Of a stretch of DNA of 64,000 nucleotides, positions 1 to 64,000 are shown one piece after another. The stretch covers positions 1-64,000 of the forward strand of contig MKUN01000029.1 in assembly GCA_001897835.1 (NCBI GenBank). Direction: 5' to 3'. The notes under the pieces are model-generated. The model ran no database searches. It saw only the letters and a program-made list of their open reading frames with translations, and was not told the DNA's origin. How positions within the stretch are numbered: the stretch's first letter is position 1; every line of letters starts with the position of its first letter. The stretch is from Bacteroidetes bacterium 46-16 (GTDB taxonomy: Bacteria > Bacteroidota > Bacteroidia > Chitinophagales > Chitinophagaceae). The translations under genes were made by a program, and so were the position numbers.

Positions 1-1882
1 AATAACATAGCTTCTGCGCATAGATCCATTTTATGCCCGGTCCGCTGAAGCTGTTCGTTTGTGCAGTAATGCCATCATTCCACAGGTAGAAAGTATAGCC
101 CGGCGGGCCGTCCACATTCACGCTGGCTATATTATCAAAGCACAGCGTGGTATCACCGCCATACATGCTCACCGAGTCCTGTGGTATCGTGGTGGCGGTG
201 AAGTGCACCGTATCGATCAGCATATTGCAGCCGTTAATGGCCGTCACCCATTTGGTAATACTGCTGAAGAAGGTATCGGTTTGGCCTATATGTCCGTCAC
301 TCCAGGTGTAGGAGGTATAGCCGCCGGGGGCGGTCACCGGTATCGGCGAGTAGGCAATGCAGTGGCTGGTATCCATTGCCAGCTTCGTGGTATCCCGCCA
401 GTCGTGCACGTGGAAGGTGTCCGTATTCTTATTACATCCATCAGTTTTACAAACAACCCATTTTGTTCCCGGCACTGTTATTGTATCAGTTTGCGTCACA
501 TTGCCATCGCTCCATGCATAACTGGTATATCCCGCAGTTGCTGAAAAAATCACCGTGTCATTTACCAAACACATAGTCGTATCCACAACATTCGTAGTAT
601 TGACTACCGTATCTGCGGATATATGAAAAGTATCGACAGCAATGCCGCAGCTTACTGTTGAAATGACCCATTTAGTACCGGCGGCCGAAAATGTATCCGA
701 GTTCATAGTACTCCCATCGCTCCACAGATAACTATCATATCCGGTAGGGGCTAGAACAAAAAAACTGTCAACTAAGCATACGGTTGTGTCGTGGACAACT
801 GTGCGATTAAAAACATTTGGAACAAAGTCATTTCCTAGTGTCATCCCGTTATTGATAGCAAAAACAGGGGTTGCATTATAATTGCAGGCAAGACCAGCAG
901 CATTCGGATCATTAATAACGTATACTGATACACCTTGAATCAGGTATAGTTTGCCATCGGGGCCTATTCGCATACCGTGACAATAGACATTGGCTATGCT
1001 TGTCCGTGAGTTCTTTACGGCTAATACATCTGGCAACAACGATAGATCATACTGGTAAATATGGTTAGAGATATTTTGGCTGGTGTACAATTTCGTTCCG
1101 TCTGGTGAAAAACTAACTCCATATGCATACATAGTGTCGAGGTCAATGCCATTAAAAACTTGTCCCGTAGTATTATTAAATGAGTGCAGTTCGACGTCAG
1201 TGGTATTTACTAAGCTTCCATTAACAAGGGCAATTGTGCTGTCGTCTGGCGACACCTTCATTTCGCCGAAATGATATGGGTCGGTACCCGTTATAAAGCC
1301 TGAATTAGAAATTACCGGGGTAGTCGAAATACCTGTAGCATCTATTTTAAATGCATGAAAAACAGGATCTGATTTACTATGCACCACGAGCCACTGGTAA
1401 CAGCCATTCCCCCTAATTGCGATCATCTTTTCATACATATTGCTATCTAAAAGAATATTTTTTTGCCCAACAATTACATCTCCATACCCCCCGTTAAGCG
1501 TCATATCAATTACTGAGTAAAAGACATCGGAATTTACAGTAAACAAATAATATTGGTTAGGATTATTATAAGACTGGACAATTAAAGCTCCTTGCGTGTT
1601 TGAGGTACTCCCCGATAAGCCTGATCCATTCGGCATTACCACATCATTCCTTGCCCATACTTTGTTTGGGGCTGCATAAAAAAGCAGATTGCCATTGGCA
1701 TCACAGACACTCGCACATCCCTCCAATGTGTTTATATTATTACTGAAGAATGCAGGAGGCCCACCGTTAAAATCCATTCCGCCTCCACTACCAAAACACC
1801 ACACATTATTCTCCCCCTGCCCGTATGAGGAAAACGGGAAGCAGAACAGGACTAAGAAGTAAAGAATGGCAATAGGTTTCAC
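1..1882 (-). CDS. Secreted surface protein, partial (C-terminus beyond left edge): N-terminal WD40/PD40-like propeller region followed by tandem PKD-like repeats; probable T9SS cargo
   Basis: Manual translation from GTG at 1882 gives (M)KPIAILYFLVLFCFPFSSYGQGENNVWCFGSGGGMDFNGG..., then repeats such as GYTSYAWSDGNVTQTDTITVPGTKWVV and GYTSYTWSDGHIGQTDTFFSSITKWV. The frame is open to base 1; missing from the ORF track because its stop is outside the window. Confidence 0.8.
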   Translation of the reverse strand, partial: MKPIAILYFLVLFCFPFSSYGQGENNVWCFGSGGGMDFNGGPPAFFSNNINTLEGCASVCDANGNLLFYAAPNKVWARNDVVMPNGSGLSGSTSNTQGALIVQSYNNPNQYYLFTVNSDVFYSVIDMTLNGGYGDVIVGQKNILLDSNMYEKMIAIRGNGCYQWLVVHSKSDPVFHAFKIDATGISTTPVISNSGFITGTDPYHFGEMKVSPDDSTIALVNGSLVNTTDVELHSFNNTTGQVFNGIDLDTMYAYGVSFSPDGTKLYTSQNISNHIYQYDLSLLPDVLAVKNSRTSIANVYCHGMRIGPDGKLYLIQGVSVYVINDPNAAGLACNYNATPVFAINNGMTLGNDFVPNVFNRTVVHDTTVCLVDSFFVLAPTGYDSYLWSDGSTMNSDTFSAAGTKWVISTVSCGIAVDTFHISADTVVNTTNVVDTTMCLVNDTVIFSATAGYTSYAWSDGNVTQTDTITVPGTKWVVCKTDGCNKNTDTFHVHDWRDTTKLAMDTSHCIAYSPIPVTAPGGYTSYTWSDGHIGQTDTFFSSITKWVTAINGCNMLIDTVHFTATTIPQDSVSMYGGDTTLCFDNIASVNVDGPPGYTFYLWNDGITAQTNSFSGPGIKWIYAQKLCY

Positions 1883-2288
1883 TACCTAAAAATATATAAA
1901 AATAGAAATAAATCATAAAAATGCCATCTGTTTCTTTGTTTTGATAGCATAAAAACAAGCTTTTATCACACCCTGAAAACAGGGTATCATAAAAATTAAA
2001 TTTGCCGCTCCTCTTTCCATTAGCGAACTTTGCAGGGCAATTGATCTCTTGATAACCACCTGGAAGTAACCCTTCTTCACTTTGTATCATGATCACCTCA
2101 TTGCTTATGATACAGCCAGGTAATTGGAGCAGCTAAGCTCAGGAACTTCCATCGTCAACTTTTTTTAATTCAATCAGGTAATAACAGGAAATAACTATAA
2201 AAAACATACATCGCTACAGTAAAGGCTTCTCAGCATTTTTACCTGCTGCAACAGGAAATAATACACCACCGGAAAAAAGGAAATAACC

Positions 2289-2328
2289 TATCAACTTATC
2301 AACCTATTGACTTATCAACTTATACACT
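2289..2328. repeat. Degenerate 8-bp tandem repeat x5 upstream of CDS 2340
   Basis: TATCAACT TATCAACC TATTGACT TATCAACT TATACACT read directly. Confidence 0.8.
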
Positions 2329-2339
2329 AACTTTATACT

Positions 2340-3977
2340 ATGAAACAAATTGCCATCCTGCTTTTATTACTTGGCTCATATATATATGCGGGTGCGCAAC
2401 TACCACAGGTAAAGTGGTACTATGACATACACGATGTTTCCTTCGGGCAAACTGCTGCTAAGGATGTGGATGGTGATGGCAGGCTTGAACTAGTATTCAG
2501 CACCTACTGGAACGACAGCACTGTGTATTGCCTCAACGCCGAGGATGGCAGCCTTAAATGGCAACATAAATTGCCCGGTCCCCTCGGTGGCTGCAACGAT
2601 GCCGGCCCTTTGATATTCGATCCCTTTGGTAACGGAAATTATAAAGTGGTCATTCCCGGCTCCTGTATGGATACCACCTTTTGTCTCGATGCCGATAGCG
2701 GTTATGTGCAGTGGAAAACAGTGACCGGCGGCGGCGACTCGCCACCCTCCTGTGCCGATATAGATCACGATGGCAATATAGAAGTGCTGCATGGCACCTT
2801 CGATGGGCATGTGGCCTGCCTGGATGGCAAAACGGGGGCCTTGAAATGGAAGGTGCTTGTGGATGCCAATGCGGCTATAGAAAGCGAAGCAGCTATTATG
2901 GATGCAGAGCACAATGGCACACTCGATTTTGTGGTGGCCACCTGGGATTTCACCAACGACAGCAACCGCATATCCTGCTTCCGGGGCAGCGACCATTCAC
3001 TGGTATGGAGCAGCTACCTGCCCAAAAACCTCATGTACCACGGCACTGCATTTGGCGATATAGATCATGACGGAAGGTATGAGCTCACCATTGGTGATTA
3101 TGATGGCTATGTCTATTGCCTGAATGCCGAAGATGGCAGCCCGCTCTGGAAAGATACGGCCTATGTATATGTGGGCGCGCCCACTACCCTTGCCGACCTG
3201 GATAACGACGGCTACCTCGATGTCATCTACTGCGATGGCGCCAATGTAATTGCCCGTAAGCATGATAAATCGCCGCTGTGGGCCTATCCTATCCCGGGGC
3301 AGGGTTCGTTCCGCGGTGTGGCCGTTGCCGATGTCAATAACGATAATTACCCCGATGTCACCTTTGCCACCGGCGATGGCCAGGTCATATCACTCAATGG
3401 CTCAAACGGCAGCGTCATCCGCTCTGTGAACATGAACACCATTTACCAGGATACCTTCGAGATCGATAATGCCCCCATCATAGCCGATTTTGATGGCGAT
3501 GACACACTTGATCTTTTTATTGTAGGCGGCAAAACACGCTATCCCAATACGGCAATCGACTATGGTCGCGCATACTGCTTTTCATGGGGCATAGGCAACG
3601 GCCCCGACTGGACCATGTTCCGCCGCGATGAGCGCCGCAGCGCCTGTGTATGCGATAGCCTGGGCCTCCCATTGCCACCGCTCAATATCAAAGAGTTAAA
3701 AGCGGCAGAAAGCGGTGACCTTATACTTTCACCCAATCCGAATAATGGTAACTTCATCCTTAGCTTCTCCCTGCCTGCCGATGCCGATGCCCTTATCTCA
3801 ATAACCGATATGGCCGGGCGAAAAGTATTGGCTGATCTCACAAAGTCATACAAAAAGGGACTCAATACAGAATATTTTTCGCAGGAAAAGCTAAATATTT
3901 TAACTCCCGGTATATACCTGTTGCAGCTGAAAACAATTGATTATCAACATATTGAAAAACTAATTATTAACCCATAG
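2340..3977 (+). CDS. FG-GAP/PQQ-like beta-propeller secreted protein with C-terminal T9SS type A sorting domain
   Basis: Signal peptide; repeated DxDxDG motifs (DVDGDGRLEL, DIDHDGNIEV, DLDNDGYLDV); C-terminal LSPNPNNGNFILSF...GIYLLQLKTIDYQHIEKLIINP. Confidence 0.9.
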   Translation: MKQIAILLLLLGSYIYAGAQLPQVKWYYDIHDVSFGQTAAKDVDGDGRLELVFSTYWNDSTVYCLNAEDGSLKWQHKLPGPLGGCNDAGPLIFDPFGNGNYKVVIPGSCMDTTFCLDADSGYVQWKTVTGGGDSPPSCADIDHDGNIEVLHGTFDGHVACLDGKTGALKWKVLVDANAAIESEAAIMDAEHNGTLDFVVATWDFTNDSNRISCFRGSDHSLVWSSYLPKNLMYHGTAFGDIDHDGRYELTIGDYDGYVYCLNAEDGSPLWKDTAYVYVGAPTTLADLDNDGYLDVIYCDGANVIARKHDKSPLWAYPIPGQGSFRGVAVADVNNDNYPDVTFATGDGQVISLNGSNGSVIRSVNMNTIYQDTFEIDNAPIIADFDGDDTLDLFIVGGKTRYPNTAIDYGRAYCFSWGIGNGPDWTMFRRDERRSACVCDSLGLPLPPLNIKELKAAESGDLILSPNPNNGNFILSFSLPADADALISITDMAGRKVLADLTKSYKKGLNTEYFSQEKLNILTPGIYLLQLKTIDYQHIEKLIINP

Positions 3978-4029
3978 GCTATAATAATACTAAGTTAACA
4001 TATACTCATAGGCTATAGATATACTCTAT
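3973..4029. promoter_or_regulatory. Candidate OxyR autoregulatory site: duplicated CATAGGCTATA plus ATAG-N7-CTAT
   Basis: CATAGGCTATA at 3973-3983 and 4007-4017; ATAG(4015-4018)-ATATACT-CTAT(4026-4029), the spacing of one half of the classical OxyR consensus; 46 bp upstream of oxyR. Confidence 0.5.
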
Positions 4030-4074
4030 ATCACATGGAAGTATTAGGTTTGCCTAACAATAGCTTATCCTTAT

Positions 4075-5031
4075 ATGACCATCACACAACTTGAATATGT
4101 CGTAGCAGTAGCCACTTACAAGAGTTTTGTATCAGCTGCCGAAAAGTGTTTTGTCACTCAGCCCACGCTCAGTATGCAGATACAGAAGCTGGAAGATGAA
4201 CTGGGCGTAAAACTGTTTGACCGTAATAAGCACCCAATAGCCATCACAGCTATGGGCGAGGCTATAGTTGAGCAGGCGCGTATAGTGCTATCGGAATGTG
4301 ATAAGATCAACGAACTGATACAACTGCAGCAAAATAATCTTGCAGGCAAATTCAGGTTCGCTGTCATCCCGACAGTAGCGCCATATATACTCCCGGGCCT
4401 GCTTGAGCACTATTCAGCTAAGTACCCCGACGTAAAGCTCGATGTGAAGGAACTGGAAACACACCAGGTCATAACTGCCCTGCGCAATAACGAGATCGAT
4501 GCCGCGCTGCTCAGCACCCCGCTCGAGGAGAACGATATAAAAGAATACCCGCTGTTTTACGAACCCTTCGTAGCTTATTTTTCAGAGGGCGAAAAGGCAT
4601 TGAAGAAGCGACTGATCTCCCCATCCGATATCGAGCTCGATCGTATATGGCTGCTCAATGAGGGGCACTGTATGCGCAACCAGATCATTAACCTCTGCAG
4701 CGACCAGGTACAACGCCTGCAAAGCGAGCGTGCCTACCGTTACGAATCAAGCAATGTGGAGACACTCCGTAAGCTGGTGGATAAGAACAAAGGCTTTACC
4801 GTACTGCCCGAGCTGGCTACTGTTGAGTTCAATGAAGACCAGATGGAAAAGATACGCTACTTCGAAGATCCTGAGCCGGTGCGCGAGATAAGCCTTGTGA
4901 CCAGCGGGCATTTCGTGCGCCTCACCCTGCTTCAAAGCCTCATGGACGAGATACTGCAACTGGTGCCGGAAAAAATGAGGGTCCAAAAGAAGAACAGGAA
5001 AGTGCTGCGCATACAGAGCGCTAAACTGTAG
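4075..5031 (+). CDS. oxyR: LysR-family hydrogen peroxide-sensing regulator OxyR
   Basis: N-terminal LysR HTH (MTITQLEYVVAVATYKSFVSAAEKCFVTQPTLSMQIQKLE); GHCMRNQIINLC keeps the two-cysteine spacing of OxyR. Confidence 0.92.
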   Translation: MTITQLEYVVAVATYKSFVSAAEKCFVTQPTLSMQIQKLEDELGVKLFDRNKHPIAITAMGEAIVEQARIVLSECDKINELIQLQQNNLAGKFRFAVIPTVAPYILPGLLEHYSAKYPDVKLDVKELETHQVITALRNNEIDAALLSTPLEENDIKEYPLFYEPFVAYFSEGEKALKKRLISPSDIELDRIWLLNEGHCMRNQIINLCSDQVQRLQSERAYRYESSNVETLRKLVDKNKGFTVLPELATVEFNEDQMEKIRYFEDPEPVREISLVTSGHFVRLTLLQSLMDEILQLVPEKMRVQKKNRKVLRIQSAKL

Positions 5032-5677
5032 CTACTATTATCCTGTTAGGGCCATTCTTCAGTACTTTGTGTACCGGGAAAACGTTGTTGAATATCTCTA
5101 GAGTATCATCCCATTCTTTGGGATGGTTTATAATGTAGTTGAGTACTACATTCCCACCTGCCATTGTGCTTTTACGGCAGTTTTCAAGGAATACTTGCTT
5201 GCTTACAAAATCAGGTACCACCCTGCCGGTAAAAATATCTATGATCACAAGGTCAAATTGCTGTTCATTGGCTTGTATGTATAGCTTCGCGTCCTCGCAT
5301 ACCGGCATTATCATATGGTCGGCACTATTGCCCAGCTTTTCAAGTGCCCACTGCAGTACCAGTTGATCTTTATCCACCAGTGTAAATGCGGGACGATATC
5401 CCAGCCTGTGCATGACGGATACCGCACTGCCAAGGCCTGCTCCTAGCACCAGGATATTTTTAGCATCCGGTAACTTTGCTGCAAGCTCTTTATAGGCCAG
5501 CACCAGTGGCCGGTATTTGTTACCATCCGAATAAAGGGCATCAGCAGTAGCGAGCTGCCACCTGTTGCGATATAAAAAAAGCTCCAGTACCGGATTTTCT
5601 GTACTGGAGCCTTTACGCATTCTTACAGGGTAAAAAAAACTGAAGAAAATGCTAAGAAAAAGGTAGAATTTACGCAT
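5021..5677 (-). CDS. Spermidine synthase-like SAM-dependent methyltransferase-fold protein
   Basis: VLVLGAGLGSAVSVMHRLGYRPAFTLVDKDQLVLQWA...FDLVIIDIFTGRVVPDFVSKQVFLENCR; 3' end overlaps oxyR by 11 bp. Confidence 0.75.
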   Translation of the reverse strand: MRKFYLFLSIFFSFFYPVRMRKGSSTENPVLELFLYRNRWQLATADALYSDGNKYRPLVLAYKELAAKLPDAKNILVLGAGLGSAVSVMHRLGYRPAFTLVDKDQLVLQWALEKLGNSADHMIMPVCEDAKLYIQANEQQFDLVIIDIFTGRVVPDFVSKQVFLENCRKSTMAGGNVVLNYIINHPKEWDDTLEIFNNVFPVHKVLKNGPNRIIVATV

Positions 5678-5702
5678 CTCTCATAATATTAGATGCATGA
5701 TA

Positions 5703-6344
5703 TCAATGTTGATGCCTCCGTGTTCTCCGTTTCCTGAACAGGGGTACTTTATTCTCATTACCGCTAAGCAGCCGGCCAATATTTTTATGGTGGGTAAGCA
5801 CTACCAGGCAGGCGGTTGCTATGGCAAAGAGCCTGTAGCTTACTTCAGGCTCGTGAAAGATGAAGAGTATAAGTAACGGGAATGCAATGCTGGCACTAAT
5901 AGAGCTCAGCGATACATAACGCGTAAGGAACAGCATTAACAGGAAAACGCCTACCAGGCTCACGGCGGCAAGCGGTTGTATACCCAGTATCATTCCGAAC
6001 AATGTAGCAATGCCTTTCCCCCCCCTGAACTCAGCCCAAATGGGGAAAATATGACCTAACACAGCGGCAAGGCCCAGGAATATCTGTAAGTTAACGAAAG
6101 GCTCACTGGTCCAGGGATATGGCGAAAAGATCGAAAGCTTTACAGCTATAAAGCCTTTTAGCATGTCTACGAGCATTACAGCAGAGCCTGCCCGGGATCC
6201 TAATATCCTGAAAGTATTCGTAGCACCTGCATTACCACTGCCATGCTCACGAATATCCATACCATACATCTTCTTGCTAACCCAAACCGCAGTAGGAATA
6301 GAACCAATTAGGTATGCCAACACTATTAAAACAGCAATCGTCAT
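5703..6344 (-). CDS. plsY: Glycerol-3-phosphate acyltransferase PlsY
   Basis: LIGSIPTAVWVSKKMYGMDIREHGSGNAGATNTFRILG and FRGGKGIATLFG motifs. Confidence 0.95.
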   Translation of the reverse strand: MTIAVLIVLAYLIGSIPTAVWVSKKMYGMDIREHGSGNAGATNTFRILGSRAGSAVMLVDMLKGFIAVKLSIFSPYPWTSEPFVNLQIFLGLAAVLGHIFPIWAEFRGGKGIATLFGMILGIQPLAAVSLVGVFLLMLFLTRYVSLSSISASIAFPLLILFIFHEPEVSYRLFAIATACLVVLTHHKNIGRLLSGNENKVPLFRKRRTRRHQH

Positions 6345-6488
6345 TCTGATTTCTTAATCGCAGAGCAACAAATTTATATTTTCCCGCTGGTAAATCCTAA
6401 TAAAAAAATAACGTATTTATTCCTGCGAATTCCTTATAATAATTGCAGCAATTTTAAGTATTCGTTAAGCATATCAATTAAGTAAACA

Positions 6489-7304
6489 TTATTTTTTCAC
6501 CAATAAATTGATCCAGTTATTCAGGACATTAGTACTGATAAAGCTAAGCCCTTCTGCTATAGCAGCACTATTTACTATATCTAAATCTTCTTTCAACAGC
6601 CCGCTCATTAAGATATAACCGTCTTTTGCCACTAATGTTGCCAGTTTATTCATATAAGTAAGTAAGATATTCCGGTTAATATTGGCTAAAATAATATCGA
6701 ACTTCTCCATCTTAACGTATTCAAGCGAACCTTGTAATACAGTTATGCTGGTACATGAGTTTTGTTTGATATTTTCCATAGCATTTTGGTATGACCAGGT
6801 ATCGCTATCTACCGCCAGCACCTGTGCGGCGCCCAGTTTCGCGGACAGTATGGCCAATATGCCTGTGCCCGTACCAAAATCCAATACAGACCTAGCTACA
6901 AAATCCATCTGCTGCATTTGCATCATCATAAGCATAGTGGTGGCATGATGCCCCGTGCCAAATGACATTTGCGGCGTGATAACCACCTCATACGGCGTAC
7001 CGATATCGATATTATGGAAATGTGCCCTTACAGTACAAAACCCGGGTACAATAACCGGCTCAAAGCTCGCCTCCCATTGTGCATTCCAGTTCTGCTCCTC
7101 TACATCATCTACCTCGTAAGCAACCGCATGTTCGGCAAGAATAGTTTCTACTGCTGCTACATCAAAATCACCTGTAATTATATACGCAAATAGCTTGCCC
7201 CCTGTCTCCTCAAATCCATCAAATCCCGTTTTGGCCAGTTTAGCTATTAAGATCTCACGAAGTGCTGCATCTGCCGCAGTAATAGAAAGTTGCTTGTATT
7301 GCAT
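6489..7304 (-). CDS. prmA: Ribosomal protein L11 methyltransferase
   Basis: ITPQMSFGTGHHATTMLMMMQMQ...VLDFGTGTGILAILSAKLGA...ILANINRNILL. Confidence 0.93.
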   Translation of the reverse strand: MQYKQLSITAADAALREILIAKLAKTGFDGFEETGGKLFAYIITGDFDVAAVETILAEHAVAYEVDDVEEQNWNAQWEASFEPVIVPGFCTVRAHFHNIDIGTPYEVVITPQMSFGTGHHATTMLMMMQMQQMDFVARSVLDFGTGTGILAILSAKLGAAQVLAVDSDTWSYQNAMENIKQNSCTSITVLQGSLEYVKMEKFDIILANINRNILLTYMNKLATLVAKDGYILMSGLLKEDLDIVNSAAIAEGLSFISTNVLNNWINLLVKK

Positions 7305-7367
7305 AGTTTACAAAGTAAAAGAGGTTGCACCTAAGTACAACCTCTTACAAAAATAAAATATTATTTA

Positions 7368-9560
7368 TCAGGGATTCTGGTCACCTTTATTAACCCTGTA
7401 ACCGGGCCTGGTCATTTGGGTCTCAGTATCATCAGGATCGCCTTCATTCATTGAATTCTCATCTATTTGCAGGTTCTGCATTTGTTCATCCATGGTTCCT
7501 GGTTTAGCACTGTTGAACAGGATGCGACGCGAAGGTATATCTGTTACCACACGGAACTCAGTACGGCGATTCAACTGACGACCCTCAGGATTATCTTTGC
7601 TTCCTATCTTATTGGGTGCTACCGGCATTTTATCGCCAAACCCTTTCGCTACAAGACGCATTTCCTCAATACCATTGCTTACCAGGTAATCAACTACCGA
7701 CTGGGCACGGCGCTTAGATAATTCTTCATTATACTTGTTAGAACCTTTAGAGTCGGTGTATGAATATATTTCCACGCTGAGCGAAGGATTATCTTTCATA
7801 AAGTTGATCAGCGAATCCAGGGAAGCCATTGACTCAGGACGCAATGTTGCTTTATCGAAATCATAGAACACATTGGTTACGGAGAAGTCAACAACAACAC
7901 TGTCCATATATATGGTAACATATACAGTGTCATCCGGGTCGGTACGCTTCACATCCATGGTGTTAATGGTAGCGCGTGTAGAAGAATAACCTTGTTTATC
8001 GCCGGTGATCACATAATTATTACCGCGGGCAATATTAAATGAGAAATCACCATCGGTAGAATTATAGGTCTTCATGTCGCTATTCTGATTCACCATCTTA
8101 ACCACTACTTCTGATAATTTTTCGCCTGATTTGCGGTCCACAACTTTACCTATGACCATAAGCTTTGGTTCGTATTGTATACGCCAAATATCATCGCAGC
8201 ATGTGGGGTTCTTAAGGGCAATGGAACCTACACGGTTAGACACTACGTAAGCATCTGGTTTGCCCAACGGATCTTTTATATAATACAGTTCGTCTGCGCT
8301 GGTATTAATGGGGTAACCCATATTTTGCACATTGGTATAGCGTGATGGGCCACCATCGGCAGAGAAGATATCAAAACCACCAAAACCAGACCAGCCATTA
8401 GACGCAAAATAAAGTTTGCCAACACGGCTGTCGTAATAAGGTGTTTGTTCATCATATTCGGTATTTACTTGTTTACCGGCATTTTGCGGACGACGGTATG
8501 TGCCCCTGCGGGTATCATAAACAGAGTACCAAATATCGTAACCTCCACGACTTTGCAGTTTACGGTTGGACGAGAAGAACAGTATTTCTTTCTTGCCAAT
8601 CTTACAAATCCATGGCTGTGTATTTGAAGGACCGTCATTGATACCTTCACCTAAAGTCTCAGGTTTTGACCAGTCTTTACCCTTGAATTCAGAAACATAT
8701 ATCTTACAGTTGACCATGTTCGAATCTCCCTCACCACACTTGGTGAAATAGAAGCGGTCACCACCAGGGCTAAAACAACCGTTACCAACATGTACATTAT
8801 CCTGATTGAATTTGCCGTCCATGAATTTTATCGGCCACTCAAAAGAATCGACCTGGGAAACGTGACCTTGCTTATGCGACACCATGAAACGTGACATATA
8901 TTCACCACGAGCCCTTGGGTTAGCATCTACAACATCATTCTGGCGCATTGAAGAGAACAGTAATGCTGTATCACCCAAAGGATATGGTGCAGATTCAGTG
9001 TAGGCACTGTTCACATTAGGACCCGCATTCAAAATAGTTTGTGGCTGAGGATCTTTCATAGAAGCCATAGCTTTGTTACACCCATCTATCTGCACCTTCG
9101 CATACTTTTTAAGCTTTTTATACGTTTTAGGATTTTCAGAAATGAAACGGTTAAACGTAGCTATCGCTTTCTCATATTCGCCTGACTGCTTTTCCATCTT
9201 AGCCTGCATGAACAGTGCTTCAGGATACAGTTTTGATGCCAGGGCATATGTTTCAGCATAATAGTGTGCTGCCGGCACATAGTCTCTCGTCAGCATATAG
9301 GCTTCAGCAAGCTGGAAGGTAAGGTACGGGTTGCGTTCCTGTTCCTGCTTCAATTGCTGATAATAATCTATAGCATTGAAATAACTGCCTTCACGAAACA
9401 GGTTATCTGCCCAGCGAAGTTTCTTATCATAAGACAGGCCCGAAACAGGGTCGTTTGCCTTGTTCCTATACCTTTCCATTCTATGCGACTGGGCATTTGC
9501 ATCATATTGCAGTGTAACGATAACCGTAGCCAATATTAGAAGCAGCCAATTTTTTCTCAT
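7368..9560 (-). CDS. OmpA-family protein, TPR + PD40 propeller + CarboxypepD_reg + OmpA domain (PorE-like architecture)
   Basis: N-terminal TPR-like region, propeller region with LFFSSNRK..GGYDIW, IGKVVDRKSGEKLSEVVVKM, and C-terminal OmpA LRPESMASLDSLINFMKDNPSLSVEIYSYTDSKGSNKYNEELSKRRAQSVVDYLVSNGI. Confidence 0.88.
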   Translation of the reverse strand: MRKNWLLLILATVIVTLQYDANAQSHRMERYRNKANDPVSGLSYDKKLRWADNLFREGSYFNAIDYYQQLKQEQERNPYLTFQLAEAYMLTRDYVPAAHYYAETYALASKLYPEALFMQAKMEKQSGEYEKAIATFNRFISENPKTYKKLKKYAKVQIDGCNKAMASMKDPQPQTILNAGPNVNSAYTESAPYPLGDTALLFSSMRQNDVVDANPRARGEYMSRFMVSHKQGHVSQVDSFEWPIKFMDGKFNQDNVHVGNGCFSPGGDRFYFTKCGEGDSNMVNCKIYVSEFKGKDWSKPETLGEGINDGPSNTQPWICKIGKKEILFFSSNRKLQSRGGYDIWYSVYDTRRGTYRRPQNAGKQVNTEYDEQTPYYDSRVGKLYFASNGWSGFGGFDIFSADGGPSRYTNVQNMGYPINTSADELYYIKDPLGKPDAYVVSNRVGSIALKNPTCCDDIWRIQYEPKLMVIGKVVDRKSGEKLSEVVVKMVNQNSDMKTYNSTDGDFSFNIARGNNYVITGDKQGYSSTRATINTMDVKRTDPDDTVYVTIYMDSVVVDFSVTNVFYDFDKATLRPESMASLDSLINFMKDNPSLSVEIYSYTDSKGSNKYNEELSKRRAQSVVDYLVSNGIEEMRLVAKGFGDKMPVAPNKIGSKDNPEGRQLNRRTEFRVVTDIPSRRILFNSAKPGTMDEQMQNLQIDENSMNEGDPDDTETQMTRPGYRVNKGDQNP

Positions 9561-9654
9561 GTTCGTGAGCGTTGTTAATGGGTATAAAAGTATAAATTGG
9601 TCATAAAAAAAGAAAGGGCTTTAAAAAAAATTTTTGCCCTTTCCCGATAATCTC

Positions 9655-10698
9655 TTAAAAACGTGAGCAAGGATAGACTAAGCGATGAGCGAAATCCAGC
9701 GGATTGGGCGCTATGTAGCGCAGGGAAATCTCAAATCCGCCTTTGCCGTTTGATGCGTCTTTCAAATTAGACATATTATAATCATAACTAACACCAAACT
9801 TAAATCCTTTAAATTCAACCCCAACTGTAGCCATTGCAGCATCGCCGTTACGATACCAGCCACCCAGGAATATTGCAGTGGCAAAGCTGTGTACATCGGG
9901 GGTTCCTACTATATAATTGAATTCATTGCCCGCAATGAGTTCAGAGGCAGAAGCCTGCATTTGATACAAAGCAGCGGGGCGAAGGCTAAAGCGGTCGCTA
10001 AGATAGGCTATAATACCTAACTGGCCGGTATAGCGCATTGCAAGACCTACATCGCTGTTTGTTTTCTTTGCTATAGCATCCTTAGGCTGGTTAAGGTTAT
10101 TGGCACCAACACCCAGCGCATAACCAAACCGCTGGCTTGGATTGTGCGAGAAGCTAAGACCTGCATTGACCGTAAAATATTTCACCTTATTATTAAGGTA
10201 TGGATATTCTGCCGAAGTACCGGGCTGGAATGTACCATTAAGGAATTCATCGCCAAAATACAGCTTAGACAGATCGATGCTTTTTTCGGTATAACCACCC
10301 TGAGCACCCACGGCTATTTGAGCCTTCTCACCCATGAATTTGTGATATGCCACTGACAACAAACCGGAAAAATTCGTAAGGTTACCATCGCCAGCCCTGT
10401 CATTGTACAACTGGAGGCCTGCAGCCAGGAAGTCGTCATGAGAGATGTCATAAACTATCGGGAGATCAAAAGATGCAGCGTAAGTAACAAAAGGAACCGT
10501 AACGCTTTTCCACTGGTTACGGTAAACGCCGGCTGCACGCCATTGGCCGCTGAAACCACCTGTAAAGGAGGGGTTAACGATGAGCGGCGAGGCTTCGAAC
10601 TGGGTAAAGTGAATATCCTGGGCCTGCAGTGGAGCCTGGAGGCCAAGCGCCATAACTATGCCCAGGCCTAAGCGGGTTATAATATTCTTTTTGGTCAT
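9655..10698 (-). CDS. PorP/SprF family type IX secretion outer-membrane protein
   Basis: QDIHFTQFEASPLIVNPSFTGGFSGQWRAAGVYRNQWKSV...PFVTYAASFDLPI is the PorP/SprF N-terminal signature. Confidence 0.93.
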   Translation of the reverse strand: MTKKNIITRLGLGIVMALGLQAPLQAQDIHFTQFEASPLIVNPSFTGGFSGQWRAAGVYRNQWKSVTVPFVTYAASFDLPIVYDISHDDFLAAGLQLYNDRAGDGNLTNFSGLLSVAYHKFMGEKAQIAVGAQGGYTEKSIDLSKLYFGDEFLNGTFQPGTSAEYPYLNNKVKYFTVNAGLSFSHNPSQRFGYALGVGANNLNQPKDAIAKKTNSDVGLAMRYTGQLGIIAYLSDRFSLRPAALYQMQASASELIAGNEFNYIVGTPDVHSFATAIFLGGWYRNGDAAMATVGVEFKGFKFGVSYDYNMSNLKDASNGKGGFEISLRYIAPNPLDFAHRLVYPCSRF

Positions 10699-10721
10699 GA
10701 TATACTTACCTTAAATGGATG

Positions 10722-13574
10722 TTATCTAATTAGTGTTACGTTTCCTTGTTTTACAAACTTAAGCCCTGTATTTGTATATGCCTCAATGGTATAGACATAT
10801 ACACCAAATGGCTGAGGTTCACCTTTGTATTTCCCGTCCCATCCCTGATTTATGTCAGAGGTCTCGAAAACAACGTTCCCCCAGCGGTTGAAAATACGGA
10901 AATTTTTCAAAGTTGCAATGCCCCGCTTTACAATTTTTAATTCCGAATTTGGCCCGGAGCCCGGAACGAATGCATTTGGTATGTCGAGAACAGATTCGGG
11001 ATCAACAATTACTTTAATAGAATCTGTAGCCGGGCAACCCCATTCTGTAGTGCCTTTTACAATATACTTTGTGGTCACTTCAGGCATTGATACGGGGTTT
11101 GATATATCATCATCGCTAAGCCCTGTAGGCGGGAACCAATGATAGTACATCACATTACCCTGTGGATTCATCTGGTAGCTCTCGCCAGGGTAAAGCCTTA
11201 CCGAATCGGGGATATCTATTATAGCATTGGAGTGTACGAAAAACTTAACGTCCAGCGTATCATGGCAACCATGCACATCAGTTATAAGCACTTCGTAACG
11301 TGTATCCCTGTATGGATAAATAAGGGGGTCTGAAGCCAGGGAATCGCTTATGACACCGGGATCATTAGGTGTCCAGCTATAGAATACACCCCCTGTAGCA
11401 TGCAGATAAACGGAATCGAGCGGGCATATATTGGTATCTATCGACGGGCTGATACCACCAAAATTACCGGGGAATACCGTGATATAGGTAGAGTCAGAAC
11501 CTTTACACCCATTTGGTGTAGTAACCGTAAGAATGTAGTTATTACTGCTATCGCCTGTAAATACTATATCAGGTGTGTTATAGTTATCAAGACCTGTATT
11601 AGGGGTCCATGCATAAGTATAATTGGGATATGGAGGATCTACCGTAGCGTTGATTATGATGCTCTGCCACTGGCACATTTGTGCTGAATCGGGAATATTC
11701 ACTACCGGGTTAGGCTGCACCTCTACATTGAAGGAGTGTATCATATCAGGACAACCCGGATAAGTAGCGGTGATCGTATAAGTGATCGAGGTATCGGGTG
11801 TCATCTGCGGATCGATAATGAACGGATTGGACACGTAAGTGGAAGGCGACCATGTATAAGAGAAGTTAGGATCACCGTTAGCCCTTACCTGTATCAGCCC
11901 ACCTACGCAAACTACGGTATCAGGATTGAGCAGTGCAAAGTCATTGGGCAGCTCATGTATGGTAATAGTATCGGTGCGTGCGCAACCTACAGCACCGGGA
12001 TCGGCAGTGACCACATAAGTAACGTCATTTTGTACGGTCGGTGTACTTACCGGGTTTTGTATCGCAGCGTCACTCAGGTAAGTAGCCGGACTCCATGAAT
12101 AGGTATAGGTCTGGTTAAGCGGTGTAGTTACTGCATTGAGCGGCACAGGCACACCTACGCAGGTGGTCACATCGGGGCCAAGGTCCACCGTTGGCGGGAA
12201 CTTCACATCGATAGTGATATTACCCTGCATAGAAGGACAACCTGAACCCGGAAGCTCAGCAGTGACCGAATAAGTAGTAGTGGTCGTAGGCGTGGCAGTT
12301 GGAGACAATATATTGGGATCGTCCAAACCGGTAGAAGGTGTCCAGTGATAATTTAGGATACTATCGCCTTCAGCAAGGATATGCACTGAGTTGCCAATAC
12401 ATATTGGTGTGTCTGGGGAGATCACATGCAGGTAAAGCGAATCGTAAATAGTTATCTCTGCGCTGTCTGATATCTGGTTGCCATTGCAGAGGTAAGGAGA
12501 AAGTATATACAGTTTAACTGTTTTAGGGCCTGCCGGTGGTATAACGGGCAGTGCATTGATATACACGGTATCGGTAAGGCTGTCTGCCGGTATCACCGCA
12601 CTATCAGCTATGGTCACATAGTCGTATCCATTTATCGCAGTGCCGCCTATCTGGAAATGCACTACTTTGGGAAGAGGCGTAGCTACCGGCCGGGTAAATA
12701 CAAATTTACCGGGTGCGCAACCCCTTACTACATAGGGAAGACCGCCGGGACCGAAAGTAGCAATAGACGTAGTGCCCGAAGTAAGGCTGCCAGCTTCGAG
12801 CCAAACACCTGAATCGAGTATAAAATCACCGGCATCACCAACTGCCAGCTTAAGGTGATATGTATCGCAGGCTGTTACCGGTGATATGGCCGTAAACACC
12901 TCAGTAAAACCCGCATAAGTTATGTATATCCCTGCATTATTATTCACATAATATTGGGCAAAAGGAGAGCCGGGCCCCATAGCCTGACATGGGCCTAAAT
13001 TCAATACATTATTTACTACCGGATCTGTGGTACTGTTTACCGCCACGGGGATATTGGTACCGGGTATCAAGGCAATATTGGTAGGCGTAGGTATATCAGG
13101 GCCGGAAATGAAAAAGCCAAAAGCATCGTTATAACCGGAACAGGAATAACCGGTATATTCTACTGAACCGAAAACATAGTTGAACTTAACCGTATCGCCG
13201 GAAGGCACAAAATCAAACTCAAGTATGCAGGCATCGTGTGTGGAATTACCCGCCAGGTTAGTGAGATCCGGATCGCCGGGGAAATTATTGGAAAAACTCG
13301 GCCCACCTACCGGGCCTGCCGTTGCAGATGCATGGCCTGAGGTTAAAACGATACCACTATCAATGCCAAGATTGCTCACACCATTGAATGTTCCGTTTGC
13401 CAGCTGCGCGCAGTTCAAAGAAGGATTCAGTACAATAACACCGGCGCCTGTTAGCTTAGCAGCAAGGGTATCAGCCGTTTGGTTAGCTACTACAGCATAA
13501 TTCTGTGCCAGTGATGTATCGGTAATAAAAGCAGATAGGACCAAGATGGATAATAAGTAATAAATTCTTTTCAT
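10722..13574 (-). CDS. Large secreted protein: choice-of-anchor L domain, PKD-like repeats, gliding-motility (type B) C-terminal domain
   Basis: CILEFDFVPSGDTVKFNYVFGSVEYTGYSCSGYNDAFGFFISGP (choice-of-anchor L); C-terminal DIPNAFVPGSGPNSELKIVKRGI..LKNFRIFNRWGNVVFETSDINQGWDGKYKGEPQPFGVYVYTIEAYTNTG. Track start is 13622; MKRIYYLL at 13574 preferred because a signal peptide follows. Confidence 0.9.
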   Translation of the reverse strand: MKRIYYLLSILVLSAFITDTSLAQNYAVVANQTADTLAAKLTGAGVIVLNPSLNCAQLANGTFNGVSNLGIDSGIVLTSGHASATAGPVGGPSFSNNFPGDPDLTNLAGNSTHDACILEFDFVPSGDTVKFNYVFGSVEYTGYSCSGYNDAFGFFISGPDIPTPTNIALIPGTNIPVAVNSTTDPVVNNVLNLGPCQAMGPGSPFAQYYVNNNAGIYITYAGFTEVFTAISPVTACDTYHLKLAVGDAGDFILDSGVWLEAGSLTSGTTSIATFGPGGLPYVVRGCAPGKFVFTRPVATPLPKVVHFQIGGTAINGYDYVTIADSAVIPADSLTDTVYINALPVIPPAGPKTVKLYILSPYLCNGNQISDSAEITIYDSLYLHVISPDTPICIGNSVHILAEGDSILNYHWTPSTGLDDPNILSPTATPTTTTTYSVTAELPGSGCPSMQGNITIDVKFPPTVDLGPDVTTCVGVPVPLNAVTTPLNQTYTYSWSPATYLSDAAIQNPVSTPTVQNDVTYVVTADPGAVGCARTDTITIHELPNDFALLNPDTVVCVGGLIQVRANGDPNFSYTWSPSTYVSNPFIIDPQMTPDTSITYTITATYPGCPDMIHSFNVEVQPNPVVNIPDSAQMCQWQSIIINATVDPPYPNYTYAWTPNTGLDNYNTPDIVFTGDSSNNYILTVTTPNGCKGSDSTYITVFPGNFGGISPSIDTNICPLDSVYLHATGGVFYSWTPNDPGVISDSLASDPLIYPYRDTRYEVLITDVHGCHDTLDVKFFVHSNAIIDIPDSVRLYPGESYQMNPQGNVMYYHWFPPTGLSDDDISNPVSMPEVTTKYIVKGTTEWGCPATDSIKVIVDPESVLDIPNAFVPGSGPNSELKIVKRGIATLKNFRIFNRWGNVVFETSDINQGWDGKYKGEPQPFGVYVYTIEAYTNTGLKFVKQGNVTLIR

Positions 13575-13721
13575 ATTTGCGGCCATTTTCATGGATTTTT
13601 TATAATAGACGGTACTCTGCAAAAAAAAGTTTGCCTTTTAGTTGCAGAATTATCAAAAATACGGTTTTTATAAATGTTTTTCAAGAGTTTTTTAAACAAA
13701 GCAGCTACTTTATTAATATTG

Positions 13722-13729
13722 TACCTTTG
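13722..13729 (+). promoter_or_regulatory. Bacteroidetes-type -7 element TACCTTTG upstream of ftsK
   Basis: Matches TAnnTTTG; 17 bp before ATG 13747. Confidence 0.5.
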
Positions 13730-13746
13730 CGCATCGTTTGCCCGGT

Positions 13747-16287
13747 ATGGCCAGTAATAAGAAAAACAAAAATATAACTAAGCAAAAAGCTGAGGATCAA
13801 CACCCGGCTGTGGGTGAACAGGCAAAAAGCAGGCAAAGCAGGCTTGGCGCCGGCATAATACTACTATTATGCGGGGTTTATACATGTGTTTCGATCATCA
13901 GCTATTGCTTCACCTGGCAGGCCGACCAGGATAAGCTCTTCAGCAGCAACGGTCTGAATCATTTCATATTCAAAGACAAAGGCCCTGTGGCCAATATGGG
14001 CGGGCGCATAGGCGCGGCCTTATCACACATCCTGGTATATAAAGGTGCCGGTATCGCCTCCTTAGTGATCGGCATGGCCATAGCAGCTCTTGGCATATAT
14101 CTCATATATGGCAAACGTGCCATGCCGGGGCTCCGCTATATGCGCTGGGCATCGATAGTATTGCTGCTTACCGCTCCCACGCTTGCCTACCTGGCACCAC
14201 ATGCAGCTTTTCCTTACGGAGGGGCATTGGGCAATGAGATCATTACCTACCTCAATGGTGCGGTAGGCAGTGCCGGCACGGCAATGATCTTACTTGCAGC
14301 CATCTTTTTCTTCCTGTTCGTAGTACTGGCTCTTGACATACGCCCCTTATTGCACCGTATGCACCATGCAGGCAAAAGGGCGGGCACTGCACTGGCGGGT
14401 ATGGCTCAAAGCAATAAGCGTGATGAACCGCAAGCTGAAGAAGAAGACACAAGTGAACATATAATACCTGTCACAATAAGCAATGAGGAGGCCCCCGCAA
14501 AGGAATGGAACATGACCCTCTCTGAAAAGGCTCCGCAAAAAACCCTTAATGACCTCTATGCAGAGACCAGCAGTTCGGTAAACGTGTACGATACAGATAC
14601 TGTAACAGAAGAAGAGGAAACTGAAGAAGAAGACATAGAACAAGAAGTGGTATTGGAAGTGCCCAAAAAGAAAAAGGAAGAAGCTCCTGCAGATGATGAT
14701 GAACTTTCGTTTGAAGTGATACAGCAGGAAGATGAGCCCCTTATTAAAAACGGTGCGCACATCAGTATAGCAGACAATGAACCTTATGCACCCGAGCTGG
14801 ACCTCCCCAGCTATAAATTCCCCCGCCTGGACTTGCTTGAAGACCGTGCGCAGGAAACCATTGCCCTGGATAAAGGAGAACTGGAAAAGAACAAAAACCA
14901 GATCATACAAACGCTGCGCAGCTTTGGTATAGAGATACAGCGCATCAGCGCCACCGTAGGGCCTACGGTGACCCTGTATGAAATAGTACCTGCAGAAGGC
15001 GTGCGCATATCCAAGATACGTAACCTGGAAGATGACATTGCCCTCAACCTTGCAGCTCTGGGTATACGTATCATAGCCCCTATACCAGGCCGTGGTACCA
15101 TAGGCATTGAGGTACCGAATGCGCATAAGCAAATAGTATCGATGCGGGCACTGCTGGCAAGTGAAAAATTTGCCAACTCCAAAATGAGCCTGCCCATTGC
15201 GCTGGGTAAAAAAATAGATAATGAGAACTACATAGTAGACCTGGCCACCATGCCGCACCTGCTGATGGCGGGCGCTACAGGCCAGGGTAAGTCTGTAGGT
15301 ATAAATGCAATACTGGTATCGCTCCTTTACAAGAAGCATCCTGCACAACTGAAGTTTGTGATGGTGGACCCTAAAAAGGTGGAGCTGTCGATATACCGGA
15401 CTATAGAAAAACACTTCCTGGCCAAGCTGCCCAACGAAGAGGAAGCCATCATTACCGATACCAAAAAGGTGATCAACACCCTCAATGCATTGTGCATTGA
15501 AATGGATAACCGTTATGAATTGCTGAAAGAGGCCGGGGCCAGGAATATCAAAGAGTATAATGAAAAATTCATCAACCGCAGGCTGAACCCCGAACGCGGG
15601 CATAAATACCTTCCATTCATTGTGCTGGTAATTGATGAATTTGCCGACCTGATCATGACCGCAGGTAAAGAAGTGGAAATGCCTATCGCACGCCTGGCAC
15701 AGCTGGCACGTGCTATCGGCATACACCTCATTATAGCCACACAACGGCCATCGGTAAACGTAATTACCGGTACTATAAAGGCCAACTTCCCTGCACGTAT
15801 CGCATTCAAGGTATCGGCAAAGGTGGACTCCCGAACCATACTCGATTCGGGCGGTGCGGAGCAACTGATCGGCAGGGGTGACATGCTGGTATCGCATGGC
15901 AGTGAACTGTTGCGCCTGCAATGCGCTTTCGTAGATACGCCCGAAGTAGAACGTGTGGTGGAATTCATCGGTGAACAAAGAGGTTACCCATCTGCCTTTG
16001 AATTACCGGAGTATGAAGGAGAGGACGGTGATAGCGCAGATAAAGTACTGGACCTTACCAACCGTGATAAACTATTTGAAGACTGCGCCCGCACTGTGGT
16101 GCAAACCCAATCGGGCTCTACCTCTATGTTGCAGCGACGCTATAACCTGGGCTATAACAGGGCTGGCCGTATAATGGACCAACTGGAGGCTGCCGGTATT
16201 GTGGGCCCTGCCATAGGCAGCAAACCCAGAGAGGTATATTTTAAGACCGATGCCGAATTGGAACAGTTTTTGAAAGGATTAGACTAA
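13747..16287 (+). CDS. ftsK: DNA translocase FtsK/SpoIIIE
   Basis: N-terminal TM segments; MAGATGQGKSVGINAILVSLLYKKHPAQLKFVMVDPKKVELSIY; C-terminal winged helix SGSTSMLQRRYNLGYNRAGRIMDQLEAAGIVGP. Track start is TTG 13738. Confidence 0.96.
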   Translation: MASNKKNKNITKQKAEDQHPAVGEQAKSRQSRLGAGIILLLCGVYTCVSIISYCFTWQADQDKLFSSNGLNHFIFKDKGPVANMGGRIGAALSHILVYKGAGIASLVIGMAIAALGIYLIYGKRAMPGLRYMRWASIVLLLTAPTLAYLAPHAAFPYGGALGNEIITYLNGAVGSAGTAMILLAAIFFFLFVVLALDIRPLLHRMHHAGKRAGTALAGMAQSNKRDEPQAEEEDTSEHIIPVTISNEEAPAKEWNMTLSEKAPQKTLNDLYAETSSSVNVYDTDTVTEEEETEEEDIEQEVVLEVPKKKKEEAPADDDELSFEVIQQEDEPLIKNGAHISIADNEPYAPELDLPSYKFPRLDLLEDRAQETIALDKGELEKNKNQIIQTLRSFGIEIQRISATVGPTVTLYEIVPAEGVRISKIRNLEDDIALNLAALGIRIIAPIPGRGTIGIEVPNAHKQIVSMRALLASEKFANSKMSLPIALGKKIDNENYIVDLATMPHLLMAGATGQGKSVGINAILVSLLYKKHPAQLKFVMVDPKKVELSIYRTIEKHFLAKLPNEEEAIITDTKKVINTLNALCIEMDNRYELLKEAGARNIKEYNEKFINRRLNPERGHKYLPFIVLVIDEFADLIMTAGKEVEMPIARLAQLARAIGIHLIIATQRPSVNVITGTIKANFPARIAFKVSAKVDSRTILDSGGAEQLIGRGDMLVSHGSELLRLQCAFVDTPEVERVVEFIGEQRGYPSAFELPEYEGEDGDSADKVLDLTNRDKLFEDCARTVVQTQSGSTSMLQRRYNLGYNRAGRIMDQLEAAGIVGPAIGSKPREVYFKTDAELEQFLKGLD

Positions 16288-16341
16288 AAGACGGAAAAAC
16301 ACTTAATTATTTTTAAATCTATTAATTATCCGAGCAGAAAA

Positions 16342-16989
16342 ATGAAAAAGTTACTGAGTGTATGTTTATTGATGTTGTGGTGCGGCATGCAGCCTCTACA
16401 GGCACAGGATGCGAAGGCGAAATCTATACTGGAGGCAGTAAGTAAAAAAATAAATGGCCTTAAATCCTTAAAAGCAAACTTTGCCTTTCACCTGAATGGT
16501 GCCAATGGCAAAGTAAAAGAAACTAAAAAGGGCAGTTTTGCTATGAAAGGGCAAAAATACCATGTACTTATAGCCGGGCAGGAGATAATATGTGATACCA
16601 AGACCATATGGACCTACATGAAAGAGGCCAACGAGGTGCAAATAAGTAATTTCAACCCCGATGAGCAATCCATATCGCCTACCAAGCTTCTTACCAATTT
16701 TTACGATAAAGAATACAGCTATAAATATGCCGGCAGCAAAAAGGTGGCCGGAAAAAACTGCGACGTAATAGAACTGACCCCCACAAATAAAGGCAAGCAA
16801 CTCAGCAAACTGGAACTTGCCGTTGATAAAGCGAGCAAAACAATTACCGGTGGCAATATTTGGGAAAAGAATGGCAATAATTACCAGTACGAGATAAGCA
16901 ATTTTACGCCTAACCCGAATATTAGTGATAGCTATTTCACGTTTGATACCAAGGCACACCCGGGAGTAGAAGTGGTGGACCTTCGCTGA
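16342..16989 (+). CDS. LolA-like outer membrane lipoprotein carrier protein
   Basis: Signal peptide; LKANFAFHLNGANGKVKETKKGSFAMKGQKYHVLIAGQEIICDTKTIWTYMKEANEVQISNFNPDE; directly downstream of ftsK. Confidence 0.88.
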   Translation: MKKLLSVCLLMLWCGMQPLQAQDAKAKSILEAVSKKINGLKSLKANFAFHLNGANGKVKETKKGSFAMKGQKYHVLIAGQEIICDTKTIWTYMKEANEVQISNFNPDEQSISPTKLLTNFYDKEYSYKYAGSKKVAGKNCDVIELTPTNKGKQLSKLELAVDKASKTITGGNIWEKNGNNYQYEISNFTPNPNISDSYFTFDTKAHPGVEVVDLR

Positions 16990-17002
16990 TAATAATTGAA
17001 GC

Positions 17003-17040
17003 AATTAAAAAGCCCCGCCTTAAGGCGGGGCTTTTTAATT
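17003..17040. terminator. Bidirectional rho-independent terminator, perfect 38-bp palindrome
   Basis: AATTAAAAAGCCCCGCCTTAAGGCGGGGCTTTTTAATT equals its reverse complement; lies between convergent lolA-like and ABC ATPase genes. Confidence 0.95.
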
Positions 17041-17818
17041 ATTTGGCTTTCCCTTGCTCTTCCAGCATACTCATCTCTTTGGCCTTAGCGAGAAACTCAG
17101 ATGCAAATATGAAATCGTTGAGCACTTTATCTTTACTGAATATAATTTCACGGTTAGAACCTTCCCACTGCTTTTTGCCTTTGTACATGTAAACAATATG
17201 GTCACCGCTTTCCATAACGGTATTCATATCGTGGGTATTGATGATGGTCGTTATGTTATACTCTACCGTTATCTCTTTTACCAGCTTATCAATAAGCAAT
17301 GATGTTTGCGGGTCGAGGCCGGAATTGGGCTCATCACAAAAAAGATATTTAGGGTTAAGCACTATGGCCCGGGCGAGGGCAACACGTTTTTTCATACCAC
17401 CGCTTATTTCGGCCGGGTATTTTTTATGTGCATCTTTCAGGTCCACACGGTCCAGTACTTCTGTGGCCCGCTTGCGCTTCTCGCGCCTTGTCATCCGCGT
17501 GAACATATCGAGCGGGAACATGATATTTTGCTCTACCGTTTTACTGTCAAAAAGGGCTCCTCCCTGGAAGAGCATGCCTATCTGCTTGCGTATCTCCTTC
17601 AACTCCGCCTCTTCCATTTTAGTGATATCCCTGCCTTCATACAATACTTCACCCGTATCCACAGGCAATAAGCCGATCATTATCTTCATCAGTACGGTCT
17701 TGCCGCTGCCGCTTGAGCCTATTATGAGGTTGGTCTTACCTTCCTTCATACTTGCTGAAACATCATCGATCACCACCTTATCTCCAAAGCTTTTCCTGAT
17801 ATTCTTTATTTCGATCAT
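17039..17818 (-). CDS. ABC transporter ATP-binding protein (MlaF-like)
   Basis: Walker A GSSGSGKTVLMKIMIGLL, signature ISGGMKKRVALARAIVLNPKYLFCDEPNSGLDP. Confidence 0.9.
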   Translation of the reverse strand: MIEIKNIRKSFGDKVVIDDVSASMKEGKTNLIIGSSGSGKTVLMKIMIGLLPVDTGEVLYEGRDITKMEEAELKEIRKQIGMLFQGGALFDSKTVEQNIMFPLDMFTRMTRREKRKRATEVLDRVDLKDAHKKYPAEISGGMKKRVALARAIVLNPKYLFCDEPNSGLDPQTSLLIDKLVKEITVEYNITTIINTHDMNTVMESGDHIVYMYKGKKQWEGSNREIIFSKDKVLNDFIFASEFLAKAKEMSMLEEQGKAK

Positions 17819-17901
17819 CTAAAACAGATTACATGCCAAAAATCGTAACAATTTCCGACAACATGAAGATAATAAAAACTATACCCGGATAAGCATTCTG
17901 C

Positions 17902-20900
17902 TTACAATATAGCCCGGAGGCTCATCCTGCCGGTATGTATCACATTGGTATTGCCCGCCTTCCTGCCCTCGTATTCCAGCGATACCTCTATGCCTTTGGT
18001 CACCTTGCGCTCCCAAGTCATTCCCCATAGAAAATTATCCCCTTTTTGCAGGGCATCGAGCATGGTGAAGGCTATAGGCGCCGATACCAGCCCGTCGAAA
18101 TATATATTCGAATAGGTGCCCCTTAATTGTATCGCCCCCGTACTGGTCTTACTTAGCCTGAACTCGAGGTTGGCACTTTCTATCTTTGCATGCTCACCTC
18201 CGTACTGTATACTGTTGTCTCTTTCTTCATGTTTATAAGAGCCAGTTATCCGCAATACAGAACGGTAGAGCCAGGTGAGTGACGGCTCACCCGACCAATT
18301 ATCGATATGATAGCTCCGTCCGTCATCCAGGGCCGACAAGTAAGCCCTGTATCCACCCTTGCCTGAAAGCGTGAGCATCCATGCCCGGGTGATATTCCAG
18401 CGCAGCCTGCCCAGGTGCTGCTTGCTATTGTTCGATTCCACACCATAGTTGAGTAATTGCTTACCATTATTATTGAGGTAATTATAATCAAGGCCCCACT
18501 TTGTGCTGCTGCGGTTGAAATAAAAAGTGTTGCTGAAGGAATTATTGGTCACGATAATAGACGCATCATCGGCAACGTTCACAAAAGGATTATATGAATT
18601 AAGGCCTTGTGAAGCCAGCAGCCTGTTACCTATCTGCAATGCCAACTGGTCTGAAAAGCGGGAAACAAATCGCTGCCAATGCTTTTTATCATCCCTCCAA
18701 AAATAAGAAGGGTCAAAGGTGATAGACTGGTTGAAATTCACATAATTCACTTTTACATACTCATTGGTCGGTGTGTAGACCCGAATGAATTTCTTCTGGT
18801 CAGGATACAAGGCCACTTCAAATTCGTTGGCCTGCTGCACTCCGTCACCGTTGTAGTCTATCCAGTTATATACACCCTGGCCTGCCGGCACTTCCACATA
18901 GGTATAAGAGCGTTTTTGCTCCTGCCCTGCACCAAATTCGTATAAAGTAGTTCCACTCAATACGCCCTTCAGAATACTGCCTGTATATTCCAGCCTGCCC
19001 AATAAACTCTCCTCGGGTTTCTGGCTTTTGAAGGTACTGTCATCAATATAAAGCTTACGGTAAGTACCCGTAAAATCAATACGATGGTCCTGCCAGCGGG
19101 CTATGCCTACGCGCAGGTCTATATTATGACTATGGCTCTGTTGCCGGAAGTCATTATTGCGGGGCAACTGATCCCTGCGCAGGGAATAATTTATGGCCCA
19201 GTTGAACGCCTGCTTGCCCGGCGTTTTCAGGTAAAAAGAGGTAACATCGAAAGCAAATGCTGCCGGTGTGAGCGTATCACCGGTTTTGCTGCGTATGGCA
19301 TCGTGCTCAGCATCATAGCGGCCGCCTGCGATCATATTCAGCAATGGCCTTATTTTGTATTCAGCATACACCGATGGCCTGAAAAATGTTGTTTTCCAGG
19401 AAGTATCGGCTGCATTAAGCATATTCATTACAAAACCGGCATGCACCGCCTTATAGTTATGGTCGTAGGATACAATGTTCCGGTAGCCGGAATAATCACT
19501 GCCGCGTTTATATAGCGTGAAGTCATAGGCCGTTGTACCAAACCGTTTGTTTTGCAGCTTTGTGCCCACATTCACAAGCTGCTCATCAGGCTTGTCGCCG
19601 GCCTGTGGCACATTCCAGTCCCGCCCAAACTCTACATTCCTGTATGGCGCGATGGCTTTGAACCTGTCTTGCACAAATTCATACGACACTTTATTCTGCA
19701 GGCTCCATTTGCTTTGGCCGGTGCTATCCCTGCTGCCCAGGGGCCTTGTTTCTATATAGCTCAGGTGAGCCGCAGTACCGAGATGAGTGTTATTGTCCCT
19801 TGAAGAAAACAAATTAGGGTCAGTATTGCTGGCACCCACTTCCAAATTGATGGTTTTTAATGAATCGATATTATAGGTGGTATTAAGGGTGAATACCTGC
19901 TGCATTTTAGGAGCTATAAGCAGTTGCACTGGTGCATAATTGCCCCGGTGATCGCCCGCTACAGGCGCTATCCAGCTATAGACCCTGCCATTGGCATTGG
20001 TATTTGCCAAAATGTAGTCGCCCATACCGTCGCCCACAAAAGAGAAGGAGAGGCTATACCGCGCACTATCGGGGTTAGTCGTATAAATGAATACGGAATC
20101 ATAATGCACACTGGCAACTGTACTGTCCACAAGTTTATAAAGGATCTTATTCGCCGCAAATGTATCAGTTGCGATATTGGGGTAAAAAGCACTTTGCACC
20201 GAATCGCCTATGCCCGAGAGAAAACGCTTTTGTGCGCCATCAAGGTTTTGCAGATAAGGTTGATTTTTTGCATCCTGGTTGCTATATGCATTTAAACGGA
20301 TGTTCCACTTATTCCCTATCTGCAACTCATCATAAGCATATACGAGCGAATTGAGATAGTTGCGGTCCTGGTATTCAAACTCCACCTGTATCCGGGAGTC
20401 TTTGGTGATCATACGGCGGGGCATGAAGCGCAGTTCGGCCGTGTTGTAGTCGATCACATAATCGGCATTTTCACCACGCTCCATAAGCACATTGTTGATA
20501 TATACACGCTCGGTACCTGCCAGTACGATAAAGAATTGTTCCCCGTTATTTCCGCTCAGTTTATATGGCCCCTGGTTGCCCTCTTGCCCGTCAAAAATAT
20601 TCCGGGCAAAGGCCCCTTTGGCTATAGAACCGCTCAAGCCGGTCTTGTTCACCGTATTGCGGTTCAGCCTGAACTCATCCTGGTAATATACACCCTGAAC
20701 ACGTTTGTAAAAATTCAGAAAGTAACCGGGAGGCCGTTCCAGCGCATAATCCCCTAGGGTTAGGTCGTGCTTGTTCTTTTGCAGGTGTATGAATACCTGG
20801 TCGAACTCCTGCAGGCGCTGTGTATTGCCTTCGGGTTGAAAGGGGATCGTATTATCGGTGATGGCGGCATCCAGTTTTATACTGTCCAGTATATAGCCGC

Positions 20901-21396
20901 TCATCTGCATATTGAATTGCGAATTGAGTGTTACATCCTGGTTGTTACCCAGGGTGATGCTCCTGCCATAGCTACCCTTGTAATCCAGTTGGTTAAAATC
21001 CACAAAATTGCGGCTGTTTACAGCATCTTCATCGTAATGATATATCGGGAATACATAGTTAGAATCAACCAATCGGCGGTCCTTATGGCTATACACTTGA
21101 GCCAGGGATACATTCAGTGTGCGGTAAGTGATGGCTACGGAGTCCGTCGCTGGCTTATGCCTCCAAACCAGCCTGCCCTGCGCTGCCAATGTAATAAAAT
21201 CCGTATCGGGTACATTAAGGATATGCACCGAACCTGGCTCAATAGAAAATGTATCCAGGCTTATGGTATCGGCAAGCGGGTAAACGGCCTTGTGCAGAGT
21301 TGACGAAAAAACACCCTGCCTGTACTGCGCCCTTAAGCACGCAGGCACAAGAAAAAGAACAAAACACCATGTAAGCCTTGATAATAGCCGCTGCAA
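17902..21396 (-). CDS. Large predicted outer-membrane beta-barrel protein, function unknown
   Basis: 1164 aa with signal sequence, alternating aromatic beta-strand pattern at C-terminus, modules [27 protein letters not shown] and [70 protein letters not shown]. Confidence 0.7.
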   Translation of the reverse strand: [1164 protein letters not shown]

Positions 21397-21451
21397 TCCC
21401 TGTGTTTTAAGGAAATGTACTTAATTTTTACGGATTGGCGCGCTCACTGCA

Positions 21452-23080
21452 TTACACCTGGAACACCCCGGTCTTGAACTCTTTTATTTCCGGGTTATGA
21501 TTTGCGGCATTCAGTCCTTCAGATATCACACGCCTTGTTTCTGCCGGGTCTATGATCTCATCCACCCACAGGCGCGCTGCTGCATAGTAAACCGAGGTCT
21601 GCGCCGTATAACGGTCGGTGATCTCTTTCAGCATCTCTTTTTCTTTCTCAGGAGCTATCTCCTGCCCTTTTGATTTGAGTGCCGCTACCTGTATCTGCAA
21701 CAATGTTTTTGCCGCCTGCTCGCCACCCATAACGGCTATGCGGGCATTGGGCCATGCGTAGATAAAACGCGGGTCGTAAGCCTTGCCGCACATAGCATAG
21801 TTGCCTGCACCGTATGAATTGCCTATGATGATGGTGATCTTCGGTACCACAGAATTGGCCACGGCATTCACCAGTTTGGCACCGTCTTTAATGATACCTG
21901 AATGCTCACTGCGGCTGCCTACCATAAAGCCGGTAACATCCTGCAGGAACACAAGGGGTATCTTTTTCTGGTTGCAGTTTTGTATAAAACGGGCCGCTTT
22001 ATCGGCACTGTCATTATAGATCACACCGCCTATCTGCACTTCGCCCTTACCGCTCTTTACTATTTTGCGCTGGTTGGCCACTATGCCTACCGCCCAGCCA
22101 TCTATACGTGCGTAGCCGCATACTATGGTCTTGCCATAGTCTTCCTTGAATTGGTCGAAGATCGAATTGTCTACTATACGTTCTATCACATCCACCACAT
22201 CGTATGGCTTGCTGTTATCCGTGGTCACGAGTCCATATATCTCTTTGGGGTCTTTGGCCGGTTCTGCAGGCTTTGCCCGGTCGAAACCTGCGCGGGGCTG
22301 CTCGCCCATTTTATCGATGATGCGGCGCACCTGGTCCAGGCACTCCTGCTCGGTATCAAATTTATAATCCGCTATGCCGCTTACTTCCGTATGTGTTTTA
22401 GCCCCGCCAAGGGTCTGTATATCCACATCTTCGCCAATTGCAGCTTTTACCAGGTAGGGCCCGGCCAGGAATATCGAACCATTACCTTCCACCATCAGGG
22501 TCTCATCGCTCATTATAGGCAGGTATGCACCGCCGGCCACACAACTGCCCATCACCGCTGCGATCTGTGTGATGCCCATAGCGCTCATCTGTGCATTGTT
22601 CCGGAATATGCGCCCAAAGTGTTCCTTATCCGGGAATATCTCGTCCTGCATGGGAAGGAACACACCCGCACTGTCCACTATATATACAACGGGTAAATGG
22701 TTCTCCATGGCTATCTCCTGCAGACGCAGGTTTTTCTTGCCTGTTATGGGAAACCATGCCCCCGCCTTTACCGTATTATCATTGGCTATGATCATGCACT
22801 GGCGGCCATGTATATAGCCCAGGCCTGCCACCGTACCGGCAGCGGGACAGCCACCATACTCTGTATACATCTCATAACCGGCAAAGGAACCTATTTCCGT
22901 AAAAATGCTGTCTTTATCCACAAGGTAGGCTATACGCTCGCGCGGGCTCATTTTACCTTTTTCTTTAGCTTTATCCATCGCTTTTTTACCGCCACCCTGG
23001 CTTATCTGTGCGTGGCGTTGCTTTACCTGGCTAACGGCCATGCGCATGGCATCTTCATTTTTATTGAATTCTAGGTCCAT
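21452..23080 (-). CDS. Acyl-CoA carboxylase carboxyltransferase (beta) subunit, methylcrotonyl/propionyl-CoA type
   Basis: MSPRERIAYLVDKDSIFTEIG...ANDNTVKAGAWFPITGKKNLRLQEIAMENHLPVVYIVDSAG...GNSYGAGNYAMCGKAYDPRFIYAWPNARIAVMGGEQAAKTL. Confidence 0.93.
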   Translation of the reverse strand: MDLEFNKNEDAMRMAVSQVKQRHAQISQGGGKKAMDKAKEKGKMSPRERIAYLVDKDSIFTEIGSFAGYEMYTEYGGCPAAGTVAGLGYIHGRQCMIIANDNTVKAGAWFPITGKKNLRLQEIAMENHLPVVYIVDSAGVFLPMQDEIFPDKEHFGRIFRNNAQMSAMGITQIAAVMGSCVAGGAYLPIMSDETLMVEGNGSIFLAGPYLVKAAIGEDVDIQTLGGAKTHTEVSGIADYKFDTEQECLDQVRRIIDKMGEQPRAGFDRAKPAEPAKDPKEIYGLVTTDNSKPYDVVDVIERIVDNSIFDQFKEDYGKTIVCGYARIDGWAVGIVANQRKIVKSGKGEVQIGGVIYNDSADKAARFIQNCNQKKIPLVFLQDVTGFMVGSRSEHSGIIKDGAKLVNAVANSVVPKITIIIGNSYGAGNYAMCGKAYDPRFIYAWPNARIAVMGGEQAAKTLLQIQVAALKSKGQEIAPEKEKEMLKEITDRYTAQTSVYYAAARLWVDEIIDPAETRRVISEGLNAANHNPEIKEFKTGVFQV

Positions 23081-23256
23081 CCCGTATTACAGTTTGTCGC
23101 AAAAATAGGGCGATATTTCCTTTAATGCCAAAAACTGTCACATGTCTGTAAAAAGAGGCAATAATCTTAATATAAAACAGGTATATGACAATAACAGATT
23201 TTTTCAAATAAAGAATATACCTCAAATTTGTTAACACGGCCTGTGCAGTAAGGTAA

Positions 23257-25497
23257 ATGAACATGAAAAAGCTACATCGTTTTATATATTTTTTATGCGT
23301 CGCAATATTACTTCATGCCGATGCATATGCTACGCACGTTTATGGTGGCGAGCTGTTATATACATACATAAGCGGCAATCAATACAAGCTAACCCTTACA
23401 TTGTATGGTGATTGCAGTGCTAATACTGGCGTATTCAATAAACTTTATACTTCTAGCCCTACCATACATATTTATCACGATAATCTACAGGATTCAACTC
23501 ATATACGCCTGCAGCCCAGTGCAAATATCGGCGAGGAAGTATCACCCGTTTGTCCTGCTGAAATAAACAATACAAGCTGCAATGGCGGTACATTACCCGG
23601 TGTTAAACGCTTCATTTATACCGGCACGGTATCATTGAACACAAATTCTGCAAACTGGCATTTTTTGTTCATAGGCGAGCTGGATGATAGTACCGGTGCA
23701 GGCCGTAGCTACCAGATAACCAATGTGAATAATGCCGGCGGCACTTATGTATATCTCGAAGCCACGCTGAATAATACAGGCGGACCAAATTCTTCTCCTT
23801 TATACACTACCATACCTACCCCTTTTTATACTGTAAATGTACCGCAACAATATAACCAGGGCGCTGTAGATGCAGATAATGATTCACTTGCTTTTCAACT
23901 GGTCAATGCCCTTGACCGCGGGAATAATGTTACCTATTATAGCGACCCTGATATAACACTATCGGGCACTAATCCCATGGTAACCGATTCAGGACAGTTT
24001 GCCTTTAATCCCCTGAACGGGCAGATGAGCTTTAAACCCTCCATATTGCAGGATGCACTTATCGTGAACAGGGTGACCGAATACAAAAATGGAGTGGCCG
24101 TGGGCAGCAGTATGCGCGAGATGACCTTCGTGGTGCTGGATAACCCTAACCTGGACTATGTGCAAAACACCGATGCCGTAAACATCACCGGTGGCTACAG
24201 TAATGGCAACAATGTAATTAACATGTGTACCGGCACATCATCGGTATCCTTTGATATACATGCAGTAGATACCCTGCAAAACCAGGTAGCAGTAAGCCAC
24301 ACCTCCCTGCCCACCGGGGCCAGCCTTACTGTTCAAAACAATAACACCACCGCTCCCGACCTCCATTTCAGCTGGAACACGGCATCAGTACCGTCAGGGG
24401 TATATAACTTTTTTGTGAGCTATAAGAACAATGCGTGCCCCATATCCACTACACAGACCATAGCTTACACCATCAACATCGTTGATCCTTTCAATGTGCT
24501 TTCCATATCCCAAACCGCAACACATTGTTATTACAATGCCGATGCAACCATCATTATTAAAAACGGGGTACTACCTGCCGATATTACCATTTTAAGCAAT
24601 GGCAACCCGGTTATCAATACGACCATCACCAACGATACGGCAACTTTTTCGCTTCCTGCAGGCACCTATACGGGCATCGTTTCGGCCCCGGGCATACCGG
24701 CCTGTTCCGCACCTTTCAGCTTCACGATAGTAGATAGCGGCGATTACCCCTTCCCGGTCGATATTTCCGGTGTGCTTAATTACTGCATTGGAGATCCTGC
24801 AACGGCACTGGTCGTTACCCCCGACAGCGATGCCATTGTGCACTGGTATACTGCAGCAGGAGATAGCCTTATTGCTGCCCCCATACCACCTACCGATACT
24901 GTGGGCATCTACACATGGTACGCAACCCAGCAGGTTGGCCCCTGCATCTCCGAAAAACAAACCGTGACCGTGCATGTATATGACAAGCCACCTATTGAGA
25001 TATTATCAGAACAAGGCACCGTATGCGTAGGCGAAATAATATATCTTGAAGCTACAGGCGGTCAAAATTACGACTGGCAGCCTTTTGATAAAATACTCAC
25101 AGACAAGGACGGCAAACCATATATCCGTGTATTCGGGCCCGAAGAATTCACGCTCTATGCCCGCTCTGCAAATGGCTGCAAAGACTCCATAAAGCTACGT
25201 TATACCAATGTGGAGCCCTGCTGCCAGTTCAGCTACCCTAACGCCTTTACACCCAACGGCGATGGCAAGAACGACCGTTTCCGTGCGCTGGTCGTCGGCA
25301 ATATGGAGTTTTACGAGCTCAGCATTTATGACCGCTGGGGCAAACGCATGTTCTGGAACAATGATCAAAACGCAGGCTGGGATGGCACCTTCAGGGGACG
25401 CCCCTGTAATGCCGATGTATATTTCTACCGTGTACACGCCATTTGCTACACCGGGCATGAGGAAGATATTACTGGCACGGTAGAATTACTGAGATAA
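23257..25497 (+). CDS. Secreted protein with gliding-motility-associated (type B) C-terminal domain
   Basis: ATHVYGGELLYTYISGNQYKLTLTLYGDCS N-terminal region; C-terminal YPNAFTPNGDGKNDRFRAL...FYELSIYDRWGKRMFWNNDQNAGWDGTFRGRPCNADVYFYRV. Confidence 0.92.
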   Translation: MNMKKLHRFIYFLCVAILLHADAYATHVYGGELLYTYISGNQYKLTLTLYGDCSANTGVFNKLYTSSPTIHIYHDNLQDSTHIRLQPSANIGEEVSPVCPAEINNTSCNGGTLPGVKRFIYTGTVSLNTNSANWHFLFIGELDDSTGAGRSYQITNVNNAGGTYVYLEATLNNTGGPNSSPLYTTIPTPFYTVNVPQQYNQGAVDADNDSLAFQLVNALDRGNNVTYYSDPDITLSGTNPMVTDSGQFAFNPLNGQMSFKPSILQDALIVNRVTEYKNGVAVGSSMREMTFVVLDNPNLDYVQNTDAVNITGGYSNGNNVINMCTGTSSVSFDIHAVDTLQNQVAVSHTSLPTGASLTVQNNNTTAPDLHFSWNTASVPSGVYNFFVSYKNNACPISTTQTIAYTINIVDPFNVLSISQTATHCYYNADATIIIKNGVLPADITILSNGNPVINTTITNDTATFSLPAGTYTGIVSAPGIPACSAPFSFTIVDSGDYPFPVDISGVLNYCIGDPATALVVTPDSDAIVHWYTAAGDSLIAAPIPPTDTVGIYTWYATQQVGPCISEKQTVTVHVYDKPPIEILSEQGTVCVGEIIYLEATGGQNYDWQPFDKILTDKDGKPYIRVFGPEEFTLYARSANGCKDSIKLRYTNVEPCCQFSYPNAFTPNGDGKNDRFRALVVGNMEFYELSIYDRWGKRMFWNNDQNAGWDGTFRGRPCNADVYFYRVHAICYTGHEEDITGTVELLR

Positions 25498-25509
25498 GCG
25501 GCACGGCGC

Positions 25510-26610
25510 TTATTCCCACTTGAATATCCTTGAGGCTACAGCGTAAATAACTATGCCCCATACAATGAGTATCAAAAGATCAGTATGCACATCCCATATA
25601 CCTGCACCTTCAAAAGCTATCTTCCTCAGCGCATCATTGAGATAGGACAGGGGCAATAAGCGGCAGAGAGGCTGCAGCCATTTAGGAAAATTATCGATCG
25701 GGAAGAAGGTACCTGCCAGCAGGAACTGGGGCAGGGTAATGATATTGGACAAGGGCGGTATCGCCGATTCGTTCTTGGCTACACTGCTGATGATGAAGCC
25801 AAAGCCCATAAACACCATCATAGCAATACCACATACAAAGAGCATCTCCAGGAAAGTGACCCAGCCATTGATAAGCGTGTAATCAAAAGCGTAGTGCCCT
25901 AATGAGATAATAATGATGGCCCCCATCATCTGGAATATCATACGCGCTATACCCTCACTCACCACGATCACTTCGCGGCGCACCGGCGTGGCAAAAAAGC
26001 GCTTGAGTACCAAGGTCTGTCGCATATTAAAGAACACAAAGGCGGTACCAAACACACCCGATGCCAGTAAAGAAAAACCCAGTTGTCCCGGCAATATGAA
26101 ATCGATCATTTTGTAATCGCGCACCTGTTCTATATGCACATCTATATCTGCCAGCTTATCTATGCGCTCCTGGAGTTCTGGGTCCATGCGCTGCATAATG
26201 TCTTTCAGTATTGATTGCAGTTGCCTCACTTTATCTTCCTGCCCCGATGTGCTGTTGAGCATTATTTTATATCGTGGTATCACGCCTTCCGGCTGCGGCT
26301 GTATGTTTATTGTTGCAGCAATATCCCCTTCGGCAAGGTCTTTCATAATGCCGGCACTATCCTTGCCTGTATCCCATTTTATTACCGGCACCTGGTGCAT
26401 TATAGCATAAAGCATATTGCTGGTATCACTGCCCGGTTCGGCAGCCACCTTTATGCTATACCCCCTGCCATTGCCCAGGAAACCGAACACCAGTATGAAT
26501 ATCAGCGGGAAAGCGATACTGAATACTATTGCCGACGGGCTTTTGAATATGGCCTGCAGGCTGGCCTTTATAAGTGCGCGCATAGCGCGGGCATTACTAT
26601 AACTGGACAT
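25510..26610 (-). CDS. ABC-2 type transporter permease
   Basis: Six-TM ABC-2 pattern; FSIAFPLIFILVFGFLGNG...LPLSYLNDALRKIAFEGAG. Confidence 0.9.
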   Translation of the reverse strand: MSSYSNARAMRALIKASLQAIFKSPSAIVFSIAFPLIFILVFGFLGNGRGYSIKVAAEPGSDTSNMLYAIMHQVPVIKWDTGKDSAGIMKDLAEGDIAATINIQPQPEGVIPRYKIMLNSTSGQEDKVRQLQSILKDIMQRMDPELQERIDKLADIDVHIEQVRDYKMIDFILPGQLGFSLLASGVFGTAFVFFNMRQTLVLKRFFATPVRREVIVVSEGIARMIFQMMGAIIIISLGHYAFDYTLINGWVTFLEMLFVCGIAMMVFMGFGFIISSVAKNESAIPPLSNIITLPQFLLAGTFFPIDNFPKWLQPLCRLLPLSYLNDALRKIAFEGAGIWDVHTDLLILIVWGIVIYAVASRIFKWE

Positions 26611-26627
26611 TATGCGGTTTTACCGCG

Positions 26628-26635
26628 CAAAGATA
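26628..26635 (-). promoter_or_regulatory. -7 element TATCTTTG upstream of ABC-2 permease
   Basis: TAnnTTTG on minus strand followed by a small hairpin GCGGT-AAA-ACCGC (26614-26626) just before the ATG. Confidence 0.45.
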
Positions 26636-26708
26636 GAGATAACTGCTAAGGGATTGTCATAAATATGTAGCATCCCCCATGGTAGCACTTATATCCGGTG
26701 CTTCCTTT

Positions 26709-27074
26709 TTACAAAGAGGCCTGGCCCGCGGAGCCCAGTTCTTTCTGCACCTTTTTAGGGAGCTTTGAGCGTATGATATCGTATGACTGGTGTACATAAT
26801 GCCTCCATTCTGCCTCTTTAAGGCTGCCAAAGCCTTTTATATTGACCCATTTATTATGTGCCATATAAGCTTGTGGAGTAATGCCCGGTCGCTCCGTCAG
26901 TTCGTCGAAATCTTCGGGGGTCACTTTGATACTGGCGCCATCCCGGGTACCATCAGCCGAAGTGATGCAAAACATCTTTTCAGCCACCATAAAACAAAGA
27001 TGATCTTCCCACTTGATACCTTCGGTTGCACCCGGGAAAGAAAGGCACATAGCGCGCAGCTTGTCAAGATCCAT
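26709..27074 (-). CDS. MmcQ/YjbR family protein
   Basis: LDKLRAMCLSFPGATEGIKWEDHLCFMVAEKMFCI...WVNIKGFGSLKEAEWRHYVHQSYDIIRSKLPKKVQKEL. Confidence 0.9.
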   Translation of the reverse strand: MDLDKLRAMCLSFPGATEGIKWEDHLCFMVAEKMFCITSADGTRDGASIKVTPEDFDELTERPGITPQAYMAHNKWVNIKGFGSLKEAEWRHYVHQSYDIIRSKLPKKVQKELGSAGQASL

Positions 27075-27129
27075 ATACTGAAAGATAATAAGCAGGCCTT
27101 ATAGCTGCAAGCAAAGAACGCCAAATGAT

Positions 27130-27137
27130 TAACTTTG
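27130..27137 (+). promoter_or_regulatory. -7 element TAACTTTG, 5 nt before ATG 27143
   Basis: TAACTTTG-CCGCC-ATG. Confidence 0.5.
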
Positions 27138-27142
27138 CCGCC

Positions 27143-27994
27143 ATGAATATATTGGATAACCTCGTGTATGATATTGGCTTGCACGACGGGAACGATACAA
27201 AGTACTACCTCTATAAAGGCTATAATGTAGTGGCTGTTGATGCTAACCCTAAATTTATTCAACAAGCTGAAAAGGAATTCAAAGAATATATTGAACAAGG
27301 CCGGCTGACCTTATTGAATATCGCCATATCGGGCGAAGAAGGCGAGGTCACCTTCAATATTAGCGAAGACGATCATTTTAGCTCTGTCGACACTGCATTT
27401 GCATCAAGGGGCGGCACTTTGCAGAAAATAACAGTACCAGCCAAACGCATATCATCCCTCTTCGAACAATATGGCATACCCTACTACTGTAAAATTGACA
27501 TAGAAGGTTATGACTCGGTTTGCCTCGGTAGTATCGACAAAAGCAAGGGTATACCGCCATATATATCTGCCGAATCGCTGGCCGAGCCAGCTGACAGGCA
27601 AATGGAAGAAAACGAAGAGCTTAAAATACTCGACCTGCTCCGGGACCTGGGCTATACCCGGTTTAAGCTAATAGACCAACATACTTTATTACCATTACAA
27701 CCCGACAAAAAATTTTATACCTTAAGCCTTACTTTACCGGCCCGTGGGCTCCGTCATATCAAAAGGAAATTCGGGATCGATAACCAGGCCACCTACAGGA
27801 AACAACTAAATGCCCAACAAGGCTATAATTTTATCAATGGTGCATCAGGACCCTTTGCTGAAGACCTCGGTGGAACCTGGTACAACTACGATACGGCAAA
27901 GAGTATGTTCCTGCGCCATATGAATGATCATTATTCGAGAAAGTTTGTAAGAAAATTTTCATTTTGGTGCGACTGGCATGCAACAATAAATTAG
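27143..27994 (+). CDS. FkbM family methyltransferase
   Basis: NLVYDIGLHDGNDTKYYLYKGYNVVAVDANPKFIQQAEKEF...PYYCKIDIEGYDSVCL. Track start is 27125, but that would place the promoter element inside the CDS. Confidence 0.82.
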   Translation: MNILDNLVYDIGLHDGNDTKYYLYKGYNVVAVDANPKFIQQAEKEFKEYIEQGRLTLLNIAISGEEGEVTFNISEDDHFSSVDTAFASRGGTLQKITVPAKRISSLFEQYGIPYYCKIDIEGYDSVCLGSIDKSKGIPPYISAESLAEPADRQMEENEELKILDLLRDLGYTRFKLIDQHTLLPLQPDKKFYTLSLTLPARGLRHIKRKFGIDNQATYRKQLNAQQGYNFINGASGPFAEDLGGTWYNYDTAKSMFLRHMNDHYSRKFVRKFSFWCDWHATIN

Positions 27995-28335
27995 CCTAAA
28001 ATAACAGCCTGCAGGATCCTTAGATCCAAAATAAATTTGGATTCGCCCCCTCCATTATCGTAACTTGCCCTTACCGCCTATTTTTTAGGATAGCGGACAA
28101 AGGGGATGAGAAAAAACCTTATGACAAACCCTGAGTGTGGGCAGGAAACGGGAAAAGAATGTGATATTTTTGGGATATTTTCACTACCCAATGCATTGAT
28201 TACCAATAAAAGTGTGGGAAATAAAAAATGTGGGAGGAGGCTGTTTTTCTTTCTTTGAAGAACGTTAAAAATATCTTCCAATAGGCCCGTGAAAAAGGAA
28301 ATAACTAAATTACAAGCCGCTACGAAGACAAGCTG

Positions 28336-29604
28336 ATGAGATACCGGATAATTGCAATAAGTATAGCAATAGCGCTGCTTGGAAGCGTTACTGCCCGAGC
28401 AGCCAAAATATTCATACCCATGGATGCCGAGACCCAGGCTGAACACCTCAAAGCTTACGGTATAGCATACGCTGCCCTTACTGAAGGCATAAAGGTCGAT
28501 TGGCTGCTAAATTACAAAGGAGGCAGCTTTGGTATGGACCAGGCTGGTGATATCGAAAGGCTCTGCAAACTGCGCGGTGTCAATTACGAACTGATGAGCG
28601 ATGCACAATACCTGGGCGTATTAGAGAAAATATCCGACCCCGATTTCAACGGTGATATCATCAAATTAGAAAAAGCGCCCAAAATTGCGGTATACACTCC
28701 ACCCAATAAGCGTCCATGGGACGATGCTGTAACTATGGTGCTTACCTATGCCGAAATTCCCTATGACAAGGTATATGATGATGAAGTGCTGGATGGCAAA
28801 CTACCTGAATATGACTGGCTGCACCTGCACCACGAAGATTTTACCGGGCAGTATGGCAAGTTCTGGGCACAGTACCGCAATACTGCATGGTACCAGGAAG
28901 ATGTACGCCAGGCAGAGTCTATGGCAGCTAAACACGGCTTCAAAAAAGTGTCGCAGCTGAAGCTGGCCGTAGCAAAGAAGATACGCAACTTCGTTGCGGG
29001 CGGTGGTTATCTCTTCGCTATGTGCTCAGCTACGGACACTTATGATATTGCCCTTTCTGCTGACAATACCGATATCTGCGATGTACCTTTCGATGGCGAC
29101 CCTATAGCTCCTGACGCCCAGCAAAAGCTTGACTTCACCCAATGCTTCGCGTTTAAGGATTTCAATATCAGTATTAATCCATACGAGTATGAGTTTTCCG
29201 ATATTGACAATACCAATTTCCGGAAGGTACCGATGGATATCGACTATTTTACCCTCTTTACATTCTCGGCCAAGTTTGATCCCGTGCCCGCTATGCTCTG
29301 CCAGGACCATACCACTACCATAAAAGGTTTTATGGGACAGACCACTGCCTTCCGTAAAGACAAATTAAAAACGAGCGTGCTCGTTATGGGTGAGAACAAA
29401 ACAGCTAATGAGGCACGTTATATACATGGTGAATTCGGCAAAGGTACATGGACCTTCTATGGCGGCCACGATCCCGAAGATTACCAGCACATCATCGGCG
29501 ACCCGCCAACAGACCTGAGCCTGCACCCCACATCGCCGGGCTACCGCCTGATACTCAATAATGTGCTTTTCCCGGCAGCAAAGAAAAAACCAAGAAAAAC
29601 GTAG
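28336..29604 (+). CDS. Conserved exported Bacteroidetes protein; homologues are often labelled 'asparagine synthetase B' from memory of annotations, function unproven
   Basis: Signal peptide; IFIPMDAETQAEHLKAYGIAYAALTEGIKVDWLLNYKGGSFGMD; YGGHDPEDYQHIIGDPPTDLSLHPTSPGYRLILNNVLFPAAKKK. Confidence 0.65.
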   Translation: MRYRIIAISIAIALLGSVTARAAKIFIPMDAETQAEHLKAYGIAYAALTEGIKVDWLLNYKGGSFGMDQAGDIERLCKLRGVNYELMSDAQYLGVLEKISDPDFNGDIIKLEKAPKIAVYTPPNKRPWDDAVTMVLTYAEIPYDKVYDDEVLDGKLPEYDWLHLHHEDFTGQYGKFWAQYRNTAWYQEDVRQAESMAAKHGFKKVSQLKLAVAKKIRNFVAGGGYLFAMCSATDTYDIALSADNTDICDVPFDGDPIAPDAQQKLDFTQCFAFKDFNISINPYEYEFSDIDNTNFRKVPMDIDYFTLFTFSAKFDPVPAMLCQDHTTTIKGFMGQTTAFRKDKLKTSVLVMGENKTANEARYIHGEFGKGTWTFYGGHDPEDYQHIIGDPPTDLSLHPTSPGYRLILNNVLFPAAKKKPRKT

Positions 29605-29633
29605 TATTGTGCCTGAACGTTTTGATCAGCCAG

Positions 29634-31187
29634 ATGAAAGCAAAACTTTATCCTTACCTGCCCGGTGTGCTGTTATTTATTATAGCACTGCTCATTAGCA
29701 TCTTTACCTTTAAGGATTACGGCGTTGCATGGGATGAACCGATACAGGTAGAAATTGGTACAGTCTATTATAATTACGTAGCACAGCACGATACCAAACT
29801 GGAGACCTATGATAGCAGGGAATATGGTGCTGGCTTTGAATTGCCCCTTATCTTCCTTCAAAAAAAGCTGCGTATCGATGACAGCAGGAACGTTTACCTG
29901 TTTCGCCATTTTGTAACACACTTATTTTTTCTCATAGCAGCATTTTGTGCATACCTGCTGTGCTACCGTTTGTTTCAAAACCGTCTTATTGCGTCACTGG
30001 GTTTCATACTGATCGTCTGTATGCCCAGGATATATGCCCATTCCTATTTCAATACAAAGGATATCCCTTTATTAAGTATGTTCCTGGTCACCTTCACTGT
30101 TGCCCAGGCTGCGTTTAAGAAGAATAAGGCCCCATGGTACCTGCTCCTGGGTATGGCATGTGGTTATACCATAAGCATTCGTATCACTGGCATCCTGCCG
30201 GTAGCGATGCTCACTGTTTTTCTCCTTGTAGATATGGTCACATGCCTGGTAAATAAGAAAAATGCCCGAAAAGCAGTAATGCACCTCTTCATTTTTATTT
30301 TCTCATCCACGTTTACCTTATACTTATGCTGGCCTACATTATGGCATCACCCTTTAAAGAATTTCATTTGGGCTTACAATACCTTAGCACACTTCAGCAA
30401 TTGGGGGGGCAAACTATTATTTATGGGGCAAGTATATGATGGCAATACCATACCATGGTATTATGCACCTGTATGGTTTGGCATTTCTACCCCTATACTT
30501 TGGCTGATAGCGGGTATTACAGGTATCGTATTTATCATTGTAGCTTTTTTAAAACGCCCGCTTTCCTTTATCCAAAATACGCCTTACCGTAATTACACCT
30601 TGTACCTTGCATGTTTTTTCGGTCCCTTATTAATGGTCATAGCCCTGCACTCTGTACTATATGACGACTGGCGGCACCTTTACTTTATCTATCCTGCATT
30701 TGCGCTCCTTGCACTATATGCCGTCAATGCCCTGCTACATACAAAATGGAAAAGGATTGTTTATGCCTTATGTCTTATGCAGGTAGCTTTGGTGATGGTT
30801 TTTATGGTCCGTGCACATCCATTTCAGCAAGTGTATTTCAACCAGCTCGTTAGCCATAAAGATGAAAGTCACAGGAAAAATTACGAGCTCGAATATTGGG
30901 GTTGCGCTTACAAGCAGGCCTTCGACTATATACTTGCTCACGATAGTTCCGACAGCATCCGGGTTTTCTGGTCGTTGAATCCCGTCATCAATAATGTTGA
31001 TTTTCTGCCCGCAGAATACCGGAAACGCTTTTTGCTCCTTAACCGTAATGAAGTACCCTACTATTTTATCACAAATTTCCGCGGGCATCCGCAGGATTTC
31101 AATTATCCATACACCTATTATAATATTAAAGTGCAGAATAGCACTATACTAAGGGTATATAAATGCTATAAAGAAGAAGGCAAATAA
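29634..31187 (+). CDS. Membrane glycosyltransferase, GT39/PMT-like
   Basis: Multi-TM; FTFKDYGVAWDEPIQVEIG with acidic loop after TM1; FLIAAFCAYLLCYRLFQNRLIASLGFILIVCMPRIYAHSYFNTKDIPLL. ATG 29634 preferred over track start 29607. Confidence 0.75.
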   Translation: MKAKLYPYLPGVLLFIIALLISIFTFKDYGVAWDEPIQVEIGTVYYNYVAQHDTKLETYDSREYGAGFELPLIFLQKKLRIDDSRNVYLFRHFVTHLFFLIAAFCAYLLCYRLFQNRLIASLGFILIVCMPRIYAHSYFNTKDIPLLSMFLVTFTVAQAAFKKNKAPWYLLLGMACGYTISIRITGILPVAMLTVFLLVDMVTCLVNKKNARKAVMHLFIFIFSSTFTLYLCWPTLWHHPLKNFIWAYNTLAHFSNWGGKLLFMGQVYDGNTIPWYYAPVWFGISTPILWLIAGITGIVFIIVAFLKRPLSFIQNTPYRNYTLYLACFFGPLLMVIALHSVLYDDWRHLYFIYPAFALLALYAVNALLHTKWKRIVYALCLMQVALVMVFMVRAHPFQQVYFNQLVSHKDESHRKNYELEYWGCAYKQAFDYILAHDSSDSIRVFWSLNPVINNVDFLPAEYRKRFLLLNRNEVPYYFITNFRGHPQDFNYPYTYYNIKVQNSTILRVYKCYKEEGK

Positions 31188-31192
31188 CAAAA

Positions 31193-31226
31193 AGGTAGCG
31201 GGCTTGTTATAACAAGCCCGCTACCT
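31193..31226. terminator. Perfect 34-bp palindrome terminator between convergent genes
   Basis: AGGTAGCGGGCTTGTTATAACAAGCCCGCTACCT equals its reverse complement; T-run follows on the minus strand, so best fit is the TonB receptor transcript. Confidence 0.85.
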
Positions 31227-31235
31227 ACCTCAATG

Positions 31236-33467
31236 CTACTTGATCGAATACCTGATACCTGCATAGATATTCCTGCCCATTACAGGCCCCCATATCATTG
31301 AAGCATCAAAATCCTTTCCGAAAGGATCACCTGAGCCCAGTATAGGGTTGGGCTGCATATAATTGGTAAGGTTTTCACCACCCAGATATAATTCAAGATC
31401 GTTCCTGAACTTTTTGCTTACCTGTGCATTCATCTGCACAAAGGATGGTGACCTGTATCCTTGCGGAGTGCTATACAGAGAAGGGATCCTTTTTGTCCCT
31501 ATCCACTGTATCGTATAATCAAATTTCCAGCTATTATTGGTTTCGTAACCAAAATTGGCAAAGGCCCTGTTGGCCGCTACGAGCGGCTTCTCTTTCATAA
31601 CGCCAGCATATCTTGTCATTACGTTGTACCAGCGATAAGCAAGACGCATGCTCAAATTGTGTACCAGCTCATAATCGAGCTGGGCCTGCAGGCTGTGCGC
31701 AAAGGAGTTTCCATGCAGGTTGTAAAAAGAAACCTGCCCCGGCACTTCCGCATCAGCTACCACCTGGTTTTGAAACCAGGTATAGTAATAATCTACGCCA
31801 AAGGAACCATCCCTGTAATTCAGCATGAACTTTTGTGTCAGGTTCACACCTGTATTCCAGGCCACCTCAGGCTGCAGATCATAGTTATTGCCTTTTACAG
31901 GTATAATAAAGCTGCGGCTACTGGCCATGTAACCCATGTTCTCAGCCAGTATATTGGCCGTGCGCTGGGCACGCCCTATCGACACACGTAATGCAGTCTT
32001 TTTGAACGGTGCATAACGCAAGTGCAGGCGCGGGGTAATAAAGCCCCCATACAGGCTATTGTAGTCGCCACGCAAGCCTGCTACGGCGGTAAACTTTTCC
32101 AGGTAAGTGTAGGTATATTCTGCAAATGCACCCGGCACAATTTCAGTACGCCTGAAGCGGTCCAATTCAAAGCCTTCGTTGTAATCATCTACAAGTGAGC
32201 TCAGGCCCAGCTTAAACCCATGGTTGGTGTTGCCGATTATGGACTGTAATATAAGGTTAGCATACAGGCTTTTCTGCGTGGCATCATAAGCGCGTTGCCC
32301 ATATAGAGCATCCTGGTTGTGGTATACCCCCGATAGTTGCAGCCCTATACTTGTTGCAGGTTTGTCAGGGAATATCTTGCCTATCTTGGCCCATCCTTCA
32401 GCACGTTTTGTATTCAGCTCAAAGCCCCACGGCTTACCAGCCAGCTGCTCATCGCCTTTGTGGTAGGCCCATTGTCCCCCGGTATTGGTCTTATACACAC
32501 CCTTAATACCCGCCTGCAGTTCAAGCCCATTATTCCCGTGATAGAACCAACGGTTGAGCAGTACGAACTGGTTGCCCAATGGCTGATCAAGGAAGCCATC
32601 GTTATTCTGATCTGTCTTTAGCCATTGCGAACTAACATTGGCAAACAAGTTGGAAGAGAGTTTTTTATTGAACTCTTTACGACCATAGAAATTGCCCTCG
32701 GTACGCCCCTGCCCGTTTTGATAAGCATTCAACAACACCTTTTCATCCTCAAAAGGCTTGCGCAATTCTATATTTATCTGGCCAGCTACACTTTCGTAAC
32801 CGTTCACTACGCTCCCGGTCCCCTTACTTAACTGCATACCTTCGATCCATATGCCGGGTGTATAGGTAAGACCCGTGATCGCAGCAAGGCCGCGCACGTC
32901 AGGAATATTCTCCCGGGTAATAAGCGTATAAGGCCCGGCCAGGCCCAGCATTTGTATCTGTTTATAGCCCGACACGGCATCGGTAAATGCGACATCGACC
33001 GAAGGGGTGGTCTCGAAACTTTCACTAAGATTGCAGCAGGCAGCTTTGAGCAATTCACCTTTTCCTATTTCTTCTACCTTCATAGGCTTCATAAGGCCTA
33101 TGCGGGTAGTGTTCAAATGCTGCTTTATGACTACCTCTTTCAACCTCCTCGGGGCTTTTAAGACCACATTTATGTTATTATTCCCCGCTTGCAGCTGAAC
33201 CGTATCCGGGTCGTAACCGATATAGGAGATCACCAGCCTGCCGGCACTGTCGGGTATATCCAGGCTGAAGCTACCATCAGCCGAGGTCTGTGTGCCTGTT
33301 GCTGTTCCCGGTATGGCTACCGTTGCACCCGGCAATGCCTGTTTTTTATCTTTTCCGTTCTTTTCATATACGGCACCCGTCACTTGCCTGACCGTTGGCT
33401 GTGCCAATACGGAGCTACATGCAAGCAAGGATATGCCGCTGAAAAGCAGTCTGTTCATATAATTCAT
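31236..33467 (-). CDS. TonB-dependent receptor with CarboxypepD_reg-like domain, probably metal-related
   Basis: QVTGAVYEKNGKDKKQALPGATVAIPGTATGTQTSADGSFSLDIPDSAGRLVISYIGYDP; plug IPDVRGLAAITGLTYTPGIWIEGMQLSKGTGSVVNGYESVAGQINIELRKP; Cys pair KAACCNLSESFETTPSVDVAF. Confidence 0.92.
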   Translation of the reverse strand: MNYMNRLLFSGISLLACSSVLAQPTVRQVTGAVYEKNGKDKKQALPGATVAIPGTATGTQTSADGSFSLDIPDSAGRLVISYIGYDPDTVQLQAGNNNINVVLKAPRRLKEVVIKQHLNTTRIGLMKPMKVEEIGKGELLKAACCNLSESFETTPSVDVAFTDAVSGYKQIQMLGLAGPYTLITRENIPDVRGLAAITGLTYTPGIWIEGMQLSKGTGSVVNGYESVAGQINIELRKPFEDEKVLLNAYQNGQGRTEGNFYGRKEFNKKLSSNLFANVSSQWLKTDQNNDGFLDQPLGNQFVLLNRWFYHGNNGLELQAGIKGVYKTNTGGQWAYHKGDEQLAGKPWGFELNTKRAEGWAKIGKIFPDKPATSIGLQLSGVYHNQDALYGQRAYDATQKSLYANLILQSIIGNTNHGFKLGLSSLVDDYNEGFELDRFRRTEIVPGAFAEYTYTYLEKFTAVAGLRGDYNSLYGGFITPRLHLRYAPFKKTALRVSIGRAQRTANILAENMGYMASSRSFIIPVKGNNYDLQPEVAWNTGVNLTQKFMLNYRDGSFGVDYYYTWFQNQVVADAEVPGQVSFYNLHGNSFAHSLQAQLDYELVHNLSMRLAYRWYNVMTRYAGVMKEKPLVAANRAFANFGYETNNSWKFDYTIQWIGTKRIPSLYSTPQGYRSPSFVQMNAQVSKKFRNDLELYLGGENLTNYMQPNPILGSGDPFGKDFDASMIWGPVMGRNIYAGIRYSIK

Positions 33468-33481
33468 TTCGCGATGAGGTT

Positions 33482-33832
33482 TTAGTGTTTATGTATGGCC
33501 TGGTCCTTGTATGCACAGCATTCCGGCAGCTTCTTATAATCTTCGTCCTTTACTTTCACCAGTTCCGACTCATGGCCGGCATGGGCCACGTGCTCCAGGA
33601 CGGTTTGTGCGGAGGTTAGCGATGGCCGGTAAGTAATGGTCAGTTGCTGCGTTTCCTTATCCCATTCTGCACGTTTGACACCTTTGATATAAGCAGCATT
33701 CTCAATGCGCTTTTTACATTGTTCACAATTTCCCGAGACCTTATAATGCTCCGTAACTATATCTTTTTTGTGCTGCGCAAAAAGAGTAAGGGAAGAAAAT
33801 ATAACTAATAGAAAAACGATGATCCGTTTCAT
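33482..33832 (-). CDS. Exported heavy-metal-associated (HMA) domain protein
   Basis: Signal peptide; HYKVSGNCEQCKKRIENAAYIKGVKRAEWDKETQQLTITY (CxxC HMA); C-terminal LPECCAYKDQAIHKH. Confidence 0.9.
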   Translation of the reverse strand: MKRIIVFLLVIFSSLTLFAQHKKDIVTEHYKVSGNCEQCKKRIENAAYIKGVKRAEWDKETQQLTITYRPSLTSAQTVLEHVAHAGHESELVKVKDEDYKKLPECCAYKDQAIHKH

Positions 33833-33891
33833 AAAAAATCACTTATTAAGGTTAAAAAATAAAATGTACTTATCCGTATACGGGAGTACAG

Positions 33892-34314
33892 TTAACCATA
33901 ATAAGTGAAGCGGGAATGGAGCTTGTATAAAGGTATATTTTGCCAGGTACCCGGCGGGGCATTGGCTTGATGTTGGGTAGCCGTAAGTGATAAAGCCGGC
34001 AGTGCCAAAGACCTCTCGCCATACAGCGGCAATACAGCTACATTAAAAAGCGGGATTTGTAATTTTAATTTATACGCAGATGCGTTGTTCTGTTCCTGCT
34101 GCACCTTAGCTACCACTACTTTGTCCTTGCAGCATTTCATGGGCTTCTTTGCCTCATTGCCGCAACCATCGTTGGCGCAACCGCCACAAAGTGCGGCTTT
34201 CAGGTACATATTCCATGATACCAGCTTGCTGCCGCAATAATGTGTGCTGATCATCACGCCCGACATTGCGAGCATATAGATGAACATCAACGGTATAGCA
34301 AGAAAACGCTTCAT
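33892..34314 (-). CDS. HYC_CC_PP family protein
   Basis: The three naming motifs occur in order: STHYCGSKL, PMKCCKDK, NAPPGTWQNIPLYKL. Confidence 0.88.
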   Translation of the reverse strand: MKRFLAIPLMFIYMLAMSGVMISTHYCGSKLVSWNMYLKAALCGGCANDGCGNEAKKPMKCCKDKVVVAKVQQEQNNASAYKLKLQIPLFNVAVLPLYGERSLALPALSLTATQHQANAPPGTWQNIPLYKLHSRFTYYG

Positions 34315-34322
34315 TATCCCTG

Positions 34323-34330
34323 CAAAGATA
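34323..34330 (-). promoter_or_regulatory. -7 element TATCTTTG for the metal-handling cluster
   Basis: TATCTTTG-CAGGGATA-ATG on minus strand. Confidence 0.5.
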
Positions 34331-34394
34331 CGTACTTAAACAATAAGGGCCTTATAGGATCATGGTATAAGCTTACATTATTCAGCAAACGGCA

Positions 34395-34997
34395 TCATTG
34401 TTTTAACGCCTTCGCTACCATGGGTGTAAGTTTCCCGACCCATATGGCATACTCTTTTGCCGAGGGGTGCAAGCCATCTGCGGCAAGATATGCAGGTTGT
34501 GCCCCATTTTGCCTTGTGCTGTCGGTTATATACAGGTAATGGCACTTATGTGCCTCTGTTATGTCTTTGCAGGTAGTATTATACATATCTATCTCCCGGG
34601 CTACCCGCTCCCTGTCCCGGCCTTCGGCAAATGGCGTAGCGCCCCAGTCGGGTATAGAGAGTACAAATACATTTTGCGTATGCCCATTGGCAAATATAAT
34701 TGCCTGCCGGAGCAACTGCTCATATTCTTCCCTGTAGTTTTCCACGGTCCGGCCACGATATTGGTTGTTAACACCGATCAGCAGTGTTACAAAAGAAAAA
34801 GTTTCATGAATATTATGCTCACAAATGGCTGTAGCCAGTTCATCGGTCGTCCAGCCTGTTTGAGCTATGATCACAGGGGCCGATACTTCCAGATGTTGCT
34901 CTTTTAAATGATTCACCAGCTGATGCGGAAAATTCTCCTGCATCGGTACTTGCTCCCCGATAGTATATGAATCGCCCAGGGCGAGATATGTATACAT
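34395..34997 (-). CDS. SGNH/GDSL-type hydrolase
   Basis: YLALGDSYTIGEQVP (GDS), LIGVNNQYRG (GxN), AADGLHPSAKEYA (DxxH). Confidence 0.93.
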   Translation of the reverse strand: MYTYLALGDSYTIGEQVPMQENFPHQLVNHLKEQHLEVSAPVIIAQTGWTTDELATAICEHNIHETFSFVTLLIGVNNQYRGRTVENYREEYEQLLRQAIIFANGHTQNVFVLSIPDWGATPFAEGRDRERVAREIDMYNTTCKDITEAHKCHYLYITDSTRQNGAQPAYLAADGLHPSAKEYAIWVGKLTPMVAKALKQ

Positions 34998-35019
34998 AGC
35001 CTGTCTTAATCTACTATCC

Positions 35020-36393
35020 TTAATTGATAAATACTGTTTTCACATTCACAAACTCCCGTATGCCAAATATACTCAATTCCCTGCCATAGCCACTTTGCTT
35101 CACCCCACCAAAAGGCAGCCGTGCATCTGAATGCACAAATGCATTTACAAAACAGTTACCGGCCTGCAATTCCTTAGCCGCTATCTTTTCAGCACGGGCC
35201 CTGTTCTTTGAAAAGATGCCTGCACCCAGTCCGTAAATACTATCGTTGGCTATGCGTATCGCATCCTTCTCATCTTTGGCTTCTATAATGGCCGCCACCG
35301 GCCCAAACAATTCTTCGTCATAAGCCGGCATACCCTTTTTAACATTACTGAGCACAGTTGGCGGGTAAAAAGCTCCTTCGCCCACAGGTATGTAACCACC
35401 ACAAAGCAGCTTTGCACCCATGGCTATACTCCTTTGCACCTGGTCGTGCAACGTATCGCGCAGGTCCACACGAGCAAGGGGGCCTATTTTGTTAGCCTTA
35501 TCCATGGGGTCACCAAATGTCGCTGCCTTCATTTGCTCTACTACTCTTTGCTCAAACTCTTTCCGGATGGCTTTTACCGCGACGAAACGTTTTGCGGCTA
35601 CACAGCTTTGCCCGCTATTCACCAGCCTGCCATTTACACTAACCTGTACGGCTGTAGCCATATCTGCATCCTCCAGTATGATATAAGCATCGCTGCCACC
35701 CAATTCCAACACCTGCTTCTTGATATGTGCTGCCGCAACGGATGCTACTGCTTTACCTGCTGCTGTACTACCCGTCAGGGTCACAGCACTGATAACCGGT
35801 TCGGCTATAAGATCCTTCATCTGCGAAGAGGGTAACAACAGGGTCTGGAACAATCCCTTTGGGGCACCCGATCTCTTCACCACATCTTCTATTGCCAATG
35901 CACAACCGCTTACGTTTGAGGCATGCTTCAAGATCATACTATTGCCGGCCATGATAGCCGGGCCCATGGCGCGGAACACCTGCCAGTAGGGAAAATTCCA
36001 TGGCATGATGGCCAGTACCACACCTAAAGGCTGAAAAGACACATAACTTTTTCGCGCATCGGTCTCCACTTTTTCATCTGCAAGGAATTTTAGGCCTTCC
36101 CTGGCATAAAACTCAAATGTCTTTGCGCATTTTTCCACTTCGTCAAGGCTTTGCTGTATGGGTTTACCCATTTCGGCAGTAGCCAGTTCTGCCAGTTGCT
36201 GCTTCTGCTTCCTTAATTGTGCGGCTATTTTTTTTAATACCTGGCCTCGCTCTTTCAATGAAAGGAGGCGCCATTCATTATATGTTTTGTGTGCCTGCTG
36301 CAGGGCTTTTTTTACTTTCACCTCATCATGCATCTCATATGTAGCTAATACCGAACCAGTTGTGGGACTTACGGACTGAAGAACATTTGCCAT
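35020..36393 (-). CDS. NAD(P)-dependent aldehyde dehydrogenase, succinate-semialdehyde dehydrogenase type
   Basis: VVLAIMPWNFPYWQVFRAMGPAIMAGN, VTLTGSTAAGKAV, VLELGGSDAYIIL, NSGQSCVAAKRF. Confidence 0.93.
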   Translation of the reverse strand: MANVLQSVSPTTGSVLATYEMHDEVKVKKALQQAHKTYNEWRLLSLKERGQVLKKIAAQLRKQKQQLAELATAEMGKPIQQSLDEVEKCAKTFEFYAREGLKFLADEKVETDARKSYVSFQPLGVVLAIMPWNFPYWQVFRAMGPAIMAGNSMILKHASNVSGCALAIEDVVKRSGAPKGLFQTLLLPSSQMKDLIAEPVISAVTLTGSTAAGKAVASVAAAHIKKQVLELGGSDAYIILEDADMATAVQVSVNGRLVNSGQSCVAAKRFVAVKAIRKEFEQRVVEQMKAATFGDPMDKANKIGPLARVDLRDTLHDQVQRSIAMGAKLLCGGYIPVGEGAFYPPTVLSNVKKGMPAYDEELFGPVAAIIEAKDEKDAIRIANDSIYGLGAGIFSKNRARAEKIAAKELQAGNCFVNAFVHSDARLPFGGVKQSGYGRELSIFGIREFVNVKTVFIN

Positions 36394-36519
36394 GGCTATT
36401 TGTATTTTTATTCAAAATTAAATAAGACAAAGGGTACAAAAGCTTTATTATTTTTGATGCCCCTATAAGTTTGTGTTAAATAAGAAACAAAGCGCATTTA
36501 AATAGCTGAATATAAGAAC

Positions 36520-37923
36520 ATGACAGTTGACAAAATAAAATTCGGGACCGACGGCTGGCGCGCCATAATAGCGCAGGACTTCACTGTATATAACGTGGCC
36601 CGTGTATCGCAGGGCCTCGCCGACTGGCTGCTGAAACGCGGCAGCGAGCCAAAGGTAGTACTGGGACACGACTGCCGCTTTGGCGGCGAGTTGTTTTGCG
36701 AGACGGTAGCCAAAGTATTGTGCAATAATGGTGTGAAAGTACTAATGGCTAAAGGTTTTGTAAGTACGCCCATGATATCCTTCGGCGTACTGGAATTAAA
36801 AGCACAGCAGGGTGTGGTGATCACCGCATCACACAACCCACCGTCATACAATGGTTATAAACTAAAAGGCGCCCATGGCGGCCCGTCAAGCCCTAATGAT
36901 ATTGCTGCTGTAGAGGCCTTGATACCTGAAGAAGTAACAATACCCAAAGAATCATTGTCGCATTGGGAAGATAAGGGCTTACTGGAGTATGTGAACCTGG
37001 AAGATATGTACGTAGAGTACCTGGATCAAAAATTCGATTTTCCTGCACTGTCGGGGTCACCCTTCAAGATGGCTTATGATGCTATGTATGGAGCCGGGCA
37101 AAATGTGATCCGCAGGACATTGCCTGGTGCTGTGCTGCTGCATTGCGATGATAATCCCGGCTTTAAAGGCCAGGCACCTGAACCGCTGGACAAGAACCTG
37201 AAAGAACTGGCCCAAACCATTAAGACCACCCCTGAACTAAAAATAGGCCTTGCCACAGACGGCGACGCCGACCGCATAGGGCTTTATGATGAGGATGGCA
37301 ATTTCGTAGACGCACACCATATCATATTGTTGCTGATACACTACCTGCACAAGTATAAGGGCATGAATGGCAAGGTAGCCATTGCCTTCTCCGTGACCGA
37401 CAGGGTGAAGCGCATGTGCGAAAAGTATGGGCTACCTGTTGAAGTGACACCAATAGGCTTTAAATACATCAGCGAGATAATGGTGCATGAGGATGTGCTG
37501 GTAGGCGGGGAAGAAAGCGGCGGTATAGCAGTAAAAGGCCACATACCTGAGCGTGATGGGATCTATGACGGCCTGGCACTTTATGAATTCATGAGCAAAA
37601 GTGGTAAAACACTAAAAGAGCTCTGCCAGGAGGTGTATGACGTGGTAGGCACTTTCGTATATGAACGTAACGACCTGCATATAGACAATGACAAAAAGAA
37701 CGCGATCATTAAAAAGGCCCAGGACGATGGCTATCCTGCCTTCGGCAAATATACCTTTAACAGGCGCGAGACGATAGACGGGGTTAAATATCACCTGGAT
37801 AACGGGGGCTGGATGATGCTGCGTGCATCGGGCACCGAACCCCTGCTACGCATATACGCTGAAGGAAACAGCAAGGAAGAAACACTGGATATACTGGAAG
37901 AAGTGAAGAAGGTTATACTCTGA
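36520..37923 (+). CDS. Phosphoglucomutase/phosphomannomutase family protein
   Basis: IKFGTDGWRAIIAQDFT, VVITASHNPPSYNGYKLKGAHGGPSSP, LATDGDADRIGLYDE, RASGTEPLLRIYAEG. Confidence 0.95.
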   Translation: MTVDKIKFGTDGWRAIIAQDFTVYNVARVSQGLADWLLKRGSEPKVVLGHDCRFGGELFCETVAKVLCNNGVKVLMAKGFVSTPMISFGVLELKAQQGVVITASHNPPSYNGYKLKGAHGGPSSPNDIAAVEALIPEEVTIPKESLSHWEDKGLLEYVNLEDMYVEYLDQKFDFPALSGSPFKMAYDAMYGAGQNVIRRTLPGAVLLHCDDNPGFKGQAPEPLDKNLKELAQTIKTTPELKIGLATDGDADRIGLYDEDGNFVDAHHIILLLIHYLHKYKGMNGKVAIAFSVTDRVKRMCEKYGLPVEVTPIGFKYISEIMVHEDVLVGGEESGGIAVKGHIPERDGIYDGLALYEFMSKSGKTLKELCQEVYDVVGTFVYERNDLHIDNDKKNAIIKKAQDDGYPAFGKYTFNRRETIDGVKYHLDNGGWMMLRASGTEPLLRIYAEGNSKEETLDILEEVKKVIL

Positions 37924-37948
37924 TCTATATGATCGCAGGATAAAAAAT

Positions 37949-37972
37949 AAGCGGGGCACAAAAGCCCCGCTT
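37949..37972. terminator. Terminator hairpin between phosphohexomutase and transaldolase-like gene
   Basis: AAGCGGGGC-ACAAAA-GCCCCGCTT followed by CACTTTTT on the plus strand. Confidence 0.9.
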
Positions 37973-37993
37973 CACTTTTTGTATGATCGCAAA

Positions 37994-38647
37994 TTATTGC
38001 ATTGATTTGGCATCCTTCAGGAATTGCTCCAGGCCCAGGTCGGTAAGCGGATGCTTGAGCAGGCCAAGGATAGAACTGAGGGGGCAAGTGCATACGTCGG
38101 CACCGGCCTCGGCACAGCGTACTATGTGCAGCGGATTGCGTATAGAGGCAGCAAGCACTTCGGTCATAAAGCCCTGCGCGTTATAGATGCCTACTATCTG
38201 CTCTATAAGCTGCACACCATCCCAGCCGCTATCGTCTATACGACCGAGAAATGGCGACACAAATGTGGCACCAGCCTTTGCGGCCAATATAGCCTGCCCG
38301 GCTGAAAACACCAGCGTGCAATTTGTACGGATACCGTTATCGGTAAACCATTTAATGGCTTTAATACCATCTTTGATCATTGGTACTTTTACCACGATGT
38401 TCTCATGTATGGCAGCCAGCTTTTTACCTTCCTCTACAATACCGTCGAAAGTAGTGCCCAATACTTCAGCGCTTACCGGGCCATCCACTATTTCACAAAT
38501 GGTCTTGTAATGCTGCATTACCGCATCTGTTCCCTTAATGCCTTCTTTAGCCATCAATGAAGGATTGGTAGTAACCCCGTCGAGAATACCCAGATCGTGC
38601 GCTTCCTTTATCTGGTCGAGATTAGCTGTATCAATAAAGAATTTCAT
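37994..38647 (-). CDS. Fructose-6-phosphate aldolase / transaldolase-like (TalC/FSA)
   Basis: MKFFIDTANLDQIKEAHDLGILDGVTTNPSLMAKEG...VVKVPMIKDGIKAIKWFTDNGIRTNCTLVFSAGQAILAAKAGATFVSPFLGRIDD. Confidence 0.95.
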   Translation of the reverse strand: MKFFIDTANLDQIKEAHDLGILDGVTTNPSLMAKEGIKGTDAVMQHYKTICEIVDGPVSAEVLGTTFDGIVEEGKKLAAIHENIVVKVPMIKDGIKAIKWFTDNGIRTNCTLVFSAGQAILAAKAGATFVSPFLGRIDDSGWDGVQLIEQIVGIYNAQGFMTEVLAASIRNPLHIVRCAEAGADVCTCPLSSILGLLKHPLTDLGLEQFLKDAKSMQ

Positions 38648-38793
38648 ATAGCTTGTATTTCGGCTGCAAGTTAACTAAAACCTCAGGTGCAGAAAGCTAT
38701 AAAGATCATTTGGGGATAACTGGTGGATATGTAACAGGGTCAAACAGCCAAATGCAAGGCATAATTTTTATCCCTTTAGGATGAAAGATATCT

Positions 38794-39459
38794 ATGCTGC
38801 AAACAATATCAATAATATCCATATTAGCGGGCATCCTGTCCTCGCTCATCATACTGTTCCACGTATTGGCAGGGCATCAACAGAAAATGATGGTAATGAA
38901 CTTTGTATGGATCATTAGCGGCTTGTATGGCGGCCCAATTGCCTTGCTGGCATATTTCACTATCGGTAAAAAGGGCGCTTCCAATACCAGCCATGAAAAA
39001 GAAAACAGATCAAAGATAAGCTGGGAAAGTGTGGTGCTCAGTACCCTGCATTGTGGTAGCGGCTGCACCACAGGCGACATTATTGCCGAAACGCTGCTCT
39101 TATTGTTCCCCTTTACGCTATGGGGCAGCAAACTGGCTGCTTCGTGGACACTGGATTATCTCTTTGCATTCGCAGTGGGTATCTTATTTCAGTATTATGC
39201 TATAAAACCAATGAAAGATCTGCGGCCCAGGGAGGCCCTGGCGGCTGCATTTAAGGCCGATACACTATCCTTAACTACATGGCAGGTAGGTATGTACGGG
39301 GGTATGGCCATAGCTGATTTCCTCATTTTCAAACATCAACTTGAAGCAACTACCACCCTCTTCTGGTTTGTAATGCAACTGGCTATGTTACTGGGATTTC
39401 TGACCGCCTACCCGGCTAATGTGTGGTTAATTAAAAAAGGTATAAAAGAGCCGATGTAG
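38794..39459 (+). CDS. DUF4396-like membrane protein
   Basis: SVVLSTLHCGSGCTTGDIIAETLLLLFPFTLWGSKLAASWTLDYLFAFAVGILFQYYAIKPM. Confidence 0.82.
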   Translation: MLQTISIISILAGILSSLIILFHVLAGHQQKMMVMNFVWIISGLYGGPIALLAYFTIGKKGASNTSHEKENRSKISWESVVLSTLHCGSGCTTGDIIAETLLLLFPFTLWGSKLAASWTLDYLFAFAVGILFQYYAIKPMKDLRPREALAAAFKADTLSLTTWQVGMYGGMAIADFLIFKHQLEATTTLFWFVMQLAMLLGFLTAYPANVWLIKKGIKEPM

Positions 39460-39477
39460 GTAAAAGGGCATAAAAAA

Positions 39478-39577
39478 ACTGGCAAGTTACTTACATCGCG
39501 CCGCTACAACCGAACACCCTTGCTGCATTCCTGCCCTGGGGGATTCATCGGGAGCTGGCCGTATAAGACTTGCCAGG
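39478..39577 (-). ncRNA. ffs: Bacterial small signal recognition particle RNA (4.5S-like)
   Basis: Minus strand CTGGCAAGTCTTATACGGCCAGCTCCCGATGAATCCCCCAGGGCAGGAATGCAGCAAGGGTGTTCGGTTGTAGCGGCGCGATGTAAGTAACTTGCCAG then TTTTTTTATG. SRP domain IV signature GGCAGGAATGCAGCAAGG; closing stem CTGGCAAGT/ACTTGCCAG; 3' T-run; TACATTTG promoter element at 39582-39589. Confidence 0.9.
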
Positions 39578-39657
39578 GCTGCAAATGTAAGGAGATTTGG
39601 GGAGTTTTTTAGCGGTTCTGGAAAAGAAATCTCTTTATAAGTAATAATTAAAGTCAA

Positions 39658-39680
39658 TTACTTACCTTTGACGTAAGTAA
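39658..39680. promoter_or_regulatory. higBA promoter/operator: perfect 8-bp inverted repeat overlapping -7 element
   Basis: TTACTTAC-CTTTGAC-GTAAGTAA, with TACCTTTG (39663-39670) inside; 15 bp upstream of higB. Confidence 0.75.
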
Positions 39681-39694
39681 CGCAAAACATTAGT

Positions 39695-39976
39695 ATGATC
39701 TTATCTTTTGGATCGAAAGAAACAGAAAAAATATGGAATGGTGAACGAGTCAATAAACTCCCGAATGAAATACAGGAAATTGGAAGACGTAAATTGAGGA
39801 TGCTGAATAACTCACAAAACATAGCTGACCTGAAAATTCCTCCTTCAAATAGATTGGAAAAATTATCGGGCCAACTGAAGGATCATCATTCGATCCGAAT
39901 AAATGACCAATGGAGGATCATATTCAAATGGAATAACGGCAATGCTGCTGAAGTGACAATTATCGATTATCATTAA
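39695..39976 (+). CDS. higB: HigB-like toxin (RelE/ParE superfamily 'killer' protein)
   Basis: MILSFGSKETEKIWNGERVNKLPNEIQEIGRRKLRMLNNSQNIADLKIPPSNRLEKLSGQLKDHHSIRINDQWRIIFKWNNGNAAEVTIIDYH. Confidence 0.93.
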   Translation: MILSFGSKETEKIWNGERVNKLPNEIQEIGRRKLRMLNNSQNIADLKIPPSNRLEKLSGQLKDHHSIRINDQWRIIFKWNNGNAAEVTIIDYH

Positions 39977-40287
39977 TGAAAGAAAACATGAATAAACTTA
40001 AAAATATCCATCCGGGGGAAGTACTGAAAGAAGAGTTTTTAAAAGAACTCAATATTTCTGCCTACCGCCTGGCGAAAGACACCGGAATACCTCAAACAAG
40101 AGTATCTGAAATAGTAAAAGGGAAAAGAAGGATAACCGCTGATACAGCACTAAGGCTTTCAAAGTATTTCGGGAATACGGCAAAATTCTGGCTGGGATTA
40201 CAGGATGATTATGATTTGGAGGAAGAGCAAATAGCCAAGGAAAAGGAATTGAGCCAGATAAAGCACTATACATCAAGTGCCGCATAA
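39976..40287 (+). CDS. higA: HigA-family XRE antitoxin
   Basis: IHPGEVLKEEFLKELNISAYRLAKDTGIPQTRVSEIVKGKRRITADTALRLSKYFGNTAKFWLGLQDDYDLE; shares one base with higB (TAATG). Confidence 0.94.
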   Translation: MKENMNKLKNIHPGEVLKEEFLKELNISAYRLAKDTGIPQTRVSEIVKGKRRITADTALRLSKYFGNTAKFWLGLQDDYDLEEEQIAKEKELSQIKHYTSSAA

Positions 40288-42486
40288 CTACAATTGTAAC
40301 AGCCCCACCTTATACAAAGTATTCACCGGCTTATTGTCCCAGAACAATTCAAAATCTTCCAGCCCGGCCGCCTCATAACTATCCTTTAGTTCCTGCAGCG
40401 TGTGCAGTTTGATATTCCCTACCGAAAGCTGCCGGAGCATTTCAGCAAGCCATATACCTTGCGGCGCATCTACTTTTATATTTATGGTTTCACGCTTGCG
40501 CTCAAAGGTTAGCGAGGCCAGCTCCCACTGACTGCCTTTCTTCGATTTTGTGATCACTTCCAGGGCAGGCTGCATACCCAGGTACACCACTTTTGTATTG
40601 GGCCGGTTACTCACATACTCCCCTTCATCCAGGGCCTTCTGAATATAATCAGGCGCTATAGTTGTCTTAGGGGTTTTAAAATCGAACCATTTGTGCAGCG
40701 GCTGATCGAGGAACGTGCTGTGCATATAATTAAAGAGTGACTTTTTAAGGCCAAAACCAAATGCCTCATGATCAGCCCCAACCTCGTCTATATGCAGGAT
40801 ATCGTTATTGGCAAATGCGCCTATGGCTTCGCTCTCTTTGCGCACGCTGAATTTTTCAGGTTCCAGGCCTACAGGACTATGGGCCGTCATGGTGAAGAGG
40901 TGCCAGAATGCAGATTGCAGTATGCCTGCCGCAAACATCTGGCGAACCATTTCCAGCGAATCGATGGTCTCCTGGGCGGTTTGTGTGGGAAAACCATACA
41001 TCAGGTAAGCATGCACCATAATACCCGCCTCAGTAAAATGTTTATTGACCCTTGCCACCTGTGCTACGGTTATGCCTTTCTGTATCATTCCCAGCAACCT
41101 GTCGGATGCCACCTCAAGACCACCCGATACAGCGATGCAGCCCGAAGCTTTGAGCAGCAGGCAAAGATCGCGGGTGAAACTTTTTTCGAAGCGTATATTG
41201 GTCCACCAGCTTACTACAAGTTTACGCTTTAATATCTCCAAAGCCAGCGAACGCATCAATGCAGGTGGTGCGGCCTCGTCGACAAAATGAAAGCCTGTCT
41301 GCCCGGTCTGTGCTATTATTTCTTCCATCCTGTCGCAAAGCACATGGGCAGTCAGCGGCTCATAATTCTTTATATAGTCGAGGGAGATGTCGCAAAAAGT
41401 ACATTTGCCCCAGTAGCAACCATGCGCCATGGTCAGTTTATTCCAACGCCCGTCGCTCCAGAGGCTATGCATGGGGTTGGCCACTTCAATTGCCGAAATA
41501 TACTTGTCCAAAAGCAGGTCGCTGTAATCAGGTGTACCTACATCACCTTGTTTGTAGTCGCCACAGGACTGGTTGTTGATATAGGCTACCGAGCCATCTT
41601 TTAAAATAAAAGTGCGTTTTAGCTCCTCTACGGGTATCACTCCTTCTATATGTTTCACGAGCTGCTCCATAGGGCACTCGCCATCATCGAGACAAATGAA
41701 ATCGAAGAACTCAAATACCCGGGCATCTGAAAGTGAACGCAACTCTGTATTTGGAAAGCCCCCGCCCATCACCACCTTAACTGCAGGATAGTTTTGTTTT
41801 ATCCATTGGCCGCAACGAAAGGCAGCATATAGATTACCTGGGAATGGCACTGAAATAGCGACGAGCTTTGGCTGCAGGTTGCTCATATGCTCCCGGAGCA
41901 CATCAATGAGCATATTGTCAATAAAGGTGTAATGCTGCTGCAATAGCTGGTACAGTTCGTCAAAGCTGTTTGCCGAACGGCCCAGCTTCTCGGCATAGCG
42001 ACTAAAGCCGAAATGCGCATCTACACATTCTATCACGAGATCCGAGAGGTCTTCGAGGTACATAGTGGCGAGGTGCTTGGCGCGGTCCTGGTTGCCCATA
42101 CTGCCGAAGGCCCAATTCAGGTCATCAAGTTGGGCAAAGCGTGAGGCCTCAGGGAGAAAATCTCTTTTGCAGATCAAGTGCGCCAGGGTAGGATCGCGGC
42201 CCTGCAGGAAGCCAACAACAGGCTCAATGGTCTTTATATATTCGTTCTGCTGCGCAAGTATCCTGCGGGCATTATTACTCCATTCTGCATTGCCCGCGTC
42301 TATTTGTGCGAATAAATGTGATAAACCCTGTTTAGAAAATAGCCTTAAGGTGACCTCGATGCCAAGATCGGCCTGGAAGGATGGGATATTTTTGGTATTG
42401 AGAAAGCCCTTCAGGTACGCTGTAGCAGGGTAAGGTGTGTTCAGCTGGGTGAATGGGGGCGTAAATAAAAAAACAGGTGCGCTCAA
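40288..42486 (-). CDS. B12-binding domain-containing radical SAM protein with CX4CX2C cluster motif
   Basis: Central KLVAISVPFPGNLYAAFRCGQWIKQNYPAVKVVMGGGFPN (B12-binding-like); MAHGCYWGKCTFCDISLDY; FHFVDEAAPPALMRSLALEIL. TTG start. Confidence 0.88.
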   Translation of the reverse strand: MSAPVFLFTPPFTQLNTPYPATAYLKGFLNTKNIPSFQADLGIEVTLRLFSKQGLSHLFAQIDAGNAEWSNNARRILAQQNEYIKTIEPVVGFLQGRDPTLAHLICKRDFLPEASRFAQLDDLNWAFGSMGNQDRAKHLATMYLEDLSDLVIECVDAHFGFSRYAEKLGRSANSFDELYQLLQQHYTFIDNMLIDVLREHMSNLQPKLVAISVPFPGNLYAAFRCGQWIKQNYPAVKVVMGGGFPNTELRSLSDARVFEFFDFICLDDGECPMEQLVKHIEGVIPVEELKRTFILKDGSVAYINNQSCGDYKQGDVGTPDYSDLLLDKYISAIEVANPMHSLWSDGRWNKLTMAHGCYWGKCTFCDISLDYIKNYEPLTAHVLCDRMEEIIAQTGQTGFHFVDEAAPPALMRSLALEILKRKLVVSWWTNIRFEKSFTRDLCLLLKASGCIAVSGGLEVASDRLLGMIQKGITVAQVARVNKHFTEAGIMVHAYLMYGFPTQTAQETIDSLEMVRQMFAAGILQSAFWHLFTMTAHSPVGLEPEKFSVRKESEAIGAFANNDILHIDEVGADHEAFGFGLKKSLFNYMHSTFLDQPLHKWFDFKTPKTTIAPDYIQKALDEGEYVSNRPNTKVVYLGMQPALEVITKSKKGSQWELASLTFERKRETINIKVDAPQGIWLAEMLRQLSVGNIKLHTLQELKDSYEAAGLEDFELFWDNKPVNTLYKVGLLQL

Positions 42487-42521
42487 ACCGGGTGTTTAAG
42501 TTGCAAAAATACCTTTAATAT

Positions 42522-43616
42522 TTAAATGCGCTTATTTTCATCCGCATCCTCAGAATCAGCGGGTTGCGCCGTCCGCTCCACAAATACCGTTTGCGTGGGA
42601 TAAGCGAACTCGATCTTTTCCTTTTCAAAGGCCATTACCATATCAAGGTATATACTTTCCTGCTTGTTCATATAAACAGTATAGTCGGGATCGAGCACAT
42701 AATAGACAAACTCAAAATCGAGGCTGAAATCGCCAAAGTTGCAGAAGTTGCCACGGTCGAAGCGCAGGCCCGGCGTTGCTTCGACTATACCTTTTACTAT
42801 GCCGGGTATCTTTTTAAGCTGCTCAGCAGAGGTCTGGTAGATGACGCCTATCTTAAATACGATACGGCGCTCTTCCATACGCTTATAATTATGCACCCTC
42901 GAATTGGTCAGGTAAGTATTGGAGCAGACCAATTGCTCACCGCTTAGTGTGCGTATGCGTGTGGTCTTGACGCCTATATACTCAATGACGCCGGCATTGC
43001 TTTCCACCACTATAAAATCGCCTATCTCGAAGGGACGGTCGAAAAAGATGACAAAATAGCTGAACAGGTCGCCCAGTACTGCCTGGGCTGCAAGAGCAAT
43101 AGCTATACCACCTATGCCAAGGCCGGTGATAAGCGTAGTGATATTATAGCCAAGATTATCAAAGAGGAAGAGAATACCTATGGCCCATATCACCACATTG
43201 ATGATGATCATCAAGCCTTTGGCCTGTTTTTCCTTTGTTTCCCCATTCTCCTGCCTTTTGATAAAGGCATTGAGCATCTGCCGCACCAGTGCCGAAATGA
43301 TGCGAAGCATGTAATAAGTGGTAACAAAGAGTATAGCAACCTGTATCACCCTTTCTACTTTAGTGGTCAGGGTAAGTGTTTTAGCAGCCAGGTACACACT
43401 GCCTATGTATAATAAGGGCAGCACCCAGTGCTGCACAATATCGAGCAGAAAATCATCAAGCTGGGTCTCTGTTTTTGCAGCCCATTTTTTCAGGTACTGC
43501 ACCAGTATGCGCTTAAATATTTTTGCAGCAATGAAACAAACTACCAGGGTACCTAAGGCCCACAACCAGTCTTTACCTGTATTGCCCCAAAACACTTGTG
43601 TCATAAAATCATTCAT
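42522..43616 (-). CDS. MscS-family mechanosensitive ion channel
   Basis: TTLITGLGIGGIAIALAAQAVLGDLFSYFVIFFDRPFEIGDFIVVESNAGVIEYIGVKTTRIRTLSGEQLVCSN. Confidence 0.95.
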   Translation of the reverse strand: MNDFMTQVFWGNTGKDWLWALGTLVVCFIAAKIFKRILVQYLKKWAAKTETQLDDFLLDIVQHWVLPLLYIGSVYLAAKTLTLTTKVERVIQVAILFVTTYYMLRIISALVRQMLNAFIKRQENGETKEKQAKGLMIIINVVIWAIGILFLFDNLGYNITTLITGLGIGGIAIALAAQAVLGDLFSYFVIFFDRPFEIGDFIVVESNAGVIEYIGVKTTRIRTLSGEQLVCSNTYLTNSRVHNYKRMEERRIVFKIGVIYQTSAEQLKKIPGIVKGIVEATPGLRFDRGNFCNFGDFSLDFEFVYYVLDPDYTVYMNKQESIYLDMVMAFEKEKIEFAYPTQTVFVERTAQPADSEDADENKRI

Positions 43617-43648
43617 CTTTATCCTGTCTTAAATGCCTGTAGCTTTTT

Positions 43649-44770
43649 TTAATTCAGCACTACCGAAGCCGTAAGCAATTCGGCCTCTTCGGGTACACTG
43701 ATCTCAATTTTCTTATCTATGTATTTTGAGTTCATCAGGCGCAAAACGCCCATATAATCGGCACGGAACTCAACCATGCTGCCTACTTTGAGCCCCTGTA
43801 TATTACGATCAAGGTCGAGCACCAGCATATCTGAGCTGGCACCTGCTATCTTTATGTTTTCATCCACAGGCTGCAAGTGGTTGGACTCTACATCAAGCAG
43901 GCCTATATCTACTATGGCCCTAAATGAGCGCTCCGGTATGCCTGTATGATCGAACTCTACAGCCTCACCTGCGAGGTTATAGCCCATTTCGCCGGAGGGT
44001 GCATTGGGTTTTTCGTAAAGCTCAATTATCTCGGCATATACTTTAAACACGTCCTGGTGCATGCCATCGAGCGGGCCGGTGCTATACACATCGGTACCCA
44101 GGAATAAGGTTTCCCCTACCCTGAAATGGTTGACGCAGGCTGGCAATTCGCCTCGCTCTATCAGCGGGATAGTAACTGATGCACCACCAGATATATATGG
44201 TAAAGTACGGCCAAACATTTCTTCGATCTGTTTTTGGTAAGCACCCAGTTGCTGCAGCTTTTCCTTGTCGGGCAGCACGCCGTACATGCACGTAAGATTC
44301 GTGCCAATACCGATCACTTCAATATTTGGCAACTCAAAGACCTTTGAAAAGAAAGAAATAAGATTGCTTTTCAATACGCCTTCCCTGCGCTCTCCCAGCT
44401 CTACCATGATGATGATCTTATGCACTTTATTCAACTCTACTGCCGCCTGCGAGAGGCGCTTAATGGTGGCAAAAGAAGTATTAAGGCTTATATCGGCATA
44501 TTCCACCACCTTTTTTGCAATACGTGATGATGGGGGTTTAATGAATATAGTCTCTACACTGGGAGCCACCTCTTTGATACGCTTGAGGTTAACGATACGT
44601 GAATCGCATACCTGTTTTATACCCATACCCATCAGTGCCTCGAGGAATTTCGTATTGCCGCAAAGCATTTTGGTCACTACAGACCACTCTATATTATTTT
44701 CGGCAAAGAGATCGTCCAGGTATAAATAGTTATCTCTCAGTTTGTCCGCATTCAGTGTGATATGTGCCAT
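43649..44770 (-). CDS. Alanine/ornithine racemase-type PLP-dependent enzyme
   Basis: WSVVTKMLCGNTKFLEALMGMGIKQVCDSRIVNLKRIKEV; GERREGVLKSNL; ISGGASVTIPLIERGELPACVNHFRVGETLFLGTD. Confidence 0.87.
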   Translation of the reverse strand: MAHITLNADKLRDNYLYLDDLFAENNIEWSVVTKMLCGNTKFLEALMGMGIKQVCDSRIVNLKRIKEVAPSVETIFIKPPSSRIAKKVVEYADISLNTSFATIKRLSQAAVELNKVHKIIIMVELGERREGVLKSNLISFFSKVFELPNIEVIGIGTNLTCMYGVLPDKEKLQQLGAYQKQIEEMFGRTLPYISGGASVTIPLIERGELPACVNHFRVGETLFLGTDVYSTGPLDGMHQDVFKVYAEIIELYEKPNAPSGEMGYNLAGEAVEFDHTGIPERSFRAIVDIGLLDVESNHLQPVDENIKIAGASSDMLVLDLDRNIQGLKVGSMVEFRADYMGVLRLMNSKYIDKKIEISVPEEAELLTASVVLN

Positions 44771-44772
44771 AA

Positions 44773-45225
44773 TTATGCCTTTGGTTTTAGCAGCCTCATT
44801 TCCAGGTATTTATTGGTGAAGCCAAATTTTTTGTAAAGATTAACTGCGGGATTATCAGGTTCTACATGCAGTGCTATATCGCCATCGGCCAGCTCAACGA
44901 TGAGGTCCATCACCTTATTGGCAATACCTTTGCCCCGGTGATCCTTATGGGTAGCTATGTAAACCAATATATTTTCGGGTATATAGCCCTTCATACCGGT
45001 TTTATTTACTATAGCTGCCGCGGCCATTACATCACCATCAGCGTGAGCGGTGACCACAAAGCCGCCCGGGGTATTTTGCTCCTGCAAAGCATAATCAAAG
45101 GCCTTGGCAATATCTTCCTGTTTATCCCCATATTGTTCCAGGTGTTCGGCAAGGAAGCCCGTAACTGCTTTTTTTTCCTCTTCTTTAGCTTTATTGGAAT
45201 GATTGTAAATATTGGTTTTTATCAT
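44773..45225 (-). CDS. GNAT family N-acetyltransferase
   Basis: ENILVYIATHKDHRGKGIANKVMDLIVELADGDIALHVEPDNPAVNLYKKFGF. Confidence 0.92.
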   Translation of the reverse strand: MIKTNIYNHSNKAKEEEKKAVTGFLAEHLEQYGDKQEDIAKAFDYALQEQNTPGGFVVTAHADGDVMAAAAIVNKTGMKGYIPENILVYIATHKDHRGKGIANKVMDLIVELADGDIALHVEPDNPAVNLYKKFGFTNKYLEMRLLKPKA

Positions 45226-45299
45226 AAAAAATATTTTTTTCCCTGAGGGATAGTCAAAAAATCGGCGTCACCAGCTAAGGCTTTATAGCTACATTTTAA

Positions 45300-45424
45300 T
45301 AAACGGCGGCGAAGCCCGGAGACGGGCCAAAGGCCCTGAAAAACAGGAACACTATAAAATTGCTGAAAAGAAATGTTAGCAAGTAAATAGCAAAAGTGTT
45401 CCTACTATTAACGGTGCAAAAATA
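45300..45424 (-). other. Intergenic structured element of unknown function
   Basis: Inverted repeat AGGAACACT (45345-45353)/AGTGTTCCT (45395-45403) with accessory TTGCT/AGCAA pairing; hairpins GCCCG-GAGA-CGGGC (45314-45327) and, alternatively, GGGCC-AAA-GGCCC (45324-45336); minus-strand TATTTTTG at 45417-45424. Confidence 0.5.
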
Positions 45425-45510
45425 CGAAATGGCCTACGGTATGGCAAATGTACATGATCATAAAGCATAAGTAACTAAGCGACAGTACCTCACAGCCCAA
45501 TTACTGTACT

Positions 45511-46410
45511 TTACACCAATCTTGTGTTGTGCAATATACTTCTTACAGCATGCTCCTCAACCCCAAAACCGGGTTTAACACATAAGACGGGTATTACTGA
45601 TTCGTTGATCATTTTCTGTACAAAGCCGGGAACGAAAAACTGTTTCAGGCCTCTTCGCAGTGCGGCGGTTATTACCAGCAGATCGGTATTCTTCCGGTTA
45701 CTTGTCGCTATTATCTCGCGGGCTATGCCCTTACCGAAATACAACTTGCGGTCCACATGTATGTTCTGGCTCTTCATTTGCACTGCTGTGCTGTCCACCA
45801 TTTGTTTTATGGTTTTTACTTTTTCGCTCTCTTGTTCATTGATCGCTCCCATTAGCAGCACACGGGCATTATTCTTCTTTATGATCGGGAAAACCATTTT
45901 GTATTTGCTCAAAGCATTCAATACAGGCCTTACCGGAAATAGTATATTCCGGAAATCGAGCACTCTTCTGCCAGATGGCACTATAAGCACTGGTATGCTG
46001 CAATTCTTCAGTATAGCCATTGCATTATCAACCCTCATGATCTTTTTCACTTTAGTGCCTGCAGTGCCTGTTACCACCAGGTCGCAATCCAGTTCTTCGG
46101 CCTTTGCGCATATTACATATGGAATGAAGCCCGCTTCGGTATAATGCCGGCAAGACAGGCCGTGGTTGCGCTGTATGGCATCGGCCATGTTCGCAAGGTT
46201 CTCTTCGCGTGATAGCTCCAGTTCTGCAACGATACCGGTAGCCGGTACCTGCATACCCGCCATGGGCACCAGCAATTCTGTTTCCAGTACATTGACCAGG
46301 TGCAGGGTGGCATTATGCCGCTTACACATAGCTATTGCGGTCTGCAAAGCATTGTTAGAGGCTTCGGAGAAGTTTACAGGCACTAAAATATTTTTAATTT
46401 CTTTCTGCAT
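45511..46410 (-). CDS. Tandem-domain universal stress protein
   Basis: MQKEIKNILVPVNFSEASNNALQTAIAMCKRHNATLHLVNVLE; CDLVVTGTAGTKVKKIMRVDNAMAILKNCSIPVLIVPSG. Start at 46410 preferred over 46518. Confidence 0.9.
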   Translation of the reverse strand: MQKEIKNILVPVNFSEASNNALQTAIAMCKRHNATLHLVNVLETELLVPMAGMQVPATGIVAELELSREENLANMADAIQRNHGLSCRHYTEAGFIPYVICAKAEELDCDLVVTGTAGTKVKKIMRVDNAMAILKNCSIPVLIVPSGRRVLDFRNILFPVRPVLNALSKYKMVFPIIKKNNARVLLMGAINEQESEKVKTIKQMVDSTAVQMKSQNIHVDRKLYFGKGIAREIIATSNRKNTDLLVITAALRRGLKQFFVPGFVQKMINESVIPVLCVKPGFGVEEHAVRSILHNTRLV

Positions 46411-46622
46411 GATAACAAAGAAGTTTAGGGGTGAGTGAAATAAATACGTGGCTTGGGAATATGGAAGATAAATAGCCACTGACAGAAAGAATATACAAAA
46501 AAATTGGTTAGCCACCAAATCCGGAAGAGATATTTAACATTTAAAATGCTGAAAATAAAACTATTGATGGATAAAATATTTTCCCAGTCGCTGCATTTAC
46601 AGGAGCCTCGAAAATTGAAATG

Positions 46623-46685
46623 AAGTGTTTCCAAATGTCTTTTAAGTGTCCCTGAATGTCCCTGAAGTGTCCCCAAATGTCCTTT
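46623..46685. repeat. Three 21-bp tandem units, each two ~10.5-bp half-units
   Basis: AAGTGTTTCCAAATGTCTTTT / AAGTGTCCCTGAATGTCCCTG / AAGTGTCCCCAAATGTCCTTT; TGT starts at 46626, 46636, 46647, 46657, 46668, 46678 (10,11,10,11,10 bp). Confidence 0.92.
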
Positions 46686-46826
46686 AAAAACGCGGTAAAA
46701 TGTGCCTGGGGGGATGCAGTATATGTATTCGATGCCCGATTCGGCATCATTAAAAACCGGGCATTTTTGAGCGGGCCCTATGGCTGAAAAGCTTGCCAGC
46801 GGCCTTGTATTATGAAAAAAAAACCC

Positions 46827-46859
46827 TGCCCGATTTGTGCCCGATCCATGCCCGATATG
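46827..46859. repeat. 11-bp tandem repeat x3 with TGCCCGAT core
   Basis: TGCCCGATTTG TGCCCGATCCA TGCCCGATATG; a further TGCCCGAT at 46733 sits in hairpin GATGCC-CGATTC-GGCATC (46731-46748). Confidence 0.85.
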
Positions 46860-47106
46860 CCGAAGGAAGTGAAAGTTGCCCAAGGGCATAAAGCCAAGCG
46901 ATTGCAATAATAAAAGAACTCCTGTCAGCCCGAAAAAAAATTCAGGCCAAGCTGCAAGATATGACATGCGGGGAGGGCTTTCCAAATTTTTAAATCCACA
47001 TTTTTGTTGGGCGTATGCGACATTTTCAGAGCGGGGAACAGAAAGAACAGCAAGAGCTCCTTCGTTGCAAGCTACTGCCGCTAAAGGAAAAACATTTGTG
47101 GCGCTT

Positions 47107-47553
47107 TTAATAGGCAATACCGTTAAATGTATGAGTACAGCAAGTGCACAATTTAGCGGGAGCGGTAACTTTTGGATCCGCTAGTACTAATAAATCATCT
47201 TGAACGGTCAATTTCGAGTAATATGAGTTTTCGCCAATACTGACTACTCCATAATCTCCTTGTTCAAAATGAAGATCAACAAGCCAAAATATCGGTTCTT
47301 GCTTATCCAGTCTTTGTACAGCCTCTGAGAAAATTTTGTCCCAATTTTGTCCCGCTCGAGATAACAAGAATTTAAACAGCGGAGTGTAGTCGTAGCCTTC
47401 TCTTGTTCTTCGAACTGACATGTGAGTGCCTTCAAAATTTTTCACCTCTTTGGTATTGCGCTGGTAGCGAAATGCGCCGCCAAGAGAATTGTGATGAAAC
47501 CCTCTTGCGAGCTTATTGTATTTACGATAAAGTGGTTCTTTCACCCTCTTCAT
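47107..47553 (-). CDS. Hypothetical protein with C-terminal CTCCTHTFNG motif
   Basis: MKRVKEPLYRKYNKLARGFHHNSLGGAFRYQRN...YDYTPLFKFLLSRAGQNWDKIFSEAVQRLDKQEPIFWLVDLHFEQGDYGVV...LCTCCTHTFNGIAY; minus-strand TATATTTG 8 nt before the ATG. Confidence 0.7.
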   Translation of the reverse strand: MKRVKEPLYRKYNKLARGFHHNSLGGAFRYQRNTKEVKNFEGTHMSVRRTREGYDYTPLFKFLLSRAGQNWDKIFSEAVQRLDKQEPIFWLVDLHFEQGDYGVVSIGENSYYSKLTVQDDLLVLADPKVTAPAKLCTCCTHTFNGIAY

Positions 47554-47639
47554 ATTACGAACAAATATACGAAATGCCGATCGGTTCGATATTCCAGTAT
47601 GGGTATAAAGCAAAACCCGATCAGAGAGCGGGACTTCAT

Positions 47640-47830
47640 TCCTCCAGGTTTTTGATCATTGCTGCCTTCCGAAATGTTTAGCATGATGCTAAAACTTGCC
47701 CTGCCCAACTGATCTTTGGCATAACCGGAAATAGTTTTATTCGCTTTCAGGAAACGATATACTATTTGATTTGCACTGAAGGCTTTCTTGTACACGTCAA
47801 GATTTTCATATGGAAAACATAGTTTATCTT
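47640..47830 (-). pseudogene. Truncated four-helix-bundle (S23/23S rRNA-intervening-sequence family) protein remnant
   Basis: FPYENLDVYKKAFSANQIVYRFLKANKTISGYAKDQLGRASFSIMLNISEGSNDQK then an unrelated tail; expected C-terminal helices absent. Confidence 0.6.
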
Positions 47831-47896
47831 TTCTCAAAAATAATTGAAAATAGATCTTTTGAAGGGATGAGCGAGAAAGAGTACGGAGAAAGAGGG

Positions 47897-47957
47897 AAAA
47901 ATGAGAGCGGAGACCAGCCATCGCTCTTCGCTCTGACCGCTCTCCGCTCTCATTTTT
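47897..47957 (-). terminator. Perfect 17-bp inverted repeat immediately 3' of tRNA-Leu; probable terminator
   Basis: Minus strand AAAAATGAGAGCGGAGA - 27 nt - TCTCCGCTCTCATTTTT, one base after the tRNA. Confidence 0.65.
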
Positions 47958-47958
47958 G

Positions 47959-48042
47959 TGCCCAGGACTGGATTCGAACCAGCACATCCTTGCGAACGCT
48001 GCGACCTGAACACAGTGCGTCTACCAATTTCGCCACCTGGGC
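47959..48042 (-). tRNA. tRNA-Leu (CAG anticodon)
   Basis: 84 nt: GCCCAGGTGGCGAAATTGGTAGACGCACTGTGTTCAGGTCGCAGCGTTCGCAAGGATGTGCTGGTTCGAATCCAGTCCTGGGCA; acceptor GCCCAGG/CCTGGGC, anticodon stem CTGTG/CGCAG, class II variable arm, T-loop TTCGAAT. Confidence 0.96.
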
Positions 48043-48103
48043 ATTCAGGGAGTGCAAATTTGAGCTTTTTTTCTGAAAGAGCAAAACAAAAGATAAAATA
48101 AGC

Positions 48104-48979
48104 TTAGTGCTTGCCAGCCTTTCGTTTCAGCACGCCACCGGCAGCCTCTTTGATGGTATTGGTGAAAACAAAAGCTTTTGGATCTACCTCATGCACCAGG
48201 TGGGTAAGTTTGCGCACTTCGAGGCGGGTAATTACGGTAAAAATAATATCGCAATCGTGGCTTATATCGAAGCTGTTCTTAAGGTAACCGCGCTTGCCTT
48301 TATAGACGGTAATGCCCCTGCCCAATTCCATCACAAGTTTCCTCTTTATCTCATCGCTCTTGCCCGAAATGACCGTAACACCGGTATATTCTTCAAGGCC
48401 CTCAACCACATAATCGAGCGTGCGCGATGCAGCATAATAGGTAAGCATAGAATAGAGGGCTTTTTCGAGGCCGAAATGGAGGGCTGCAACAAGAAATATG
48501 ATGACGTTGATGCCCAGTATTATTTCACTTACCGAAAAGCTGCTGCGCTTGAGCGTGTACAAGGCCAGCACCTCAATACTATCAAGCGCACAGCCGCCAC
48601 GCATACAAAGCCCGGCACCAAGGCCGAGAAAGAAACCGCCAAAAAGCGATACGAGCAGGGTATCGGTAGTGATAACGGGATAATGAATGAATGCAAAACA
48701 CAAGGCCAGGCCTACAACGGTGGCAAAAGACCGGTATGCAAAACGCCAGCTGACCTGGAACCCACCCATAAGAATGAGCGGCACATTGGCCAGCACAAGA
48801 ACATAAGAGAGATTGAAGTGCGCCAGTTCGTGGATAAGGAGCGATATGCCTGTTACCCCCCCATCGAGAAAATTATTGGGTACTAAAAAACTTTTGAGGG
48901 CGAAACCACTTGAGAGAATGCCTAAAACTGTAAAAATAATGTCCTGGAGTGTACCGGGAATATTGAGCTTACTTTTCAT
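48104..48979 (-). CDS. YitT family membrane protein (DUF2179 C-terminal domain)
   Basis: SGFALKSFLVPNNFLDGGVTGISLLIHELAHFNLSYVLVLANVPLILMG...GVTVISGKSDEIKRKLVMELGRGITVYKGKRGYL. Confidence 0.95.
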   Translation of the reverse strand: MKSKLNIPGTLQDIIFTVLGILSSGFALKSFLVPNNFLDGGVTGISLLIHELAHFNLSYVLVLANVPLILMGGFQVSWRFAYRSFATVVGLALCFAFIHYPVITTDTLLVSLFGGFFLGLGAGLCMRGGCALDSIEVLALYTLKRSSFSVSEIILGINVIIFLVAALHFGLEKALYSMLTYYAASRTLDYVVEGLEEYTGVTVISGKSDEIKRKLVMELGRGITVYKGKRGYLKNSFDISHDCDIIFTVITRLEVRKLTHLVHEVDPKAFVFTNTIKEAAGGVLKRKAGKH

Positions 48980-48980
48980 G

Positions 48981-49562
48981 TCACGGTGCCTGGAGCTTAG
49001 ACCTGACCAGTTGCAGGTTTTGCTCTTTTTTTTCTTTCCTGAGCTTTTGCGCAGTGGCGGTAAAATAGTGATGTTTTTCCATAAAATCTATCTGCAGCCT
49101 GTTCCATTTATCTTCATCCATGAAGCTGTAAACGTTGAGTTCTGCATACAGGGTATCACCTATTTTAAAAAAGTCGTCACGGCCCAGGTAATCAAGGTCG
49201 GCATCGCAAATTATTTGTTCGAGTAAGTTATGTGGTGTCTGCGGTATTTTGGTGGCCATTATCATACCGCTTATCTTTTTAATCTGCTCATCGCTAAAGC
49301 CGTAATTAGGTAAGAATTCGGCTGCTATCTCGCATGAAATGCGTTCATGATCCTTTTGCTGTACCAGGAAACCTGAATCGTGAAAAAGGGCGGCAATGAG
49401 GAGCAATTTTTTGTCTTCACCTTTTATACCTTCAGCATCGGCAAGCATATCGGCAGCCTGGTAGACATCCTTAATATGCGCGATGCTATGATACGATAAG
49501 TACTCAGGAAGGCCTTTCCTGAGTTTTTTCATAATAAAAGTACTGGCTTCTTTAAATTGCAT
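48981..49562 (-). CDS. HD domain-containing protein
   Basis: YHSIAHIKDVYQAADML...LLLIAALFHDSGFLVQ...IICDADLDYLG. Confidence 0.9.
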   Translation of the reverse strand: MQFKEASTFIMKKLRKGLPEYLSYHSIAHIKDVYQAADMLADAEGIKGEDKKLLLIAALFHDSGFLVQQKDHERISCEIAAEFLPNYGFSDEQIKKISGMIMATKIPQTPHNLLEQIICDADLDYLGRDDFFKIGDTLYAELNVYSFMDEDKWNRLQIDFMEKHHYFTATAQKLRKEKKEQNLQLVRSKLQAP

Positions 49563-49643
49563 CCCGGGCCAAATTGAAACAATGATATAAAAAATATTAC
49601 ATAAAATTAACCCATAGCAACAAAAAATGCAATGGTAAGGCCT

Positions 49644-50619
49644 TTATATTACCATAAGACTGCATCCCCGCACCATTGCCTGATCCATACGACCCAACAC
49701 TTCAAATGTACCATCATTGCGAATATTTCCCAAGTCTTCGGTTGCAATAAAAGCACAAGAAAAAACATTGGCCAGATCAATAATATTTATAGTACCTGCA
49801 CCTGTTGCTGCAATATCCAGGGGGTCGTTTATATCACTTATAAGCACCCTCATAGTATCAGCCGGCTTAAAAACGCCCTCCGCTTTAGCATAGGCTTGCG
49901 ATAATAACTCGGTCATTCCGTATTCCGAATGTATATTATCTATTTTAAAGCTTTCTTTCAACAACTTATGTACCTCTGCCCTTGTCAGCTCCTGCCGCCG
50001 GCCTTTCATACCTCCTGTTTCCATAACAAAAGTATGCCGCAGGGGTATGGGATACTTTTCAGCAAAATCGAGCAGGGCAAATGTAACACCCAACAATAGT
50101 ACAGGCTGTGCTCTTGCCTCCAGCTGCTGCAGCATCTCACTGAGCTTATCCTGTTCGTTGAGATAAAAACCGCTTTCCGGATGACCACTCTCGGCCATCA
50201 ATACGGAGGCCATATGCACCAGTGAGGAGTTGCCGCGTTCAAGATAGGATGGTAGCAATGCCAGTATCACATATTGCTCCGGCTCACCATAAAATTGCCT
50301 GAACCCTCTTAATAAAGTATCCCTGTATATGCCTGCATCGTGTATATAGTGCCGGGAAAGACCAGTATCGGTAGTGCCGCTGCTCTCAAATACAAAAGCA
50401 GGCTGCTGCCATGCGCCGGTTGCTACCCTATGCGTTTTAAAGAAAGATATGGGCAGAAAGGGTATATCCTGTAACCTGTGCACTACAGCAGGAGATCTGT
50501 ATACTGCGTTTGCAAAGCTACGGTATAAGTCATTATTGCTGTATTGATAATGAAACAGGTCGAGGGCAATATTTTCGAAATTTGCCGCGTTAACATTATG
50601 CAGGAAATTGCCATTCATT
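49644..50619 (-). CDS. LuxE-like acyl-protein synthetase / acyltransferase
   Basis: DIPFLPISFFKTHRVATGAWQQPAFVFESSGTTDTGLSRHYI...LALLPSYLERGNSSLVHMASVLM...SEYGMTELLSQAYA. ATG 50619 preferred over 50738. Confidence 0.82.
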
Positions 50620-50644
50620 AACTCTGTATTATGACCCAAATTAT

Positions 50645-50652
50645 TAACTTTG
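50645..50652 (+). promoter_or_regulatory. -7 element TAACTTTG, 6 nt before ATG 50659
   Basis: TAACTTTG-ATAAAT-ATG. Confidence 0.5.
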
Positions 50653-50658
50653 ATAAAT

Positions 50659-51129
50659 ATGAAACGCTGTATCGCTCTGTTTGTAGTCTTATTTTTGGTT
50701 TTCTCTTCCTGTAAGAGGCATAGCAATATGTCTGCCATACCCGCAATTACCCTGGTTGAGATGACCCCGAACTCTGTGCAACAAGGTTCCAGCGAAGATA
50801 CAGTATATATAAAATTTACCCTGACCGATGGCGATGCCGACCTGGGACATGATGTGAGCTCAAGCGATTATGATATCTACATCAGGGATAATCATACGGA
50901 CTCATTTACGGGTTATTTCTTCCCGGAAATAGCTCAAAATGTACTGGATCCTTCAAAGGGCATAAGCGGCACCTGCACCTTTAAAATGCTGGGGGCACTT
51001 ATCTATGTGCGCCCCGACACCGTGCACCTCATAAAAGGGGATACCGTACATTACGAGTTGTATATCAAAGACAGGGCCGGTAATACAAGCAACCACATCA
51101 GCACACCCGACCTATACATTAAGCCTTAA
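50659..51129 (+). CDS. Hypothetical lipoprotein
   Basis: MKRCIALFVVLFLVFSSCKRHSNMSA (lipobox LVFSSC) then a compact beta-rich domain. Confidence 0.75.
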   Translation: MKRCIALFVVLFLVFSSCKRHSNMSAIPAITLVEMTPNSVQQGSSEDTVYIKFTLTDGDADLGHDVSSSDYDIYIRDNHTDSFTGYFFPEIAQNVLDPSKGISGTCTFKMLGALIYVRPDTVHLIKGDTVHYELYIKDRAGNTSNHISTPDLYIKP

Positions 51130-52909
51130 TTTCATTTGCTGCAGCCTGCTCACCGCCCGGCAGGCCTGAGTTTTGTGTCTTCTCTACTACTTCCCTTATT
51201 ATATTATCGAGGCCTGTCGAGGCAAACTTGATGCCTTCCAGTATTTCCTGGTTCATAGGGTCAGAAGGATCGGTATAATTGAATAGCTGTGCCAGGCCAA
51301 GGATGCTTGCCACCGGCCCGCGCACTTTGTGCGACTGCAGCCAGGCTATTTCTTTCAGCACCTCGTTCTGGGCCTCTATTTTCAGCAGCTTCTTTTTCTC
51401 ATCAGTAATATCGCGCAGGTATACAGTAAGGCCCGCTTTAGCAGGCTGTACATTCACATAGAGCCATTTTTCAAATTCCGGATAATATTCCTCAAATGAT
51501 GCTGCCTGCTCACTGATCATTGCCCGTTGCTGGGCTTTATAAAATTCTTTGTCTTCAAAACCCGGAAACACGTCCCAAAGGTCATGATCCACGATATCGG
51601 CCCTTTTAATATCCAGTATCCGCTCAAATTCTTTGTTTATGTACGTGAGCTTCCAATCGGCATCTACGGCATAGAAACCTTCGGCTATGCTCTCAAGTAT
51701 TGCCGACATTTCTTTTACATTATCTCTCAGCTTGTTCTCGATAGCCCTGAGCTGCGTTACATCAAGAGTAATACCGGTAATGACCCTTTCCCCGGTCTTT
51801 TTATTTTTTTTCATTACCGCCCTCGTCACCAGGGTTTTTAAAGAGCCGTCCCTGTGGTTAATGCGGTATTCAACCGATACTTTACTAACTATGGGCAGCA
51901 GGTTGAAGGTATCAGCCACGAGTTTCCTGTCCGCAGGATGTACGATATTAGTAAGTATATCCTTATCATTGATTATTTCGCCCGGCGTATAGCCATAAAC
52001 CTGGAAACAGGCCTCGTTAATGAACAATACCGTATAATCGGCAGCATCGCAGGACCATATTACCTCTTCGGTAGCTGAAAGCACACTGTCGAATTGCTCA
52101 TTCTGCTGCCTGATCACTTCATTAAGTTCTTCATTCTTTTTCTCCATCAATACTTTCTTATCGATGTCGAAAGCCAGCATAACGCCTGCGCGCCTGCCCT
52201 CGAAGCGTGTATTATGTATATATACCTGTGCATAGAAACTATTACCATCCTTTTTTACAAGACGCCGCCTGCCGCTGTTATAAAAACTATTTATAGCGGG
52301 CAGCTTAATGGTTTCCATCTGCGTATAGGCATCATCGGGGGCACGTATGCCCATCACGTCCATAGCCAGGAACTCTTCGCGTGTATAGCCATAAGTATCC
52401 ATAGCGGCTGCATTTACCGCAAGGAACCTCAGGGTAGTACTATCGTATATGAACATAGGCATAGGACTATCCTCAAAAAGCTGCAGGTAATCAGTACGGG
52501 CATTATCAAGCGTATTGTAAAAATGCTTGCGTGCAATGGCGCTTTGCAGGGTATTCTGCAGCGAAATGTTATCGTATGCTCCTTTAACCAGGTAATCTTC
52601 GGCCCCCTCCTGCAGGAGGCTAAGGGCTGCTTTAACACTGCGGGGACGGGCAATAAGTATAAGCGGTACGCGTACGAAGATCTTTTGCAATTGCCTGAAG
52701 GTAATTACCGGGTTGAGATCGATAAGCGAGAGGTTAATGAATATGACCTCAAGCGCCTCGTCGGGTACAGACAGAATGTCGCTTATAGAATTAAACTTCA
52801 GAATGTCGTTCCCTGAGTAGCCAATATCCAGTAATTGCTGACTTAGGATGCTAAAATCGTCGTTATTATCTTCTACTATTAATATCTTTTTCCTGAGCTT
52901 ATTAAGCAT
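51119..52909 (-). CDS. Degenerate receiver + three PAS-type domains + C-terminal DHp-like helix region, no visible HATPase domain
   Basis: KILIVEDNNDDFSILSQQLL..VIFINLSLIDLN..LILIARPRS..EDYLVKG; PAS blocks from ~140 aa; terminal WLQSHKVRGPVASILGLAQLFNY without N/G boxes. Confidence 0.8.
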   Translation of the reverse strand: MLNKLRKKILIVEDNNDDFSILSQQLLDIGYSGNDILKFNSISDILSVPDEALEVIFINLSLIDLNPVITFRQLQKIFVRVPLILIARPRSVKAALSLLQEGAEDYLVKGAYDNISLQNTLQSAIARKHFYNTLDNARTDYLQLFEDSPMPMFIYDSTTLRFLAVNAAAMDTYGYTREEFLAMDVMGIRAPDDAYTQMETIKLPAINSFYNSGRRRLVKKDGNSFYAQVYIHNTRFEGRRAGVMLAFDIDKKVLMEKKNEELNEVIRQQNEQFDSVLSATEEVIWSCDAADYTVLFINEACFQVYGYTPGEIINDKDILTNIVHPADRKLVADTFNLLPIVSKVSVEYRINHRDGSLKTLVTRAVMKKNKKTGERVITGITLDVTQLRAIENKLRDNVKEMSAILESIAEGFYAVDADWKLTYINKEFERILDIKRADIVDHDLWDVFPGFEDKEFYKAQQRAMISEQAASFEEYYPEFEKWLYVNVQPAKAGLTVYLRDITDEKKKLLKIEAQNEVLKEIAWLQSHKVRGPVASILGLAQLFNYTDPSDPMNQEILEGIKFASTGLDNIIREVVEKTQNSGLPGGEQAAANEIKA

Positions 52910-53128
52910 ATTGAGTTATTGCTCTCCCTTCCCTCAAATGCAATATGGTAAGATATAGGCCCAAAGTTAAATAAAAGTTAAAGCCCAGCCAGTTATATAA
53001 GCTGCTTAACCAAGCTTTAACTATTAAAAATTAGCATATTTTTATATGCATGTAATATTACGAGCTGCAATCACAAAAATGCCTGTGGTCTATAACATTA
53101 AATTACATTTATTTTTTTAATACTATAC

Positions 53129-53159
53129 TTGTCTATAAATTATTTTGATTATACCTTTG
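53129..53159 (+). promoter_or_regulatory. Promoter of EPS operon: TTG-N20-TACCTTTG
   Basis: TTG 53129-53131, 20-nt spacer, TACCTTTG 53152-53159, fits the Bacteroidetes TTTG/TAnnTTTG arrangement. Confidence 0.6.
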
Positions 53160-53343
53160 CAGTATAAATTCTGTAGAGGAACGCAAGCCTGATTTCTTAA
53201 AGGCTCCCGGAATTATAAACAAAAACACTTTTATCTACCCTGCTAAATAATCGCACCTATGGTGTGGGCTGTTGCGTGCAATCATCCCAGCGGATCATTG
53301 TTTCGGAATAGTGCGTAATAAACATCATCATAAAACACTAGCC

Positions 53344-55731
53344 ATGCAGGGACAGCAACGGGCACAAAACGGTACCGGGAAACAAAGCCCCAAACGTGAA
53401 GATTTTGATATTAAAAAAGTACTGGCAAAAATAATCAGCAACTGGCCGCTCTATGCCATATGCCTTGTTATGGCGATAGCGCTTGGCTACCTGTACATGC
53501 GCTATAGCACGCCGGTGTATAAGATACATGCATCGGTATTGATAAAAGACGACAAAAAATCAGGTGCGCCGGATAATACAGAGCTCCTTGCAGACCTTGG
53601 CTTGTCATCAGGCGGAAAGAATGTAGATAACGAAGCAGAAATATTCAAAAGCCGCACGCTGATGCTGGATGTGGTAAAAGATCTGCAACTCAATGTGACG
53701 TACTATGTATCGGGCAATGTAAAGGTCGCAGAATCGTTCCGCAACCGCCCATTCAATATACGTTTCATCCCCTTGTTTGAAGATTCGATCAAAAACAAGT
53801 CATATAAATACCAGGTAAAGCTGCTGGGCAAAACAGATTTTGAAATAAGCAATGATGATAAAAGCTGGAAAGGGAAATGGGGCGATACTTTGCTGTTACC
53901 CCCCGGCCGTGTGATCGTTGAGCGCAGCTATTTCCCCTTCCTGAAAGGCATAAATGAATATACGGTAAACATAACCAGCTATAAGAACGCCGTAAAGAAA
54001 TACATGAGCGCACTGAGTGTGCAGATAGCCAATAAGCAGGCCAGCATAATAAACCTGACCCTGAATGAGGAAACACAGGAAAAAGGAGAGGCTATAGTAA
54101 ATAAGCTGATCAAAGTGTATATGCAGGCCAGTGTGGACGATAAGAACCAGATTGCCGACAGTACCATAGGCTTCATAGACAACCGCCTGCAACTGGTAGG
54201 TGAAGAACTGACGGATATAGAAAAGGAGATACAGAGCTTTAAACAAAATAACACGTTTACCGACCTTACTGAACAATCGAAAGTGCTGCTGAACAGTAAC
54301 CAGGATGTATTCAATGAACTATCCAAACAGGAGGTGCAGCTGAATATCATTACCTCGCTGGAGCAATACCTGAAAGATAACAATAACAGCCGCAGGATAG
54401 TGCCTGCATCGCTTACGATACAGAACGATGTGCTCAATAACTTCATCGACAAATACAACACCCTGCAACTGGAAAGGCAGCGTATGCTGGTAAGTAATAC
54501 CGAAGACAACCCGGTAGTAAAAAACTTTGACCAGCAACTTGACAACATAAAGGCCGACCTGATGGAAAGCATGGCTTCGGTAAAACGCAGCATGCAAGTG
54601 AGCGTTAACTCAATGCGTGAGCAGGCCGGGAATGTAAATGCCAAGTTGCGCCAACTGCCACCTAAAGAACGTATATACCTGGAATACTCGCGCCAGCAAA
54701 ATATAAAACAGGAGCTTTACCTCTTCCTGCTCAAAAAACGGGAGGAAACAGCTATATCGAAATCATCGACCATAGCTAATGCGCGTATCATAGACCCTGC
54801 GGCTGCTGATGAAGATCCCTTCAAACCCAAGCGCTCGTCGGTAATGATGATAGCATTGCTCCTGGGCTTGCTGGTACCATCAGCTATCGTTTATTTAAGA
54901 GAAGTGCTGAGCCATAAGATAAGCAGCAAGACCGATATCACGAGCGCTACAAGCATACCGATCATAGCAGAGATCGGCCATTTTGAGGGCGAAAATTCAA
55001 TAGCTGTAAGCAAAAACTCAACCACACCATTATCCGAACAATTCAGGGCACTGCGAACGAACCTGCAATTTACTATGACCACAGAGCGTGGTAAGACCCT
55101 AATGCTGACCTCAAGCATGAGTGGCGAAGGCAAATCTTTCGTAGCGATCAACCTGGCCATAACACTGGCCCTATCCGGCAAAAAAGTGGTATTGATGGAA
55201 CTGGACCTCAGGAAGCCTAAGATATCGAAGCACCTGGGACTTGACAGCAGGTATGGCTTCAGCAATTTCATCATCAAACAAGCTGAGTACAACCAGATAT
55301 TATTACCCTCGGGAATTGAGGACAGCATGTACGTGATACCATCGGGGCCCATACCACCTAACCCTGCGGAACTGTTGATGATGCCACGTGTAGAACAATT
55401 GTTCATGCAACTGAAACAGGATTTCGACTACATAATAATAGACAGTGCGCCTGTAGGGCTTGTGACAGATGCCCAGCTGCTGGCAAAATATGCAGATACA
55501 TCGCTTTACGTGATACGCCAGGGCTATACCCTGAAACCTCAGCTGCAAATACCCGAAAATATTGCCGCAGAAGAAAAAATGCAGCACCTGCATCTTGTAG
55601 TGAATGATGTGAAACTCAATTATGGGTATGGCTATGGATATGGCTACGGTTACGGGTATGGCTACGGATATGGTGGCTATGGCAATACCAATGGCAAAGA
55701 AAGCCGCCTGAAAAGATTCTTTAAGAAGTAG
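53344..55731 (+). CDS. Polysaccharide biosynthesis tyrosine autokinase (Wzc-like) with Tyr-Gly tail
   Basis: Wzz region, Walker A SSMSGEGKSFVAINLAITLALSGKKVVLMELDLRKPKISKHLG, DYIIIDSAPVGLVTDAQLLAKYADTSLYV, C-terminal (YG)n tail. ATG 53344 preferred over TTG 53272. Confidence 0.93.
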   Translation: MQGQQRAQNGTGKQSPKREDFDIKKVLAKIISNWPLYAICLVMAIALGYLYMRYSTPVYKIHASVLIKDDKKSGAPDNTELLADLGLSSGGKNVDNEAEIFKSRTLMLDVVKDLQLNVTYYVSGNVKVAESFRNRPFNIRFIPLFEDSIKNKSYKYQVKLLGKTDFEISNDDKSWKGKWGDTLLLPPGRVIVERSYFPFLKGINEYTVNITSYKNAVKKYMSALSVQIANKQASIINLTLNEETQEKGEAIVNKLIKVYMQASVDDKNQIADSTIGFIDNRLQLVGEELTDIEKEIQSFKQNNTFTDLTEQSKVLLNSNQDVFNELSKQEVQLNIITSLEQYLKDNNNSRRIVPASLTIQNDVLNNFIDKYNTLQLERQRMLVSNTEDNPVVKNFDQQLDNIKADLMESMASVKRSMQVSVNSMREQAGNVNAKLRQLPPKERIYLEYSRQQNIKQELYLFLLKKREETAISKSSTIANARIIDPAAADEDPFKPKRSSVMMIALLLGLLVPSAIVYLREVLSHKISSKTDITSATSIPIIAEIGHFEGENSIAVSKNSTTPLSEQFRALRTNLQFTMTTERGKTLMLTSSMSGEGKSFVAINLAITLALSGKKVVLMELDLRKPKISKHLGLDSRYGFSNFIIKQAEYNQILLPSGIEDSMYVIPSGPIPPNPAELLMMPRVEQLFMQLKQDFDYIIIDSAPVGLVTDAQLLAKYADTSLYVIRQGYTLKPQLQIPENIAAEEKMQHLHLVVNDVKLNYGYGYGYGYGYGYGYGYGGYGNTNGKESRLKRFFKK

Positions 55732-55815
55732 CATGGCCCTGCGACCTTAAAAAGTTGCAGGCAAATGGTCAACAGCGGTATTTAACAACATTGTATTGTA
55801 TCATAAAAAAGGAAA

Positions 55816-57087
55816 GTGCATAAACGAAGGTCCTTAAAAACAAATTTCCTCTTTGCCCTGGCAGGCAATATGATATATATGGTCTGTCAATACCTTATCC
55901 TGATGCTATTCACTAAAAATTACGATAGCGGGATAGTGGGCGGCTACCTGTTTGCCATTGCCTTCGTTGCGCCTATTGTCATATCGGCTGATATGCAATT
56001 GCGCAGCTTTTATGTAACAGAAAAATCGCCTTCGTTGGGCTTTCAGGAATACCAGAGCTTTAGGATCATATCTAACACTATAGCACTACTGGTAGTGGTT
56101 ATCACCGCATATATACTACAACGGCAATTATTGCTAACCATAATACTTATTGGCGGTATAAAAATAATCGAGAACCAGGTAGACATGTACTATGCCTCTG
56201 TGCAGCGCATAGAAAGGATGGATTATATTTCCATATCGAAGACGATACGCGGCCTGATAACCCTGGTGATGGTATTCACTGGTATAAAGGCAGGCCTGCA
56301 GGTAGACACTATACTATTATTGTGGCTATCCTTATGGATCATTTTTTTGATCCTGGATGCGAATTTATCTTTAAAGATCAGCAAGCTGGGCAAACGTACC
56401 GGCAGTTTTTTCAAACTGCGGTCACTGGCAGCCATCCTGAAAATATGCATACCTGTGCTGATACTGCTGGTGGTATTCCAATATTATTCCAATTTCCCTA
56501 ATTACGTAGTAAAAGGTAAATTGGGGCTTTCGGCCCTTGCCATATTCGGTTCCATCATTTATTTCCGTTCCATAGGTGCCCAGATCATCAATCCTATGGG
56601 AGCGGTCATTGCCCCGCGGCTTTCCGACTACTGGCGCACTGAGCGTTATGCCGATTTCATCCACCTGCTGGTACGCACTACTTTCCTCGCCCTGTTACTG
56701 GGCCTTGCAGGCATAGTGGTCGCACTGCCTTTCGGCAGGCAAATACTGCAACTGGTCTATACCAAAGAATATGCACAACACTATATGCTGCTGGTACTGG
56801 TAATGGTATATTGCGTGCCCACCTATCTCTACGTATTCCTCGGCACGGCGCTAACCTGCCTGCGCGTTCACTGGATAAAAGTGCCTATCCACATTGTATC
56901 CTTCCTGGTACTGGCAGCACTTACCTATTGGCAGTACGCTACACTTACGCTCGACAGGCTCGTTATATACATGATCATTGCCGAATCACTGACATTCTTG
57001 TTATACACACTTTCGTTTATAGTTCTCTACAATAAAATAAAGGACAATGGGTTTGCTACAAAGGGCATATTTAAAAATATTAGCTAG
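55816..57087 (+). CDS. Oligosaccharide flippase family (Wzx-like)
   Basis: Multi-[47 protein letters not shown]. Non-ATG start. Confidence 0.82.
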
Positions 57088-57568
57088 GATTGCGCCACAA
57101 GCCTTTTATAAAAAGGTGGGGGTACGTGTAGGCAAGGGCACACGTATCATGGGCTCCTTGTATAAAATATTCAGCGAAGAGGCCTATTTGATCAGCATAG
57201 GTGAAGACTGCCTGTTATCCAGCGAGGTAACATTACTAACGCATGACGGATCGGTGGATGTGATCCGGAAAGAATTTCCGAAAGCAGACAGGATAAAGCC
57301 GGTAACCATAGGCAATAATGTGTTCATTGGTTACAGGACCATAGTTATGCCGGGGGTAACAATTGGCAATAACGTGGTAATAGGCGCAGGGTCGGTCGTG
57401 AATAAGGATGTGCCTTCTGATACAGTATACGCCGGCGTACCGGCAAAATTCATTAAGACCATAGCTGAATATAAAAAGACGATAATACCCCAACTAACAG
57501 AACTGAAACACCTAAGCCAAAAAGAAAAAAAGAAAGCCCTGTTAAAGCATTTCGGAAAAGAGCGCTGA
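57047..57568 (+). CDS. Hexapeptide-repeat (LbH) O-acetyltransferase
   Basis: [51 protein letters not shown]. Confidence 0.92.
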
Positions 57569-58899
57569 TGTCGTATAGTAACAGGATATTGATCGCCATA
57601 CTCACCATGACAGCATCCATAACGCTGTTCCTGTATGCACCTGCTGCACGCAGCGAGGCCTATTCGGCTTATGTTTGCCTGCTGTCGGGGCTTTGCATAT
57701 ACCTTAATGTAAAATATTCGGTGCGTGGCTTATGGTCGGCAAGCTCTGTGTTCATTATCATTTTCTGGTGTTTTCACTTTGGTGTTATCTTGTCGAATGC
57801 CGCCGGGCTGAATATAGCCTCAGCTACGGGCAATGATATATTCTGGCGCTGGATAGACAGTCCGTACTATACTAAGGCCGAAGGGATGGCACTCATTGGT
57901 ATCGCAGCATTCAGCTTTATTACCATGCTGAGATCGAAGCAGGTAGCTGAGGAAGATGAAGAAAGTGGAGATCTGCAATCATCGCCCTATTACCGTCCTC
58001 TGCGGGTGCTTGCATACACCCTGCTGCTGGGTGGCATAGGCGGCTGGTTTTACATCATGCTGAGCATGGGTGGTGTCACTGCATTATTTGCAGGCTATGC
58101 ATTTTACCTTAGGTTCATTGAGAATTACTCTTTTATTTCTACCATATACTGGGCCATTGGTGTGGGGCTCGCCATACTTGGGGTAATAAATGACTGGCGA
58201 AAAATACGTATTGGTATTTTTATTTTCCTGGGCTGGAGCTTAATTGCATTTGTGATGGGCCTCAGGGGCGAAGTGCTTTATCCCACCTGTGCTTTCCTGG
58301 TTACCTACTCACGGCAAACGAAATTACCTGAGAATGCGAAGTTGTTCGTGATACCCGTCGTATTGCTGTCTCTTATTTCATTTGTGCGGGTGTACAGGGT
58401 GGATGAACAGGTAAATTCCGATAGCTTTAATCCAATATATGGATTGCTGGAACTTGGCGGCTCCTTACAAACAGTAGTGATAGCAGAGGAATGGGTACAC
58501 AATGGAACTGACCACTTTCGCTACGGGGAAACACTGCTGGCCCCCTTCGACCGGCTGCTGGATAAAATAATCTTAGCAAACAGGGCAGAAGGTGATAAAG
58601 ACCTAAGGCTTATGAATGTGGCCATGAGCGAACGTAATGGCCCCTATGGCTTTTCACCAATAGCGGAAGGCTATATCAACCTGGGGGCTATGGGCGTCAT
58701 CATACTGATGATGCTGTTGTCCATACTGCTTAACTATTTTGACACAAAACCGGTAGGAATTATTACCGACCCGCTTACCGGTGGTATCACCTTTATTTTA
58801 TTTACGTTCGTCAGGAACTCATTCTCACATATACCGGGACAGACCTTATTACTGGCGGCAATCATCATGATAACATATGGAATATTCAGAAAACGATAA
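57568..58899 (+). CDS. O-antigen/EPS polymerase-like (Wzy) membrane protein
   Basis: Multi-TM, FIFLGWSLIAFVMGLRGEVLYPTCAFLVTYS, position between flippase and glycosyltransferases. Confidence 0.72.
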   Translation: MSYSNRILIAILTMTASITLFLYAPAARSEAYSAYVCLLSGLCIYLNVKYSVRGLWSASSVFIIIFWCFHFGVILSNAAGLNIASATGNDIFWRWIDSPYYTKAEGMALIGIAAFSFITMLRSKQVAEEDEESGDLQSSPYYRPLRVLAYTLLLGGIGGWFYIMLSMGGVTALFAGYAFYLRFIENYSFISTIYWAIGVGLAILGVINDWRKIRIGIFIFLGWSLIAFVMGLRGEVLYPTCAFLVTYSRQTKLPENAKLFVIPVVLLSLISFVRVYRVDEQVNSDSFNPIYGLLELGGSLQTVVIAEEWVHNGTDHFRYGETLLAPFDRLLDKIILANRAEGDKDLRLMNVAMSERNGPYGFSPIAEGYINLGAMGVIILMMLLSILLNYFDTKPVGIITDPLTGGITFILFTFVRNSFSHIPGQTLLLAAIIMITYGIFRKR

Positions 58900-59995
58900 G
58901 AAGAGGGTGCTGCATATATTCGGCATTCTTAACAGGGGTGGTGCAGAAACAAGGACCCTTGAGTTCATGCGGCGCAATAAAGACGCACCGGTGATATTTG
59001 ACTTTATTGTGCTCACAGGGGCAAGAGGTGTGCTGGATGATGATTTCAGGCAGGTGATAAAGGGCGACATTAATTATATACGTCTTAACCGTTCCTTCTT
59101 CTTCAAATACATTAAGCTGCTGCGCAAAAATAAATATGATGCGGTACACTCACATGTACTGATGGTATCTGCTGTATTTTTAATGATAGCCTGGTTTACA
59201 GGTGTACCAGTGCGCATCGCTCACCTGAGAAGTACGGGCAAAAGCGCAAAGTCAAAACTGCGAAAATTAAGAGACCTGTTTTTGAAAAGTATGATGCTAC
59301 GCTTTGCAACCAACATTGTAACCGTTTCAGAAAGTGTAGCGAAAGCGATATTTAGTGAAAATTACAATAAGCAAAGAAAAATAAAGGTGATCTATAATGG
59401 CTTTGCATTGATAGAGAATAAGTCAGTAAAAAGTAATAGAAAAGTTAAAATTGGGCATATAGGTCGCTTTGACCCTTCCAAAAACCACATGTTCCTGTCT
59501 GAGATATATAGCATGATCTGTGAGGAAGACCCCGATGTAACATGTTCAATGACCGGGAAACTCGACAACAATATCTACCCTGTTGTTGCCAACTCCCTAA
59601 AAAGATGGAGCGATACGGGCCGGGTGATCATCCAGAGCGAGAACAGTAATATACCCGGCGAACTCAACACCTATGACATCCTGGTAACTACGAGCCTCTG
59701 GGAAGGCCTGCCCGGGGCCATTATTGAAGCCTTATCGGCAGGAGTACCTGTGCTGGCAAGCGGCATAGAACCAAATAAAGAAGTAGCCTCAAAAATGAAT
59801 GGTGTTACAATAGTAGAAGGCTGGGATAAAAATGAGTGGAAAAAACAAGTTTTAACACTTATTAAAGAAGTGCGTAACGCAGACAAGCAGGATACCGTAA
59901 AACGGCTGCAGGCTTCATTTTTAGTCAGTCCGTTCTATTACAAGAACACTGATAACGAAATGTTAAAAATCTATGGCATAAAAGGCGTTTCATAG
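58877..59995 (+). CDS. Family 1/4-type glycosyltransferase
   Basis: VLHIFGILNRGGAETRTLEFMRR...IGHIGRFDPSKNHMFLSEIY...ILVTTSLWEGLPGAIIEALSAGVPVLAS. Confidence 0.93.
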   Translation: MEYSENDKKRVLHIFGILNRGGAETRTLEFMRRNKDAPVIFDFIVLTGARGVLDDDFRQVIKGDINYIRLNRSFFFKYIKLLRKNKYDAVHSHVLMVSAVFLMIAWFTGVPVRIAHLRSTGKSAKSKLRKLRDLFLKSMMLRFATNIVTVSESVAKAIFSENYNKQRKIKVIYNGFALIENKSVKSNRKVKIGHIGRFDPSKNHMFLSEIYSMICEEDPDVTCSMTGKLDNNIYPVVANSLKRWSDTGRVIIQSENSNIPGELNTYDILVTTSLWEGLPGAIIEALSAGVPVLASGIEPNKEVASKMNGVTIVEGWDKNEWKKQVLTLIKEVRNADKQDTVKRLQASFLVSPFYYKNTDNEMLKIYGIKGVS

Positions 59996-60072
59996 TATAA
60001 ACAGAAATAAAAAACAAATTTTACAGTCCGTTACCAACCCCCTGGGTAATTTACTGTTACATATAGAGAGAC

Positions 60073-61257
60073 ATGAACACCAAAACAGTAAATATCATTT
60101 TAGAGTTCAGGTTTTATAAAGATGACAGCGGGCATATCTATACCGATGCATCTTTCGACTACCTGTTCTGGCAAAGATACCTTATGGTGTTTGACGAGGT
60201 GCGTATCATAGCCCGTGCAAAACCTGTTTCACAAGCAGATATAGCCGGTAACTGGAAAAAAGTAACAGGGCCCAAAGTATCTTTTACTGCTATACCCTAC
60301 TATCATGGCGTAGCAGACCTGGTAAAGAACATGCCTGCCGTAATTAAAGAGATAAAAAAGATCGTGGCAGGTGACAACAACCCCTATATATTGCGCATGC
60401 CTTCGATAATAGGCGTGCTTTTCTTTATCAGCAGCCGGGATATGGGCCGCAGGGCATACGGCATAGAAATGGTAGGTGATCCTGAAGAAGTATTTGCTTC
60501 GCTGCCTGCCCTGTACAGGCCCCTTGGTGGTATGTTCGTAAGAAGGACACGTGCTATAATACGGCGTGCGAAAGCTGCAGCATATGTGGAGCGCGCGGTA
60601 TTGCCAAAAAAATATCCTGTAGCAGTTGGTGTGCAATCTTATTTCTTTTCCAGCATCAACCTGCCAGAGCACAGCATATTATCAGGTGCAAAGAAGAAAA
60701 ATAATCACAAAGCATTACACATACTGTCCATAGGTATTATGGACCAGATGTATAAAGGACCTGATATATTGCTGCAAGCCCTTGCCATCTGTAAAGAAAA
60801 AGGTTTCCCTTTCCATATGGTATGGATAGGTGGCGGCCTGAACCTCGAAAAAGTAAAACAAATGGCCCAAGAGCTTGGGATAGGTAATACGGTATCCTTC
60901 ATGGGCACAGTAACGGAGCGGGACAAGATAGAAGCAGAAATGGACAGTTCTGATCTCTTTGTACTTGCATCGAGAACCGAAGGCCTGCCCCGGGCAATGA
61001 TAGAAGCAATGGCACGTGGCCTTGCCTGTATTGGCTCAAAAGTGGGTGGCATACCAGAACTGCTGGATGGGGAATATCTTTTTGAAAAGGAGAACTACAA
61101 ACAACTGGCAGAGCTGATCATGAAGGTAGGCGAAGACGAAAGCAAACTGGCCAGCATGTCGGTAAAAAATTTAGAAACAGCAAAAAGATATACGAACAGC
61201 CGGCTGGATAAAGAGCGCAGCGGATTTTATTCAACCGTATTAAAAGCCAGTATATGA
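60073..61257 (+). CDS. Glycosyltransferase family 4-like
   Basis: ALHILSIGIMDQMYKGPDILLQALAICKEKGFPFHMVWIGGG...LFVLASRTEGLPRAMIEAMARGLACIGSKVGGIPELL. Confidence 0.93.
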   Translation: MNTKTVNIILEFRFYKDDSGHIYTDASFDYLFWQRYLMVFDEVRIIARAKPVSQADIAGNWKKVTGPKVSFTAIPYYHGVADLVKNMPAVIKEIKKIVAGDNNPYILRMPSIIGVLFFISSRDMGRRAYGIEMVGDPEEVFASLPALYRPLGGMFVRRTRAIIRRAKAAAYVERAVLPKKYPVAVGVQSYFFSSINLPEHSILSGAKKKNNHKALHILSIGIMDQMYKGPDILLQALAICKEKGFPFHMVWIGGGLNLEKVKQMAQELGIGNTVSFMGTVTERDKIEAEMDSSDLFVLASRTEGLPRAMIEAMARGLACIGSKVGGIPELLDGEYLFEKENYKQLAELIMKVGEDESKLASMSVKNLETAKRYTNSRLDKERSGFYSTVLKASI

Positions 61258-62423
61258 AAGTACTGCATCTTATAAAAACAGGCGTTGGGGCTACATGGGC
61301 TTACAGGCAGGTGCGTGTGCTGGCAGCACAGGGTGCCGATGTAGCTGTGTGCCTGCCTGAAGGTAAGATGGCAGATAAGTATACAGCTGATGGCGTTGAA
61401 GTATTCAATTTTGAATTTTCCCTGGCACCGCATAAACTCCTGTCATCTTTCAGGTCTTTTAAAAAGATCATTAAGACCTGCAAGCCTGATATCATACACA
61501 GTCACTTCCTGATCACGACTTTATTTGCAAGGCTGTACAGGATGTTCTACAAGATGGATATACCCCTGGTGTTCCAGGTACCCGGGCCGCTGCACCTTGA
61601 ACATTTTATCTTCCGCAACGCAGACCTTATAACCAGCAATAATAATGATAGGTGGATAGCATCCTGCAAATGGACGCAGGATAAATATATATTGAGCGGT
61701 ATCGCCAATAACCGGGTGTTCCTTTCTTATTACGGTACCGACCTGTCCTTTATTCAAAAACACCCCAAAGGAAAATTGAGGAGCGTGCTTGGCCTTAAAG
61801 AGGATGACTTCATTATTGCCATGGTAGCCTATATGTACAAGCCTAAAAAATACATAGGACAAAAGGTAGGCATCAAAGGCCATGAAGATTTTTTCAAGGC
61901 CATGGCAAAGTGTATAGAACAGGATAATAAGATAAAAGCGATCATAATAGGCGGCGCATGGGACGGGGCCATGGATTACGAGCTGAAGCTTATGGAAATG
62001 GGCAAGAAATACTGCGGAGATAATATATATTTCATGGGGTCGAGGAATGACGTACCTGAGCTTTACTCTGACATAGACCTTGTAGTACACCCTTCTTACA
62101 GCGAGAACCTGGGCGGGGCAGCAGAATCATTGCTGCTTGAAGTACCTACCATAGCCAGTAATGTTGGCGGCTTGCCTGATATTGTGATACCCGGTGTGAC
62201 CGGGTACCTTGTAAATCCAGCCGCACCGGCAGAAATAACCGATTGTGCTATGAATGCCCGCAAAAATTACACCGTGGCGAAAGAGATGGCGCTTCGCGGA
62301 AGAAAAATGCTTTTCACCGTATTGGACGTGAACAACACGGGTAAGGAGATCTACCATATTTATAACAACATACTAAATAATAAACAGCTCGATCATGTAC
62401 CTGTTTTTCAAAAGACTGTTTGA
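61254..62423 (+). CDS. Glycosyltransferase family 4-like
   Basis: DIIHSHFLITTLFARLYRMFY...DLVVHPSYSENLGGAAESLLLEVPTIASNVGGLPDIVIPGVTGYLV. Confidence 0.93.
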   Translation: MKVLHLIKTGVGATWAYRQVRVLAAQGADVAVCLPEGKMADKYTADGVEVFNFEFSLAPHKLLSSFRSFKKIIKTCKPDIIHSHFLITTLFARLYRMFYKMDIPLVFQVPGPLHLEHFIFRNADLITSNNNDRWIASCKWTQDKYILSGIANNRVFLSYYGTDLSFIQKHPKGKLRSVLGLKEDDFIIAMVAYMYKPKKYIGQKVGIKGHEDFFKAMAKCIEQDNKIKAIIIGGAWDGAMDYELKLMEMGKKYCGDNIYFMGSRNDVPELYSDIDLVVHPSYSENLGGAAESLLLEVPTIASNVGGLPDIVIPGVTGYLVNPAAPAEITDCAMNARKNYTVAKEMALRGRKMLFTVLDVNNTGKEIYHIYNNILNNKQLDHVPVFQKTV

Positions 62424-63000
62424 TATAATAATGGCTTTGATACTGGTCATCGTCTTATCACCTGTGCTCATTGTTGTGAGTATCTACCTTATTGCCGCAC
62501 TCAAAGGTCCGGGTATCATCTTTAAACAAAGAAGGGTTGGCCTTGGCAATAAGCCATTCAATGTGTACAAATTCAAAACGATGCTGGACACAAAAGATGC
62601 GAGTGGAAAACTATTGCCCGATGAGCAAAGGCTTACAAAAACCGGGCTTATCCTCAGGAAATATTCCCTGGATGAGCTGCCGCAATTATTTAATATCCTG
62701 AACGGCACTATGAGTTTCATAGGCCCCCGCCCGCTGCTGGTGGACTACCTGCCCCTGTATTCTTACAGGCAGCTGCGCCGCCACGAAGTGCTGCCCGGTA
62801 TTTCGGGCTGGGCACAGGTGAACGGGCGCAATGCCATTAGCTGGGAGCAGAAATTCGACTATGATGTATGGTATGTGGACCATATGAATTTTGCCCTGGA
62901 CATTAAAATATGCTTACTAACCATTAAAAAGGTACTACGTTCCGAAGGCATTAGCTCAGCTAATGCTGCAACGATGGAACGTTTTACCGGGACCGACTAA
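62395..63000 (+). CDS. Undecaprenyl-phosphate sugar-1-phosphate transferase (PglC-like)
   Basis: FFKRLFDIIMALILVIVLSPVLIVVSIYLIAALKGPGIIFKQRRVGLGNKPFNVYKFKTM...YSLDELPQLFNILNGTMSFIGPRPLLVDYLPLY. Confidence 0.95.
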   Translation: MYLFFKRLFDIIMALILVIVLSPVLIVVSIYLIAALKGPGIIFKQRRVGLGNKPFNVYKFKTMLDTKDASGKLLPDEQRLTKTGLILRKYSLDELPQLFNILNGTMSFIGPRPLLVDYLPLYSYRQLRRHEVLPGISGWAQVNGRNAISWEQKFDYDVWYVDHMNFALDIKICLLTIKKVLRSEGISSANAATMERFTGTD

Positions 63001-63010
63001 AAAAACGACC

Positions 63011-63679
63011 ATGAAAAAAATAGCCGTATTTGGTGCAGGGGGCTTTGGGCGCGAAGTAAAAATGCTGATTGACCAGCTTAATGCCATCTCGATGACTTAT
63101 GAATTCGTAGGTTATTTCGACGATGGCGTTGCTATTGGTACAATGGTAAATGGCTACCCCGTGCTGGGCGGCCGCGAAGAGCTCAATGCGTATGCCCAAC
63201 CGCTCTGCGTAGCCTTTGCCGTGGGCAACCCGGCCACCAAAAAGAAGATCATTGATAACATTACCAACGAAAAAGTCTCCTACCCCTCGCTGATCCATCC
63301 CAATGTGCTCATTGGCAATGACGATGTGAGCATTGGCGAAGGGTGCATCATATGTGCAGGGTGTATTATCACTATTAATATAGCCATAGGCAACTTCGTT
63401 ATCCTGAACCTTGGCTGCACTGTAGGGCACGACACCGTAATTGAAGACTATGCATCCTTTATGCCGGGAGTGAACATATCGGGCGAGGTGAGGATAAAAG
63501 AAGGCGCATATGTGGGCACAGGTGCCAAGATCATTAATCAATTAGAGATAGGCCGCTATACCATTGTGGGTGCAGGCGCAGTAGTATCGAAAACACTGCC
63601 CGATGAATGTACCGCAGTAGGCATACCGGCAAAAGCAATAAAATTCCATAACCAGGTAATAGAAAAAACCGAAAACTAG
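63011..63679 (+). CDS. PglD-like sugar O/N-acetyltransferase
   Basis: MKKIAVFGAGGFGREVKMLIDQLN...GYPVLGGREELNAY...hexapeptide repeats ... AVGIPAKAIKFH. ATG 63011 preferred over 62963. Confidence 0.93.
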   Translation: MKKIAVFGAGGFGREVKMLIDQLNAISMTYEFVGYFDDGVAIGTMVNGYPVLGGREELNAYAQPLCVAFAVGNPATKKKIIDNITNEKVSYPSLIHPNVLIGNDDVSIGEGCIICAGCIITINIAIGNFVILNLGCTVGHDTVIEDYASFMPGVNISGEVRIKEGAYVGTGAKIINQLEIGRYTIVGAGAVVSKTLPDECTAVGIPAKAIKFHNQVIEKTEN

Positions 63680-63686
63680 AGCGCTT

Positions 63687-64000
63687 ATGTATCAAAAGAT
63701 ATGGTTATCCTCGCCTCATATGGGTGGCACAGAAGAAAAATATGTACAGGAAGCATTTGACAGTAATTGGGTAGCTCCATTGGGGCCGAATGTGAATGGC
63801 TTTGAGCAGGACATAGCTAATTACCTGCAGGACGACATGCATGTAGCTGCATTAACATCCGGCACCTCGGCCCTGCACCTGGGCCTTATACTGCTTGGCG
63901 TACAGCCGGGCGATGAAGTGATCTGCCAGAGCTTTACCTTCTCGGCATCGGCCAATCCTATTAAATATCTCGGGGCTACGCCCGTATTCGTAGATAGTGA
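63687..64000 (+). CDS. DegT/DnrJ/EryC1/StrS aminotransferase (PglE-like), partial at right edge
   Basis: Manual translation MYQKIWLSSPHMGGTEEKYVQEAFDSNWVAPLGPNVNGFEQDIANYLQDDMHVAALTSGTSALHLGLILLGVQPGDEVICQSFTFSASANPIKYLGATPVFVDS; absent from ORF track. Confidence 0.95.
   Translation, partial: MYQKIWLSSPHMGGTEEKYVQEAFDSNWVAPLGPNVNGFEQDIANYLQDDMHVAALTSGTSALHLGLILLGVQPGDEVICQSFTFSASANPIKYLGATPVFVDS

Follow-up and report, generated by a model that had tools for sequence, protein, structure and literature searches.

A putative copper-acquisition operon of Bacteroidota whose first gene may encode its own copper-sensing leader

INTRODUCTION

A compact three-gene locus in the genome of Bacteroidetes bacterium 46-16 raises the question of what its small, Cys-containing first gene does for the two genes behind it, and for which metal. 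The locus lies in a 64,000-nucleotide stretch of contig MKUN01000029.1 (the window), and a preliminary description of this DNA proposed that a protein of the HYC_CC_PP family, an HMA-domain protein, and a TonB-dependent receptor together mediate outer membrane import and periplasmic relay of a soft metal, probably copper. We ask here whether the first gene is part of such a relay or instead controls the others.

Nascent copper sensors are known in other bacteria, where Cys and PP motifs in a short leader protein control expression of the next gene, as described for CruR (PMC9426467) and in the main text on CutF (PMC9973294); the former acts through Rho termination (PMC9426467) and the latter through the opening of a stem-loop (PMC9973294). 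Copper leader ORFs of the RAPP/RGPP type are reported to be absent from Bacteroidota (PMC12992588). The main text of the CutF study places 40% (normalised) of CutF-like proteins in Bacteroidota and notes that CutF-related leaders precede TonB-like and RND genes (PMC9973294).

RESULTS

Locus layout. Three minus-strand genes lie within positions 31193-34330, in the order HYC_CC_PP (34314-33892; 140 aa, the proposed copper-sensing leader ORF), HMA-domain protein (33832-33482; 116 aa, with a signal peptide, a CxxC, and a second CC), and TonB-dependent receptor (33467-31236; 743 aa, a member of the Cys-Cys [CC] clade described below). Each carries the Cys motifs that had been read in it (THYC/CCKD, GNCEQC/ECC, and KAACCNLSE, respectively), and the palindrome of 34 bp taken as the terminator is a 15-pair stem followed by a U tail (31226-31193, minus strand). 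The proposal of a single promoter holds with a qualification. The box TATCTTTG, a Bacteroidota-type -7 promoter element read in the sequence (34330-34323, minus strand), is present 8 nt before the HYC_CC_PP ATG, so that the mRNA leader would be very short, and boxes of this type are beyond chance as a class, with TAnnTTTG found no more than 150 nt ahead of the HYC gene in 64/96 relatives versus 12% in shuffles. However, no -33 box is seen by eye before TATCTTTG, and the operon is preceded on the same strand by a GDSL-lipase gene, with no terminator found in the 80-nt gap between them, so read-through into the operon is possible. The operon likely starts upstream of HYC_CC_PP.

Conservation of the gene set. 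Receptor matches (E<=1e-60) come from 144 of the 199 genomes of the order and from 88 of the 218 of the phylum. Among 123 related loci, some of them cut by contig ends, the HMA gene is adjacent to the receptor gene in 75, fused to the receptor N terminus in 36, and missing from 12. The preliminary description had staked its proposal on conservation of the triad, and the triad is indeed conserved, with HMA fused or adjacent in 111/123 loci and HYC_CC_PP adjacent in 92/123, although these and the other comparative statistics rest on related, non-independent loci. Two kinds of gene order occur, HYC-HMA-receptor and HYC-receptor-HMA. HMA-receptor fusion or fission requires four changes on the tree, at least 3 of them on well-supported branches, and the link has thus been gained or lost repeatedly. 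These several independent gene fusions bear out the coupling suggested earlier and are strong comparative evidence that the HMA protein and the receptor work together.

HMA-domain protein. The HMA protein scores 23.3 bits against PF00403, just under the cut-off of 24.8, and resembles solved HMA domains of Cu-ATPases. Its CxxC (C36, C39) is present in 110/110 relatives and its second CC (C105, C106) in 108/110. We note that in Flavobacteriales and Pedobacter relatives (L096, L109, L116, and L118) an HMA-MauE membrane protein of about 240 aa adjoins the receptor, and it is possible that this is a further copper-handling partner.

The receptor and its clade. Pfam profiles identify an N-terminal CarboxypepD-like domain followed by the plug and beta-barrel that characterize TonB-dependent transporters, and the AF2 model is confident (pLDDT 91.6). 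The plug contains adjacent Cys residues, C144 and C145 (AACC motif; codons at 33033..33038, minus strand), that are invariant in 117/117 receptors, and these CC receptors form one side of a support-100 branch in a tree of 86 receptors. None of the 26 loci with Cys-less sister receptors has an HMA or HYC_CC_PP gene (0/26). A DtxR-type regulator is encoded within two genes of about eleven of the 26, and FeoA/B-, Nramp-, ZIP-, or Fur-like genes lie near some of the sister loci (L192-L197 and L212-L231), these neighbors being named by reading their sequences and by phmmer likeness rather than family scans. The Cys-less sister clade is probably an iron/manganese/zinc receptor family, and we infer that the soft-metal branch arose from an Fe/Mn-type metal receptor by gaining the Cys pair and the HMA partner.

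The fold search returns TonB transporters generally, with OprC among the matches and BtuB, Cir, and siderophore receptors scoring slightly better; it does not discriminate, giving similar scores to siderophore, B12, and copper receptors. The sequence search of solved structures gave only one 93-residue chain, called a TonB-dependent receptor, which matches the CarboxypepD-like domain. TIGR01778 (OprC/NosA) is absent among the NCBIfam matches listed for the receptor and has none above the cut-off in the host genome, and the CxxxM of OprC is lacking at the receptor CC, which is followed by N-L-S-E with no Met at +4. A receptor of the CrtA type, with no conserved Cys or Met and a PepSY_TM neighbor, was also considered; it is ruled out by the invariant Cys-Cys and because no PepSY_TM cluster was recognised among the conserved neighbors of related loci.

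HYC_CC_PP. The first gene matches NF047658 with 58.2 bits (cut-off, 28) and has no match to any Pfam family; PF11162 (DUF2946) matches were found neither here nor in 41 genomes of the order. A literature search for HYC_CC_PP gave no paper. Conservation is concentrated in three motifs: H25 Y26 C27 (codons at 34234..34242), with C27 in 93/97 relatives; C61 C62 (34129..34134), in 96/97 and 97/97; and P120 P121 within NAPP (33952..33957), in 94 and 91 of 97, all on the minus strand. Mean column identity is 20%, with little kept beyond the Cys and PP columns. The distance from CC to PP has a median of 56 residues with a standard deviation of 2.9, versus 7.5 for that from HYC to CC. PP is absent from about a tenth of HYC proteins and RAPP is not conserved, the residue at -1 being mostly A or S and that at -2 mostly N or H. 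PP lies about 17 codons ahead of the stop, and the tail that follows it is conserved, which may point to a stable HYC protein. The AF2 model is largely disordered (pLDDT 71.8); it shows an export helix at the N terminus and predicts a small beta-sheet close to the HYC motif.

In most loci HYC is the first of the three genes, and the median gap to the next gene is 81 nt, compared with 18 nt between HMA and receptor genes. A combination of Cys residues with a C-terminal PP is found in 88/96 HYC genes but in only 12/597 other small ORFs. Seven loci without HYC code in the same place for a small DUF6660-type protein with a Cys cluster and a C-terminal PP. HYC_CC_PP thus has the features of the known leader class, being small, exported, Cys-containing, with a C-terminal PP at fixed spacing, and first in metal operons. 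The first position, the conservation of Cys and PP only, the fixed CC-PP geometry, and the replacement by DUF6660-type leaders all suggest that it is probably a copper-sensing leader ORF, similar to CruR and CutF, rather than a relay protein.

A hairpin at the HYC_CC_PP junction. The mRNA is predicted to form a 25-bp hairpin from the end of HYC_CC_PP to just before the HMA start (33839..33908, minus strand; fold z -3.0 and -5.4). Its 5' arm (33908-33881) comprises the last HYC_CC_PP codons and the stop, and its 3' arm (33876-33839), joined to it by 25 pairs, ends 7 nt before the HMA start. By fold prediction this is a stem-loop over the downstream start region, as in CutF. The hairpin recurs at 75/88 HYC junctions, where the median fold z is -2.9, compared with -0.4 at 322 other same-strand junctions; among junctions matched for gap length these values are -3.1 and -0.6 (p 3e-15), and eight or more bridging pairs occur at 83% of HYC junctions versus 34% of the matched others. 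The leader's own stop codon is paired at 78/88 HYC junctions, and the corresponding stop codon at 101/225 controls; HMA/receptor junctions of the same operons have a fold z of -0.1. At the median, the 5' arm begins 7 nt ahead of the stop and the 3' arm finishes 4 nt short of the ATG.

When arms are exchanged between junctions, 57% of HYC junctions beat 95% of the swaps, compared with 11% of controls, which is covariation at the family level. Coding fixes the outer arm, so that the window's close clade shows no double compensatory pairs, and sequence-based covariation is uninformative there. The hairpin has no Rfam match. Where the next gene is CusA-like, DUF3347, thioredoxin-like, or beta-propeller-like, a hairpin is present at 13/15 HYC junctions (median z, -3.8), and it is often present at DUF6660 junctions; it thus belongs to the leader and not to the receptor. 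HYC_CC_PP genes also immediately precede genes for CusA/CzcA-like RND efflux, in most cases with hairpins (L232-L235, L237, and L242), and the leader therefore seems to serve efflux as well as import.

Which metal. Copper is the likely metal of the operon, judging from the gene neighborhoods of its relatives, in which a Cu-ATPase or MbnP/MbnH genes occur, and from HYC paralogues of the host near copper-resistance clusters. A Maribacter locus (L119) encodes a complete Cu P1B ATPase (with CPC, YN....P, and M..SS motifs) between HYC and the receptor, and this protein scores above the TIGR01511 cut-off. The earlier statement that no P-type ATPase is adjacent is therefore correct for the window and does not extend to all relatives. 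MbnP- and MbnH-like genes, scoring below the equivalog cut-offs, are inside two related loci and beside two more, and the five further HYC_CC_PP genes of the host lie within or close to clusters that contain multicopper oxidase, Cu-ATPase, and DUF3347 genes. Both the outer membrane import and the soft metal, probably copper, of the preliminary description are thus backed by comparative evidence. Receptor presence does not track with heme-copper oxidases beyond 0/10 among genomes without COX1, all but one of which come from a single family; COX1 is near universal (208/218 genomes), so this link test has low power.

Several copper-resistance islands are present in the host genome (L183, L184, L186, and L187, on contigs 46, 31, and 29). 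They include genes for multicopper oxidase, Cu-ATPase, DUF3347, DUF305, and HYC_CC_PP, and one of them (L187) also codes for a Cys-rich four-helix protein resembling copper-storage proteins. A second receptor module on contig 46 (L002:1098-4902) has a DUF6660 leader, a Cys-less TonB receptor, and an HMA-CDF-like transporter, with a strong hairpin at the DUF6660 junction (z -3.7).

DISCUSSION

We consider it moderately probable that this operon serves copper acquisition and that the copper sensor controlling it is its own first gene. Copper, free or chelated, would cross the outer membrane through the CC receptor, with the Cys144-Cys145 pair of the plug as a soft-metal site, and would be taken up beside the plug by the periplasmic HMA protein through its CxxC and second CC; in many relatives this protein is part of the receptor. 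HYC_CC_PP would be translated first, its Cys cluster being outside the ribosome while PP is near the peptidyl-transferase center, and copper bound to the nascent, exported chain may alter how far or how fast the ribosome goes. The position of the ribosome at the end of HYC_CC_PP would then set the hairpin, with HMA and receptor made when it is open and not made when it is closed, and in an import operon copper would be expected to turn translation off.

The stall site or the logic by which the ribosome would act on the hairpin must differ from CutF, since a ribosome stalled exactly at a PP about 17 codons before the stop is too far away to melt it. Either the hairpin stays closed when the ribosome stalls at PP, or stalling occurs at the conserved end of HYC_CC_PP; the latter would fit with Bacteroidota leaders upstream of secA and secDF, which end in NSP-stop or NAP-stop (PMC10987492). 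Structure around the start codon, and not Shine-Dalgarno pairing, tunes initiation in Bacteroidota (PMC6847099), and a hairpin at the start is therefore a plausible switch.

The relay role first proposed for HYC_CC_PP is thus the less likely one, since gene order, disorder, CC-PP spacing, and the hairpin make a leader ORF more likely, and the earlier statement that the locus has no known regulator beside it probably overlooks the first gene as the regulator itself. HYC_CC_PP could still be a membrane-anchored or periplasmic copper-binding protein that acts as a relay with HMA, the hairpin being only an element for mRNA stability or translation tuning. The conserved Cys clusters, export helix, predicted beta-sheet, and conserved tail after PP are all in keeping with this, as is its treatment as a protein family by NCBI, but conservation limited to Cys and PP columns, the fixed CC-PP spacing, the interchange of HYC with DUF6660-type Cys...PP leaders, and a hairpin that pairs its own stop codon far more often than at control junctions count against it, and we regard it as unlikely, if the strongest of the alternatives. 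A leader ORF could also act through the hairpin as a transcription attenuator or a Rho-linked terminator, for which CruR provides the precedent (PMC9426467). With a median of 23% G-C pairs the stems are rich in AU, and UUUUU precedes the start in only 5/88, so these hairpins are not intrinsic terminators, and the position of the 3' arm at the start codon (median, -4 nt) also speaks for a translation switch; attenuation therefore seems rather improbable.

Adjacent Cys residues together with a CxxC provide a chemistry that favors Cu(I). This is one reason to think it quite improbable that the metal is a different soft or borderline one, such as zinc, nickel, or cobalt, the other being that copper genes make up all the informative metal neighbors, whether of the CC clade or of the HYC paralogues. 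Zinc, however, is also bound by HMA and CxxC sites, DtxR, Fur, Nramp, Feo, and ZIP genes are found around the Cys-less sister receptors, and the second receptor module of the host (contig 46) includes a CDF-like transporter.

The closest parallels to a leader-controlled copper operon are the CruR and CutF systems of Proteobacteria. In Bordetella, CruR (DUF2946) is likewise a small exported Cys protein with a C-terminal PP that heads a copper TonB receptor operon, with BfrG/CrtA (PMC9426467 and PMC12914433), and its Cys-to-PP spacing of about 51 residues (from the first Cys of CXXC, using published coordinates; PMC9426467) is similar to the 56 of HYC_CC_PP. The two belong to different sequence families, with CXXC in one and CC/HYC in the other, and PP is 3 residues from the end in CruR but 17 in HYC_CC_PP, which lacks RAPP. 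A 162-nt Rho region follows CruR, whereas the hairpin after HYC_CC_PP is located at the start of the next gene; the partner is PepSY_TM in the CruR operon and HMA here, and CrtA lacks conserved Cys residues, in contrast to the invariant Cys-Cys of the receptor described here. In Rhodobacter capsulatus, according to the main text of the CutF report, CutF-CutO similarly has an exported Cys/PP leader and a stem-loop hiding the next start region, but CutF controls a copper oxidase and has PP at its very end (PMC9973294), whereas HYC_CC_PP heads a receptor operon and has PP 17 residues from the end. OprC/NosA are also TonB receptors with a plug Cys as copper ligand (PMC8610252), and differ in using CxxxM-HxM in place of an invariant adjacent Cys-Cys with an HMA partner and in belonging to TIGR01778. 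The HMA protein shares the CxxC ferredoxin-like metal site of MerP, CopZ, and HMA domains, but differs in being exported, in having a second, C-terminal LPxCCxY motif, and in being repeatedly fused to an outer membrane receptor.

The leader class itself is anticipated by the Bacteroidota CutF-like proteins and TonB-like neighbors in the CutF survey, as presented in its main text (PMC9973294). That survey, as described there, accepted a PP only if it fell in the last 15 residues, a rule that would miss many HYC_CC_PP proteins, and the name HYC_CC_PP was not found in the main-text passages covered. Relative to the literature that we found, the new elements are HYC_CC_PP as such a leader, the CC receptor clade, and the HMA fusions; a search for copper TonB receptors and HMA in Bacteroidota gave only a Bizionia genome paper naming an OprC-like receptor. 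We give slightly better than an even chance to the broader proposal that HYC_CC_PP and DUF6660 proteins are phylum-wide copper leader ORFs of Bacteroidota, serving both import and efflux/detoxification through a stop-to-start hairpin that acts as a Shine-Dalgarno-independent switch, and tied to a new copper-receptor clade with built-in HMA.

If the leader reading is true, it fills the reported gap in copper leader ORFs of Bacteroidota (PMC12992588), turns the motif-only family HYC_CC_PP into a copper sensor acting during its own translation, and shows a hairpin switch working without Shine-Dalgarno control. Outer membrane copper uptake is known for few receptors, and none named in the literature found belongs to the CC clade; the Cys-Cys plug with its fused or adjacent HMA makes copper handover at the outer membrane directly testable.

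Two other genes in the window deserve mention. A DUF4396 membrane protein with a CGSGC motif is encoded at 38794-39459, 4.5 kb from the locus, and a metal link is possible. At 40288-42486 is a gene for a B12-type radical SAM protein whose best NCBIfam match, rSAM_ocin_1, is far below the cut-off.
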